Shown: positions 1-40,914 of the stretch, in pieces
Numbering within the stretch: position 1 is the first letter of the stretch
How the letters are laid out: each line of letters opens with the position of its first letter
Virus record (IMG/VR): IMGVR_UViG_3300000116_000052
Span: 1 to 40,914 of that record
Reading direction: 5' to 3' (one strand)
Origin: a virus
Length of the DNA stretch: 40,914 nucleotides
The notes under the pieces: model-generated
The model's input: only the letters and a program-made list of their open reading frames with translations
Database searches by the model: none
Told to the model about the DNA's origin: nothing
Translations under genes and position numbers: made by a program

Positions 1-1097
1 ATCCATACTTGTGATAACATTGGTATTGTATCTTGTCTACCATATCTAACTACTTCATGTTCATCAATGTCAAATGCTAATACCTCATACTCAGCATCAT
101 GAAATTTCTTTACTTTAAGTAAGTTTTTAGTACGTTTACCTTCATAACCTACATCTTTACGTAACATCAATCCCTCCCAATTATCTTTACACTCAACTTC
201 ATGCCAAAATTTAAAATGATCTTCATCTCTTATTAAATATTGATCAGTGTAACGTAAGATATCATTTTTACTTCTTATCATTGGATTGTCTAAATTATTT
301 AAAATCCAAGATCTTAATGTATATAATCTTTTTGTTAATGATGTATCACCCTTTTCATTATTAAATTCTGATTTATGAAGCATATCAAACATCATAAATA
401 TAGGATTTTTAATTTGGTGGTCTTTACGTCTTAATTGTTTCATTACTCCTTGAAAATCTTCATCACCATTTTCATCCATTAAACAAATTTCACCATCAAA
501 TACATGATTAATAATGCCTGTAGCTTCAATTGCTTCTTTAACTTTATTTAATGTTGTGAATTCTTTACCCATTCTACTATAAAGCTTACAATTACCATTT
601 TCATCAGTAATAGCCAAACAACGAACACCATCTAATTTTCTTGAAACCCACCACCTATCATTCCATTCACATTTTCCTTCATAATTTTGGGCTAATGCAA
701 CCTTAAATGTAGGAATTAAACCTGGGACTGCTTTATTAATTGTAGAGGCACCAACCCTAATATCTAAATCCTTATCTATAATTTTGTATATTATTTGTCC
801 ATAAAAATCAACAAACCCATTTATTACACCAATTGCTTTATGTCCTGTAAATTCTCTTCTTGTTAATGAATTTAATAATTTAAAAATATCACCATCCATA
901 AAATCAAATACAGCTTTATCAAGCAAGTCATTATTTTTTTTACACGTTTTACCTGTAACATTATATTGTTTGTAGGGGTTATATGTAGCTTCAAGTACCT
1001 TGTGTATAAACGCACTACTACGCGTTATAATCGCAATTTTATCGGTAGCACTACTAGTACTTCTCATTTCATTTATAAATTCTTGTAATTCTTTCAT
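1..1097 (-). CDS. ATP-dependent DNA ligase, C-terminus cut by window edge
   Basis: The frame opens at the ATG at 1097 and stays open to position 1, giving about 365 residues without a stop, so the C-terminal end lies outside the window. Nucleotidyltransferase motifs are in order: KLDGVR with the adenylated lysine near residue 154 (motif I), FDGEI (motif III), EGLMLRKD (motif IV) and LLKVKKF (motif V), followed by the start of an OB-fold region. These are the signatures of ATP-dependent ligases such as T4 gp30, which seal nicks during replication and recombination. The start is preceded by an A-rich leader with no Shine-Dalgarno, and the gene follows the SWIM-protein gene after a 5-base gap, so the two are probably co-transcribed. 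Family assignment is confident; I cannot tell whether the C-terminus is complete. Confidence 0.93.
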   Translation of the reverse strand, partial: MKELQEFINEMRSTSSATDKIAIITRSSAFIHKVLEATYNPYKQYNVTGKTCKKNNDLLDKAVFDFMDGDIFKLLNSLTRREFTGHKAIGVINGFVDFYGQIIYKIIDKDLDIRVGASTINKAVPGLIPTFKVALAQNYEGKCEWNDRWWVSRKLDGVRCLAITDENGNCKLYSRMGKEFTTLNKVKEAIEATGIINHVFDGEICLMDENGDEDFQGVMKQLRRKDHQIKNPIFMMFDMLHKSEFNNEKGDTSLTKRLYTLRSWILNNLDNPMIRSKNDILRYTDQYLIRDEDHFKFWHEVECKDNWEGLMLRKDVGYEGKRTKNLLKVKKFHDAEYEVLAFDIDEHEVVRYGRQDTIPMLSQVW

Positions 1098-1102
1098 AAC
1101 TT

Positions 1103-1540
1103 TTATTTTTGATTAATTTTCATTTCTTTTACGTGTTTACAATTACCACTTGATCTCCAATAACCAGGACATGAGCAATGGTACTTTCCAGATTCTGGGT
1201 AGTAATTAGTTGTATATTCTCCTAATCCACTACTACTAGTACTAATTTTAGTTATTGTTTTTGATTCTAGTGTTTTTTTAATTTTAGGTTTTATCCAATT
1301 TATATCATCTAATGTAGTTTCAGGCAATACTTCTTGCCATATAGGTACAATATATTTTTTACCTCCAATATTTGCTAATGAGGGTGACATATGATGTTCA
1401 TAATCATATTTAAATAATTTAAAAGAAACAAACGGACCAAATCCTTTTGGATTAATATTTAAATTACTTTTTTCTTGGTAAAATCTTCTAGTTCGAAGAT
1501 TACCATATTTATTTAAATTTGAAAATTCTACTATTGGCAT
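1103..1540 (-). CDS. SWIM-type zinc-finger protein
   Basis: This 145-residue protein ends in a CxC-x9-CxH arrangement (C122, C124, C134, H136), which is the SWIM zinc-finger pattern. SWIM domains bind DNA or proteins and occur in recombination-associated and helicase-associated proteins. The N-terminal 90 residues are not recognised. The gene sits between a small hypothetical gene and DNA ligase with gaps of only 5 bases, suggesting one transcript and a role alongside DNA repair or replication, which is inference from position. The leader reads AAATAAAAGTT before the ATG, a pattern shared with the ligase gene and the gene at 4326-4736. Confidence 0.75.
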   Translation of the reverse strand: MPIVEFSNLNKYGNLRTRRFYQEKSNLNINPKGFGPFVSFKLFKYDYEHHMSPSLANIGGKKYIVPIWQEVLPETTLDDINWIKPKIKKTLESKTITKISTSSSGLGEYTTNYYPESGKYHCSCPGYWRSSGNCKHVKEMKINQK

Positions 1541-1545
1541 AACTT

Positions 1546-1767
1546 TTATTTATATGAGTTTGGTGAAGGCATTCCTGAGTAATGGCACCAATTATCTTCT
1601 TTTAATTTTTTAAATGTATCTACAAATCCTCGATCCCATTCATTACGTAATTCAACATCATTATCTATCATTAATTGAGCTATGTTTACACCAGTATCAC
1701 CTCTAAATTTAGGCTTCCACCCAGATGCTTGTAATCTTTTTTGTTCTTCTAATATTAACTCTATCAT
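1546..1767 (-). CDS. Hypothetical protein, 73 aa
   Basis: Small soluble, charged protein of unknown function, with no membrane segment or signal peptide. It is the first gene after the promoter-like site at 1820-1847 and is followed closely by the SWIM-protein and ligase genes, so it likely heads that operon. The leader between the promoter and the ATG is about 50 bases. I do not recognise a family. Confidence 0.7.
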   Translation of the reverse strand: MIELILEEQKRLQASGWKPKFRGDTGVNIAQLMIDNDVELRNEWDRGFVDTFKKLKEDNWCHYSGMPSPNSYK

Positions 1768-1819
1768 TTTTATAACCTTTATTTGTTGTTTTCCGGCGTT
1801 TTGCCTTATTTACATGGTA

Positions 1820-1847
1820 AATATACGAAAGATATTTCAGGTATCCA
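1820..1847 (-). promoter_or_regulatory. Promoter-like site (class 1: TGGATA-N16-TATATT)
   Basis: On the minus strand TGGATA (1847-1842) is followed after exactly 16 bases by TATATT (1825-1820), which is preceded by G. Six other sites in the window have the same layout. It lies about 52 bases upstream of the ATG at 1767. About 31 bases around it are nearly identical to the site at 17528-17555, including the ATAT-ACGAAAG-ATAT inverted repeat. Promoter function is inferred. Confidence 0.65.
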
Positions 1848-1867
1848 AGCATTTTTGCGGGAAAATT

Positions 1868-1889
1868 AAAAAGACGTCCTTAGGACGCC
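1868..1889 (-). terminator. Rho-independent terminator
   Basis: On the minus strand GGCGTCC-TAA-GGACGTC forms a 7-bp stem with a 3-base loop, followed directly by TTTTT. One pair is G-U on this strand but would be an A-C mismatch on the other, so the terminator points toward lower coordinates. It lies just downstream of the membrane-protein gene ending at 1914 and upstream of the promoter at 1820-1847. Confidence 0.85.
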
Positions 1890-1913
1890 TTTCTAACTGA
1901 TATGTTTATGTTA

Positions 1914-2138
1914 TTACTTCTTTGTAAAGAAAGATGCAATAAGAACTAAAACAACTAAACCTACAAATCCACCATTACCTAATGAACTTACAAGAGCTGT
2001 AAGGTTAGTTACAACATCAAAATTGAATATTGCACCACCTGTTAACACGTACCATAAGATTGTTACTGGAACAAACGCTAAAAATAACGCGCTTAAACCA
2101 CCTAAAAATCCATTTAAATAAGAAAATACTTTTTCCAT
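1914..2138 (-). CDS. Small membrane protein with two predicted TM segments
   Basis: The 74-residue protein has two long hydrophobic stretches, roughly residues 12-33 and 56-72, separated by a polar loop, and ends in FFTKK. The layout is compatible with an inner-membrane protein and, by size and topology, a holin-like or superinfection-type protein, but no family motif supports this. It follows the outer-membrane protein gene by 27 bases and is followed by a clear terminator, so the pair probably forms a two-gene unit. A different small TM protein beside the lysin-like gene (6659-6874) is a better holin candidate. Confidence 0.6.
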   Translation of the reverse strand: MEKVFSYLNGFLGGLSALFLAFVPVTILWYVLTGGAIFNFDVVTNLTALVSSLGNGGFVGLVVLVLIASFFTKK

Positions 2139-2165
2139 TTTTTTAGTTTTTTAATTAATACTAGT

Positions 2166-2588
2166 TTAAAATTTAAGACCTACGCCTAACAATAAGTTAG
2201 TCGTTTTGTCACCTGAATTATAAACAACTTTAGGATCTACAAACACTCCTTTGTGAACAGTAAATAATTTACCAAGACCTACGCTTAGATTATCTGTTTC
2301 TAAGTTAGGACATGATGCATATACAAAAAGATCATGACCACCTAATGTCACAAAATATCTTGCGTGTACATCGATAACTTGATCAACAGTTGAATCAGCT
2401 TGAGATAAGTTTAAACCTACCATTAACTTATTTGTTATACCATACCCAACTGTTGGGCTTATAGACCATTCAGTCCATGCTGTGTTAGAAATGTCACCTG
2501 TACCTACGTAGAAGTCACCTTTCTCCTGTGCGTTTACTCCAAGTACTAATCCTAGTCCTAAAGCTAAACTCAAAATCATTTTTTTCAT
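2166..2588 (-). CDS. Exported outer-membrane beta-barrel-like protein, 140 aa
   Basis: The protein starts with a Sec signal peptide (MKKMILSLALGLGLVLGVNA, then QEK). The mature part alternates hydrophobic and polar residues in short strands (for example KLMVGLNLS, HDLFVYAS, TNLLLGVGLKF) and ends in phenylalanine, typical of outer-membrane barrels inserted by BAM. At about 120 mature residues it could form a small barrel. It has its own promoter-like site at 2746-2773 and an unusually long leader containing three stem-loops. A phage might use such a protein to alter surface receptors, but function is unknown. It differs from the larger barrel-like protein at 11938-12981. Confidence 0.65.
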   Translation of the reverse strand: MKKMILSLALGLGLVLGVNAQEKGDFYVGTGDISNTAWTEWSISPTVGYGITNKLMVGLNLSQADSTVDQVIDVHARYFVTLGGHDLFVYASCPNLETDNLSVGLGKLFTVHKGVFVDPKVVYNSGDKTTNLLLGVGLKF

Positions 2589-2740
2589 TTTTTTGATTTT
2601 AATTAATAAATAATATGTAAGACTATCTTACATATGTTAATATATGGGATTATCCCACATATGCTGTTAATACTTTTTTGGGGAAAACGTAGCGAATGCC
2701 ACTTTTGTGTGGCATTACTAACATTTTATCCAAATGTATT
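2589..2740 (-). promoter_or_regulatory. Structured leader with three stem-loops
   Basis: Between the promoter-like site at 2746-2773 and the ATG at 2588 lie three inverted repeats: an 8-bp stem AATGCCAC/GTGGCATT (2695-2716, loop of 6), a GGGA-TTA-TCCC stem flanked by ATAT on both sides (around 2642-2662), and a perfect 10-bp stem ATATGTAAGA/TCTTACATAT with loop CTA (2613-2635). The last two look like diverged copies of one another. No protein-coding frame is evident. It may be a 5' regulatory leader or a small RNA; which of these is unknown. Confidence 0.5.
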
Positions 2741-2745
2741 CATAT

Positions 2746-2773
2746 AATATACAAAATTAAATTTGTATAACCA
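2746..2773 (-). promoter_or_regulatory. Promoter-like site (class 1: TGGTTA-N16-TATATT)
   Basis: Minus-strand TGGTTA (2773-2768) and TATATT (2751-2746) are separated by exactly 16 bases, with G before TATATT, as in the other class 1 sites. It would start a transcript near 2739, giving about a 150-base leader for the outer-membrane protein gene at 2166-2588. Confidence 0.6.
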
Positions 2774-2823
2774 CACTAAATTAAAAAACTTACGCAATTG
2801 TGAACAACACGTAGTTCATAACT

Positions 2824-3465
2824 TCAGTTCATTAATCTTTTAAATTGTTCTTTTAGAGTTTCACCTCTCCAATTTTTACTTTCTTCAAATGCTCCAGATG
2901 CTGATTCTCTTTCAATAGAACTATCTCCTGCTGCTGCATCACTAACATCAAATTCTACATTATCTTCTTCTCTTACATATTCTGTGTTAACTGACATAAA
3001 CTCATCAAATTCATCAAGTATATCATCAGTATCAGCTGCATTTATAATATCTTCATAGTGTGTATTAATAAAAGATTTAGCTATATCAGCATCTACACCT
3101 CTTTTACCTACAATAAGTTTTATTATCATTCCTTCTACTTCTTCTTTATCATCATAAGGATCTAATCTATAATCTATATTTTCTTTTTTCATATCTTTAA
3201 ATTCTTCATCGTAATCAATTGCTTTATCTAACCTTTTTTTCTGGAACTTATCATGATATTTTTTATCCTCTTTATCGATTGCTTTATCTTCATTTGTATA
3301 ATAGTCGTGGTCTATCCTTATATCACCGGGATCATCATGCATTTCTTCTTTTTCTTTATCTAACATCATTTTAATTAATGATATTTTATCTTTATCATCT
3401 TGAGTTAGTCTATCCATTGCTTGAGCTCTATCAAATTCTTTATCTTTATCTCTTCTTTTATCCAT
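2824..3465 (-). CDS. Hypothetical highly charged protein, 213 aa
   Basis: The protein is extremely rich in Asp, Glu and Lys, especially in its first 100 residues, with no membrane segment or cysteine. This suggests an extended or helical protein. It is the third gene in a run with 3611-4294 and 3468-3611, all under the late-type motif at 4303-4318. Charged, helical proteins of this kind occur among prohead-core and internal head proteins of T4-like phages, but I see no specific motif, so that is only a possibility. Confidence 0.65.
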   Translation of the reverse strand: MDKRRDKDKEFDRAQAMDRLTQDDKDKISLIKMMLDKEKEEMHDDPGDIRIDHDYYTNEDKAIDKEDKKYHDKFQKKRLDKAIDYDEEFKDMKKENIDYRLDPYDDKEEVEGMIIKLIVGKRGVDADIAKSFINTHYEDIINAADTDDILDEFDEFMSVNTEYVREEDNVEFDVSDAAAGDSSIERESASGAFEESKNWRGETLKEQFKRLMN

Positions 3466-3467
3466 TA

Positions 3468-3611
3468 TTATTTTGTTTTATACCAAACTGCTGATATTTT
3501 AATTCCATTAATATTATTAATTAGTACTTCCTTTTTAATTTCCTCTTCATTTAAAAGACTTTTATCCCAATATTTAGGATTTTTAGAATTTAATTTTCTT
3601 TTTTTAGCCAC
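3468..3611 (-). CDS. Small basic protein, 47 aa, GTG start
   Basis: A GTG at 3611-3609 overlaps the TAG stop of the upstream gene (TAGTG) and opens a 47-codon frame starting MAKKRKLNSKNPKYWDKSLL and ending at the TAA at 3468, just before the ATG of the next gene at 3465. The stop/start overlap and the perfect filling of the gap between two genes support a real, translationally coupled gene. The product is basic at the N-terminus, and its family is unknown. Confidence 0.6.
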   Translation of the reverse strand: MAKKRKLNSKNPKYWDKSLLNEEEIKKEVLINNINGIKISAVWYKTK

Positions 3612-4294
3612 TAGTACGTATATTCAGAACCTTCATCCATTGTTGAATCCATTGAATTATCTGGTGCGTCATGTGGTTCAGTATTATACTCATCAACAAT
3701 TTCTTTTTTAACTCTTTCAGTTTTTATACCATTTACTTTATCTAATTGTTTTTCATACACTTTTTTAGATCTTTCTAAAAGTTTAATTTCTTTTTGCATT
3801 TCTTTAACTCTTTTTTTATCTATTAATTCAGATAAATTTTCATCTTCTTGAACCATATTGATTCTACTTTCTTTTTTCTGCATAGCTTCATCAATTGCTG
3901 CAATTTTAGCTTCTAAAGTATTTTTAGCTCCTTCTTTATCAATTTCAGCTAATTTTTTATCTAATTCTGATTTTTTACCTTCAGCGATAATACCCTCATT
4001 TAAATTACTATATTCACTTATTTTTACTTTTTTATACTTTGTAATTAATGATTTGATTTTTTTAGATTCAACAGAATCTATTCCACCTTTTAATATATCT
4101 TCTAAGTCCTCAATTAAATCAAATAAAGTTTTACCAGCATCAGCTTCATTGATTCCATTTTTAGCTTCGTAAGCTGCTTGTACGCTAGTTAATGTTGGTA
4201 AAGCTTCACCTGTTTTTCTAGTGTCAAAACCGGGGGAATTTTCGTTTAATAATGATTTCTTACTAACGAATTTTTTTAAGTCAAAGTTATCCAT
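3611..4294 (-). CDS. Hypothetical coiled-coil protein, 227 aa (possible virion-associated)
   Basis: The N-terminus MDNFDLKKFVSKKSLLNEN resembles a short opening seen in several T4-like phage virion-associated proteins, as I recall them. The middle (roughly residues 100-200) is strongly helical and rich in Lys and Glu, consistent with a coiled coil, and the tail is acidic. A late-type motif lies just upstream (4303-4318), as for the structural genes, so late expression is likely. It heads a three-gene run. A head-core or internal protein is possible but not shown. Confidence 0.6.
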   Translation of the reverse strand: MDNFDLKKFVSKKSLLNENSPGFDTRKTGEALPTLTSVQAAYEAKNGINEADAGKTLFDLIEDLEDILKGGIDSVESKKIKSLITKYKKVKISEYSNLNEGIIAEGKKSELDKKLAEIDKEGAKNTLEAKIAAIDEAMQKKESRINMVQEDENLSELIDKKRVKEMQKEIKLLERSKKVYEKQLDKVNGIKTERVKKEIVDEYNTEPHDAPDNSMDSTMDEGSEYTY

Positions 4295-4302
4295 GTTTTT
4301 AT

Positions 4303-4318
4303 ATTTTGTTATAAATAT
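4303..4318 (-). promoter_or_regulatory. Candidate late promoter motif ATATTTATAACAAAAT
   Basis: The minus strand carries ATATTTATAACAAAAT ending 8 bases before the ATG at 4294. The same 16-base sequence (Y = C or T at position 11) precedes several structural genes. It contains a TATAAY hexamer that could act as a -10 element. Function is inferred from recurrence and position. Confidence 0.6.
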
Positions 4319-4325
4319 GTAAAAA

Positions 4326-4736
4326 TTAAGTTAAATTATATTTTTCTTGATATTGTTTAATAAGTAAAGATCCTACGCCAACTTCTAATATAATTGCATT
4401 TTTAGGTACACCTGGTAGTTTTTTAGCTGATGCAATATAATCAATATTTTCATTATTCCATATCTTTATTTTAGTTTTAGCATTTGAACGATTTGAAGTT
4501 TTAAAAACCATAACTACAGGCATTTTACCATATGCTTTTCCTTTTTCTATTTTTATTTTTTCATTTTTTTCATCTTTAGAAAAAAACTGTTCTACTTTAT
4601 AAGCACCATTTTTAGATTTTTTATCATCAAAATGCCATACAGATCTTCCACCTAATTCTGGTTTTGATGGGTAATCAAAAAATTCTAATGTGTATTTTGT
4701 TTTGCGTTCAATATTTTCAGATGGTCTACCTCTCAT
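4326..4736 (-). CDS. Hypothetical protein, 136 aa, with RGRP N-terminus
   Basis: The protein opens with MRGRPSENIERK; RGRP is the core of AT-hook DNA-binding motifs, though a single copy is weak evidence. The rest is a soluble mixed alpha/beta sequence without a recognised domain. It is preceded by a class 1 promoter-like site at 4762-4789 and the A-rich leader AAATAAAAGTT shared with the ligase and SWIM-protein genes. This suggests it is expressed with the non-structural genes rather than with the late cassette that ends just upstream at 4792. Confidence 0.6.
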   Translation of the reverse strand: MRGRPSENIERKTKYTLEFFDYPSKPELGGRSVWHFDDKKSKNGAYKVEQFFSKDEKNEKIKIEKGKAYGKMPVVMVFKTSNRSNAKTKIKIWNNENIDYIASAKKLPGVPKNAIILEVGVGSLLIKQYQEKYNLT

Positions 4737-4761
4737 AACTTTTATTTTTGTTTATGGGGTA

Positions 4762-4789
4762 AATATACAAAAAATTTTTTGCTAAACCA
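4762..4789 (-). promoter_or_regulatory. Promoter-like site (class 1: TGGTTT-N16-TATATT)
   Basis: Minus-strand TGGTTT (4789-4784) and TATATT (4767-4762) are 16 bases apart, with G before TATATT. It lies 25 bases upstream of the ATG at 4736, in the short gap after the membrane-protein gene ending at 4792. Confidence 0.65.
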
Positions 4790-4791
4790 AA

Positions 4792-6027
4792 TTAAGATTT
4801 AATATCATTAATTTGAGATTTATAAACTTCATATAAAGCAGTATTTCCACTCATTTTAGCTTCATGAGCTAAAGATTTTAATTTTTGCATTACTAATAAA
4901 CGTTCATTATCATCAACAACCCCATCTTTATTTAAATCTAATTTATCATAATGTAAACCATCATTACCATTTTGACCTATAATATTTATCCTTTCTTCAT
5001 CTTTATCTATTAATCTATTTTGACTCTCACTTGTAGCTAATTCAAAATCAGGAGATTGTTTTTTTGATTTAGGTTTTTGGTTTATAACTTCAACTTTAAC
5101 TTCTGAAGGTTCATACATTTTAGGTAAAGGATAAGATTTATTAAACTCCATACCTTCAGGAACAGACATTTTTACTTTTTTAGATTGTCTTATTTTTATA
5201 GGTTTTGATATAAAAGAAGGTTTTTTTAGTTGTTCAAATGCAAAATTAGCAGCTACTACTAAAGCAATAGCTAAGGGATCAAACACAAATATAATAGTTA
5301 ATAATAAATAATTAATAATTTGATCCATAGGTATTCCTGTTAAACCTGATAAATATTTTAAAGGACCTAATTCTCCTGTTATTTCATTATTTGTAGATAC
5401 TTCAACTATTTCAGTTTCATATTTAAACAACTTTTCATTTAAATCATCTACTTTATTATTTATTGTAGTTTGTCTTTCAATTGCCTGATCTAATTGTTTT
5501 TCTAAAGCTCTACGTGTTGATGATGATGTGGTTGTAACTATATTACCTGATGTGTCTGTGTATTGTATTACATTGTTAGATAAACCAGTTCTTAAACTAG
5601 TTACAGACTTATTAATTGATGATTTTTCTTCATTATATACAAATAACTGTTCTTTAATATTATCTCTTTTTACTTCTATTAAAGTTATTTGTGCATCTAT
5701 ATTTCCGGACAATGATGCTGTTTTTTGATATGCTGCACTTAAAAATCCATAAATACCCATTGAAGTAATCAATATTAAAACAAAACAAGCTATAGATAAA
5801 TACCATTTTAAAATTTTAGGTAAGGTTTTTCTATATTGATATAATAAAGATGCTATAACTAGTTTAGCAATTTCTAATGATGCAGCCATTACTATAACTG
5901 CAAATGCAGCTCCTGCAAATAATTTACTTAAACCACTAACAGAATAAAATGCTGCTGATAATGATACTGATAGTGCTGAGAGTGTTATTATTAGGGGAAA
6001 TAGTCTTACTTGAATATTTTTCCACAT
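4792..6027 (-). CDS. Four-TM membrane protein with coiled coil and EF-hand-like loop
   Basis: The 411-residue protein has three hydrophobic segments in the first 100 residues, a long coiled-coil region (about 105-215), a fourth hydrophobic segment near 232-262, and a polar C-terminal tail. In the tail, D364-L-N-K-D-G-V-V-D-D-N-E375 fits the 12-residue EF-hand calcium loop (D at 1, N at 3, D at 5, G at 6, E at 12). Similar TM/coiled-coil proteins occur in other T4-like phages, but I know no assigned function. It is the last gene of the tightly spaced run starting at 13150 and sits 14 bases after the lysin-like gene, so it may take part in lysis or envelope remodelling. Confidence 0.7.
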   Translation of the reverse strand: MWKNIQVRLFPLIITLSALSVSLSAAFYSVSGLSKLFAGAAFAVIVMAASLEIAKLVIASLLYQYRKTLPKILKWYLSIACFVLILITSMGIYGFLSAAYQKTASLSGNIDAQITLIEVKRDNIKEQLFVYNEEKSSINKSVTSLRTGLSNNVIQYTDTSGNIVTTTSSSTRRALEKQLDQAIERQTTINNKVDDLNEKLFKYETEIVEVSTNNEITGELGPLKYLSGLTGIPMDQIINYLLLTIIFVFDPLAIALVVAANFAFEQLKKPSFISKPIKIRQSKKVKMSVPEGMEFNKSYPLPKMYEPSEVKVEVINQKPKSKKQSPDFELATSESQNRLIDKDEERINIIGQNGNDGLHYDKLDLNKDGVVDDNERLLVMQKLKSLAHEAKMSGNTALYEVYKSQINDIKS

Positions 6028-6041
6028 AACTTAAATTTTAA

Positions 6042-6650
6042 TTAAACAATATCTTTAGACTCAATAAGAGTATAAGTAAATGAATTACCCCAAACATCTC
6101 TAGCTTGACGTAAAATTTTCATAAATACAGCAAAATCTTCATTTGAAGCAATTACTTGACAACCAGCAGACCATTTGTCAACTCGAGTTGATTTTCCTCC
6201 TGTTTTAGCTGTTGCTCTATGAATATTAATTCCAAAAATACCTTTTTCAATATCTTCTTCTAAACAATCATAAACCCCATCAGTATTATCATCACGATAG
6301 ACTGAAAGAGGTTTAGCTTGTCTTAATGCTTCATATTTTCCTTGGTGTAAACCAATTTTATGAGAACTTCTATACTGTCCTGGTTTTAAAATTGCTACAC
6401 CATTGGGGTTTAATAAATTTTCTACCCAATGTGTTCCAGGATCTGTTGTACATTTATAACAATGAAATTGCCATTCATTATTAATTTTATAGGATAAAGT
6501 TATACAATCATCAAAGGCATTAGTAACCCTATTTTTAGTTTTTGAATTTCTAACACCTATGATATTAACATCATAATCCCCACCAGTAAAGTATTTATAA
6601 TCTTTACTAACCATTGTTTCTTCAATTTGTTCTCTTGTATAACAATTCAT
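6042..6650 (-). CDS. L,D-transpeptidase-like protein, candidate endolysin
   Basis: The C-terminal half contains GINIHRA (H144) and, 17 residues later, SAGCQV (S161, C164). This histidine plus S-x-G-C pattern is that of YkuD-type L,D-transpeptidase/cysteine peptidase active sites, which act on peptidoglycan. There is no signal peptide, as expected for an endolysin released by a holin. The gene directly follows a holin-like gene (8-base gap), giving a plausible lysis pair. The N-terminal 90 residues are unrecognised. The assignment rests on the motif alone, so the reaction (cleaving or forming peptide crosslinks) is open. Confidence 0.6.
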   Translation of the reverse strand: MNCYTREQIEETMVSKDYKYFTGGDYDVNIIGVRNSKTKNRVTNAFDDCITLSYKINNEWQFHCYKCTTDPGTHWVENLLNPNGVAILKPGQYRSSHKIGLHQGKYEALRQAKPLSVYRDDNTDGVYDCLEEDIEKGIFGINIHRATAKTGGKSTRVDKWSAGCQVIASNEDFAVFMKILRQARDVWGNSFTYTLIESKDIV

Positions 6651-6658
6651 AATTTAAA

Positions 6659-6874
6659 TTATTTTTTTGCAAATTTTTCTACTCCTGCTATTCCAAAACA
6701 CCCAATTACAATCCAAGTAAAAGCATTATATATTGTTTCATTAATTACTAAATCTTTACCTGTATATCCAGTTAATAAATCCATTAAAGCAAATATACAC
6801 ATTATAATAAATGCTATAAAACCTACTATTGTTTTTTCATTCCATTCATTATTATCTTTAAATATTGACCACAT
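6659..6874 (-). CDS. Holin-like small membrane protein
   Basis: The 71-residue protein has two hydrophobic segments (about residues 16-35 and 46-65) with a charged N-terminus and a lysine-rich C-terminus (KFAKK). This is the size and topology of class II holins. The gene lies 8 bases upstream of the L,D-transpeptidase-like gene, and holin-lysin adjacency is common in phages. The holin call is inferred from topology and neighbourhood. Confidence 0.6.
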   Translation of the reverse strand: MWSIFKDNNEWNEKTIVGFIAFIIMCIFALMDLLTGYTGKDLVINETIYNAFTWIVIGCFGIAGVEKFAKK

Positions 6875-6921
6875 AGTTTTTTATTTAATAATTAATATAT
6901 TTAATATGTTATAATCTAGCA

Positions 6922-7779
6922 TTATATTGTATCTTCTGCAGTTACTCTAATAGTTGATATTTTAAATGAACCTTGACAAAGGTCAGACCATTCTTTACAA
7001 GAAGCATCATCATATCTGTAAGCACCATTTGGATCTGGGGAATAACCTTGCCAATATGAAGCAACTATTTTCCATCCATTTTCCATGTCTTCTTTTAAAC
7101 CATCTAAACTAACTAATTTACTTCCTTCCCCAGCTGTATTGTTTTTAAAATCATATACTACAACACTATTACTACCTTGAGTAAAAGTTGTTGTCATGTT
7201 AGTATAATCACTGTTAAATTCTGTTATTACATCAAACGGTAATGATGGGTCTATAGAAGAAGCATCAACTATACCAGTACCAGAAGATTTACTTTGATCC
7301 CAACAAACATTAGAAGATAATGAACCTAAAAAAGCATATTGGTAATTTTGTATTTTATTTATGTGTATTGTTGACTGAGTAGCTACATTACCATTAGTTT
7401 CTAAGAAATCTATTTCATCACAACAATCTGTGCAACCATCACCTGAATCACAATAATCATCTTGACTTTTTACCATATAAAAAGCAGCATTAACACCTCT
7501 TAAATCTTTTAAACCTGATATATCTACTGTAGCACTAATTTTTGATATATTTTTGTATCCTTTTATAGAACGTACTCTACCTGCATTAAATTCAATTTCA
7601 TCATTTGATATTATAGGAGCTCCACTAGTACAACCTTTACTATAATCTTGTGTAAATGTAGGACTATATATTGCTGTTCCATCTTTTTCTACTGTACCTA
7701 CTACAATTTCATTTTTTTCATTTTCACTGCCACATCCTATAAATAGAAGTGTTATTAATAGTATAAATATTTTTTTCAT
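6922..7779 (-). CDS. Lipoprotein with GH7/GH16-like (clan GH-B) active-site motif
   Basis: The N-terminus is a lipoprotein signal peptide with lipobox LFIGC (C16) followed by an acidic stretch. Residues 119-128 read CCDEIDFLET: E122-x-D124-x-x-E127 has the catalytic spacing of clan GH-B glucanases. It fits the GH16 active-site pattern E-I-D-F-L-E-x-x-G-N-x-A, while the preceding NAAFYMV...YCDS and CC recall GH7 enzymes. The later part is beta-rich with tryptophans, as in concanavalin-like folds. Such enzymes cleave beta-1,4 or beta-1,3 glucans. On a membrane-anchored protein the target could be host or surrounding polysaccharide. It follows the T9SS cargo gene by 3 bases. The fold is likely, but activity and substrate are inferred. 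Confidence 0.6.
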   Translation of the reverse strand: MKKIFILLITLLFIGCGSENEKNEIVVGTVEKDGTAIYSPTFTQDYSKGCTSGAPIISNDEIEFNAGRVRSIKGYKNISKISATVDISGLKDLRGVNAAFYMVKSQDDYCDSGDGCTDCCDEIDFLETNGNVATQSTIHINKIQNYQYAFLGSLSSNVCWDQSKSSGTGIVDASSIDPSLPFDVITEFNSDYTNMTTTFTQGSNSVVVYDFKNNTAGEGSKLVSLDGLKEDMENGWKIVASYWQGYSPDPNGAYRYDDASCKEWSDLCQGSFKISTIRVTAEDTI

Positions 7780-7782
7780 TTT

Positions 7783-10700
7783 TTATTGTTTAATTATTTT
7801 ATTTATAAATCTTTTTTCTTGATAAATTATTATCACGTGATAAATACCAGAAGGAAAATTATTCATATCAATTCTTTTAATATTTTTCTCTTTTAATATT
7901 AATTCTCCTGTTATATTATACAATTCTACTTCAATATTTAAACGAGTATCAATGTTTACTATGTCTTGTGCTGGGTTAGGATAAACTCTTATACCTAATG
8001 TTGATAAATCTTCAAGTGAAGTAGGCCAACCTAACTCACAATAATTATACATTGATTGACAATTTACATCCCAATCATTTGTACAACAATAATTATCAAC
8101 ATCAATTACCCAAGCATAACATCCATCATTTAACCAATAAGGTATACCAGGTCCTCCATAACAACCAGCATCATATAAACAAGCTGTTGTATCTGAAACA
8201 TTTGCTGTAGGATCATAATTATAAGCAGCTACGTCAGTACAACCTGAAATTGGTGTAACACACGACCCATCATCAAAACAAGCATCTGAATCATAATTTA
8301 CTGCTGTTGGGTCAGTACAACCTCCTATATAACAACAAGAATTATCTAATGTGTTTGCTAATAAATTAAAATTAAGTGCTGTGTTATCAGTACAACCATA
8401 AATAAATGGAATGCAAGTTGCATTATCAGTATTTGCTAATGGGTCAAAATTAAACATAGTGGAATCAGTACAACCATATATTACAGGGATACATGAACCA
8501 TTATCTGTGTTAGCTGCAGGATTATAATTAAATGCCATTACATCCATACAACCATATATAAATGGTATACAACTATTATCATCTGTATTTGCTAGAGGGT
8601 CATAGTTAAAGGCATTAGGATCTGTACAACCATATATCGGGTAAATACAACCTACATTTGTGTTTGCTAATGGGTCATAATTATAAGCTGTTGAATCTGT
8701 GCATCCATAAATGTATGGTACGCATGAACCATCATCTACATTAGCATTTATGTTAAAATTAAAAGCATTTGGGTCAGTACAACCTAAAATTGGATAAATA
8801 CAACCTATATTTGTATTTGCTGATAAATCGTAATTAAGTGCAGTAGGATCTGTACAACCTAAAACTACAGGGACACATGAACCATCATCAGTATTTGCGT
8901 TAGGATCATAGTTAAAAGCACTTGGATCTGTACAACCTAAAATTGGGTAGATACAACCTATATTTACATTTGCTAACGAATCATAGTTTAAAGCTGTAGG
9001 GTCAGTACAACCTAAAACCTCAGGTACACATGAACCATCATCTGTGTTTGCATTTACATTAAAATTAAATGCAGTAGGATCTGTACAACCTAAAACAATA
9101 GGAATACATGAACCATTATTTGTATTAGCTAAAATATCATAGTTAAAAGCTAAAGGATCTGTACAACCAAATATTATTGGAATGCAACTTCCATCATCTG
9201 TATTTGCTGCTGGGTTGTAATTAAATTGTGTATCATCCATACAACCTAATATTACAGGTATACAAGATAAAGGATCATTTGTATTTGCTGTAGGGTTAAA
9301 ATTAAATGCAGTTGAATCCATGCAACCTATTATTATAGGTTCACACGAACCATCATCTATATTTGCTAATGAGTCATAATTAAAAGCTAAATTATTTGTA
9401 CAACCTAAAATAATTGGAGTACAAGTATCAGGCATATTAGCTAAACTATCATAATTTAATGCTGTAGGATCCATACAACCTAAAACTCCAGGTGTACAAT
9501 AATTCCCACAATAAGGTACATTATTATATCTATAGGGAAATTGTAACATAGGATCTGTCCAAGGATTTGTTCCACCAGATAGTGTAGTATCACCTTCAGG
9601 ACCTATTAAAAAGAATCCACATTGGTTAGCTGTTGTAGATGAATTACCAGGTGCAAAAAACATTAATTCAACTGGGCTTAAAGCACTTAAAGTAATTGTA
9701 AATGATTCTGAGTAACCATCGTTAGGACCCATCATAAAAGGACCTAATATTGTGGTATCTTGTAATATACCAACCCACGCTCCAAACCATCCATCTTCTG
9801 CTTCATCTGTAATTACTAAAGTATAATCACAACTAGGAATTATATCCATTGTATTTGCTAATGGATCGTAATCAGGTGAAGTTGGATCTACACAACCAAT
9901 TGCTACAGGAGTCAAACAAGAACCATCATCTGTATTAGCTTGTGGATCGTATTCTGTAAATCCTAAAGTAGTACATCCTAAAATAATATTAGGTGTACAA
10001 GGAGCTACAGTATAAATTACAGAAGTATCATTTCCAAAATTTGCATTACCTGGTAATATAGATAATAAAGTATCTCCACACAAGGTTTGAACTAATACTG
10101 TTCCATCAACTCCTCCATAACAAGAACCACATAAACCATCACCAAAAGAATCAAATAAAGTAAATTCAATTACAGTACCATTTGGTACACATATTTCTGA
10201 TATTACAGGTACTCCTGTTATAGTATAAGAAGGGGAAGTTGCTAATACTGTACCTGTTGTATCTGCAATTTCCCAAGAAGTTTCTCCAGCATAAGTATCT
10301 GGTGTAAGTGTTATTATAATATTAGATTCTCCACTTGAACAATTTGCAGGAGGGGCTTGACATGAACCATCATCTGAATTAGCCCAAGGGTTGTAATTTA
10401 AAGCTGAAGGATCAGTACAACCTGGTATACATTCTCCTGTTGTTATTATTAAAGTATCTGTTAAACTTGAATCAGCTAACATTCCTAAAAAATAATAAGT
10501 AGTATTTGGCTGATTATTATTAAATAAAACTCCTGTATTTGACCAATTTGTAGGATAAGGATTCCACTGTGTACCTAAACTATAAAGAGATGTTGTTCTT
10601 GTATAATAAGCCATTCTACAACTAGGATTAGGCATATTACTCCAATGATACCAAACTTTATTTCCACCTAAATCACAAAAATTTTCTACCCAAAGAGTAT

Positions 10701-11187
10701 CTAATCCATTACAAGATGGATAAGTACATAAAAGTGGATTAGAAAAATATGCAGTTGAATCATAATTAGAAGCATTAGGATCCATACAACCCCCCATAGG
10801 AGGAGCACAAGGAGCAATAGTTAATGTTTGTACTAAACTATCTCCAAAATTCCCTGCAACATACATAATTGTATCTTGACATGAATTGCTAATCATAAAC
10901 CACCCATCAGTACCACCCCATTGAGATGAACCTAACCCATCACCAAAAGAATCATATATACTCGCAATAATAGTTCCACCAAGTTGAACGATAGTATCAT
11001 ATAGAGTATTAGGTAGCATATTGCTATCATTTTCTATAATAATAGGTGAGCCACCTGGAGGTGTAATATTCCAACTTGTTTCAGAAGGATAATTATCTGT
11101 CATTAATTGGATATGAATCCAAGAATTTTGTGTATAACCTAAAAAAGGTATTAAAATTATTAATAATAATAACTGTAGTTTTTTCAT
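7783..11187 (-). CDS. T9SS cargo: secreted Cys-rich repeat protein with type A sorting domain
   Basis: The 1134-residue protein has a Sec signal peptide (MKKLQLLLLIILIPFLGYTQ). Its N-terminal half contains beta-rich modules with the DSFGDGL motif (twice) and a related EDGWFG module. Next come 21 copies in total of a 20-26-residue repeat, GC(T/M)DPxAxNYDPxANTDDGSC, 17 of them in one continuous block (about residues 569-1007). A CC-x4-WD-x2-C module precedes a typical type IX sorting domain: VYPNPAQDIVNI near 1065, then LYNITGELI, MNNFPSGIYHV and a lysine-rich end. In Bacteroidota this C-terminal domain sends proteins across the outer membrane through T9SS. The DDG motifs hint at calcium binding. 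The gene is flanked by other exported-protein genes at gaps of 3 and 12 bases. Finding it between phage genes is very unusual. Confidence 0.9.
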   Translation of the reverse strand: MKKLQLLLLIILIPFLGYTQNSWIHIQLMTDNYPSETSWNITPPGGSPIIIENDSNMLPNTLYDTIVQLGGTIIASIYDSFGDGLGSSQWGGTDGWFMISNSCQDTIMYVAGNFGDSLVQTLTIAPCAPPMGGCMDPNASNYDSTAYFSNPLLCTYPSCNGLDTLWVENFCDLGGNKVWYHWSNMPNPSCRMAYYTRTTSLYSLGTQWNPYPTNWSNTGVLFNNNQPNTTYYFLGMLADSSLTDTLIITTGECIPGCTDPSALNYNPWANSDDGSCQAPPANCSSGESNIIITLTPDTYAGETSWEIADTTGTVLATSPSYTITGVPVISEICVPNGTVIEFTLFDSFGDGLCGSCYGGVDGTVLVQTLCGDTLLSILPGNANFGNDTSVIYTVAPCTPNIILGCTTLGFTEYDPQANTDDGSCLTPVAIGCVDPTSPDYDPLANTMDIIPSCDYTLVITDEAEDGWFGAWVGILQDTTILGPFMMGPNDGYSESFTITLSALSPVELMFFAPGNSSTTANQCGFFLIGPEGDTTLSGGTNPWTDPMLQFPYRYNNVPYCGNYCTPGVLGCMDPTALNYDSLANMPDTCTPIILGCTNNLAFNYDSLANIDDGSCEPIIIGCMDSTAFNFNPTANTNDPLSCIPVILGCMDDTQFNYNPAANTDDGSCIPIIFGCTDPLAFNYDILANTNNGSCIPIVLGCTDPTAFNFNVNANTDDGSCVPEVLGCTDPTALNYDSLANVNIGCIYPILGCTDPSAFNYDPNANTDDGSCVPVVLGCTDPTALNYDLSANTNIGCIYPILGCTDPNAFNFNINANVDDGSCVPYIYGCTDSTAYNYDPLANTNVGCIYPIYGCTDPNAFNYDPLANTDDNSCIPFIYGCMDVMAFNYNPAANTDNGSCIPVIYGCTDSTMFNFDPLANTDNATCIPFIYGCTDNTALNFNLLANTLDNSCCYIGGCTDPTAVNYDSDACFDDGSCVTPISGCTDVAAYNYDPTANVSDTTACLYDAGCYGGPGIPYWLNDGCYAWVIDVDNYCCTNDWDVNCQSMYNYCELGWPTSLEDLSTLGIRVYPNPAQDIVNIDTRLNIEVELYNITGELILKEKNIKRIDMNNFPSGIYHVIIIYQEKRFINKIIKQ
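8165..9482 (-). repeat. Tandem coding repeats GCTDPxAxNYDPxANTDDGSC (17 contiguous units)
   Basis: In-frame units of about 60-78 bases, each encoding two cysteines and an acidic DDGSC-type loop. Units differ at many positions, and some carry a shortened NxGCIYPI end (units 11, 13 and 15 alternate with full ones), which suggests duplication of two-unit blocks. They lie inside the T9SS cargo gene, and four further isolated copies lie nearer its N-terminus. Confidence 0.9.
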
Positions 11188-11199
11188 TGTTTTTTTATA

Positions 11200-11544
11200 T
11201 TAAAAGTTTGACATTATAGTTTCATCAATCTTATCTTGTACTTCTTTTAAAGTAGCTTCTAATTTCATCATAATATTAGCTTGAAATCTTGCTACTTCTT
11301 CTCCATCATAAAACACAATTAAAGTAGGTACGACTACAATTTTATGTTTTGCTTGTAATTTTGGTTGGGTTGAAATATCAATTTTTGCTAAATCACAATC
11401 AGTTAATTCATCTAGATATTCACATTGAGTTCCTGAAAAAGGGGCATTAAATTCAGCTATAATTAATCCTTCACTTGGTATTACTTGAGATTTTACTATT
11501 AAAGAAAATAATAAAAATAACAGTAATATAAATAATTTTTTCAT
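11200..11544 (-). CDS. Periplasmic thioredoxin-fold protein lacking CxxC
   Basis: A signal peptide (MKKLFILLLFLLFSLIVKSQ) is followed by a compact thioredoxin-like domain: LIIAEFNAPF, CDLAKIDI, then VVVPTLIVFYDGEEVARF with the cis-proline VPT typical of the fold. The usual CxxC active site is replaced by FSGTQCEYL, which keeps a single cysteine, so classical disulfide exchange is unlikely. A second cysteine (CDLAK) could form a structural disulfide. Placed directly before the cysteine-rich T9SS cargo gene (12-base gap), it could help fold that protein or act as a chaperone, which is inference. It is distinct from the cytoplasmic T4 thioredoxin NrdC. Confidence 0.7.
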   Translation of the reverse strand: MKKLFILLLFLLFSLIVKSQVIPSEGLIIAEFNAPFSGTQCEYLDELTDCDLAKIDISTQPKLQAKHKIVVVPTLIVFYDGEEVARFQANIMMKLEATLKEVQDKIDETIMSNF

Positions 11545-11551
11545 AAGAATT

Positions 11552-11836
11552 TTATCTTAGTTTATCAAGCTTGTCTTCCATTCTAACAAGACGCTCTTTT
11601 AGTTCTTTAACATCATCTTGGGTTGTCATAATTGTTTGTCTAATAAGTTGATCTTTCATGTCATACTCCATTCTAGTTACATCTGGGGGTAGTGGGTTTG
11701 GTAGTTCTTTTGCTTCAGCTATATCAGCTTGTAATACAAACCACATACTAACTAATGTAAATATTAATACTGCTATTCCTCCTAAGCTTTTTATACTTAA
11801 TTTTAAAGTTGTATCTTCATTTATTTCTTTTGCCAT
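11552..11836 (-). CDS. Single-TM coiled-coil protein (possible inner-membrane spanin)
   Basis: The 94-residue protein has a short cytoplasmic N-terminus, one TM segment (about residues 15-36), a proline-containing linker (PNPLPPDV) and a C-terminal coiled coil with heptad spacing (DVKELKERLVRMEDKLDKL). This N-in topology with a periplasmic coiled coil is that of i-spanins, which act with outer-membrane lipoproteins at lysis. No spanin family motif is visible. The start codon lies within the end of the DUF5522-like gene (20-base overlap), implying translational coupling. Confidence 0.6.
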   Translation of the reverse strand: MAKEINEDTTLKLSIKSLGGIAVLIFTLVSMWFVLQADIAEAKELPNPLPPDVTRMEYDMKDQLIRQTIMTTQDDVKELKERLVRMEDKLDKLR

Positions 11837-11933
11837 CTTTATATTTTATTTTATATGGACAATTTTTGCAACCATTTTTGCAACAATATCCCCTTTCTAA
11901 TAATATTTTTTTACTTAAAGGTTCATAATTCAT
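11817..11933 (-). CDS. DUF5522-like small Cys-rich protein, 38 aa
   Basis: An ATG at 11933 opens a 38-codon frame ending in TGA at 11817. The product contains LLERGYCCKNGCKNCPY, with four of its five cysteines as CC-x3-C-x2-C. This matches my memory of the DUF5522 family, short proteins widespread in Bacteroidota with an RGxCC...C..CPY core that may bind metal. The frame fills the gap between the outer-membrane protein gene (4 bases) and the TM/coiled-coil gene, overlapping the latter by 20 bases. Function is unknown. It is further evidence of a Bacteroidota host or gene source. Confidence 0.75.
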   Translation of the reverse strand: MNYEPLSKKILLERGYCCKNGCKNCPYKIKYKDGKRNK

Positions 11934-11937
11934 TTAA

Positions 11938-12981
11938 TTAGAATATTACATAATTCATCCCAATAGAAAAATCATGCCATTCTCTATTCCAATATTTATT
12001 ATATTTACCCTCAGCAAATACTCCTAAGTGTTTATCAAATTTATACCCTAATATTAATCCCCCTGAATAATCATACCATTGGCCTTCATTATACTTATGG
12101 TATGAAAATTCTCCTCCTTGATCTAAATGATAAGGCATTAAATTCCCCCATGAATGTAACCAAAATGTTTTTGTGTAATGATAATAATCAAATCCTATTA
12201 TTAATGAATGTTGTATTGTATTATCTAATTGATTTCTTTTTTTCTCTGTATAATTTGATAACATTTCTGGTATAGCTATTGCTTCCCACACTTCAGTTGA
12301 AGTTGCAACAGAGTTTCCTGATGGGTCAAAATATTCTACATTACCTTGTCCATCAAATATAGTAGTATAACCTTCTTCTAGTGCTAAAAATGTATAATGT
12401 AAATTTCCATTTGATAATTTCCATTCTTCTAAAGGATCATAACCATAAGGTTCAGATAAACGTTGCACTGCACCTACATTAAATGACAATTTTGGATTAT
12501 GTTTGTACCTATAACGTTGTGATGATTCAAAATACTTAATATCTGCAAAACCATCCGCTAAGTATTCAATTTTAGCTATCCACTTATCATCAACATACCT
12601 TAAAAAATGATGTTGATCTAAATAATTTTCACCTTGTTGTCTTTTATAATCAACTTCAAATAAAAATTCAAATCCTTTTACTTTACCTACTGTAGTAGCA
12701 TCAGAAAATGATTTTTCAGTTCCATCATAAAAAGTGTTTGCACGATTTTCATAACCAAATCTAGCTATTTTTCTAATACCTGCAGTTAAAGAATAATCAA
12801 AAGGGGTTTCAATTGTAGTTGTTTGTAAACCACTAGTAACAGAATATACATCTACATCAGAAATAGATGTCCCCCCATTTGCTGCTGTGTAAAATGTAGC
12901 AAATTTAAATATTTTTTTTAAATCTTGACTATAAGAATTAAAAGTACTAAATATAAGAATTAAAAATAATAATTTTTTCAT
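11938..12981 (-). CDS. Exported outer-membrane beta-barrel-like protein, 347 aa
   Basis: A signal peptide (MKKLLFLILIFSTFNSYSQ) precedes about 328 residues rich in aromatic residues and alternating strands (for example SLIIGFDYYHY, GGLILGYKF, FSIGMNYVIF), ending in phenylalanine as outer-membrane barrels do. No catalytic motif is recognised. It follows the AT-hook peptide gene with a 1-base gap between stop and start, and is the first exported protein in the cassette under the late-type motif at 13156-13171. Possible roles include blocking receptors, opening the outer membrane or anchoring partners; none is shown. Confidence 0.65.
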   Translation of the reverse strand: MKKLLFLILIFSTFNSYSQDLKKIFKFATFYTAANGGTSISDVDVYSVTSGLQTTTIETPFDYSLTAGIRKIARFGYENRANTFYDGTEKSFSDATTVGKVKGFEFLFEVDYKRQQGENYLDQHHFLRYVDDKWIAKIEYLADGFADIKYFESSQRYRYKHNPKLSFNVGAVQRLSEPYGYDPLEEWKLSNGNLHYTFLALEEGYTTIFDGQGNVEYFDPSGNSVATSTEVWEAIAIPEMLSNYTEKKRNQLDNTIQHSLIIGFDYYHYTKTFWLHSWGNLMPYHLDQGGEFSYHKYNEGQWYDYSGGLILGYKFDKHLGVFAEGKYNKYWNREWHDFSIGMNYVIF

Positions 12982-12982
12982 T

Positions 12983-13150
12983 TTATTTTTTTTTAGGTCT
13001 ACCTCTTCTCTTAGGTGCAGGCCTACCTTTATTAGTTTCCCATGAAGATTTTACATTATTTTTTTTGGGTGGTTTTACTATTTTAGTTGTTTTTTCGTCT
13101 GTAGTTGTTTTTTTAAATAACCAATTCCAAAATTGAATAAATTTTTCCAT
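12983..13150 (-). CDS. Small basic AT-hook-like protein, 55 aa
   Basis: The ATG at 13150 opens a 55-codon frame ending in TAA at 12983, one base before the next gene's ATG. The C-terminus reads NKGRPAPKRRGRPKKK: GRP with flanking Lys/Arg is the AT-hook DNA-binding core, here present twice. The N-terminus is aromatic (FIQFWNWLFKK). A late-type motif lies 5 bases upstream of the ATG. It is a plausible DNA-binding or nucleoid-targeting peptide expressed late; this is inference from the motif in very AT-rich DNA. Confidence 0.7.
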   Translation of the reverse strand: MEKFIQFWNWLFKKTTTDEKTTKIVKPPKKNNVKSSWETNKGRPAPKRRGRPKKK

Positions 13151-13155
13151 AAAAT

Positions 13156-13171
13156 ATTTTATTATAAATAT
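13156..13171 (-). promoter_or_regulatory. Candidate late promoter motif ATATTTATAATAAAAT
   Basis: Exact copy of the 16-base motif on the minus strand, ending 5 bases before the ATG at 13150. It would drive the whole envelope and lysis run down to 4792, whose genes are separated by 47 bases or less. If its TATAAT is a -10 element the transcript would be nearly leaderless. Confidence 0.65.
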
Positions 13172-13214
13172 ATAAAACTAACTAGGAATATGTAAACTAA
13201 TATAGAAAATTACA

Positions 13215-15068
13215 TTATACTATTTCACAAGCACCTCCAGCACAAGCTGCTTGATCCTTTAAATCTGTTTCATCAGTCATTTCAATTATTTTTCTTAAAT
13301 CAATATTATTTAAATGACTTTCCATTTCTTGAAATTTTTCTTTTGAAATATCTTCAAAAGGAGCTTGAGTATATGAACCATTATCGTAAGGTAATACAGA
13401 TAAACCATTAAATGTGTTTTTATTTTTCCACATCCATTCTCCAACGGAATCCCACTCATCTTGTTTAACTGAAATTGTAGCCGAAACATTATTTGTATTA
13501 GCTCCTTTTCTATGACCTGCTTTTACCCATTCCATGTTAAACTTTTTAGTTCTTTCTAATAAATCCATTGGACTTTCTGTTCTATAAATTGCTCCATCAG
13601 GTGCTTTTTGAGGAACTGAAACAACTGCTTGGATTTCTGGTTTAAAGAAATCATCTTCTACTAATTCCGGGTGATTTTGTGAAAGATATTGGTAAAGTGC
13701 TTCATTTTTTCCTAATCTCATACGTCTTACATAAAAATCATTATGCCAAGCATGAATTCCTGATGAAGTTCCTAATACTAATGAACTAGTTCCTGAAGGT
13801 TTTACTGTTGTTACACGAGCTGCTTTTTTAACCCCTAATATATTTGCAATTTCTTCATTTGTTTTTTTAGCTTCTTTAGCTGCTTCCTCCAAATCATATT
13901 TTAAAACTATTCCACTACCAATTCCCGTCATTCCTACCCCAACAAGTGCATCTTTTTCAGTTGTTCTTTTCCAAATATCACGAAGATAATGAAAATTAGT
14001 ATAAGCTGCTTGTAAAGTTCCTAAAAAAGCTCCAGCTTTTACTCTTTTATTTAAATCTTCTTGGGACTCTATATTAGAAACATTAATTTCTGTTAAATTG
14101 CAAAACTGAAATGGTCTTAAAGCAATTTCACAACATGGATTTGTTCCCCAGTCTTTATCATCTGAAAAATAAATTCCAGGTTCACCAGAGTTACTTGCAA
14201 CAATTTTTCCCCATAATTCATTAAAATCTTTTTTAGTTACTTTTGAACGAATAACTACAGCTGAATTGTTAGCTCTACCCCTTTGTGGGTTTAATTCCCA
14301 CCAAGCACCATGTTTTGAAGTTAACATTTCATTATCATGTAAATCAAATAAAGAAATTAATGCTGCTCTACGAATACCACCAGATAATACAGCATCAGCA
14401 ATATGACAAATAATATCATGAGCTTCAATAGATGTTAATTGTTCTCCATCTTCTTTTCTATCTAATACTTTTTGTATTTGAAACAAACATTCTTTTAATG
14501 GTTCTGGGCCTGGTGCTTTACCTCCTACAGTAATTAATTCTGCTCCTTTTGGTCTAATATCACGGAAGTCAAAAACAGGTCTTGCAGTTGTTATTCCAAA
14601 ATAAGATTTTAATAATACTTTAACAGAATCAGCCCACCCTTCAATTGAATCTCCTACTAAAAATCTTCTTGTTTTTCTAGGAATTCTAATTTCAGGTAAC
14701 TTTTCAATGTGATGTTTTTGAACACTATAACCTACACCACAACCTGAAAGTAATAAAAACATTACTTCACTAAATGATCTCCAATCATCAATTGGTAAAA
14801 AAGAACAATTAAATATTCTAGAATTATTTATATCAATAGGCTTTCCTGCAAACTGTAAACTACGCATTGATGGTAGAACTTTTTTAGAATATACCATTTT
14901 ATAAACATCTTCAATTTCTTCTTTTAAATTAGGAAACTTTTCTTGATGCATTTCTTTATTCCTAGTAACTAACTCTTCCCATGTTTCTCTTCTTTGTTTA
15001 TTAGGTAAATATTTTGCATATTTGTTATAAACTACAATATCTGATAGTATTTCCTGCGTAATGTTCAT
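13215..15068 (-). CDS. Adenosylcobalamin-dependent (class II) ribonucleotide reductase, RTPR-like
   Basis: The protein makes deoxyribonucleotides from ribonucleotides. The key cysteines match Lactobacillus RTPR: C88 (NCSF) as a redox partner of C323 (FCNL), C312 in NPCCEI as the thiyl-radical residue with E314 two residues on, and C609/C614 at the tail (CAGGAC). The C312-to-C323 spacing of 11 equals that of C408-C419 in the known enzyme. LLLSGCGVGYS and the C-x-E active site support class II, monomeric type. At 617 residues it is shorter than the roughly 740-residue enzyme. Cobalamin must come from the host or the environment. T4 itself uses a class I enzyme (NrdA/B). The gene follows the helicase gene by 30 bases, in the FEN-helicase-RNR operon. 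Confidence 0.9.
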   Translation of the reverse strand: MNITQEILSDIVVYNKYAKYLPNKQRRETWEELVTRNKEMHQEKFPNLKEEIEDVYKMVYSKKVLPSMRSLQFAGKPIDINNSRIFNCSFLPIDDWRSFSEVMFLLLSGCGVGYSVQKHHIEKLPEIRIPRKTRRFLVGDSIEGWADSVKVLLKSYFGITTARPVFDFRDIRPKGAELITVGGKAPGPEPLKECLFQIQKVLDRKEDGEQLTSIEAHDIICHIADAVLSGGIRRAALISLFDLHDNEMLTSKHGAWWELNPQRGRANNSAVVIRSKVTKKDFNELWGKIVASNSGEPGIYFSDDKDWGTNPCCEIALRPFQFCNLTEINVSNIESQEDLNKRVKAGAFLGTLQAAYTNFHYLRDIWKRTTEKDALVGVGMTGIGSGIVLKYDLEEAAKEAKKTNEEIANILGVKKAARVTTVKPSGTSSLVLGTSSGIHAWHNDFYVRRMRLGKNEALYQYLSQNHPELVEDDFFKPEIQAVVSVPQKAPDGAIYRTESPMDLLERTKKFNMEWVKAGHRKGANTNNVSATISVKQDEWDSVGEWMWKNKNTFNGLSVLPYDNGSYTQAPFEDISKEKFQEMESHLNNIDLRKIIEMTDETDLKDQAACAGGACEIV

Positions 15069-15098
15069 TTTATTTTTGTTTTTTTATTGTTATTATTT

Positions 15099-16472
15099 CT
15101 ATGTATTTAATTCAAAAAATTTCTTTTGCAACTCAGATCTATCAAATTTATCAATCCCACTAAAACTATTAGTTTGTGGAGATGATGTATTATCATTATC
15201 TTCTTCACCTTCTTGATAGAGCTCATTTGATACTTCAAAGTGACCAGTTGATGTATCAGCTTTTACACCAAATGTTAAACCATCCATGCCATATCTATTT
15301 TTCATAATATGGAATCTTCCAGTTCCTTCTACTTTATCTTTGCGTTGTCTAGAAAGAGAAATACAAACATCTGTAATCATAATTTTATCGTATGACCCAG
15401 CTGCTTTATCTCCCTCTACAATATTATCTTTAGCACCTGCTCTATTTACTTGGGAAACACTCCAAACTGGTATGTCTAGTTCACGAGCTAATCCTTTTGT
15501 ACTAGTATAAATATCATCAATTTCCCCTTTTCTATCAACTGTTTTTCTTTTTGATGAAAGAAGATCTACATAATCAATTATAATTAAATCTGGTTCAATT
15601 CCTGTGTCTTTTACTTTTTGGATATGTGATTCTATAGTGGACATTGTTGCCTTTCCTGTGGGAAATTCTTTAATAATTAAATTTCCTTTTAAATCCCCCA
15701 TTATATTTTCAATCTTATCTTTATGTTTTTGAATTTTATCAACTCCAATTTTAGAAAAATAAGCATCATATCTCCTTCCTACATATTGTTCACCTAATTC
15801 TAAAGTATAATGTAAAACATTATAACCTAACTTAACAGCATGTGCTCCTAAAGCTACTAACGACCAAGATTTACCACCTCCTGGATTACCAAATATAAGA
15901 CCAAAATCTCCATTTCCGAGACCTCCCTGAAGTAATTGATTAATTTTATCCCAAGGGGTTTTAATTGTAACTCTACTATCTTCTCTATATCTTGATTCAA
16001 TATCTTTAGTATATTCATGTCCTATATTTTTATCTTGTCCTGCTTTAATAGCATTATTAATTAAATGTCTTATAGACTCATAATCTCCACCTTTTAATAA
16101 ATCAACACTTTGTAATAAAGCTCCTTTTAACTGTTGGTTTTTACAAAAAGCAGAAAATTCTTCTTGTACATATTCTAAATCATCATTAGAAGTATTATAT
16201 GCTTCTTTAAGTTGTTCTTTTATAGATATTTGTAATACTTCATTCCCACATTTTTGTAATTCAACGGCTAATATTTCCATTGAAGGTGTAGTATGATATT
16301 TATCATAATATTTTAAAACTTCCTTGATAACCCATTTATGGGCTTGGTTATCAAAATATTCTTCACTCAACATATCATTAATGTTAACTAAAAATTCTTT
16401 ATGTGTTAATAAAGAAGATATTACTTTTATTTGAAACCCTGTACCATATGAGTTTAAATTTGTTAATGTCAT
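15099..16472 (-). CDS. DnaB-like replicative helicase (T4 gp41 counterpart)
   Basis: The 457-residue protein has the DnaB layout: a helical N-terminal domain (about 1-110), a linker, then a RecA-like ATPase. Walker A is GNPGGGKS (residues 195-202), Walker B DLIIIDYVDLL (D300), and SVSQVNRAGA fits the later sensor/DNA-binding motif. It unwinds DNA at the fork as a ring, probably with a primase that is not in this window. The acidic, serine-rich C-terminus may be an interaction tail. It starts 4 bases after the FEN nuclease gene ends, so the two are co-transcribed. Confidence 0.9.
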   Translation of the reverse strand: MTLTNLNSYGTGFQIKVISSLLTHKEFLVNINDMLSEEYFDNQAHKWVIKEVLKYYDKYHTTPSMEILAVELQKCGNEVLQISIKEQLKEAYNTSNDDLEYVQEEFSAFCKNQQLKGALLQSVDLLKGGDYESIRHLINNAIKAGQDKNIGHEYTKDIESRYREDSRVTIKTPWDKINQLLQGGLGNGDFGLIFGNPGGGKSWSLVALGAHAVKLGYNVLHYTLELGEQYVGRRYDAYFSKIGVDKIQKHKDKIENIMGDLKGNLIIKEFPTGKATMSTIESHIQKVKDTGIEPDLIIIDYVDLLSSKRKTVDRKGEIDDIYTSTKGLARELDIPVWSVSQVNRAGAKDNIVEGDKAAGSYDKIMITDVCISLSRQRKDKVEGTGRFHIMKNRYGMDGLTFGVKADTSTGHFEVSNELYQEGEEDNDNTSSPQTNSFSGIDKFDRSELQKKFFELNT

Positions 16473-16476
16473 ATAA

Positions 16477-17508
16477 CTATTTTTTTATAACTAAATTTTG
16501 AAAACAATCTTTAACCCAAAATTCAACATTTCGAATTAACCCACCTATTTGATCTTCATTATACATTGCTACGAATTGATCGGGATAATACGAAAGATCA
16601 TTTGATTTTACAACCTCATCTAACCATTCTTTATCTTTTTTACTTAACATTGGATTACTTAAATCCATTATTTTATAATTTTTTTCTAAATCATCTTGAC
16701 CATGAATTATTCGAGCATATACAACATGATCTGACATTTTATTTTCACATATATTTAATATATCATCCCAATTCATGTCTTTTTCTATTAACTCAGGGAA
16801 CTTTTTTAATAATCCTTTTTCACCTAATCCTTTAACACCCTTAATTTTATCAGAATTATCACCTAGTAATGTTTTATGTAATATAAAATTATGGGGAGAC
16901 ATTTTATATTTATCTATTACAGTTTTAGGGGTATAATATTCTTTTTCCATAGGACGATATACAATAACATTTTCACTAACTAATTGTAAAAAATCTTTAT
17001 CTGATGATATAATAAATGATTTGTCTTTAGGGTGAGTGATTACAGATTTACTTAAATATGCTATAATATCATCTGCTTCTACTTTATCAATACTTACAGT
17101 TTTAACGGGTAGTGTTTTTAAATATTGAATAATTCTAACCATCTGATCTACTTTAGCATCATCTTCATCATCTTTATCATCAAAAGCATCCCAATTAGTA
17201 ATACGTTGGAGATCTCTACCAGATTTATATTCGGGCATTATATTTTTTCTATTATTAGCAGAACCTGCACCATCAAAAACTACATAAACCTGTGTAGGAC
17301 TAATTTGACGAATCATAGCTCCCAAAGAGCGAAAAAACCCACCTAACCCCCCAACATGAATTCCTAAGGGATTTACCATATTTAATACAGCAAAATTTCT
17401 AAAGAATAAATTTAAACCATCTATAAATAATATTCTTTCGTGGGTCTCAGTTTGCGGGCCTTGCTCATGGATGTTATCCAGAAGCTTAAATAGTTCTTTC
17501 TGTTTCAT
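16477..17508 (-). CDS. 5'-3' exonuclease / flap endonuclease (T4 RNase H-like)
   Basis: The metal-binding acidic residues of the FEN family are visible: D30 (FIDGLN), D79 (VVFDG), E144/D146/D147 (EADD), D170/D172 (SSDKDF) and D217/D220 (GDNSDKIKG). KGVKGLGEKGL forms the helix-3-turn-helix DNA-binding loop. The enzyme removes RNA primers and flaps from lagging-strand fragments, working with the ligase at 1-1097. At 343 residues it is slightly longer than T4 RNase H (about 305). It is the first gene after the promoter/inverted repeat at 17523-17555 and leads an operon with the helicase and RNR. Confidence 0.9.
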   Translation of the reverse strand: MKQKELFKLLDNIHEQGPQTETHERILFIDGLNLFFRNFAVLNMVNPLGIHVGGLGGFFRSLGAMIRQISPTQVYVVFDGAGSANNRKNIMPEYKSGRDLQRITNWDAFDDKDDEDDAKVDQMVRIIQYLKTLPVKTVSIDKVEADDIIAYLSKSVITHPKDKSFIISSDKDFLQLVSENVIVYRPMEKEYYTPKTVIDKYKMSPHNFILHKTLLGDNSDKIKGVKGLGEKGLLKKFPELIEKDMNWDDILNICENKMSDHVVYARIIHGQDDLEKNYKIMDLSNPMLSKKDKEWLDEVVKSNDLSYYPDQFVAMYNEDQIGGLIRNVEFWVKDCFQNLVIKK

Positions 17509-17522
17509 ATGTTAGTTTTATG

Positions 17523-17555
17523 CCCGGAATATACGAAAGATATTCCGGGTATCAA
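17523..17555 (-). promoter_or_regulatory. Class 1 promoter-like site within a perfect 10-bp inverted repeat
   Basis: Minus-strand TTGATA (17555-17550) and TATATT (17533-17528) are 16 bases apart, close to sigma70 consensus. The -10 lies in a perfect inverted repeat CCCGGAATAT-N7-ATATTCCGGG (17523-17549). No T-tract follows, so it may be an operator, a weak terminator for the recombinase gene, or an RNA hairpin at the start of the next message. Confidence 0.65.
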
Positions 17556-17558
17556 AGT

Positions 17559-18632
17559 TTATTGTGGTTCTTCTCCGAAGGATGTTATATCAGTGTATGC
17601 TTGGTCTTCTTCAACTACTCTAAAGTCGCCGCCCCCTAATATAGCAGCCCAATCATCTTTTCTTGCGTCTTTATAACCTTTTAATTCTCTGTCATTATCA
17701 TTAATAAACCCATGAGGAGTCATTACAATTTTACCTCTAGTAGTAACACCGTTAATGTGATTTTTATCAATTTGAATATTTACTCGTTTAGCAAATTCAA
17801 CTTGTTTACCATCTTTAATAGCTTTGATTTTAGAGGTTCCAGCTGACATAACATTACCAAATGTAACTACAAATGTAGAATCAAACCACATTGCATAACC
17901 ACCTTTATTCATTAGTTTTGGTTGACCCATTGGGGATTCCGCTTTTAATGTCCAAACTTTATTAATACATACAAGTGTATTAGTGTATGGAGATGATTCC
18001 TTACGTGACAATGTAATACGTTGATTTACACTATTACCAAATTGGGTTGACATAGCACCTGCATTCCATTCATTATTATTTTTATTTGATTTAATAGACA
18101 TTTCACAAGGTACTGATCCAATTGAATCCCATAAGAATAATAAATCATAAGGTAAATTACCTTTCTTTTGTTCATCCATTAAATCTAAAATAAACCCAGC
18201 TACATCTTCAATAGAATTAATAGTTTCTCTATCTACATAAATAAAATTTCCATCATAGTTAGTAATTTCACCTGTTTTTTTATCAACAACTTCATTTACT
18301 TCCATACCCATCATTTTAGCATGATCCCAAGACCATTTCATCTCTGTAATAATAAATACAGGCATTATACCTCGTTTTTGAGCTGCAACAGCAGCTTCTA
18401 AAAGAGCTGTTGTTTTACCTGTGTCAGAGTGTCCTCTTAAAAGTACAATATGTCCCATAGGTATTCCAGGAATAGAAGTTACATCTTGAAACGCTGATGA
18501 TAGAGGTATCCATTCTTGATCTTTAAATTTTACATTTTGTTTAAGACCTTTTTTATCTTTAAAGGCATTTAAGTCAAATTTAGATTTAAGTTCCTTAGAA
18601 GCAGCTTCTGTAAGTGATTTTTTCTTAGCCAT
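17559..18632 (-). CDS. UvsX/RecA-like recombinase
   Basis: A RecA-fold ATPase of 357 residues: Walker A GHSDTGKTT (residues 67-75), a catalytic-region glutamate in ITEMKWS near 97, Walker B LLFLWDSIGS (D169), and DNA-binding loop sequence around NNNEWNAGAMSTQFG. This matches phage UvsX-type strand-exchange proteins that drive recombination-dependent replication. The C-terminus is acidic, as in RecA. It lies 3 bases after the gp32-like gene and is co-transcribed with it. A hairpin with a promoter follows its stop codon. Confidence 0.9.
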   Translation of the reverse strand: MAKKKSLTEAASKELKSKFDLNAFKDKKGLKQNVKFKDQEWIPLSSAFQDVTSIPGIPMGHIVLLRGHSDTGKTTALLEAAVAAQKRGIMPVFIITEMKWSWDHAKMMGMEVNEVVDKKTGEITNYDGNFIYVDRETINSIEDVAGFILDLMDEQKKGNLPYDLLFLWDSIGSVPCEMSIKSNKNNNEWNAGAMSTQFGNSVNQRITLSRKESSPYTNTLVCINKVWTLKAESPMGQPKLMNKGGYAMWFDSTFVVTFGNVMSAGTSKIKAIKDGKQVEFAKRVNIQIDKNHINGVTTRGKIVMTPHGFINDNDRELKGYKDARKDDWAAILGGGDFRVVEEDQAYTDITSFGEEPQ

Positions 18633-18635
18633 ATT

Positions 18636-19463
18636 TTAAAATGGTAGATCATCATCAGTTGAAGACTTTTTATCATCAAATAATGAATCAAATTTATCTG
18701 CCTTAGAAGTTGTATCTTTTCCTTCAAGAGAATAATTATTTGATTTATTATCATCAAACCCTACAGCAGGTTCAGATGAAATTTCACCTTCTTCTCCACC
18801 TTCAGGTTTTAAAAATAATTCTAAATTAGCTTTAACCTCATCAAAAGTAAGTCTTTTAAATACATCTATTGGGTTAGGTTGAGTATCTAAAGCTCTTTCA
18901 ACTATATTAGAATTATCACTAATAGGTGATTGTTTCATTGAAGGAGATACGGTTGTTTTATTATAAGGTGTACCTGTAACTTCAGGTCCTACGGTTGTTA
19001 ATTTAATATCTCTTCCTCCTGATACATCTGTATAATCTCCAACTTCAGCATCAGCTGCTAAATTTAAAAATGCTTGGTAAACTTCTTTTCCGAATTGCCA
19101 TAATTTTACACCTTCTTCTTCCTCACCTCTTACTATAACAGGTGCAAAAATACGTGTTTTAGCATCTAGCTTTTTGGCTAAATACCAGTTTTCTTTATCT
19201 CCACTAGAACGTAATTGTTTTGTAAATTCTTGAATTGGATCTTTTTCTCCCCAATTCATAGGAGAAGCCATTACTCTTTGACCTATTCCATAATAGAATT
19301 GCATTTCAGTAAATGGGAATGATTTATTATACTTATTGGGAACAATTCTAACTTGTTGTTTACCTACTGTAGGTTTCCAAAATATTGATTTTCCATTTGA
19401 TTTGTTTGAGTTTGATTGGGTTTGAAGTGACTCTAACTTCTTTTTTATTTGGTTTAAATCCAT
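18636..19463 (-). CDS. Single-stranded DNA-binding protein, gp32-like
   Basis: The N-terminal MDLNQIKKKLESLQ resembles the cooperativity segment of T4 gp32, and IFWKPTVGKQQVRIVP begins the OB-fold core. The C-terminal 60 residues are acidic and end in DDDLPF, like the bacterial SSB tip DDDIPF that recruits repair proteins. No cysteine is present, so the zinc site of T4 gp32 (one His, three Cys) is absent. It coats single-stranded DNA and organises the replisome. A class 1 promoter-like site lies upstream (19495-19522), and the UvsX-like gene follows by 3 bases. Confidence 0.85.
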   Translation of the reverse strand: MDLNQIKKKLESLQTQSNSNKSNGKSIFWKPTVGKQQVRIVPNKYNKSFPFTEMQFYYGIGQRVMASPMNWGEKDPIQEFTKQLRSSGDKENWYLAKKLDAKTRIFAPVIVRGEEEEGVKLWQFGKEVYQAFLNLAADAEVGDYTDVSGGRDIKLTTVGPEVTGTPYNKTTVSPSMKQSPISDNSNIVERALDTQPNPIDVFKRLTFDEVKANLELFLKPEGGEEGEISSEPAVGFDDNKSNNYSLEGKDTTSKADKFDSLFDDKKSSTDDDLPF

Positions 19464-19494
19464 AATAACTTTTTTAATATTTATAACTGTGATT

Positions 19495-19522
19495 AATATA
19501 CGACAAATTTATAAAACAACCA
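19495..19522 (-). promoter_or_regulatory. Promoter-like site (class 1: TGGTTG-N16-TATATT)
   Basis: Minus-strand TGGTTG (19522-19517) and TATATT (19500-19495) are separated by 16 bases, with G before TATATT. The gp32-like start codon is 31 bases downstream. The -35 part touches the stop codon of the preceding gene (19525). Confidence 0.65.
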
Positions 19523-19524
19523 AA

Positions 19525-19998
19525 CTATAGTTCAATTATTTTATGAATTTTTGTTTTTAACTGCTTTAACTCGTCATGTTGAGTTAAAAGTACTGAATTT
19601 TTGTAATGTTCCCAAGTTATAGGAAACTTAGTATCAACTACACCACCATTTAATTTTTTTATTAATTCATTTAAAGCATTAATAGTATAAAGTGTATTTG
19701 TTTCTTTTTTTCTATGTACTAAAATAGTATTATCAGGTAGATCTGAAATATTACCTTGGTCAATATTATAGGTACACACATATTCATCATTTGACTTAAT
19801 ATATAAGACAAATATTTTATTATACATAATATTATATTTATCTGTAATAATATTTAGAAGTGATTCCAAATTATCTAGAGTTGTAAATGTGCAAAATAAT
19901 TTATTATTCAAATCTCCTAGGTTTTGATTAGTAATGTCCGAAAAATCGTCCACTGTATACATATTAGGAGTTTTATTTAAAATTGTAGTCGCTTCCAT
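19525..19998 (-). CDS. Hypothetical protein, 157 aa, overlapping the polymerase gene
   Basis: A soluble mixed alpha/beta protein with no recognised domain. Its start codon lies 26 bases inside the end of the polymerase gene in another frame, so translation is probably coupled. Its position between polymerase and gp32 suggests a replication accessory role, which is inference only. The next gene has its own promoter-like site. Confidence 0.7.
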   Translation of the reverse strand: MEATTILNKTPNMYTVDDFSDITNQNLGDLNNKLFCTFTTLDNLESLLNIITDKYNIMYNKIFVLYIKSNDEYVCTYNIDQGNISDLPDNTILVHRKKETNTLYTINALNELIKKLNGGVVDTKFPITWEHYKNSVLLTQHDELKQLKTKIHKIIEL

Positions 19999-21229
19999 AG
20001 CATATTTTTATTTGTAATTTATATTTATTAAATAGTTCTTTTATTTCATTTAAAACATCTTCTTCTTTATCTACATCAAATAAAAATGAATCGTAAGTAT
20101 ATAAAACTATTTTAGTTTTTTTATTTCTTAATAACCTTATTATTTCCCATAATATATGAACATTCATTGAGGTCTCCAAATTTTGTAGTAAATAATTTAA
20201 AAGTTTTTGAGGTTTCATCTCATTTAATTTTTCTTTTACAAATCGATGTTTTGAAATAGGACATTCAATCCAGCCTTTTTCGTTAAACTCTTTCCATAAA
20301 TTATCAGTATATACTTGTACTTTTTGAAAAAATTCTAAGTGTTTATATTGATCAAACACTCCTCCATACAGTTGTTTAAATGTTAGCTCTTTAGCTTTTT
20401 TGTAATCCACCCCATACATTTTTGCGAAGGCAGAATGAATATCCTCATTACCAAAATCAAAGTCAACCAACTTAGATAACAAAGTAGGATGATAAGCGCC
20501 AATATCAAACTCCACAAAAATGTCATTACGGGGTATAAAACTTTCTCTACTATTATTTTCTTTGTTAAGTGCCGCATAATTTACTCCTTTAAATTTATTA
20601 CTTGGTCTTCCTGTGAGAGTTTTAAAGTTGTACTGCGTGTAAACGTAGTCTCCATCGATAGCATGAAAGTGCGATTCAAATTTTTCTCTATTAACTCGTA
20701 TACCACTTCGTTCGAGGGCGTTGAAAACCACTGAAGATTTGTTATTGTAGAATTCATTGATTTTTTCATTTATTTTATCTTTAAGGTTATTATATATTTC
20801 TTCACAATATTCATAATGTTTTACTATAGGTATTATTTTATTTATGTCTTTTTTATTAGGATACCTTTTATTAAAAATATAATGGGTTTGAGTTAATTCT
20901 GGTATATATGGAGGGTTTTGTTGGTTAATGTCAAAGAGGCCTTTTAATGGTAAATAATGTAAAAATTCCTTCTTATCACGCACATATATGCTACTAAATT
21001 TTTGTAACATCGTGTTTATCTCCGTTGTATTTACATTTAAAGTTTCACTATGTGATAGTGGGACAATAAATCCTTTAGTTGATACTAACGGTCTAATATA
21101 CAAAGCACAAATATTATTTTGTGCAGGGTGTATTAAATAACTATTTGGAATTGCTTCTATAAAAACTTCTTCCCAATTAGCATTTGTAAATTGTTCAAAT
21201 TGAATTTTACTTTCAACTAACCAAAACAT
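19973..21229 (-). CDS. Compact family A-like DNA polymerase (palm/fingers, no exonuclease seen)
   Basis: The C-terminal 220 residues carry family A polymerase motifs: TGRPSNKFKGVNYAAL (residues 206-221); motif A VEFDIGAYHP with D242; motif B KKAKELTFKQLYGG (277-290), equivalent to the R-x3-K-x7-YG finger helix; and motif C YTYDSF with D380, where HDE is usual. The N-terminal 150 residues show no 3'-5' exonuclease motifs, and at 418 residues it is far shorter than Pol I or T7 polymerase. T4-like phages normally use a family B polymerase, so this is a replacement or an additional enzyme. The glutamate usual in motif A is replaced (IEL becomes YHP). Two metal-binding aspartates remain, so activity is plausible. 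An exonuclease could be encoded elsewhere. Confidence 0.8.
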   Translation of the reverse strand: MFWLVESKIQFEQFTNANWEEVFIEAIPNSYLIHPAQNNICALYIRPLVSTKGFIVPLSHSETLNVNTTEINTMLQKFSSIYVRDKKEFLHYLPLKGLFDINQQNPPYIPELTQTHYIFNKRYPNKKDINKIIPIVKHYEYCEEIYNNLKDKINEKINEFYNNKSSVVFNALERSGIRVNREKFESHFHAIDGDYVYTQYNFKTLTGRPSNKFKGVNYAALNKENNSRESFIPRNDIFVEFDIGAYHPTLLSKLVDFDFGNEDIHSAFAKMYGVDYKKAKELTFKQLYGGVFDQYKHLEFFQKVQVYTDNLWKEFNEKGWIECPISKHRFVKEKLNEMKPQKLLNYLLQNLETSMNVHILWEIIRLLRNKKTKIVLYTYDSFLFDVDKEEDVLNEIKELFNKYKLQIKICYGSDYNFK

Positions 21230-21243
21230 AACTTTTTTGTTTC

Positions 21244-21271
21244 AATATACAAAAAATTTATTTAATATCCA
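21244..21271 (-). promoter_or_regulatory. Promoter-like site (class 1: TGGATA-N16-TATATT)
   Basis: Minus-strand TGGATA (21271-21266) and TATATT (21249-21244), 16 bases apart, with G before TATATT. The -35 part and some of the spacer overlap the last codons of the upstream structural gene (stop at 21262). The polymerase ATG at 21229 is 14 bases downstream. Confidence 0.65.
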
Positions 21272-22197
21272 CCTCCAGTTGAAGAATTATTATTTATTTG
21301 ATTAGGCATATCATATTCTATAGTTAAATCACTTACAAATTCAGTTTGTTGTGATTCTCCTGTTTCAATAACTCCTTCTTGGTTTAAAGTATCAACTAAT
21401 TTGCCTTGATAAAATCTTTTATAAAATAACCTAGCATGAGCTCCTTGTATATGGGTAGCTCCTTCCATAGGACCTTGATTTGGATGAATATGATAAGACC
21501 CAACATAATCCTGACCTGATAAAGTTATTAATTCTCCTCCTGTAGTAGTAAGGTTGGAGGATTTAGGATATTTAAAATATTCTAAATATTCTTTCCCTAA
21601 ATATTTTTTTAAATCTTTTTTATTTAATTCTTTTTCTTTAATAAAAATTGATCCTTTGTTATTATTAAATACTCTATCAATATCTCCTTTTATATACCAA
21701 TCTAAAGTAAAAGGTATATAATTTTCCCATACCCATACATTATTCTTAGTATTAATGTTGTCATAAGTTTGTTTATTAATTTCTAGATATTCTAATTGGT
21801 TTATTTTACAAAGAAAATATCTTATAAACATACCTTTTTCATAATCTTCAGGAGTTGGAAATTCTTGAGAATATTGGGGTAATGATTTTAATAAATTGTA
21901 ATCTGTATCCTTTAATATTCCATATATTCTAAGATCCTTACTACCTTCCCAATCTTGGTTATATTCTACAATTTTAGTTGATATTTCTACAGAATTTGGT
22001 GTTGTTTCAGATGAAACAATAGGAATAGATTGATATATTTCTTTATTCGGAGGATCATTTTGAGTTTTACCTGTATAAGCTTTGCCGTTAGCTAATTGAT
22101 AATAAAACCCAATATAGGGAGAATTATTACTAACATAAAACCACTCACCCCCAGGGGTAAATAAATTATCTTTTATTTGTGATTTAGGTATATACAT
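21262..22197 (-). CDS. Putative virion structural protein (baseplate region), 311 aa
   Basis: The protein contains GSYHIHPNQGPMEGATH near residue 235 and GEWFYVSNNSPYIGFYY near residue 17. Both resemble motifs I associate with structural proteins of T4-like marine phages, though I cannot name the family. The end is rich in Asn, Ser and Gly. Its ATG overlaps the stop of the hub gene (TAATG), so translation is coupled and the product is probably part of the baseplate or tail. It is the last gene of the late structural block before the polymerase promoter. Confidence 0.6.
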   Translation of the reverse strand: MYIPKSQIKDNLFTPGGEWFYVSNNSPYIGFYYQLANGKAYTGKTQNDPPNKEIYQSIPIVSSETTPNSVEISTKIVEYNQDWEGSKDLRIYGILKDTDYNLLKSLPQYSQEFPTPEDYEKGMFIRYFLCKINQLEYLEINKQTYDNINTKNNVWVWENYIPFTLDWYIKGDIDRVFNNNKGSIFIKEKELNKKDLKKYLGKEYLEYFKYPKSSNLTTTGGELITLSGQDYVGSYHIHPNQGPMEGATHIQGAHARLFYKRFYQGKLVDTLNQEGVIETGESQQTEFVSDLTIEYDMPNQINNNSSTGGGY

Positions 22198-25100
22198 TAT
22201 GCTTGTGAGGATGGTGGAGGTGCATCTAATTGAGCCACTTGATAATAAGCATATAATTGGTTTTCAACACTTCTATCAAGTTCATCTCTTAAATCAAAAT
22301 TTAAATTTTCTTTTTTAGCAGCAGATACAATTTGATCTCTAAAACTAGTTTTTGGTGTTAGTACAACAAAATAATTTTGGGGACTTTTCATCCTTCCTCT
22401 ATTTCTTGTTCCTTTTCCTCCATAGATAGGTCTTGTTTTTGTTTTAACTGTATTACCAACATTTCCTCCTACCACTGTAATGTATCCCTTATCATAATTT
22501 ACATCTATTACTATATCCCCATGGCTAGATCCTGTCCATGGATTAGTATTCCAAGTTTTATATGGACCTCCAGTTCTATTTTCTACAACAATATCTCCTG
22601 GACGTATTTTGGTTGTATTTGGGTTTTTAGCTATCCAAGGATAAGGATTACCCTTACCTCCTTCTCTGATTTTTTGTGAATAAATAGCATGATTTCCTCC
22701 ATATGGGAAATTTACTCCTGCTTCTTTTATAACATAACTAATAAAAGCTGCACTCCATGGTGTTGCTGTTACATATTCTCTAAAAGCATTATTTATATCT
22801 TGATCTTTTGCTGCTTCTTCTAATTGTTTTTGCTTTTCTGTAGGTAATTTTTCAATTTCTTCTTCTCTAACTTCTTCTTTTGTTCTAAATCTTGGAACAG
22901 ATAAAGTATCTAATGTTGTTGTCCATGTATTTACATTAATTTCATGATTAATACCTTTAATTATAATATCAACACTATTTTCTTCATAAGATGGAGGAAG
23001 GATATCATCTGTTATTCTAAACTTTTCAAATAACTTCATCCCTGAAAGTCCATCCATTGACAGGTTCAAATTAAAAGGGAGGAAAAAGGGTTGAGGCATT
23101 ACTAATCTTTGTGCAGATATCCCATGTACTATTTTAATATAACTTGTATAATTTTCTGTAAGATTTCTTGTTGTATCAGGATGAAAATTAAACATATTTC
23201 CTCCACCCCCATCATTTCCAAATGTTGTATAAACCTCTTGATATGGGCCAAAACCTTCACTTCCCCCAACAGAGTTAGAATAGGATATTTTTTCTTCCCA
23301 TATTTTTTTAGCTCTTTGAATAGGAGTTGGTTTTTCATTATTTTCTGAAGATTCAACAGAATCTATTTTTTCAGGTATAATTCTATCTATTAAACCTTTA
23401 TTATAATTAGAAAAAGATGATCCATTTCCTTGAAGATTAGTTCCAGAAGCTTGAGATCCAATAGAAATTAATGTTGCAAAGTTTGAAGGTATTTCAGCAT
23501 CTAATCCAATATTAGTAATAAATGATCCAGTAGTGTTTTGTTGTTGAAATCGAGTTACACCAGCTTCACCAGTTTCACCTCCTCGTTTTACACCAAAAAC
23601 ATTAAACGTAGTAAATGATTTATCATCAACCTGTACAAGTCCAGGCATTGGGGATTCATCATATATTTTTATAATACCTGTGTCTTCATCATGAATAACT
23701 CTAAAATTATTAATACTACCCATAGATTCATTTATTCCTTGTAGTATAGTATTTAAATAAGATATAACCGATATTGCTCCTTCTTCATCTTTAGGAGTTG
23801 AAGCTAATGCTCCAGCTGCAAATCTTAAATTTATCATTACATTAGCTAATCTTCCTACATAAGGATTATTTTCAAGGAAAAAATCTGATGAATCTGTTAA
23901 CATTTTATTAATAGCATTACCTTGAATACCCAAACTTACATATCCTTTAAAATTAATAACTCCTTTTATATTTGGAGATGTCCAAGGTACTATACACATT
24001 TGAGGGTTTGTTGAGAAACCAGGTGGTACAATTAACATATAATTAGTATCAGACGTTACACCATCACCATATTTAAAATCAAATTTAATCATTTTAGTTC
24101 TAGCATTACTTCCTTTTCCTTTTTTTGAGAATAAATTACAATTATCTTCAATTATTTTTAATAAAACTGCAAATTTAATATAACCACTTTTTAAGGCTAA
24201 ACCTCCCCCTTCTACATCTCTTTCACCATTATATGTTTTATTTATATAACACCCTCCATTTTTTATTCCTCTTACTCTTGGGACAATTTTTGAATCTTCA
24301 ACAGAAGCATTTACATTTAAAGCTACAAATTGTTGATATATTTCATAAAATATTTTATTTATTCTAGTATCATTTTTATTAGCTAATAAAGGATTCATAT
24401 CAGCATTTTCTTGTGAAGTATTACTAGCTTTTTTTTCTTCTTCTAATCTTAAATTGTATTTTTCTTGGCAGTGTGCTTTTAATTTTGAAGGTGTTGTAGT
24501 TTTTGTATCATAGGGATCAAATATTTGTTTTCCCCCTACTCTATAGGCTTTTATTTCTTGTTTTGCTTTTTCAGGATAATGATATGCATTTTGATATTGA
24601 GAATATATTGCTACTCCTGCTGCTATACCAAATAATTCCTTAGCAAATTCTTCTATAGTTATAGGAGGATCTGCTTCTGGTTTGTTACTTTTACCATTAC
24701 CATTACCTTTATCAGGATCTGTTACATTTAACTTTAAGGAATCCATAATATTACCCATCCCTATTAGGTCTACTGAAATAGTATATGTACCATCTGAATT
24801 GAAAGACCATTTAAAATTAGATACTTTTCCATAAACTGCTTCATAATTACCATGATATAATTTTCTTTCATTACTAATTTTTCTATACATCTCATATTGA
24901 TTTGATTCTCCACCAAAACTATCAGGATTTAATAAAAAATCTAAAGGTGTTGTAGTAAAATTTGGCCAATTTTGAATTTCACCTAATCCGTCTAAGTAAG
25001 CAGTCCAACCAAATTCTAATAAAAGAGTATATCCAGGTCTTAGATACAAAACATCTAATAATGAAAATTGAGCTTTACTAAAACATTTTATGTTTATTGT

Positions 25101-25628
25101 TGCTTTACTTAAAGCTCCATTATTATAATATGTAGTTGTAGCAGATTCAATTCCAGGCATAGGAACATAACCCCTTTCATCAATACCTCCCCAACCATAA
25201 GCGCCTTCAAACAATTGTTTTCCATTATTATGAAAAGAACGATTTACTCCTGACGAATAATTTAATCCTGATTTTGCACCATCATATACTGCTGTAGTGT
25301 ATTTTTCTTTATCTATTGTAAAGGAATCATCAGAAACTGATGCTGCTCCTCCAAAAAGTATAAAATTTTTAGCTAAATTATCACCTAATATTTGTTCTTT
25401 TATAAAACCAGCTTGTATTAATTTCCAATAAACACTACCATCAGGTACCCCATTAACAGTTTGACCTGTAATGTTAACTGAACTTGCTAATCTTAACCAA
25501 GGGGTTTTAGAAGAATAGTATTGTAATGTACTAGTATTAATGTTTGAATATTGACCTAAAGCTGTTTGTCTAATATCTACTTGACTTTTTACCCAACTTT
25601 CAAATGGATTACCTATGATATTACTCAT
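22197..25628 (-). CDS. Large baseplate/tail-hub protein with C-terminal DUF2272-like lytic domain
   Basis: A 1143-residue protein. The long N-terminal part is a beta-rich structural region. Near residue 956, TPWSAAFISYVIKEAG followed by FPYGGNHAIYS and later SSHGDIVIDV resembles the DUF2272/CHAP-like fold of peptidoglycan hydrolases, with Ser where CHAP enzymes have the catalytic Cys (WSAAFIS instead of WCAxFVS). A lytic domain on the tail hub parallels the gp5 lysozyme of T4 and would help tail penetration through the cell wall. The last 60 residues are helical. The gene overlaps the upstream LysM-like gene by 4 bases (ATGA). The structural role is likely; enzymatic activity is uncertain because of the Ser. 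Confidence 0.7.
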   Translation of the reverse strand: MSNIIGNPFESWVKSQVDIRQTALGQYSNINTSTLQYYSSKTPWLRLASSVNITGQTVNGVPDGSVYWKLIQAGFIKEQILGDNLAKNFILFGGAASVSDDSFTIDKEKYTTAVYDGAKSGLNYSSGVNRSFHNNGKQLFEGAYGWGGIDERGYVPMPGIESATTTYYNNGALSKATINIKCFSKAQFSLLDVLYLRPGYTLLLEFGWTAYLDGLGEIQNWPNFTTTPLDFLLNPDSFGGESNQYEMYRKISNERKLYHGNYEAVYGKVSNFKWSFNSDGTYTISVDLIGMGNIMDSLKLNVTDPDKGNGNGKSNKPEADPPITIEEFAKELFGIAAGVAIYSQYQNAYHYPEKAKQEIKAYRVGGKQIFDPYDTKTTTPSKLKAHCQEKYNLRLEEEKKASNTSQENADMNPLLANKNDTRINKIFYEIYQQFVALNVNASVEDSKIVPRVRGIKNGGCYINKTYNGERDVEGGGLALKSGYIKFAVLLKIIEDNCNLFSKKGKGSNARTKMIKFDFKYGDGVTSDTNYMLIVPPGFSTNPQMCIVPWTSPNIKGVINFKGYVSLGIQGNAINKMLTDSSDFFLENNPYVGRLANVMINLRFAAGALASTPKDEEGAISVISYLNTILQGINESMGSINNFRVIHDEDTGIIKIYDESPMPGLVQVDDKSFTTFNVFGVKRGGETGEAGVTRFQQQNTTGSFITNIGLDAEIPSNFATLISIGSQASGTNLQGNGSSFSNYNKGLIDRIIPEKIDSVESSENNEKPTPIQRAKKIWEEKISYSNSVGGSEGFGPYQEVYTTFGNDGGGGNMFNFHPDTTRNLTENYTSYIKIVHGISAQRLVMPQPFFLPFNLNLSMDGLSGMKLFEKFRITDDILPPSYEENSVDIIIKGINHEINVNTWTTTLDTLSVPRFRTKEEVREEEIEKLPTEKQKQLEEAAKDQDINNAFREYVTATPWSAAFISYVIKEAGVNFPYGGNHAIYSQKIREGGKGNPYPWIAKNPNTTKIRPGDIVVENRTGGPYKTWNTNPWTGSSHGDIVIDVNYDKGYITVVGGNVGNTVKTKTRPIYGGKGTRNRGRMKSPQNYFVVLTPKTSFRDQIVSAAKKENLNFDLRDELDRSVENQLYAYYQVAQLDAPPPSSQA

Positions 25629-25951
25629 AATCTGTTTAATTCTTTATAACTATTAATTATAGCCCCTATGTTTTGGGGAATTCTAATTTGTGAACCTACA
25701 GGAATAAACATAGATGAAAAAGATACTATATTAGGATTAGAAGTAGAAATTATCCACCATAAAGTTACATCCCCATAAAATTGAAAAGCTAAATTATCAT
25801 ATCTATCCCCAAATTCTGTTATAGCATATATATCATTATTACTTTGAGGAATTAAAGGATATTTAACTACATTTTTATATTGAATCCCCCTACCTTCAGT
25901 AGTATTATTGCTATAAGATTGTAAAAATTGTGCTGTAGCGTATCTATTCAT
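25625..25951 (-). CDS. Small baseplate protein with LysM-like segment (gp53-like)
   Basis: A 108-residue protein. The segment from about 45 to 95, with FGDRYDNLAFQFYGDVTLWW, ISTSNPNI and GSQIRIPQ, has the pattern of LysM domains (a helix pair, then a GxxIxIP strand) found in baseplate proteins such as T4 gp53 and the tail protein X family. Such domains link the baseplate or contact peptidoglycan. It overlaps its neighbours by 8 and 4 bases, so it belongs to the hub operon. The gp53 label is by analogy. Confidence 0.65.
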   Translation of the reverse strand: MNRYATAQFLQSYSNNTTEGRGIQYKNVVKYPLIPQSNNDIYAITEFGDRYDNLAFQFYGDVTLWWIISTSNPNIVSFSSMFIPVGSQIRIPQNIGAIINSYKELNRL

Positions 25952-27809
25952 CTCTAACTTTATTTACGTAATTTCCTATATCTTCATATAAATTTCCATC
26001 ACCATTTTTTAAACTAATAAATCTTTGATCTCCCATAGCTACTAATTCTCCATCTTCATAACTTAAAGTTTGTCGTGAAGGTAAGAAATCTTCTATTGGG
26101 GTAAAAGCTAAACTAACCTCTATTCTATGAGGTAATTCTTTTACTGAAGGATCTGGATTTCCTTCTGTATCTATTCCTATTTCCCATGTAGTATCATCTG
26201 GTATAGTATAAGTTAAAGATGTTAGTACTCCGGGTACTTCATGTAAATAACCACCTACAGTCATTCTTACTATATTTCCTCTCATAAACCCAGCTGATGT
26301 ATAATCTGGGGCTAAAGTAGATGCTAAGAAATTTAATTTAGTAAACATAGGTGTTAATTCTGCTTTTGAAGTAGCTATTATAGTAAAACCCATTGATATA
26401 TCTCTATTAAAACCTCCATAACTTTTAAATTTATTACCTCTACCTACATATTGAACATCATTCCAAGTTGCACCATAATTATCTGTAAAACCATTTATAT
26501 ATGCTCTAAAATGAAGATAATCAGCATTTCTACCTTCATTAGCACCATTTTTAATAACTGCAATATTAAAAGTACATAAATCATCAACTGGTAAATTAGC
26601 ATTAACCATTTCACCTTCATAAGGTTTTAAAGCTGTTATTTTATCTAAAGCTGTCATTTGAGAGGCATCAATACCATAATTAAATATAGTTCTTACTGGA
26701 GTAACAGATCCAGAAACTACATAAGTAGCATGTCTACCAGGATCTCCTAAACCAACTCTTAAAGCTTTATTTTGCCTCGTATAATTTGGAGCTTTATGGA
26801 TTATTTTTGAAGAAGCAAAAGGATTTGTACCTTCTAATTCTGTTGTACGCCCTTCAATTACAAAATTACTAAAACTTCTAAGACCTCCTCCTCCTTGTTT
26901 AAAAGTTTTATTTGTAGATATATAACCTCTTAATATATTACCAACTAATAGAGGAGATATTTTTTTATCATTACTACCAATTCCACTATAAAAAGGACTA
27001 TCAGTTGATAAACCTTCATAATTCCTTATTGCATTATATGTAGGTAAATTTTTAAAAATTCTTGTTCTACCAACCCCTAATATAGAACCTGGTCCTCCCC
27101 CATATGAATATAATACTGGGGTAAATGGATTTTCTTCATCTGCTTTAGGATTATATTTATAACTTGGTAAACCTCTTAATTCTCTAATATTATCTTCTTT
27201 TCCTATAGTAAGAGCATTAGAAAGATCAACCAATCTATTATCTACTATATTTTGAGAATTTGGTACTACTACACTGTAGGGATTCAAAGCAAGATTACCT
27301 CCTCTAGCATTCTTGTTAGCACCATGAGGGCCACCTAATGAACCTATAGGATTTATACCAAATTTATTTAAGTGAATACCTGCCCATCCTAAACCAGCAT
27401 CAAGTATAGTACCTATAGGTAAATAAGCTCCTTGGTTCATTACACCTCCTAAATAACCGGCTCCAAAAGAAGCTTGAGTTTTAACACTTGTTCTTGATAA
27501 TAAATTTTCTTTTAAAGTAAAAAATATACCCCTTGGAGATTTAGTATCAGTAAACATTTTAACTAATCTACTTACATCTTTAAGAGCTGCAAAAGGAGCT
27601 GTTAAACCACCTCTTAATATAAAATCTGGTCCTGAAAGAAGGGGCATCCCATCTCTTAAATATTCTGTTCCACTAGGTATTGCAATTGTTTCATATGGTT
27701 GATTACTTGTACCAGAAGCAGGACGATCTCCACCATAATTTAAACTTTTAAGATTAGTTTTTAAATTAATTAGACGACCCCTAGATTCAGGTGTAAGTGT
27801 ATTCGACAT
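25944..27809 (-). CDS. Putative baseplate/tail structural protein, 621 aa
   Basis: The N-terminal half is rich in Gly, Asn and Pro. The C-terminal 250 residues form a beta-rich domain ending in LPHRIEVSLAFTPIEDFLP, preceded by FMRGNIVRMTVGGYLHEVPGVL. Tail-tube-like and baseplate proteins often carry such a domain of interlocking strands. I cannot name a T4 homologue with confidence. It sits between the tape-measure/small-protein genes and the LysM-like gene, overlapping the latter by 8 bases, and is expected to be late and structural. Confidence 0.6.
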   Translation of the reverse strand: MSNTLTPESRGRLINLKTNLKSLNYGGDRPASGTSNQPYETIAIPSGTEYLRDGMPLLSGPDFILRGGLTAPFAALKDVSRLVKMFTDTKSPRGIFFTLKENLLSRTSVKTQASFGAGYLGGVMNQGAYLPIGTILDAGLGWAGIHLNKFGINPIGSLGGPHGANKNARGGNLALNPYSVVVPNSQNIVDNRLVDLSNALTIGKEDNIRELRGLPSYKYNPKADEENPFTPVLYSYGGGPGSILGVGRTRIFKNLPTYNAIRNYEGLSTDSPFYSGIGSNDKKISPLLVGNILRGYISTNKTFKQGGGGLRSFSNFVIEGRTTELEGTNPFASSKIIHKAPNYTRQNKALRVGLGDPGRHATYVVSGSVTPVRTIFNYGIDASQMTALDKITALKPYEGEMVNANLPVDDLCTFNIAVIKNGANEGRNADYLHFRAYINGFTDNYGATWNDVQYVGRGNKFKSYGGFNRDISMGFTIIATSKAELTPMFTKLNFLASTLAPDYTSAGFMRGNIVRMTVGGYLHEVPGVLTSLTYTIPDDTTWEIGIDTEGNPDPSVKELPHRIEVSLAFTPIEDFLPSRQTLSYEDGELVAMGDQRFISLKNGDGNLYEDIGNYVNKVRDE

Positions 27810-27826
27810 ATAATATTAAATTGTAT

Positions 27827-28138
27827 TTATACTCCTCCTACAGCCCCATTAGGCATATTATTTTTATATCTATTTGATGGTTCTTGTTGACCAAAAGCTA
27901 GCTCACCTAATTGTGATGTTTTTGGAGTTGAATATGCTATTGCAGATGCCCCAAAATTAGTATAAGGTGCTGTGTTGCTTTCTGGTGTACCAATATTAGA
28001 GTATTCATTATGTAATGTTGAATTACCTACAACACCTATACTATCAGGTGTTGATGGGTTTGGATTTGGAGAAATAGGTACAGCTAAAGATGAACCATTT
28101 GTATCAAATCTATTTTTTAGTGAATTTTCTGATGCCAT
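27827..28138 (-). CDS. Hypothetical small protein, 103 aa, in structural block
   Basis: Low-complexity protein rich in Asn, Ser, Pro and Gly, likely extended, with no signal peptide or TM segment. A late-type motif lies 24 bases upstream (28163-28178). Its position between tape measure and baseplate genes suggests a small virion protein; no homologue is recognised. Confidence 0.6.
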   Translation of the reverse strand: MASENSLKNRFDTNGSSLAVPISPNPNPSTPDSIGVVGNSTLHNEYSNIGTPESNTAPYTNFGASAIAYSTPKTSQLGELAFGQQEPSNRYKNNMPNGAVGGV

Positions 28139-28162
28139 TTTGTATTATTTTTATTAATTATT

Positions 28163-28178
28163 GTTTATTATAAATATT
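28163..28178 (-). promoter_or_regulatory. Candidate late promoter motif AATATTTATAATAAAC
   Basis: A close variant of the late-type motif, overlapping the stop codon of the tape-measure gene (28177-28179) and lying 24 bases upstream of the ATG at 28138. Confidence 0.5.
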
Positions 28179-30600
28179 ATCCCATATTAGAAGTTGCAAG
28201 TACTAACGATCTTCCTACTTTATTTCCATCCATATAAACATCACCTCCATCTTTTACTGCTACTATTAATTCTTTTAATAAAGTAACAACTTCATTTTCA
28301 GTTGGAGCAGTTGTAGTTGCTGCAATATTAGAAGGTAAAGGAACATTACTACCATTAATAGCAGCATTCGATGAGATTGTATCTGATGATTGTCCTAATA
28401 AACCAAATGATAAACCATTTAAAGCACTAGATCCTGCATTTTTAAATTTATCTCCTAATGATGCATCTTTATCTGCATTAAATCCTTTAAAACCATCAAA
28501 TAAAGCCATTCCAATTGCTAAAGGTGCTGCTACTTTACCAAGTACTCCTTTTGCTAATTTACCTGCTCCTTTTAGCATACCTTTTCCTTTTGGAAATTTT
28601 ATGCCACCTAATCCTCCACCTTCTCCTCCTCCTGTAACTTTACTTAGTAAACTACTCATTAATCCACCTTCTGACATTATTACATGCATTGGGTTACTAG
28701 CTGATCCTAACTTTCCACCTCCTACAACTTTTTTAAGTAATGATCCTCCAACAATAGCTCCAAGGCCTAGCCCAAGTGCTGATTTTGGAAAATCTGCTAC
28801 AAATCCTACTATACTTTTTAATACACCTGCTATTGAAGATAACATACCCTTAAAACCTTCATTATTAACTAATGAACTAAATGCTGATGCTACTTTTTCG
28901 GCTAAAGGAGCTAAAGAATTTTGAAAAAGTTCTTTTGCATTTTCTAATTGTCTTTTAGTTGCTTCTGCCGATTTTCCTTCTGCTATTGTAGTTTCTAATC
29001 CTTCTTTTGCTATTTTAGCTAATGCTTCTTCTTCAGTGTAATTTAATGCCTTTAATCTAATTACTTCTTTTTCAGCATTTTTTCTATCTTCAGCACCAAA
29101 ATGAGATAATTTATTTTGGAGTTGTTGAGTTTGGTTCATTTCGTGCATTTCATCTACACTTATACCCAAAGTTTTTGCTAAAGCTTGTTGTGCAATTTTG
29201 TTACCTTTAGTAGCTTCATAATTTTCAGAAAGAATTCTATTCATTTCTTTTGCTACTGTAGTTTCATCTCCAGTTAATGAAGCAGATCTTAATTTTTCTA
29301 AATTAAGATTTTTACCTAATAACAACTCAGCTTCCATTTCATTAGCAATAGAAGATTCAAAATCTAAAGTAGCTTCACCAGCAGCAGCTATTTGATCTAT
29401 GGTCATTCCTAATCTTTTTGCTTCAAATGCTGCTTTTGCTAATGCTTGTGGATTATTACCTATATTAGCCATTGCAGTTGCTGATGCTCCTGCAACTTCA
29501 TTTAATACATCATTTAAACTAACTGAGGAAGAATTTGATATATTTAATCCTTCTACTATTCCTCCAATACTATCCCCTACGGTATCAAAACTTTGTCCTG
29601 ATAATGTTGAAATTTTAAATAATCCCTGAGTAGCTTCTTCACTTAAACCTAAAAAATGTGAATATTCTTGATATGATTTAACTTGTTTTTCTGATAGCAT
29701 TACTTGTGTTCCAGCAACTGCATTCATTCCTTCTAATGCTTTTTTAGCTTCTTCAAAATTTAAAAATAAACCATCAGTACCAGTCGTCATACTTTTTAAA
29801 TTTTCAACTACAGCCCCACTAGATCTACCCATTCCTAAAAAGGATTTTCCTATATCTGCTGTTTTTTGATTAAATTTCTGACCTAAGGATAATAATGATT
29901 GAAAGCCTTTTACTAAAAGACCTATCATTGCTACAGGTGATGTTAAAAAATTTAAAAAACTTTTACCTAATGATGCTAAACCAGCACCTAATACTTTAAA
30001 TTGATTAGATAATCCTCCAGTTACATCTACTACCCCTTTAGCTGCTGCCTCAGCATTATCAAAAGTATCCGTTAAAGCTCCTAGTCCTAAGTTACCTGCT
30101 AGTGATTTAAGACCACCTAAAATAACTCCAGTAGCACCCATTTGTTTGTTAAACTTTTGGGATAAACTTACCTGTTCTTGTAAACCTTTTTCAAATTCAT
30201 TATTATAACTTTCTAACTGAGTTAATTGTGTTTTTAATGCAGCTTCTTTTTTTGCTGAAAGTTTAACATCAGATCGATTAAGCATTTCAATCTGAGTTTT
30301 AATTAGTGCTATTTTAGCTTGTCTTTGTTGAATAAGTTTAGCAGCATCAGCTTGTCTAAATGCTCCTTCAGCTGCTTTACTATTAGCATTTGCTAAATCT
30401 TTTGATACTTTAGCTAGTGAATTTAGGGATGATGTAAGATCTTTAACTACTGCTTTAGCTACATTATCAGTTGAAGAAAGAGCTTCTTTAAATATATCAC
30501 CTACTTTATCAGCAATATTTCTTAAAGCATCCTCAACAACTACAGCTGTTTCTTTTGCACTCTTTTCTGCATCTATTTGAGCTTTGCTCTTTTTAACCAT
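28177..30600 (-). CDS. Tail tape measure protein
   Basis: An 807-residue protein with an alpha-helical N-terminus rich in Ala, Lys and Gln (about 1-160), glycine-rich hydrophobic segments (for example VAMIGLLVKGFQSLLSLG near 220 and SALGLGLGAIVGGSLL near 605), and repeated helices. This is the usual profile of tape measure proteins, which set tail length and are ejected ahead of the DNA. Its place after tube and gp26-like/second-frame genes and before hub genes fits T4 gp29 and other tailed phages. A late-type motif lies 6 bases before its ATG. Confidence 0.8.
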   Translation of the reverse strand: MVKKSKAQIDAEKSAKETAVVVEDALRNIADKVGDIFKEALSSTDNVAKAVVKDLTSSLNSLAKVSKDLANANSKAAEGAFRQADAAKLIQQRQAKIALIKTQIEMLNRSDVKLSAKKEAALKTQLTQLESYNNEFEKGLQEQVSLSQKFNKQMGATGVILGGLKSLAGNLGLGALTDTFDNAEAAAKGVVDVTGGLSNQFKVLGAGLASLGKSFLNFLTSPVAMIGLLVKGFQSLLSLGQKFNQKTADIGKSFLGMGRSSGAVVENLKSMTTGTDGLFLNFEEAKKALEGMNAVAGTQVMLSEKQVKSYQEYSHFLGLSEEATQGLFKISTLSGQSFDTVGDSIGGIVEGLNISNSSSVSLNDVLNEVAGASATAMANIGNNPQALAKAAFEAKRLGMTIDQIAAAGEATLDFESSIANEMEAELLLGKNLNLEKLRSASLTGDETTVAKEMNRILSENYEATKGNKIAQQALAKTLGISVDEMHEMNQTQQLQNKLSHFGAEDRKNAEKEVIRLKALNYTEEEALAKIAKEGLETTIAEGKSAEATKRQLENAKELFQNSLAPLAEKVASAFSSLVNNEGFKGMLSSIAGVLKSIVGFVADFPKSALGLGLGAIVGGSLLKKVVGGGKLGSASNPMHVIMSEGGLMSSLLSKVTGGGEGGGLGGIKFPKGKGMLKGAGKLAKGVLGKVAAPLAIGMALFDGFKGFNADKDASLGDKFKNAGSSALNGLSFGLLGQSSDTISSNAAINGSNVPLPSNIAATTTAPTENEVVTLLKELIVAVKDGGDVYMDGNKVGRSLVLATSNMG

Positions 30601-30606
30601 GGAGAT

Positions 30607-30622
30607 ATTTTATTATAAATAT
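30607..30622 (-). promoter_or_regulatory. Candidate late promoter motif ATATTTATAATAAAAT
   Basis: Exact copy of the 16-base motif, ending 6 bases before the ATG of the tape-measure gene at 30600. If its TATAAT is a -10 element, the message would be almost leaderless. Confidence 0.6.
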
Positions 30623-30631
30623 TAAAAAATA

Positions 30632-30919
30632 CTATTTTCTCGATGCTTTAGTAACATAAGTTGGAGGTGAAACTGTTCTTTTAGGAGGTAGTTTTGATTT
30701 ATTAGGATTAGATAAATCTATATCATTTTTATTTTTAGGTTTACGAGCTTCTGCTTGTTGTTTATAAAATTCATCTAATTTTTTAAATGTAAAATTACGT
30801 AACCATATAGGCATGTTATATATGGTGTCCCAATCATAGCCTCCCTTACCATTAAAAACTATTTCATGAATTTGTGAAAAAATATTACTTCTATATTGAG
30901 CTGCTTCAGTTGGCGTCAG
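30632..30919 (-). CDS. Small baseplate-assembly-type protein; frame opens upstream of its only ATG
   Basis: The visible ATG at 30814 gives only 60 residues (MPIWLRNFTFKK...). The frame is open upstream for 35 more codons, encoding TPTEAAQYRSNIF, IHEIVFNGKGGYDWDTIYN and then MPIWLR. This resembles the contiguous small protein found beside gp26 in other T4-like phages, as I recall. The only in-frame stop upstream is a TAA directly before nine T's, and no ATG lies in between. Expression therefore needs a shift from the overlapping gp26-like frame on the T run, or a start at the CTG at 30919 (used here for the boundary). The position directly before the tape measure matches tail-assembly chaperone genes of other phages, where frameshifting is common. 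Confidence 0.65.
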   Translation of the reverse strand: MTPTEAAQYRSNIFSQIHEIVFNGKGGYDWDTIYNMPIWLRNFTFKKLDEFYKQQAEARKPKNKNDIDLSNPNKSKLPPKRTVSPPTYVTKASRK

Positions 30920-31652
30920 GGAAAAAAAAATTTAAAGAAATTGGTACATCTATTTCTTCAAGCTCATCAAACTCATTAGTAATCGTGGTTTTTAATTCTA
31001 TATCGGGTTGTATTTTTATTATATGATCCCTTAATGCTTTTGCATCTCGAGCTAAAAGATAAGTATCAACAAAATCTCTAACAGTTTTACCAGATGAATC
31101 ACCTTCTACTGAAGTAATTAAATATTTCATTCTTGTTGAAATTTCAGGAGATGCTCCTTTATTGATTTTTTGAATACCTTTAATTTCTGCTTCAATTTCT
31201 TTATCTAAACCATCAGTTAATAATCTAAATGTTAATTTTGTTCCTGAATGTGGTAATTCCCAATCAAATTCATTTTTTCCACCTTTAAATAAATCTTTAT
31301 CAATAGTTTTGTTTTCTAATAAACTTAAATCTACAGTATGTTCTTGACCATTATATCTAATCTTATAATCTTTACCATACCCTAATATACGTGAAGCAAT
31401 TAAGATAGCATTTTTATCACCAATTAATAAATCTTTAAGTTTAACATCAGTAATAATTAAGGATTGTAATAGTTTATCTAATACAATTCCTTTAGCTATA
31501 TAGTTTTGGTTAGTTAGAATATCTTCTTCTTTAGCTGTCATATATTTCATTTCAATCTTACCAGATTTTAATGGGTGATCTTTAGGATATAATAAACCTC
31601 TTGATGGTAATTCTACTTCTTCAGTAGGGAATTTAAATTTATTTTCAGACAT
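30906..31652 (-). CDS. Baseplate hub/assembly protein, T4 gp26-like
   Basis: The 248-residue protein has the N-terminus ELPSRGLLYPKDHPLKSG followed by IEMKYMTAKEEDIL, ASRILGYGKDY and a C-terminal ISLNFFFPDAN. These match my memory of the T4-type baseplate protein family (gp26 in cyanophage annotation), which helps assemble the hub. The end contains the nine-T run where the second frame opens. It has both a class 1 promoter-like site and a late-type motif variant upstream, an unusual combination that could permit expression in two phases. Confidence 0.75.
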   Translation of the reverse strand: MSENKFKFPTEEVELPSRGLLYPKDHPLKSGKIEMKYMTAKEEDILTNQNYIAKGIVLDKLLQSLIITDVKLKDLLIGDKNAILIASRILGYGKDYKIRYNGQEHTVDLSLLENKTIDKDLFKGGKNEFDWELPHSGTKLTFRLLTDGLDKEIEAEIKGIQKINKGASPEISTRMKYLITSVEGDSSGKTVRDFVDTYLLARDAKALRDHIIKIQPDIELKTTITNEFDELEEIDVPISLNFFFPDAN

Positions 31653-31675
31653 AATTTTTATTTATTAATAACTTA

Positions 31676-31691
31676 ATTTTGTTATACATAT
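31676..31691 (-). promoter_or_regulatory. Late-type motif variant ATATGTATAACAAAAT
   Basis: One mismatch (G for T at position 5) from the 16-base late motif, 23 bases upstream of the gp26-like ATG at 31652. It directly follows a class 1 promoter-like site. Confidence 0.45.
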
Positions 31692-31693
31692 AT

Positions 31694-31721
31694 AATATAC
31701 AAAAAAGCTTGACAAACGCCA
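31694..31721 (-). promoter_or_regulatory. Promoter-like site (class 1: TGGCGT-N16-TATATT) inside a terminator
   Basis: Minus-strand TGGCGT (31721-31716) and TATATT (31699-31694), 16 bases apart, with G before TATATT. The -35 part lies inside the terminator hairpin at 31701-31726, so one 33-base stretch appears to both end the tail-tube message and start the next. Confidence 0.55.
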
Positions 31722-31726
31722 AGCTT
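31701..31726 (-). terminator. Rho-independent terminator after the tail tube gene
   Basis: Minus-strand AAGCTTGGC-GTTT-GTCAAGCTT forms a 9-bp stem (one G-U pair) with a 4-base loop, followed by a run of T's. It lies 26 bases beyond the stop codon of the tail tube gene (31752). Confidence 0.85.
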
Positions 31727-31751
31727 AAATGTAAAATATATAATTTTTCTT

Positions 31752-32240
31752 TTAGAAATTTAACACACAATAATCCATTCCTAATGTTAAAGAAATATTC
31801 ATTACTGTAGTATCATCATCCCAATTCATATCTCCAAATGATGCGTCTTTAATAAAAGCACCTTTAATAATCCATTCAGAAACTACATCTCCGACAGGAC
31901 CTAATACATCAATTGTTAGATCTTTTTTATAGAAATCAGAATAACCATCTCTACCAGTAACTGATTCATGGTGTAATCTTGTCCATTCCATTACTGCTTG
32001 AGCTCCTGAAGGAGTAATAGGGTCAAATAATTCCATTGTTAAATCATTCCATCTTAATTTACCTTTTACTTTTCTATAAGTGTTTATATGATTTAATATT
32101 ATTTCATCCTGCGCGAACCCCATTCCACTAACTCCCTTAATTATATACGATGGTATACCATCAACATACAATATAAATCGGTTAGCTACCTTTGGTTCAA
32201 ATGCTGTGAAAAATATTTCGTTAGGATCTAATACTGCCAT
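31752..32240 (-). CDS. Tail tube protein, T4 gp19-like
   Basis: The 162-residue length and the features PKVANRFILYVDGIPSYII, YRKVKGKLRWNDLTMEL and TVMNISLTLGMDYC fit the gp19 family, which stacks as hexameric rings to form the inner tail tube. The order sheath then tube matches T4 (gp18, gp19). A late-type motif lies 14 bases upstream, and a strong terminator follows, so it forms its own transcription unit. High expression is expected for a major virion protein. Confidence 0.9.
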   Translation of the reverse strand: MAVLDPNEIFFTAFEPKVANRFILYVDGIPSYIIKGVSGMGFAQDEIILNHINTYRKVKGKLRWNDLTMELFDPITPSGAQAVMEWTRLHHESVTGRDGYSDFYKKDLTIDVLGPVGDVVSEWIIKGAFIKDASFGDMNWDDDTTVMNISLTLGMDYCVLNF

Positions 32241-32254
32241 TTTTGTGTTATTTT

Positions 32255-32270
32255 ATTTTGTTATAAATAT
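32255..32270 (-). promoter_or_regulatory. Candidate late promoter motif ATATTTATAACAAAAT
   Basis: Exact 16-base motif, 14 bases upstream of the tail tube ATG. The leader between motif and ATG (AAATAACACAAAA) is nearly the same as that of the sheath gene. Confidence 0.65.
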
Positions 32271-32285
32271 TATTGATTTTCATTT

Positions 32286-34631
32286 TTATGCTGGGAAAGT
32301 AGCTCCAGTTGGTAAAATGTTAAAGTCTAGGTAAATAAATTCTGCTGTTTTTGTTGGTTGTAAATAAACTGCACCAATTAATTCATTTCTATCAATTACA
32401 TCTGGTGTGTTATTTGAATTATCCATTACAACTTTAAATGCATATAAACCTTGTCTTTGTTGTACTGATTCTAAGTAAGGGTTAACTTGACTTAAGAATG
32501 TATTTCTTGTAGCTGCAGTATTTTGTTCAAATACTAATGTATCAGCGATTTGTGAAATATAATTTTTAAGTGTAATTAATAATCTTCTTACATTTACTCT
32601 ATCTAAAGCTGATGCTTTAGTTTGTAATGTTTTCTGTCCAAATACTACAATTCCTTGTCCTGGGAATGTTGCTATTGGGTTTACTTTTCCAGTATATAAA
32701 GTATCTCTATTAGTATTAGTTAATTTTCTTTCTGCTTGATTAACTGCTCCTAATCCTCCTCTATTAATACCTGCTGGGGCAAACCATGGTTCACCTGCTC
32801 TATCATTGTAAGCATAAACACCTGGTATCATTGTAGATGCTGGTACCCAAACTAATTCTCTTGAATCTGGATCTATTACTTGTAACCAAGGCCAATATGT
32901 AGCTACATATGAAGAATCAACTGAAGCTGCTCCACTTGTTACTTGTGTTATTGAAGAATTATAATTAACTAAATCACCCACAAATATTGCATCTCCTCTT
33001 GTTTCACAATTTGATTGAATAGTTGTCCAACCTGTTCCTGTAGTACCATTTGCTAATATTAAACCTGGTGCTGTTATGATGTTATATCTAAAATCATCTC
33101 TATTAGCTAATAAATTAATTCCTACAGTATAATCAGTTCCTGTTAAACCTTGAGAATCATTATTATCAATATCTTGATAAAACTTTGAAGGAGTTCCACT
33201 TCCTGTTATATCACCTATCCCATTTCCAAAGGTTCCATTTGAAGCAATTGGAATAGAACCTGTAAATTCTGCTTTAGGACTTCCATTATTATCAAAATAA
33301 TTTGGTGTTTTCTTTTTTACTTCTTTTACTCTTATATACCTTGAAGCATTTGGGAAAGATCCAGAAGTTTGTAGATAAACATCAGTTCCTGTTCCTCTTA
33401 CAGTTTGTTTTTGATCACCAATTACTTTTGAAATATAATTAGTTGCTAAAGGATCTAATGAAATATTTGAATAAGTTTCAACTACTTGTTTTGCTGTTGA
33501 TGTATCATTACCTTGTCTAAGTAATAATGAGAATACACCTGATGAAGTACTTGGGTTTGTTATTTCCCATCTAAAATTATCAGATGTTCCATTGGTTAAT
33601 GTACCATTAGCTCCTGTAGTTCCTGCACTATTCATTATATTACCGTCAGCTATTGTTTCTAATACAAAAGATTCAAAATTTACTATATCAGCAGCAGTTA
33701 AAGTTATTGTCAAATCATTGTCAGCTGCTGTTGTTGGGTATCCAAGAGATTGTGAAGTAACTGTTAATACATCTCCTACTGCGTATCCAGTTCCAGCACC
33801 ATCAACTGTTATTGATGTTGGTTCAACAAATAAACCTTTATCAGTTGCAGTATTTCCAATAGTAAATTCAGGATTTGTTCCCCCCGCAACAGTAGCTCCT
33901 AAAGATTCAGATGTAAAACTTAGTACTTCACCATTAAAAAATCCTGATCCTGTTGTAAGTGCTCCTGCATTATCTACAAATTGAATTGAAGTAAAAGCTG
34001 TTGCTGAAGCTACTACACATCTTGCTAAAGCACTTGTATTACCTAAACTTGAAATTACTGGTACGTCATTATAGGTAGCTGCAACCATACCTCCTCCTGC
34101 TGTTGTTTGTTCAGGAAGTATAGCGTTAAGTGTTCCATCTAATTTTCCAGCAGAACTAGTTGTTACAATATTCAATGTTAATCCAGTTCCTCCTGCTGGT
34201 AAAACTGAAGATGTTATTAATGTAGTTGAAGAAGATGATCCACTAATTCCTGTTCCTAAATTCCAACTTGAAAATAAATTAGTATTTAAATTAATAACAC
34301 CTGATTCTTCTGCACTTTGAATTATTGATGAAGTAGCTGGTGAGAAAGCTCCAGGTGTAGTTCTAGTTACTAATAATGAAGTTCCTCCATTTTGGAAATA
34401 ATTATAAGCAGAAATCGAAGTAAAATAAGTATACTGATTTGATCCACTTAAAAAAGTAGTTCCAAAATTAGCTTGATATTCTGAATAACTAGTTACTAAT
34501 TTAGGTATATTTTGTTGACCCTTTACAGCTGGTCCAATAATCGCAGCCCCAGCTTGTACTGGCTGTGATGTTATTTGTGATTGGTCGTTTTCTCTTGCTA
34601 AAACACCCGGTGATATTAATACTTCTGCCAT
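32286..34631 (-). CDS. Contractile tail sheath protein, T4 gp18-like
   Basis: The N-terminus SPGVLARENDQSQ and the C-terminal region (ALDRVNVRRLLITLKNYI, TLVFEQNTAATRNTFLSQVNPYLE and LQPTKTAEFIYLDF) are typical of the conserved sheath core of contractile tails. At 781 residues it is longer than T4 gp18 (659). The extra length lies in a Thr/Ser/Gly-rich middle (about 120-480), probably surface-exposed variable domains. Sheath subunits contract to drive the tube through the envelope. A late-type motif lies upstream. Confidence 0.92.
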   Translation of the reverse strand: MAEVLISPGVLARENDQSQITSQPVQAGAAIIGPAVKGQQNIPKLVTSYSEYQANFGTTFLSGSNQYTYFTSISAYNYFQNGGTSLLVTRTTPGAFSPATSSIIQSAEESGVINLNTNLFSSWNLGTGISGSSSSTTLITSSVLPAGGTGLTLNIVTTSSAGKLDGTLNAILPEQTTAGGGMVAATYNDVPVISSLGNTSALARCVVASATAFTSIQFVDNAGALTTGSGFFNGEVLSFTSESLGATVAGGTNPEFTIGNTATDKGLFVEPTSITVDGAGTGYAVGDVLTVTSQSLGYPTTAADNDLTITLTAADIVNFESFVLETIADGNIMNSAGTTGANGTLTNGTSDNFRWEITNPSTSSGVFSLLLRQGNDTSTAKQVVETYSNISLDPLATNYISKVIGDQKQTVRGTGTDVYLQTSGSFPNASRYIRVKEVKKKTPNYFDNNGSPKAEFTGSIPIASNGTFGNGIGDITGSGTPSKFYQDIDNNDSQGLTGTDYTVGINLLANRDDFRYNIITAPGLILANGTTGTGWTTIQSNCETRGDAIFVGDLVNYNSSITQVTSGAASVDSSYVATYWPWLQVIDPDSRELVWVPASTMIPGVYAYNDRAGEPWFAPAGINRGGLGAVNQAERKLTNTNRDTLYTGKVNPIATFPGQGIVVFGQKTLQTKASALDRVNVRRLLITLKNYISQIADTLVFEQNTAATRNTFLSQVNPYLESVQQRQGLYAFKVVMDNSNNTPDVIDRNELIGAVYLQPTKTAEFIYLDFNILPTGATFPA

Positions 34632-34645
34632 TTTTATGTTATTTT

Positions 34646-34661
34646 ATTTTATTATAAATAT
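34646..34661 (-). promoter_or_regulatory. Candidate late promoter motif ATATTTATAATAAAAT
   Basis: Exact 16-base motif, 14 bases upstream of the sheath ATG at 34631, with the same spacing as at the tail tube gene. Confidence 0.65.
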
Positions 34662-34678
34662 TATATTTTTTCTTAAAA

Positions 34679-34933
34679 CTACCCAATTGGGGTAAATTTC
34701 CCAGTTTCTAAAGAAATATTTCCTTTACCATATTTTTTTTCTAATTCTTCAGCTATTTCTTTTTCTTTTTGTTGGATTTTTTCTAATTCTTTTGCGTAAT
34801 TTTTCTTTTTAGTATTAAGATTCATTACTGCTATTTCAACTTCTCCTACATTTTCTATTAAAATCTGATAATTTTCTCTTACTTTTTTTATATTATCAAT
34901 TTCTTCTTGAGATAAAACTTTTTCTTCTGACAT
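34679..34933 (-). CDS. Small coiled-coil protein, 84 aa
   Basis: A charged, almost wholly helical protein (EEIDNIKKVRENYQIL and later KKNYAKELEKIQQKEKEIAE) ending in a short loop, with no cysteine or membrane segment. It lies between the neck/tail-completion genes and the sheath gene. Small helical proteins at this place occur in many phages without assigned function; an assembly factor is possible. A partial late-type motif (ATATGTATAAC, 34972-34982) lies 38 bases upstream. Confidence 0.65.
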   Translation of the reverse strand: MSEEKVLSQEEIDNIKKVRENYQILIENVGEVEIAVMNLNTKKKNYAKELEKIQQKEKEIAEELEKKYGKGNISLETGKFTPIG

Positions 34934-34971
34934 TACTTTTATTTTAGATTAATACTTTAAACTTATTATCA

Positions 34972-34982
34972 GTTATACATAT
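34972..34982 (-). promoter_or_regulatory. Weak late-type motif variant ATATGTATAAC
   Basis: Shares ATATGTATAAC with the variant at 31676-31691 but lacks the AAAAT end. It lies 38 bases upstream of the ATG at 34933, between that gene and the one ending at 35004. Confidence 0.3.
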
Positions 34983-35003
34983 TAAAGTTTTATTTAAAAA
35001 TAA

Positions 35004-35993
35004 TTATTCTGGTGGGAGAGAAGGGGGTACTCTATTAGTATTAATTCTATTAGAAGGTTCTCTGGTTGAAGGTGGATCAACAAACCCTACATAATCTCCA
35101 TGAGGTATATTTGTTCTATTAGGTGGGGAAGATTCTACCTCATTTATATTACTTACCATTTCAGGATTAAATGAAATTTTAGCTTTTGAATTATATTTTT
35201 TTATTGATGCTAAATCTTTTTGAAGTATATTAGGTACTATATAACCATACATTTTTATACTAAATGTACTTTTAACTAATCTATCATTATCTGCAGGCAT
35301 ATCAATATTAGTTGCAACAGAATCAATTCTTGCTCTAAATTGATATCTTTCAGGGTTTCCCCAATAAGAATCTGATGCATAATTAATAGCTTCTACTATA
35401 CCATTCATTTGTTCCATATAATATGTTGAAATTATACAATCATAATTTAATGTTACATAATCAGGAACAACAACAGCATACATATCTTTAGTAGGTCTTC
35501 TATTATTTAATATATTAAATTTATCATAAGTATTATTAGAACTATAAGATTTTTCATATACTCTATAATTATTAGGGAAATTAGCATCTAATTTATTAGT
35601 AACTGTTCTATTCTTTTCTATATTAGTTCTTTTAAAAGTAATTAAAGGCATCATTATTCTTCCTTTTTTATCTCTAAAATAACCATCTTTTTGAATTTGA
35701 TTCCATCTTTCAGAATCAGCATATACTACGGGAACTTCAATTCTTTTACCATTTTGAATAACTGTAGGTTTAATTACATTATTAAAATAGTAAAGTATAG
35801 TTTCATCTATATCATATAACCCAACTGTAAAAGGTTTTACAGTATCCCCTTTAAAAGAAATTTGATTACTTCTATCATTAATTTGATAAGAAGCGTTATT
35901 AGGGTTACCTACTTCTTTAGAATAAGGAGTATGCATTCCCTTACTTATTTCTTTTTGAGTTTTTGGTATTACTTTTCTTCCTCTATTTGACAT
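35004..35993 (-). CDS. Putative tail-completion/sheath-terminator protein (gp15 position)
   Basis: A 329-residue protein with a structured middle (KPFTVGLYDIDETILYYFNN, VVPDYVTLNYDCIISTYYM, TFSIKMYGYIVPN) and a Pro/Asn-rich disordered tail. The gene order neck (gp13-like), neck (gp14-like), this gene, then sheath, tube corresponds to T4 genes 13, 14, 15, 18, 19, so gp15, which caps the tail, is the best guess. I base this on position more than on motif. Its start overlaps the upstream gene by 11 bases. Confidence 0.55.
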   Translation of the reverse strand: MSNRGRKVIPKTQKEISKGMHTPYSKEVGNPNNASYQINDRSNQISFKGDTVKPFTVGLYDIDETILYYFNNVIKPTVIQNGKRIEVPVVYADSERWNQIQKDGYFRDKKGRIMMPLITFKRTNIEKNRTVTNKLDANFPNNYRVYEKSYSSNNTYDKFNILNNRRPTKDMYAVVVPDYVTLNYDCIISTYYMEQMNGIVEAINYASDSYWGNPERYQFRARIDSVATNIDMPADNDRLVKSTFSIKMYGYIVPNILQKDLASIKKYNSKAKISFNPEMVSNINEVESSPPNRTNIPHGDYVGFVDPPSTREPSNRINTNRVPPSLPPE

Positions 35994-36558
35994 GTTTTAT
36001 GCTTGATATTAATCTTTCTTGTGAAATTCCTACTCTATCTGCTGGTACATAATGAGCTTCTGCTATTATTGATACATCATAACCAAAACTAGCTAAATCT
36101 GAATTACCATAGGGATTATTACCATTATCATCTTGGTTAGGATACTCTGGGTCTTTACCTACAAATAATTGATTATTTATTAATTTATATATTTCGTAAT
36201 ATCCATTTTCATACCATATAATATCACCAACTTCAGGAACAATTATTCCTATTTTACCCGTTCTATTACCATTTATCCCTGCTAAATCATCTCTTAAAAA
36301 TCTAAATGTACGTCCTCCTGTAAAATTAACTCCTAAATCAGATTCAGGGAAATTTTGATCTTGCCTATCAATTAATACATTAAGTAACATTGGAGCTTCA
36401 TAATATTTTTCTTCAGCAGCTTCACCATAAATATTAACATTAGTTTCTTCTAATCTAAATTTATAAATTGCACATTCTTGTACAATAATGTCCCACATTA
36501 GTTCTCTACTAATTCCTCTAAACATACTTACGTCTCGTGCTCCTCCAAATAATGCCAT
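35983..36558 (-). CDS. Putative neck protein (gp14-like)
   Basis: A 191-residue protein with DVSMFRGISRELMWDIIVQEC, GGRTFRFLRDDLAG and GDIIWYENGYYEIYK. The pattern resembles the neck/head-completion protein of T4-like marine phages, where it joins portal and tail. Its ATG is 1 base after the stop of the gp13-like gene, and its end overlaps the next gene. The name is by analogy of order and general features. Confidence 0.6.
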   Translation of the reverse strand: MALFGGARDVSMFRGISRELMWDIIVQECAIYKFRLEETNVNIYGEAAEEKYYEAPMLLNVLIDRQDQNFPESDLGVNFTGGRTFRFLRDDLAGINGNRTGKIGIIVPEVGDIIWYENGYYEIYKLINNQLFVGKDPEYPNQDDNGNNPYGNSDLASFGYDVSIIAEAHYVPADRVGISQERLISSIKHVK

Positions 36559-36559
36559 A

Positions 36560-37717
36560 TTATCCTATATAAATTGGGTAAGGTACTGCTGCTTCAATCC
36601 TTGTTAAGGATTCAGCTTCAGCTGCTTTAACTGCTAATAAGTTACTTCTTGATGTTTCATCAAAATATTCTCTTAATCTTGTAATTAAAGCTAATTTTTC
36701 AGTTCCTGCTGCTGATAGTAAATCTTGTTGATTTAATGTTGTTTCTGCTCCAGGAATTGGTACTTGTGAATATTTACCTCTAATGTATCCTAATATTTCT
36801 TTACATACAGCTAGTGTGTAATCAAATATCCAACTTCTACCTATAGAATTTATTTGGCAATAATCAGGATTGCAATAATTTACATTTGAAACATTAGTTA
36901 CATTATATTGCCCTTTAGGATATTTTGATATGGGATTATTCCTTTCAGATAATTTTATATATTGTATATTTAAATGCCCACTACGTTGAGGTATTGGAAA
37001 TATTCTTAAGTTATTATTAATTAATTCAAATGAAAATTGTGATCTTCTAACTGTATCACTCATTTCTATTGCTTGAATTTTTGCAATGTCAAAATTAAGA
37101 GGCATTAATAAAAAATTAGTTGCAGGAGAATAATTTCCCCATCCAAAAGAATCCATCATATTCATTATTCCTGTACCTGTACCAGCATAAGGATCAAAAA
37201 ATTTAACAATTGCTGGGGTTGCTTCAAAAAATACTCTTTTTACTTCAATAAAATCCTTATTATCTAATCCTAAAGAAGCTGATGCCCATGTTTTTAAATT
37301 ATAATCTTGTTGGCCAGCTGTAACAGGAATAGATCCTGAATACCAAGTTGTATTACCCCCAGTACCTGCTTCTTCTCCATATTGTTCTGAATATCTTACT
37401 ACACTAGCAAAATTAGGAGTTATTAATTCATGATTTAAATTAGATGCTGTTGGTGATCCTTCTATAGATAAATAGTTTTCCCTTACTTTATATGCATATA
37501 ATTCATTACCATAAGTAGTTACTGCATCTTCAAATGCAGCATAAAAATTTAAATCTTGTAGTTCAACATCCATTATAGGATAACCTAATCTTCTTGCAAC
37601 ATATGTTACTACTTTATCAGCATCTGTTTGGAAATCAAATTGATTATCATAAAATCCAAAAGGTGTATCTCCAGGAAAAAAAGATGATGAACCAGGATAA
37701 ATTGGGATTACAGCCAT
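36560..37717 (-). CDS. Putative neck protein (gp13-like)
   Basis: A 385-residue protein. The C-terminal third, with RSWIFDYTLAVCKEILGYIRGKYSQ, PIPGAETTLNQQDLLSAAGT and LREYFDETSRSN, resembles the neck protein annotated as gp13 in T4-like phages, which closes the head after packaging. The N-terminal half is beta-rich and aromatic. A late-type motif lies 7 bases before the ATG, and the gp14-like gene follows by 1 base, so the two are made together. Confidence 0.65.
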   Translation of the reverse strand: MAVIPIYPGSSSFFPGDTPFGFYDNQFDFQTDADKVVTYVARRLGYPIMDVELQDLNFYAAFEDAVTTYGNELYAYKVRENYLSIEGSPTASNLNHELITPNFASVVRYSEQYGEEAGTGGNTTWYSGSIPVTAGQQDYNLKTWASASLGLDNKDFIEVKRVFFEATPAIVKFFDPYAGTGTGIMNMMDSFGWGNYSPATNFLLMPLNFDIAKIQAIEMSDTVRRSQFSFELINNNLRIFPIPQRSGHLNIQYIKLSERNNPISKYPKGQYNVTNVSNVNYCNPDYCQINSIGRSWIFDYTLAVCKEILGYIRGKYSQVPIPGAETTLNQQDLLSAAGTEKLALITRLREYFDETSRSNLLAVKAAEAESLTRIEAAVPYPIYIG

Positions 37718-37724
37718 AATTATA

Positions 37725-37740
37725 ATTTTATTATAAATAT
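37725..37740 (-). promoter_or_regulatory. Candidate late promoter motif ATATTTATAATAAAAT
   Basis: Exact 16-base motif, 7 bases upstream of the gp13-like ATG at 37717, in the short gap after the methyltransferase gene. Confidence 0.6.
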
Positions 37741-37753
37741 AGAAAAAAGTCGT

Positions 37754-38311
37754 CTAATCAACAATAATTTCAATACAATAATAATCTTTTCTATCAAAAT
37801 ATTTATAATTCATATTTTTAGTAGGAGGGTTAACATTAACTTTTGTAACTGTTAATTTACTGTTAGTATCTTTAAATTGATTTTTAATTATATGTTTTGG
37901 GGTTGGAGTATAATAAGTTATTATTCCTTTAGATTTTAAATAATTTTTAGCTATAGGAATAAAATTATGATAATTTTTATCTTCCCAAGTATCATGCATT
38001 ATACCATCATATTTTTTATTTGGAATACTATTAAACCAATCACCTTTTATAGGAATTACATTAGGTTTATCTTTAGCCCATTCTAATAATCTATCAAAAA
38101 CTTGATCATGTATTTCAATTATAGTATGAGATTTAATATTGGTTTGTTGTATAAAATCAGAGCATATCCCCATTCCAAATCCTATTTCTAATATATCTCC
38201 TCCATTTTTAGTTACAATTCTAGCATGTTCTTCCATAATAGGAGTTTCCCAATCCATCATTACTTCATGGTTTCTTTCATCTAGAATTTTGTCTTTTAAA
38301 AAAGTATACAT
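37754..38311 (-). CDS. SAM-dependent methyltransferase, GAMT/arginine-methyltransferase-like
   Basis: A class I methyltransferase of 185 residues. HEVMMDWETPIMEEHA, DILEIGFGMGICSDF (SAM-binding glycine loop), IIEIHDQVFDRLLEWA, VIPIKGDWF and GIMHDTWED align closely, motif by motif, with guanidinoacetate N-methyltransferase as I remember it (VM.RWETPYM, VLEVGFGMAI, IIECNDGVF, KVIPLKG and GILYDTY). Such enzymes methylate guanidino groups or, in relatives, arginine side chains. The start chosen is the ATG at 38311, which overlaps the stop of the upstream gene (TAATG); a TTG two codons upstream is less likely. It lies between fibre and neck genes, so a virion protein is a possible target. Confidence 0.8.
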   Translation of the reverse strand: MYTFLKDKILDERNHEVMMDWETPIMEEHARIVTKNGGDILEIGFGMGICSDFIQQTNIKSHTIIEIHDQVFDRLLEWAKDKPNVIPIKGDWFNSIPNKKYDGIMHDTWEDKNYHNFIPIAKNYLKSKGIITYYTPTPKHIIKNQFKDTNSKLTVTKVNVNPPTKNMNYKYFDRKDYYCIEIIVD

Positions 38312-40026
38312 TAACAAGTAGCAAAATCTGATATTATTCCTTCACCACTACATTTAAATCTATACTTAGTTCTACCAGAATAATATACAAAATAATTAGT
38401 TGCTCCCCCAAATGGAAAAAAGAATACATCATCATTAAAAATTACATTTCCATCAGCAAATGAACCAGGTGAATATACTTCATGAGGATATGTTGTTCCT
38501 ATTTCATTACAAGCATCTGTTGCTGTACTTACCCCTTCTAAATCTTCATTAAATGCATAAATTGTATAAGAATTTGCTGCAAGAGAATCAACATCATTAG
38601 TCATTATCATATTTGCTTCATCTTTATCACTTGCATCTGTATCTTGATAACCTTGAACTTCTACATTACATAGAAAAAAATCACCAGCATTAGCTGATGT
38701 TCCCGTTCCTGAACCATTTCCAAAATAAGCTGAAGATAAGTAAGGTTCTGTTGTATTGTTACCACTAAAAGGTAGTGCTTCTTGAAAAGTCCCCCCAGAA
38801 TTAAATCTCATTATTACATCACCATAATTAGGATATTCTTGGGCAGATCCAGACCAACCTGCTTTTACAAAAGCATTCCAAGCTGCACCTCCTCCACTTA
38901 CACACATTCTACCATGAGCAGTTGCTGATGTAAATGATGTCATTTCTGTTCCATTACCATCACCTTGTGATTCAGCTGCAAATATAGTTCCAGCTCTAAC
39001 AGCTCCTGCAAAGGATGAATTATACACAACAGATGCTTCTCCACTAAAATAATTTCCTCCTGTTATTGTAGAAACACCATCAGAAGTAAAAGTATTTCCA
39101 TTACCCGTGCCTAAGGAGCCTATGATTGTTGTAGATTGATTATCAACATCTCGGCCTAATATATCATCACCTCCCCCTGAATCTAATCTTGCACATTCTG
39201 CGTTATTTACTGAAAAAGTATGACCATTTGAAGAAAACCAACCATATAAATTTTCTTGTGACATAGGATACATCATAACAACATCAGACGATGGATAATC
39301 TCCACGAACACAACAAGTTAAACCACTTGTTTGGATGTAATAATTTCCTTGAGTAGCTGTTGGTCCAAATGCAACATAAGATCCTGCACTTATAGTTCCT
39401 GAACCTGCATTAGTCATAGAAGTAACATTAGCATCGGATGTTGAAGTACGTAATATAATATATGAAGTACTATTATCAGGATCTAAATTAAAAATATGAA
39501 AAGTTATAGTTCGTCTGTCTATTCTTGTAGCAAACATATAACCCATATACCCCCCATAAGCTCCTTGAACACCTGGGTTGCCACTATTATAAAAAACAAA
39601 AGGTTTATCACCAGATATTCTATCTCCAACTACTAATGAATTTAAAGATAAAGTACCTCGTGCTGAAGTAATTGTTCCTGCTGATGAACCATTTTTATAA
39701 ATTGTTGTTGTACCACTTTTAAAACTTCTAGCTACATAATTTCCATTGTAACTACAAAAATAAATATTACTATTAGCATCTACACCTAAAGGAGATTGAA
39801 GAGTTCTAAAATGACCTGTAGCAAGATTATTTTCAGAATATGAATTATCTAAACCCCATAAACTATTTAATTCATAATTACCAGTTGTTGCAATATTTGG
39901 AAGTGCTGCTTCTGCTCCTATAGTATTAAATACATCTTCCATTCCATAATTATTAGCTACGGTAACTGAACCTCTAGTTAAAATTAAAGAACTTACTGAA
40001 GCTGAAGTTAAAGATACTGCAGCCAT
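38311..40026 (-). CDS. Putative tail fibre/virion appendage protein, 571 aa
   Basis: A beta-rich, Gly/Ser/Thr/Asn-rich protein with few charged residues, no signal peptide and no TM segment. This composition fits tail fibres and head decoration proteins. It starts 2 bases after the stop of the S74-fibre gene. The sequence contains paired cysteines (TCCVRG) and a cysteine at the very end. I recognise no specific domain. A receptor-binding or appendage role is inferred from composition and neighbourhood. Confidence 0.55.
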   Translation of the reverse strand: MAAVSLTSASVSSLILTRGSVTVANNYGMEDVFNTIGAEAALPNIATTGNYELNSLWGLDNSYSENNLATGHFRTLQSPLGVDANSNIYFCSYNGNYVARSFKSGTTTIYKNGSSAGTITSARGTLSLNSLVVGDRISGDKPFVFYNSGNPGVQGAYGGYMGYMFATRIDRRTITFHIFNLDPDNSTSYIILRTSTSDANVTSMTNAGSGTISAGSYVAFGPTATQGNYYIQTSGLTCCVRGDYPSSDVVMMYPMSQENLYGWFSSNGHTFSVNNAECARLDSGGGDDILGRDVDNQSTTIIGSLGTGNGNTFTSDGVSTITGGNYFSGEASVVYNSSFAGAVRAGTIFAAESQGDGNGTEMTSFTSATAHGRMCVSGGGAAWNAFVKAGWSGSAQEYPNYGDVIMRFNSGGTFQEALPFSGNNTTEPYLSSAYFGNGSGTGTSANAGDFFLCNVEVQGYQDTDASDKDEANMIMTNDVDSLAANSYTIYAFNEDLEGVSTATDACNEIGTTYPHEVYSPGSFADGNVIFNDDVFFFPFGGATNYFVYYSGRTKYRFKCSGEGIISDFATC

Positions 40027-40028
40027 AA

Positions 40029-40914
40029 TTATTTATTTTCTAAATTTTTAATTTTAATATTAAGTTCTTTAACAGCTTCAATTAATACAGCTACTAATCT
40101 ATCGTATCTAACCGCTTTATAACCATTAGCTCTTGTATCAACTAATTCTGGGAATATAGCTTCTATTTCTTGTGCTATAACACCTACATCATGTCCTTTA
40201 TTAGCATGTATAGCTTGTGTTTTATTAGCTTCAAATTCTAACCAATCAAATTCAACACCATTCATCATTATTACTTTATCTAAAGCGTTTGGTATTGGTA
40301 ATATATTAGTTTTTAATCTTTTATCTGATGTTGCATATGCAATTACATCATTTGCAGCTCTAATTAAACCATCTGTACTATTTGTTCCAGCTGATGATCC
40401 AACATTTAATCTTTGAGCAGTTACTAATCCTGTACCCGTAGTAAAAGTAAATTCAGCTGATGCTCCTGCAGCTCCACTGTTATTAAAAATAACTTCAGTA
40501 TTTGAACCTGCTACGGGGCCAATAGTACCTTGAGTACCTTGGTTACCTGTTGTACCTGTTGTACCAATAGTACCTTGTTTTCCTTGAGTACCCTGGTTAC
40601 CTGTTGTACCTGTTGTACCTATAGTACCTTGTTTACCTTGAGTACCCTGATTACCTGTTGTACCTGTTCCACCTAGTTTACCTTGAGTACCCTGAATACC
40701 TTGAATACCTGTATCTCCTAATGCTCCTGTAATACCTTGTAAACCAATAGTACCTTGTTTTCCTTGAGTTCCTTGTCTTCCTTGAGTTCCTTGTCTCCCT
40801 TGAGTACCCTGATTACCTGTTATACCTTGTTTTCCTTGAATACCTTGTAAACCAATAGTACCTTGTTTTCCTTGAGTTCCTTGTCTTCCTTGTCTTCCTT
40901 GAGTACCTTGATTA
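40029..40914 (-). CDS. Collagen-like tail fibre with C-terminal S74 self-cleaving chaperone, 5' end cut
   Basis: The frame is open from the window edge to the TAA at 40029 (295 codons), so the N-terminus is missing. About 130 residues of Gly-X-Y collagen-like repeat are followed by a linker and a peptidase S74 intramolecular chaperone domain: ATSDKRLKTNI, MMNGVEFDWLEFEA, HDVGVIAQEIEAIFPELV and KAVRYDRLVAVLIEAVKEL. In this family the serine of SDKRLK (here 40328-40326) is the nucleophile that cuts off the chaperone after it has trimerised the fibre. The C-terminal 79 residues can also be read from an internal ATG at 40268, but the full frame is clearly coding. It is probably a tail fibre used in host attachment. 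Confidence 0.88.
   Translation of the reverse strand, partial: NQGTQGRQGRQGTQGKQGTIGLQGIQGKQGITGNQGTQGRQGTQGRQGTQGKQGTIGLQGITGALGDTGIQGIQGTQGKLGGTGTTGNQGTQGKQGTIGTTGTTGNQGTQGKQGTIGTTGTTGNQGTQGTIGPVAGSNTEVIFNNSGAAGASAEFTFTTGTGLVTAQRLNVGSSAGTNSTDGLIRAANDVIAYATSDKRLKTNILPIPNALDKVIMMNGVEFDWLEFEANKTQAIHANKGHDVGVIAQEIEAIFPELVDTRANGYKAVRYDRLVAVLIEAVKELNIKIKNLENK
40515..40914 (-). repeat. Collagen-like Gly-X-Y coding repeats
   Basis: In-frame triplet repeats dominated by GNQGTQGKQGTIGTTG- and GRQGTQGKQG-like units, continuing past the window edge. Near-identical copies of 30-60 bases occur several times, so the stretch is prone to expansion and contraction by recombination. Confidence 0.9.

Follow-up and report, generated by a model that had tools for sequence, protein, structure and literature searches.

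A conserved cassette of uncultured, mostly marine phages that probably encodes a cargo of the host type IX secretion system

Results and Discussion

The window analyzed in this work, a viral DNA of 40,914 nucleotides (IMG/VR record IMGVR_UViG_3300000116_000052), includes the gene of a long protein, P0001, that terminates in a type A sorting domain of the type IX secretion system (T9SS). The best explanation, which we consider likely, is that the phage infects a member of the Bacteroidota and that the gene specifies a cargo for the T9SS of this host. The gene is part of a conserved cassette, overlooked in the first-pass annotation of this DNA, in which the cargo is accompanied by a barrel predicted to lie in the outer membrane, a short coil with a membrane anchor, and a thioredoxin-like protein (Table 1). 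Phage-encoded T9SS cargo, reported twice in isolation, is here extended to a conserved system of wide distribution; if the cargo is exported, phages would be using the secretion system of infected Bacteroidota to remodel the cell surface.

Table 1. Features of the cassette and adjoining genes in the window.
Feature	Coordinates	Strand	Size or basis
Endolysin-like gene, downstream of cargo	6042..6650	-	phrog_3000, E 9.5e-38 (unknown function); phrog_33083 endolysin, E 1.3e-17
71-aa hydrophobic protein, often close to cassette	6659..6874	-	tblastn matches in related loci
Lipoprotein-like gene adjoining cargo	6922..7779	-	no tblastn match in L002-L031; no Pfam family
T9SS type A cargo gene (P0001)	7783..11187	-	1134 aa
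T9SS type A sorting domain, residues 1068-1134	7786..7986	-	TIGR04183, PF18962, six-frame search
Cys-rich repeats, main block, residues 570-1003	8179..9480	-	4 more repeats precede the block
Fibronectin-III-like domain, residues 157-252	10432..10719	-	AlphaFold model and fold match
Signal-peptide-like start, residues 1-19	11131..11187	-	by eye and crude rule
Secreted thioredoxin-like protein without CxxC, 114 aa	11200..11544	-	PF00085, 27.1 bits (cut-off 23.5)
94-aa protein with one hydrophobic segment and charged coil-like tail	11552..11836	-	read from sequence; weak phrog_1009 match (unknown function)
Predicted outer-membrane beta-barrel, 347 aa	11938..12981	-	AlphaFold model

The cargo gene

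The cargo gene occupies nucleotides 7783-11187 of the minus strand, which also encodes its neighbors. The gap is 3 bases on one side (7779 to 7783) and 12 bases on the other (11187 to 11200), and these coordinates, gaps, and the shared strand agree with the first-pass annotation. The type A sorting domain proposed there was recovered by profile search: the C-terminus scored 36.3 bits against TIGR04183 of NCBIfam (cut-off 23) and 44.7 bits against Pfam PF18962 (cut-off 27), and a six-frame search located the domain at nucleotides 7786-7986 with an E value of 2.2e-12. The domain extends to the last residue of the protein. A sequence search against solved structures yielded two weak matches (E 0.0017 and 0.033), both on the sorting domain. 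A Pfam match of P0001 to GM130_C (16.8 bits) was below the cut-off of 23.5 and was disregarded.

The count of 21 Cys-rich repeats could be reproduced by combining a regular expression, which had 19 matches including one at residue 1022 that is not a repeat, with the addition by eye of three repeats that end in IGC. The protein includes 65 Cys residues and has a net charge of about -105. As for the Sec signal peptide that had been claimed, a hydrophobic, signal-peptide-like start is indeed present on visual inspection and under a crude rule devised for this analysis, which stood in for a predictor. The AlphaFold model of residues 19-566 has a pLDDT of 80.3, and a fold search with the model, covering mostly model residues 139-375, identified the fibronectin-III-like domain through a modest match (best VIA-align row: Z 9.2, rmsd 2.5, 85 aligned). 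The dN/dS values of the cargo gene were 0.17 with respect to its homolog in L002 and 0.12 to that in L007, which indicates at the sequence level that the cargo is under purifying selection; with respect to the more distant L050 the value was higher, at 0.46.

Long phage ORFs with repeats similar to those of the cargo also lie amid fibre-like genes, in L031 as well as in the Kyanoviridae single-cell record MH319765, and in some records the cassette itself has a giant ORF on one side and fibre-like genes on the other. These locations would fit a cargo that is a virion component, either a fibre or a decoration of the particle. On the other hand, the repeat ORFs of L031 and MH319765 lack the tag (no TIGR04183 match), while a signal-peptide-like start was detected by the crude rule in 57 of 61 cargo homologs, so that a role in the virion appears very unlikely. 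Since they occur in these untagged ORFs, the repeats alone are no sign of secretion.

Phage setting and distribution of the cassette

The assignment of the window to a T4-like phage agrees with the matches to a tail sheath (phrog_23, E 1.2e-68), a tail tube, a UvsX-like recombinase, a single-strand binding protein, and a DnaB-like helicase. Among the matches listed, the nearest relatives of the tail sheath have Flavobacterium as their host. The lipoprotein-like gene next to the cargo had no tblastn match in the nearest relatives (L002-L031) and no Pfam family; its sole PDB match, 2lbo (E 4e-4), falls on a Cys-rich stretch and is probably compositional.

The sorting domain is present in 27 of 30 related IMG/VR records, and the barrel gene of the cassette was counted in at least 578 IMG/VR stretches, relatives that rule out a singleton gene. 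A cargo homolog was found in 70 of 80 barrel loci, and in the remaining 10 the contig ends at most 1.4 kb from the barrel. These loci are not independent because six of them (L039, L047, L052, L094, L098, and L108) sit in records that the cargo search had already retrieved, and certain contigs (e.g. L044-L046) are almost the same. Phage records of differing kinds contain the cassette, and the phages are uncultured, mostly marine, and probably infect Bacteroidota. In a sample drawn by tail sheath, consisting mostly of short fragments, 17 records were at least 24 kb long and only 3 of these had the tag. When the 50,697 records of INPHARED were searched, P0001 matched one record, in the repeats only, the thioredoxin-like protein had one weak match, and the barrel and the 94-aa protein had none.

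The cargo region could be thought of as an assembly join with host DNA, or as host DNA mis-called viral, and similar repeats are in fact present on two Flavobacteriales MAG contigs (L034 and L037). This origin is extremely improbable because the gene order is identical in independent records and because the barrel is rare in host genomes, where it was found in 2 of 395 Flavobacteriales genomes, each time on a cassette contig. The first-pass annotation had suggested looking for the gene in related phage records in order to exclude a chimera, and it is this search that found the same gene, in the same order, on independent contigs.

Partner genes

The thioredoxin-like protein and the 94-aa protein are each conserved alongside the cargo in related loci. 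None of 64 homologs of the former has the CxxC active site, which argues against a redox-active thioredoxin. The AlphaFold model of the barrel includes 12 long strands (pLDDT 69.7, pTM 0.67), and its best fold matches are outer-membrane barrels; SprA-PorV and SprF chains were absent among the fold matches listed. Pfam contains a PorP/SprF model. The sequence of the barrel did not identify it as PorP/SprF, nor did it match any Pfam (E 0.1 or better), NCBIfam, or PHROG family. A cargo gene that adjoins an outer-membrane barrel gene is also the arrangement of type B cargo with PorP/SprF shuttle barrels, as described in the available portion of PMC12618676. The phage cassette differs in that its tag is of type A or a short tail and its barrel is outside the Pfam families. 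No PADLOC family of known anti-phage defence was detected (E 0.01 or better) among the seven proteins given.

The barrel, the membrane-anchored coil, the thioredoxin-like protein, and the cargo might jointly disturb the envelope late in infection as an aid to lysis. The endolysin-like gene downstream of the cargo, which is also near the cassette in L018, L028, L050, L072, and L073, and the membrane segment followed by a coil-like tail in the 94-aa protein are consistent with such an activity. However, there is no obvious role in it for an exported, tagged surface protein of 600-1650 residues, and no spanin or holin family was matched in Pfam or PHROG. We therefore consider a lysis aid unlikely.

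Relation to other phage-encoded cargo

The statement in the first-pass annotation that phage-encoded T9SS cargo is rarely if ever described is correct only in part: such cargo had already been reported. In the literature searched, as far as its available text goes, the reports are limited to PMC7468147 and PMC6949934, and the accessible parts of PMC10013915 and PMC13288928 report no phage cargo. According to the portion of PMC7468147 available, Cryophage genes include T9SS type A sorting domains and are taken to use the host secretion system. The Cryophage genes are three in number and variable, coding for an endoglucanase, a member of glycoside hydrolase 39, and a PA14 protein, whereas the window phage has, in a comparison by description only, a single conserved family that is rich in repeats and keeps the same partner genes. 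The crAss-BACON gut phages resemble the window phage in that their contigs carry T9SS sorting domains, but there the domains adjoin the head region and are associated with BACON domains, and the text available of PMC6949934 describes no such cassette. The texts available in this literature include no report of the present cassette or of the switching of tags discussed below.

The cultured Flavobacterium phage immuto (NC_055915), the nearest tail-sheath relative of the window among the matches listed, has a type A tagged gene, gp015, in the same genome region as the cargo gene, a few genes past the replication and ribonucleotide reductase genes. It differs in that the gp015 product is a 243-aa cargo annotated as a cohesin-domain protein, and immuto has no barrel of the cassette family. 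Relatives of gp015 among the 50,697 INPHARED records are confined to the four immuto records.

Proposed function

Because the largest product of the cassette bears the bacterium's own export tag, the phage probably employs the host secretion machine to place a long protein on the surface of the infected cell, and the case for its export to that surface is good. The cargo would cross the inner membrane via Sec and then be exported by the host T9SS. Once outside, it would be either displayed or released as an acidic, extended stalk that is rich in disulphides and includes beta-sandwich domains. Its partners may act with it, the barrel at the outer membrane, the coil at the inner membrane, and the thioredoxin-like protein in the periplasm.

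The first-pass annotation had raised superinfection exclusion, aggregation, attachment to neighbors, and nutrient capture as possible functions. Among the purposes considered, superinfection exclusion may be the likeliest, with adhesion close behind, at low confidence in either case. Tentatively, the surface of the infected cell could be coated or altered in such a way that further phages, including released progeny, fail to adsorb. The stalk could instead stick infected cells to neighbors or particles or bind nutrients, leaving the progeny near new hosts or the cell fed until lysis. The combination of beta-sandwich and Cys-rich repeats in the cargo, and the lectin- and cohesin-annotated genes that adjoin the tagged gene in immuto, are compatible with adhesion or capture. 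The modest fold match (Z 9.2), however, says nothing on function, and adhesion by itself leaves the barrel, the coil, and the thioredoxin-like protein unexplained; we regard it as doubtful. Exclusion of further phages could also be the outcome of a more elaborate, rather speculative scheme, in which unrelated marine phages would share a device that spans the envelope from the inner membrane to the surface. It would combine the coil in the inner membrane, a periplasmic thioredoxin devoid of redox activity, an outer-membrane barrel dedicated to shuttling or anchoring, and a T9SS-exported stalk, re-tagged to the signal of the host, and would as a whole close the cell to further phages.

Sorting tags

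Among the 70 cargo loci, seven ORFs are cut by a contig end (six marked open plus L111), which leaves 63 complete ORFs. Of these, 44 terminate in the type A domain and 18 in a short tail some 42 residues long, so that 62 carry one of the two tags. In the exception, L083, the cargo ORF stops before the tail, and a short tail is encoded just downstream in another frame. In L111 and L113 the cargo match chosen at first was another ORF; the L113 cargo is encoded by an ORF of 774 aa that has a type A domain. A tree of the barrels, from which L115 was omitted for its short barrel ORF and in which L113 was left unlabelled, required at least 4-5 tag switches (at least five, four of them forced by starred branches) compared to a mean of 15.7 when the tags were shuffled.

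The short tail was detected in 43 of 99 Flavobacteriales genomes, and the two tags co-occur in genomes of this order. In 20 of 20 host places, picked among the high scorers, it is C-terminal and ends 0-5 residues before the stop, and 17 of these 20 proteins satisfy the crude signal-peptide rule. It was not recognized by NCBIfam in the six tailed proteins scanned. Comparison of these sequences indicates that one sorting tag has been repeatedly replaced by another that is also used by the likely hosts. In effect, the switching tests in nature which tags the T9SS will accept, and it suggests that Flavobacteriales with small genomes use a short sorting signal. The part of PMC11969387 available describes short C-terminal T9SS signals of 43-55 residues, alongside long ones, in Prevotella intermedia. 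The short tail found here falls within the 40-55 residues of a short CTD and is likened to these signals by length and position only; it comes from Flavobacteriales and from phages and not from P. intermedia.

The cargo gene and its relatives

The window record is a linear IMG/VR sequence of 40,914 bases whose cargo gene encodes a protein with 65 cysteines and, at its N-terminus, a hydrophobic segment that ends in GYTQ. Two features claimed for this product in the first-pass annotation were confirmed: the Cys-rich repeats of the GCTDPxAxNYDPxANTDDGSC type number 21 (18 located by regular expression and three by eye), and the C-terminus matches the type A sorting domain of the type IX secretion system (T9SS) with scores over the cut-offs of TIGR04183 (36.3 bits, cut-off 23) and PF18962 (44.7 bits, cut-off 27). 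The AlphaFold model of the N-terminal half (residues 19-566, pLDDT 80.3, pTM 0.44) is a chain of beta-rich domains, and residues 157-252 resemble fibronectin type III domains with a score barely over the tool's stated background (Z 9.2, rmsd 2.5, 85 aligned).

A scan of IMG/VR identified relatives of the cargo at 30 loci, with the sorting domain over the cut-off in 27 of the 30 records. As to the remaining three, the contig of L007 stops within the gene, L012 carries a short tail of another kind at its C-terminus, and L031 has an untagged 2713-residue ORF that shares only the repeats with the cargo. The gene order around the cargo is that of the window in six loci (L002, L003, L004, L007, L011, and L025) up to the contig ends. 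This search of related phage genomes, proposed in the first-pass annotation, makes a chimera very unlikely. The cargo gene is real, phage-borne, and widespread. Compared with L002, dN/dS was 0.17 across the gene and 0.22 within the sorting domain; the gene gave 0.12 in the comparison with L007, which covers part of it, and 0.46 with the more distant L050. Repeats of the same kind also occur in untagged phage ORFs located among fibre-like genes, in L031 and in L033 (record MH319765, Kyanoviridae).

A search of GTDB genomes with the cargo returned four loci, two host-like contigs with repeats (L034 and L037) and two cassette contigs (L035 and L036). L035 belongs to a MAG named as the archaeon Nitrosopelagicus, and since the single TIGR04183 match of this MAG is on the L035 contig itself, L035 is most likely a phage contig binned wrongly. 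The barrel was found in two of 395 Flavobacteriales genomes (L139 and L140), in both cases on contigs with small cassette genes; a tagged cargo is present in L139 and absent from the 4.2 kb examined in L140. All four cassette contigs in MAGs are probably mis-binned phage DNA.

The cassette

Three genes, those for the barrel, the 94-residue protein, and the thioredoxin-like protein, accompany the cargo in most related loci, in variable order. A search with the barrel alone found at least 578 relatives, and the 80 best loci were retained. A homologue of the cargo is present in 70 of these 80, in most cases no more than 3 kb away, and in the remaining ten a contig end lies less than 1.4 kb from the barrel on one side. 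TIGR04183 scored over the cut-off in 40 of the 74 newly found barrel-locus records (31/50 and 9/24).

Coordinates of the cassette genes and other features
Record	Positions	Strand	Residues	Feature
Window	7783-11187	minus	1134	cargo
Window	11200-11544			thioredoxin-like protein
Window	11552-11836		94	small protein, one hydrophobic segment and charged tail
Window	11938-12981		347	barrel
Window	2166-2588	minus	140	protein with signal-peptide-like start
Window	6922-7779	minus		lipoprotein-like gene
Window	40029-40913	minus		collagen-like repeat protein, truncated at window end
L066	621-9956			large ORF directly or nearly directly before cassette
L075	3124-9981			same
L077	119-9394			same
L091	560-9967			same
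L031	3599-11740			untagged ORF with Cys-rich repeats
L033	3598-5142			same
L118 (immuto)	10527-15868			gp013-gp018
LR756502.1	325937-326140			type A tag, huge uncultured phage
LR745206.1	298450-298647			same
MT836089.1	10943-11146			type A tag, faecal phage

The AlphaFold model of the barrel has 12 long strands (pLDDT 69.7, pTM 0.67), and the first 27 rows of its structural comparison are all outer-membrane proteins, including EstA (Z 14.0, rmsd 4.3, 202 aligned), Tsx (Z 13.9, rmsd 3.5, 193 aligned), and KdgM (Z 13.7, rmsd 3.7, 163 aligned). No Pfam family matched the barrel. The thioredoxin-like protein lacks CxxC in all 64 different homologues. A crude signal-peptide rule of our own was satisfied by 68 of 68 thioredoxin-like proteins and 78 of 80 barrels. 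We infer that the four cassette products would be distributed over the inner membrane, periplasm, outer membrane, and surface.

Phage lineages and host

The window encodes a tail sheath, tail tube, UvsX-like recombinase, single-strand binding protein, DnaB-like helicase, and ribonucleotide reductase, in agreement with its earlier description as a T4-like phage genome. Among the 2,606 INPHARED records matching the sheath, the top matches were the Flavobacterium phages immuto (53.7% identical across 69% of the query), an indication that the host belongs to the Bacteroidota. At a genome position similar to that of the cassette, the cultured phage immuto carries lectin- and cohesin-annotated genes within gp013-gp018; one gene of this group, gp015, has a type A tag (46.5 bits), and there are further genes with signal-peptide-like starts as judged by eye.

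The window sheath has a match in eight of 50 chosen records. Sheath-negative records are all fragments, so that a single missing sheath proves little; nine records of 94-130 kb without a match (G011, G012, G015, G035, G039, G054, G057, G079, and G102), although also fragments, suggest a second lineage. In L066, L075, L077, and L091 the cassette lies between an ORF of 2,285-3,135 residues and fibre-like genes; the large ORF of L066, the one scanned, matched no Pfam family. When records were chosen by sheath instead of cassette, the tag was found in three of 17 of at least 24 kb and three of four of at least 75 kb. The same three tagged records have a full-length barrel match, and one other, G515, shows two partial matches to the barrel at the end of the record.

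Two tags and the probable export of the cargo

Seven of the 70 cargo ORFs are truncated by a contig end. Of the other 63, 44 carry the long type A domain at the C-terminus and 18 a short tail (about 42 residues) with the pattern D-[ILV]-LGR followed by LLxxIYxDGSVxKxxIKK or similar; in the last, L083, the short tail lies just past the stop in another frame. A YNYCxGTWxGPLP-like stretch precedes the tag in 14 of 15 aligned ends, that of L066 being different. A quick tree built from the barrels of 79 loci and of the window (43 labelled long, 18 short) requires at least five tag changes, four of them forced by starred branches. Shuffled tags gave a mean of 15.7 changes, and none of 500 shuffles needed as few as observed. 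The tags thus cluster but switch repeatedly.

The short tail occurs in 43 of 99 Flavobacteriales genomes, at up to 50 places per genome, and 42 of these 43 genomes are 0.8-2.0 Mb in size. The long tag is present in 87 of the 99, among them every one of the 43 with the short tail; the 12 genomes without it also lack the short tail. In 20 selected high-scoring host places (L119-L138) the tail always lies 0-5 residues from the stop, and 17 of the proteins have a signal-peptide-like start by the crude rule. NCBIfam recognised the tail in none of six tailed proteins (seven proteins scanned). The short tail found in these small genomes has the look of a T9SS sorting signal. By description, it resembles the short CTDs of Prevotella intermedia, which according to PMC11969387 is the one species in the phylum for which both CTD kinds have been reported.

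As the cargo has kept a tag while alternating repeatedly between two that coexist in likely host genomes, the host probably exports it; in our view this retention is the best evidence for export. What the cargo does we infer: a long acidic protein at the surface would suit a role in keeping further phages from adsorbing. A role in adhesion also fits, given the domains of the cargo and the lectin- and cohesin-annotated genes adjoining the tagged gp015 of immuto, while a part in lysis or a place in the virion seems less probable than either adsorption blocking or adhesion.

Relation to earlier reports

The first-pass statement that phage-encoded T9SS cargo is rarely if ever described stands in that reports are few, and fails in that some exist: the retrieved parts of the respective papers describe T9SS cargo in Cryophage, with three variable genes and termed a unique occurrence by the authors (PMC7468147), and in crAss-BACON phages (PMC6949934). 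Type A tags over the cut-off are also present in LR756502 and LR745206, two huge genomes of uncultured phages, and in the faecal record MT836089. Phage T9SS cargo is therefore already known; the cassette is a form for which no earlier report appeared among the matches listed in literature searches. Its closest parallel, according to the retrieved text of PMC12618676, is the bacterial type B cargo, which often adjoins its own shuttle barrel, although the phage barrel differs in that it matched no Pfam family.

Other genes of the window

The lipoprotein-like gene includes the stretch CCDEIDFLETN, which is reminiscent of the clan GH-B glycoside hydrolase catalytic motif; it matched no Pfam family and nothing in the nearest relatives. 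The 140-residue protein has a weak outer-membrane barrel domain match, below the cut-off, and relatives in L010 and L018. The collagen-like repeat protein is probably a tail fibre.

Follow-up and report, generated by a model that had tools for sequence, protein, structure and literature searches.

Chaperones of the lambda gpG/gpGT type are reportedly the subject of work by Xu, Hendrix and Duda in 2004. In lambda the gene stands before the tape measure gene, it gives a short product and a frameshifted long product, and the extension of the long product lacks a conserved start of its own. The tail assembly chaperone frameshifting of lambda-type phages has been reviewed (Atkins 2016, PMC5009743). 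Lambda and most others shift by -1, but -2 and +1 cases have also been published, and the arrangement has been called conserved "except T4" (PMC5009743). For the tail chaperone of the haloarchaeal myovirus HSTV-2, a shift described as very likely +1 is on record (PMC5009743).

T4 gp26 and gp51 are members of one family (phrog_150, PF12322) and are encoded as separate genes. They resemble the short form and the long form of a frameshifted pair, respectively, and gp26 ends shortly past its FF motif (EFFELL), while gp51 continues beyond it. Both are listed as hub assembly chaperones, and gp51, which is not part of the virion, is essential (PMC3004832). That gene duplication took the place of frameshifting in T4 is an idea already published. 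The tail assembly chaperones of T4-like phages were reportedly identified by Vladimirov, Gautam and Davidson in 2022. Passages citing that work state that in some T4-like phages a short gene is accompanied by a fused long one (the PRFect paper, PMC10885494) and refer to it for polyT -1 signals within T4-like TAC-N genes (the phage Adele paper, PMC12846349).

Another system for comparison is bacterial prfB (RF2), in which the shift codons are CUU_U and, rarely, UUU_U (PMC5009743), the A site holds a stop codon, and an SD-like element lies just upstream. Poor frameshifting has been reported at the prfB site of Flavobacterium johnsoniae (PMC12421855).

A tail assembly chaperone gene of the T4 gp26/gp51 family in a marine phage is very probably expressed by programmed +1 ribosomal frameshifting. 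The sequence studied is positions 1-40,914 of the IMG/VR virus IMGVR_UViG_3300000116_000052, and this whole stretch of 40,914 nt, with a GC content of 29-30%, is referred to as the window.

The locus and its reading frames

The gp26-like gene is found between the tail tube gene and the putative tape measure gene (Table 1), as are genes of the G/GT type. The tape measure candidate has no family match in Pfam or phrog searches. Flavobacterium phage immuto has the same gene order, and its gene at this place is annotated as tail tape measure. The preliminary description had proposed a tail-assembly-chaperone pair ahead of the tape measure gene, and both the position and the matches to the gp26/gp51 family agree with this. 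No tRNA genes were found in the window. In Rhodothermus phage RM378 (L086, 2995-4355) the neighbor order is unusual, as the tail tube gene follows the chaperone gene on the opposite strand, but the +1 site TTT TTT TGG is kept. Elsewhere in the window, positions 7783-11187 (minus strand) encode a protein of 1134 aa that has numerous GCTDPxAxNYDPxANTDDGSC repeats and whose C-terminus by eye resembles a type IX secretion sorting domain. These features suggest a Bacteroidota host.

Table 1. Positions of the features of the chaperone locus and its neighbors in the window
Feature	Positions	Strand	Basis and remarks
0-frame gene, T4 gp26-like (phrog_150)	30906..31652	-	phrog match, fold prediction; 248 aa, TGA stop; predicted short chaperone form
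Putative shift site AAT_TTT_TTT_TTC_CCT	30918..30932	-	Conserved site and variants among relatives
Nine-T run	30922..30930	-	Sequence
+1-frame extension, 96 codons then TAG	30632..30922	-	Codon-position bias, gp51 C-terminus profile match, helical fold; predicted C-terminal domain of long form
-1-frame TGA, two codons past the site	30916..30918	-	Sequence
ATG-initiated ORF (MPIWLR...)	30632..30814	-	The one gene callers would annotate; ATG unconserved
Tail tube protein gene, upstream neighbor	31752..32240	-	PF06841 E=3.4e-5 (below curated cut-off); phrog_4542 E=1.7e-22
Putative tape measure gene, downstream neighbor	28177..30600	-	Position and size (807 aa)
Tail sheath gene, contractile tail	32286..34631	-	PF17482, PF04984

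On the minus strand the 0 frame reads TTA AAT TTT TTT TTC CCT GAC GCC AAC TGA near the end of the gene, and the stop codon is at 30908-30906. The +1 frame is closed by TAA (30934-30932) immediately ahead of the T run (30930-30922), so the frame does open where it had first been placed, right after a TAA beside nine T's. Past the run it remains open until TAG at 30634-30632, with the product SLTPTEAAQYRSNIFSQIHEIVFNGKGGYDWDTIYNMPIWLRNFTFKK..., and its sole ATG before the end of the conserved core is at 30814. Across the site this downstream frame is +1, or equivalently -2, relative to the gp26-like frame. A -1 slip would bring translation to an immediate stop at the TGA in that frame. A run of nine T's carries little weight alone in such an AT-rich window (two were found against 12.7 expected, and T9 itself is not rare), and its significance comes from conservation.

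Conservation of the frame relation

The +1 relation is present in 80 of the 80 nearest IMG/VR relatives. A second, more distant set of 80 also keeps it, with few exceptions or with contig ends inside the region. Clustering of the relatives at 80% identity gave 101 non-redundant sequences. The +1 frame stays open after the site in 100 of them (at least 59 codons unless the contig ends first; median 83 codons), while the -1 frame is open for just two codons in 71 of the 101. Cultured phages with the +1 relation are Flavobacterium immuto, Bacillus SP-15, Listeria LIS04, Streptococcus GXN1, Rhodothermus RM378, and Microcystis Mel-JY01, and Streptomyces phage BRock has it as well. Alignment of homologs, which had been proposed as a check, thus gives a conserved frame relation with a T run of varying length (T9, T8, T7, or broken). 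The initial comparison with other phages was right about the location, directly ahead of the putative tape measure gene, but the usual -1 shift does not apply, as 100 of the 101 relatives have +1; a -1 direction is not strictly defining for the G/GT type.

Site variants and direction of the probable shift

The site is variable in sequence but nearly always permits a +1 slip. The commonest form is TTT TTT TGG, found in 70 of the 101 sequences and followed by CCT in its full form. Next are TTT TTT TTC (7), TTT CTT TGG (6), TTC TTT TGG (5), TTT TTT TAC (4), and TTC TTT CGT (3), and the rest are single. By simple P-site pairing rules, re-pairing at +1 is possible at 100 of these 101 sites. The misfit is TTC TTC TGG in L117 (around 3140-3170), where the extension is in the -1 frame; this could be a change of direction or an assembly indel.

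The same fused product could arise if RNA polymerase slipped at the T run and dropped one U, so that the ribosome would read a plain frame. The T9 of the window phage is a plausible slippage tract, and slippage may add to the effect of the frameshift there. In 73 of the 101 sequences, however, the T run reaches a maximum of 7, and in 16 (L117 among them) a maximum of only 3 or 4, with the same frame relation apart from L117, making this mechanism improbable as the explanation for the family. A slip backwards by two bases would reach the +1 frame too, with an additional Phe. At the window site UUU pairs perfectly again after such a slip, -2 re-pairing is allowed at 91 of the 101 sites by the same rules, and phage Mu uses a -2 shift (PMC5009743). 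Nine relatives, with TTC TTT TGG, TTC TTT CGT, or TTT CTA TTC, can re-pair at +1 but not at -2 and yet keep the frame relation, and a -2 shift is accordingly given little credence. These nine sites and the frequent short runs disfavor both alternatives as a general mechanism. The first proposal, that the gp26-like and small proteins are fused by a shift of +1 or -2 at the T run, is supported and can be narrowed to +1.

The codons around a +1 slip are also constrained. Of 94 second Phe codons, 93 are TTT (background 57-71%). The codon before the run ends in C in 48 of 54 two-fold codons, compared to 39% before Phe elsewhere (p=6e-14 in a binomial test that ignores relatedness, so that p-values are indicative only). 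Keeping T out of this position would avoid the -1-prone U_UUU_UUU. The shift codons CUU_U or UUU_U are those of prfB. In contrast to prfB, the A site holds a sense codon, mostly UGG, and the sites have no consistent SD-like element: such a sequence is found in 25 of the 101 relatives against a background of 11%, a weak enrichment. No convincing RNA structure was found as a stimulator, with a mean local folding z of about -0.7 compared to about -0.5 in a control region.

The extension and its start

Substitution patterns show that purifying selection acts on the extension in its own frame. From the 0-frame stop to the ATG, comparing 13 close relatives in pairs gave 303, 141, and 720 differences at +1-frame codon positions 1, 2, and 3. 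Given the excess at the third position, translation of this part in the +1 frame is most likely, in keeping with the early impression that coding sequence extends upstream of the only ATG of the small protein.

The small protein could instead be an independent gene, starting at CTG 30919 or by re-initiation at ATG 30814. Both codons are in frame, and annotations of related phages give only a short ATG-type stub. However, residues ahead of the ATG position are conserved among relatives, and the starts themselves are not. At the equivalent of CTG 30919, a CTG is kept by only 51 of 100 relatives (the others have CTA, CTT, CCC, CTC, or another codon), so the CTG start suggested at the outset finds no backing. 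Met is present at the equivalent of ATG 30814 in just 44 of the 89 relatives with a readable position, which removes a plain ATG start in homologs as an objection to frameshifting. The first 28 codons of the extension have no ATG, GTG, or TTG in 44 of 100 relatives. The ATG-initiated ORF is thus most likely not an independent gene, and such an origin of the small protein is very improbable. An overlapping downstream ORF in another frame, with a conserved shift site and without a conserved start, is the arrangement found in G/GT. In immuto (L082 3851-3961) and SP-15 (L084 3809-3928), extension stubs of 36-39 aa are annotated as hypothetical proteins.

A homopolymer sequencing or assembly error is hardly credible, although such runs are error-prone, since the same relation recurs, with different or interrupted runs, in nearly all of some 160 additional assemblies and cultured genomes. 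The T9 of the window and the T8 of one relative (L012) differ by a synonymous AAT/AAC change with no indel, so a sequencing artifact does not account for the frame relation. The concern that 8 or 10 T's would make one continuous frame is likewise answered by the T9, T8, T7, and broken runs, all of which are +1.

Family identity and predicted structure

Profile comparisons place both parts of the product in the gp26/gp51 family. The 0-frame protein matches phrog_150 (E=2.9e-9). Pfam searches gave nothing useful for the chaperone or the extension themselves, including no match of the window 0-frame protein to PF12322, but the homologs in SP-15, RM378, LR756508, and GXN1 match PF12322 with E=1.5e-28 to 2.4e-9. 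Among phrogs the extension has only a marginal match, to the tail assembly chaperone phrog_32580 (E=0.018), and hmmscan found no match to phrog_634. A profile of the fused +1 products aligns with the T4 gp51 family across the junction (hhalign E=1.4e-6, probability 90%), and the extension alone aligns with the gp51 C-terminus (E=9.6e-6, probability 83%); these probabilities are moderate and count against frameshifting of a gp26/gp51-family gene. By these alignments the extension is homologous to the C-terminus of gp51 and belongs to the family. Phage P1 gp26 is an unrelated protein that shares the number.

Folds were predicted for the short form and the extension as separate chains. The short form has a pLDDT of 90.5, and a search of BFVD with its predicted fold matches T4-type baseplate hub proteins. 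Its best match in the PDB, the HK97 tail assembly chaperone, is non-significant (E=1.1). The extension is predicted to be helical, with a pLDDT of 82, and has no match in BFVD at E <= 0.001.

Probable mechanism and its distribution

The sequence comparisons establish the frame relation and its conservation, the variants of the site, selection on the extension in its frame, and the homology to gp51, whereas the frameshift event, its efficiency, and the chaperone function are inferred. Most ribosomes would read the 0 frame and stop at TGA, giving the short form of 248 aa. In the remainder, peptidyl-tRNA-Phe on UUU in the P site (30926-30924 or 30929-30927) would move +1 onto the overlapping UUU (UUU_U), and in relatives with CTT the slip would be at CUU_U instead. 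The shifted fraction would continue in the +1 frame and add a helical domain of 96 residues, giving a predicted fusion of 243 + 96 = 339 aa. If the pair works as lambda gpG/gpGT does, the short form would serve as a coat for the tape measure protein, with the extension bringing in tail tube subunits. The window phage would differ from lambda and most others in its +1 direction and its T4 gp26 family sequence, and from T4 in using one gene and a shift instead of two genes.

Other members of the family have the extension in the opposite direction. In cyanophage S-PM2 and the jumbo phages Atu_ph07, Munch, PA5oct, and Kaldavass, it follows the same FF motif near the C-terminus but is in the -1 frame at U_UUU_UUC. 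The S-PM2 annotation labels part of its extension gp51. In all five the run comes after a T, a base that the +1 group avoids at this position, so that it largely separates the two groups. Among family members, L171, L173, L174, L175, L179, and L089 have a -1 extension at T TTT TTC, all with T before the run.

It seems reasonably likely that one family reaches a short and long pair by three routes: a +1 shift (typically at C_UUU_UUU_UGG), a -1 shift (at U_UUU_UUC), and duplicated genes (T4). Lineages could then switch direction by a few substitutions, and the +1 site would function with sense codons in place of a stop in the A site and without any consistent stimulator. A +1 branch of the T4 gp26/gp51 family appears to be undescribed in the open-access literature searched, where Vladimirov 2022 is represented by the papers citing it. 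Widespread T4-related phages would thereby join the frameshifting-chaperone scheme, in the unusual +1 direction, and a systematic mis-annotation would be corrected, as gene callers give only a stub of the long form. The sites also form a natural series for what makes a ribosome slip forward or back, in Bacteroidota and other hosts. Because frameshifting at the F. johnsoniae prfB site is reportedly poor, a working +1 site in phages of Bacteroidota would be informative.

Two of the relatives, L194 and L195, are on one contig of 305,838 bases (NHDW01000006.1), near both of its ends, and have the same 33% match with the same E-value. This contig, binned as Methylococcaceae, may be a phage genome that is circular and whose ends overlap.
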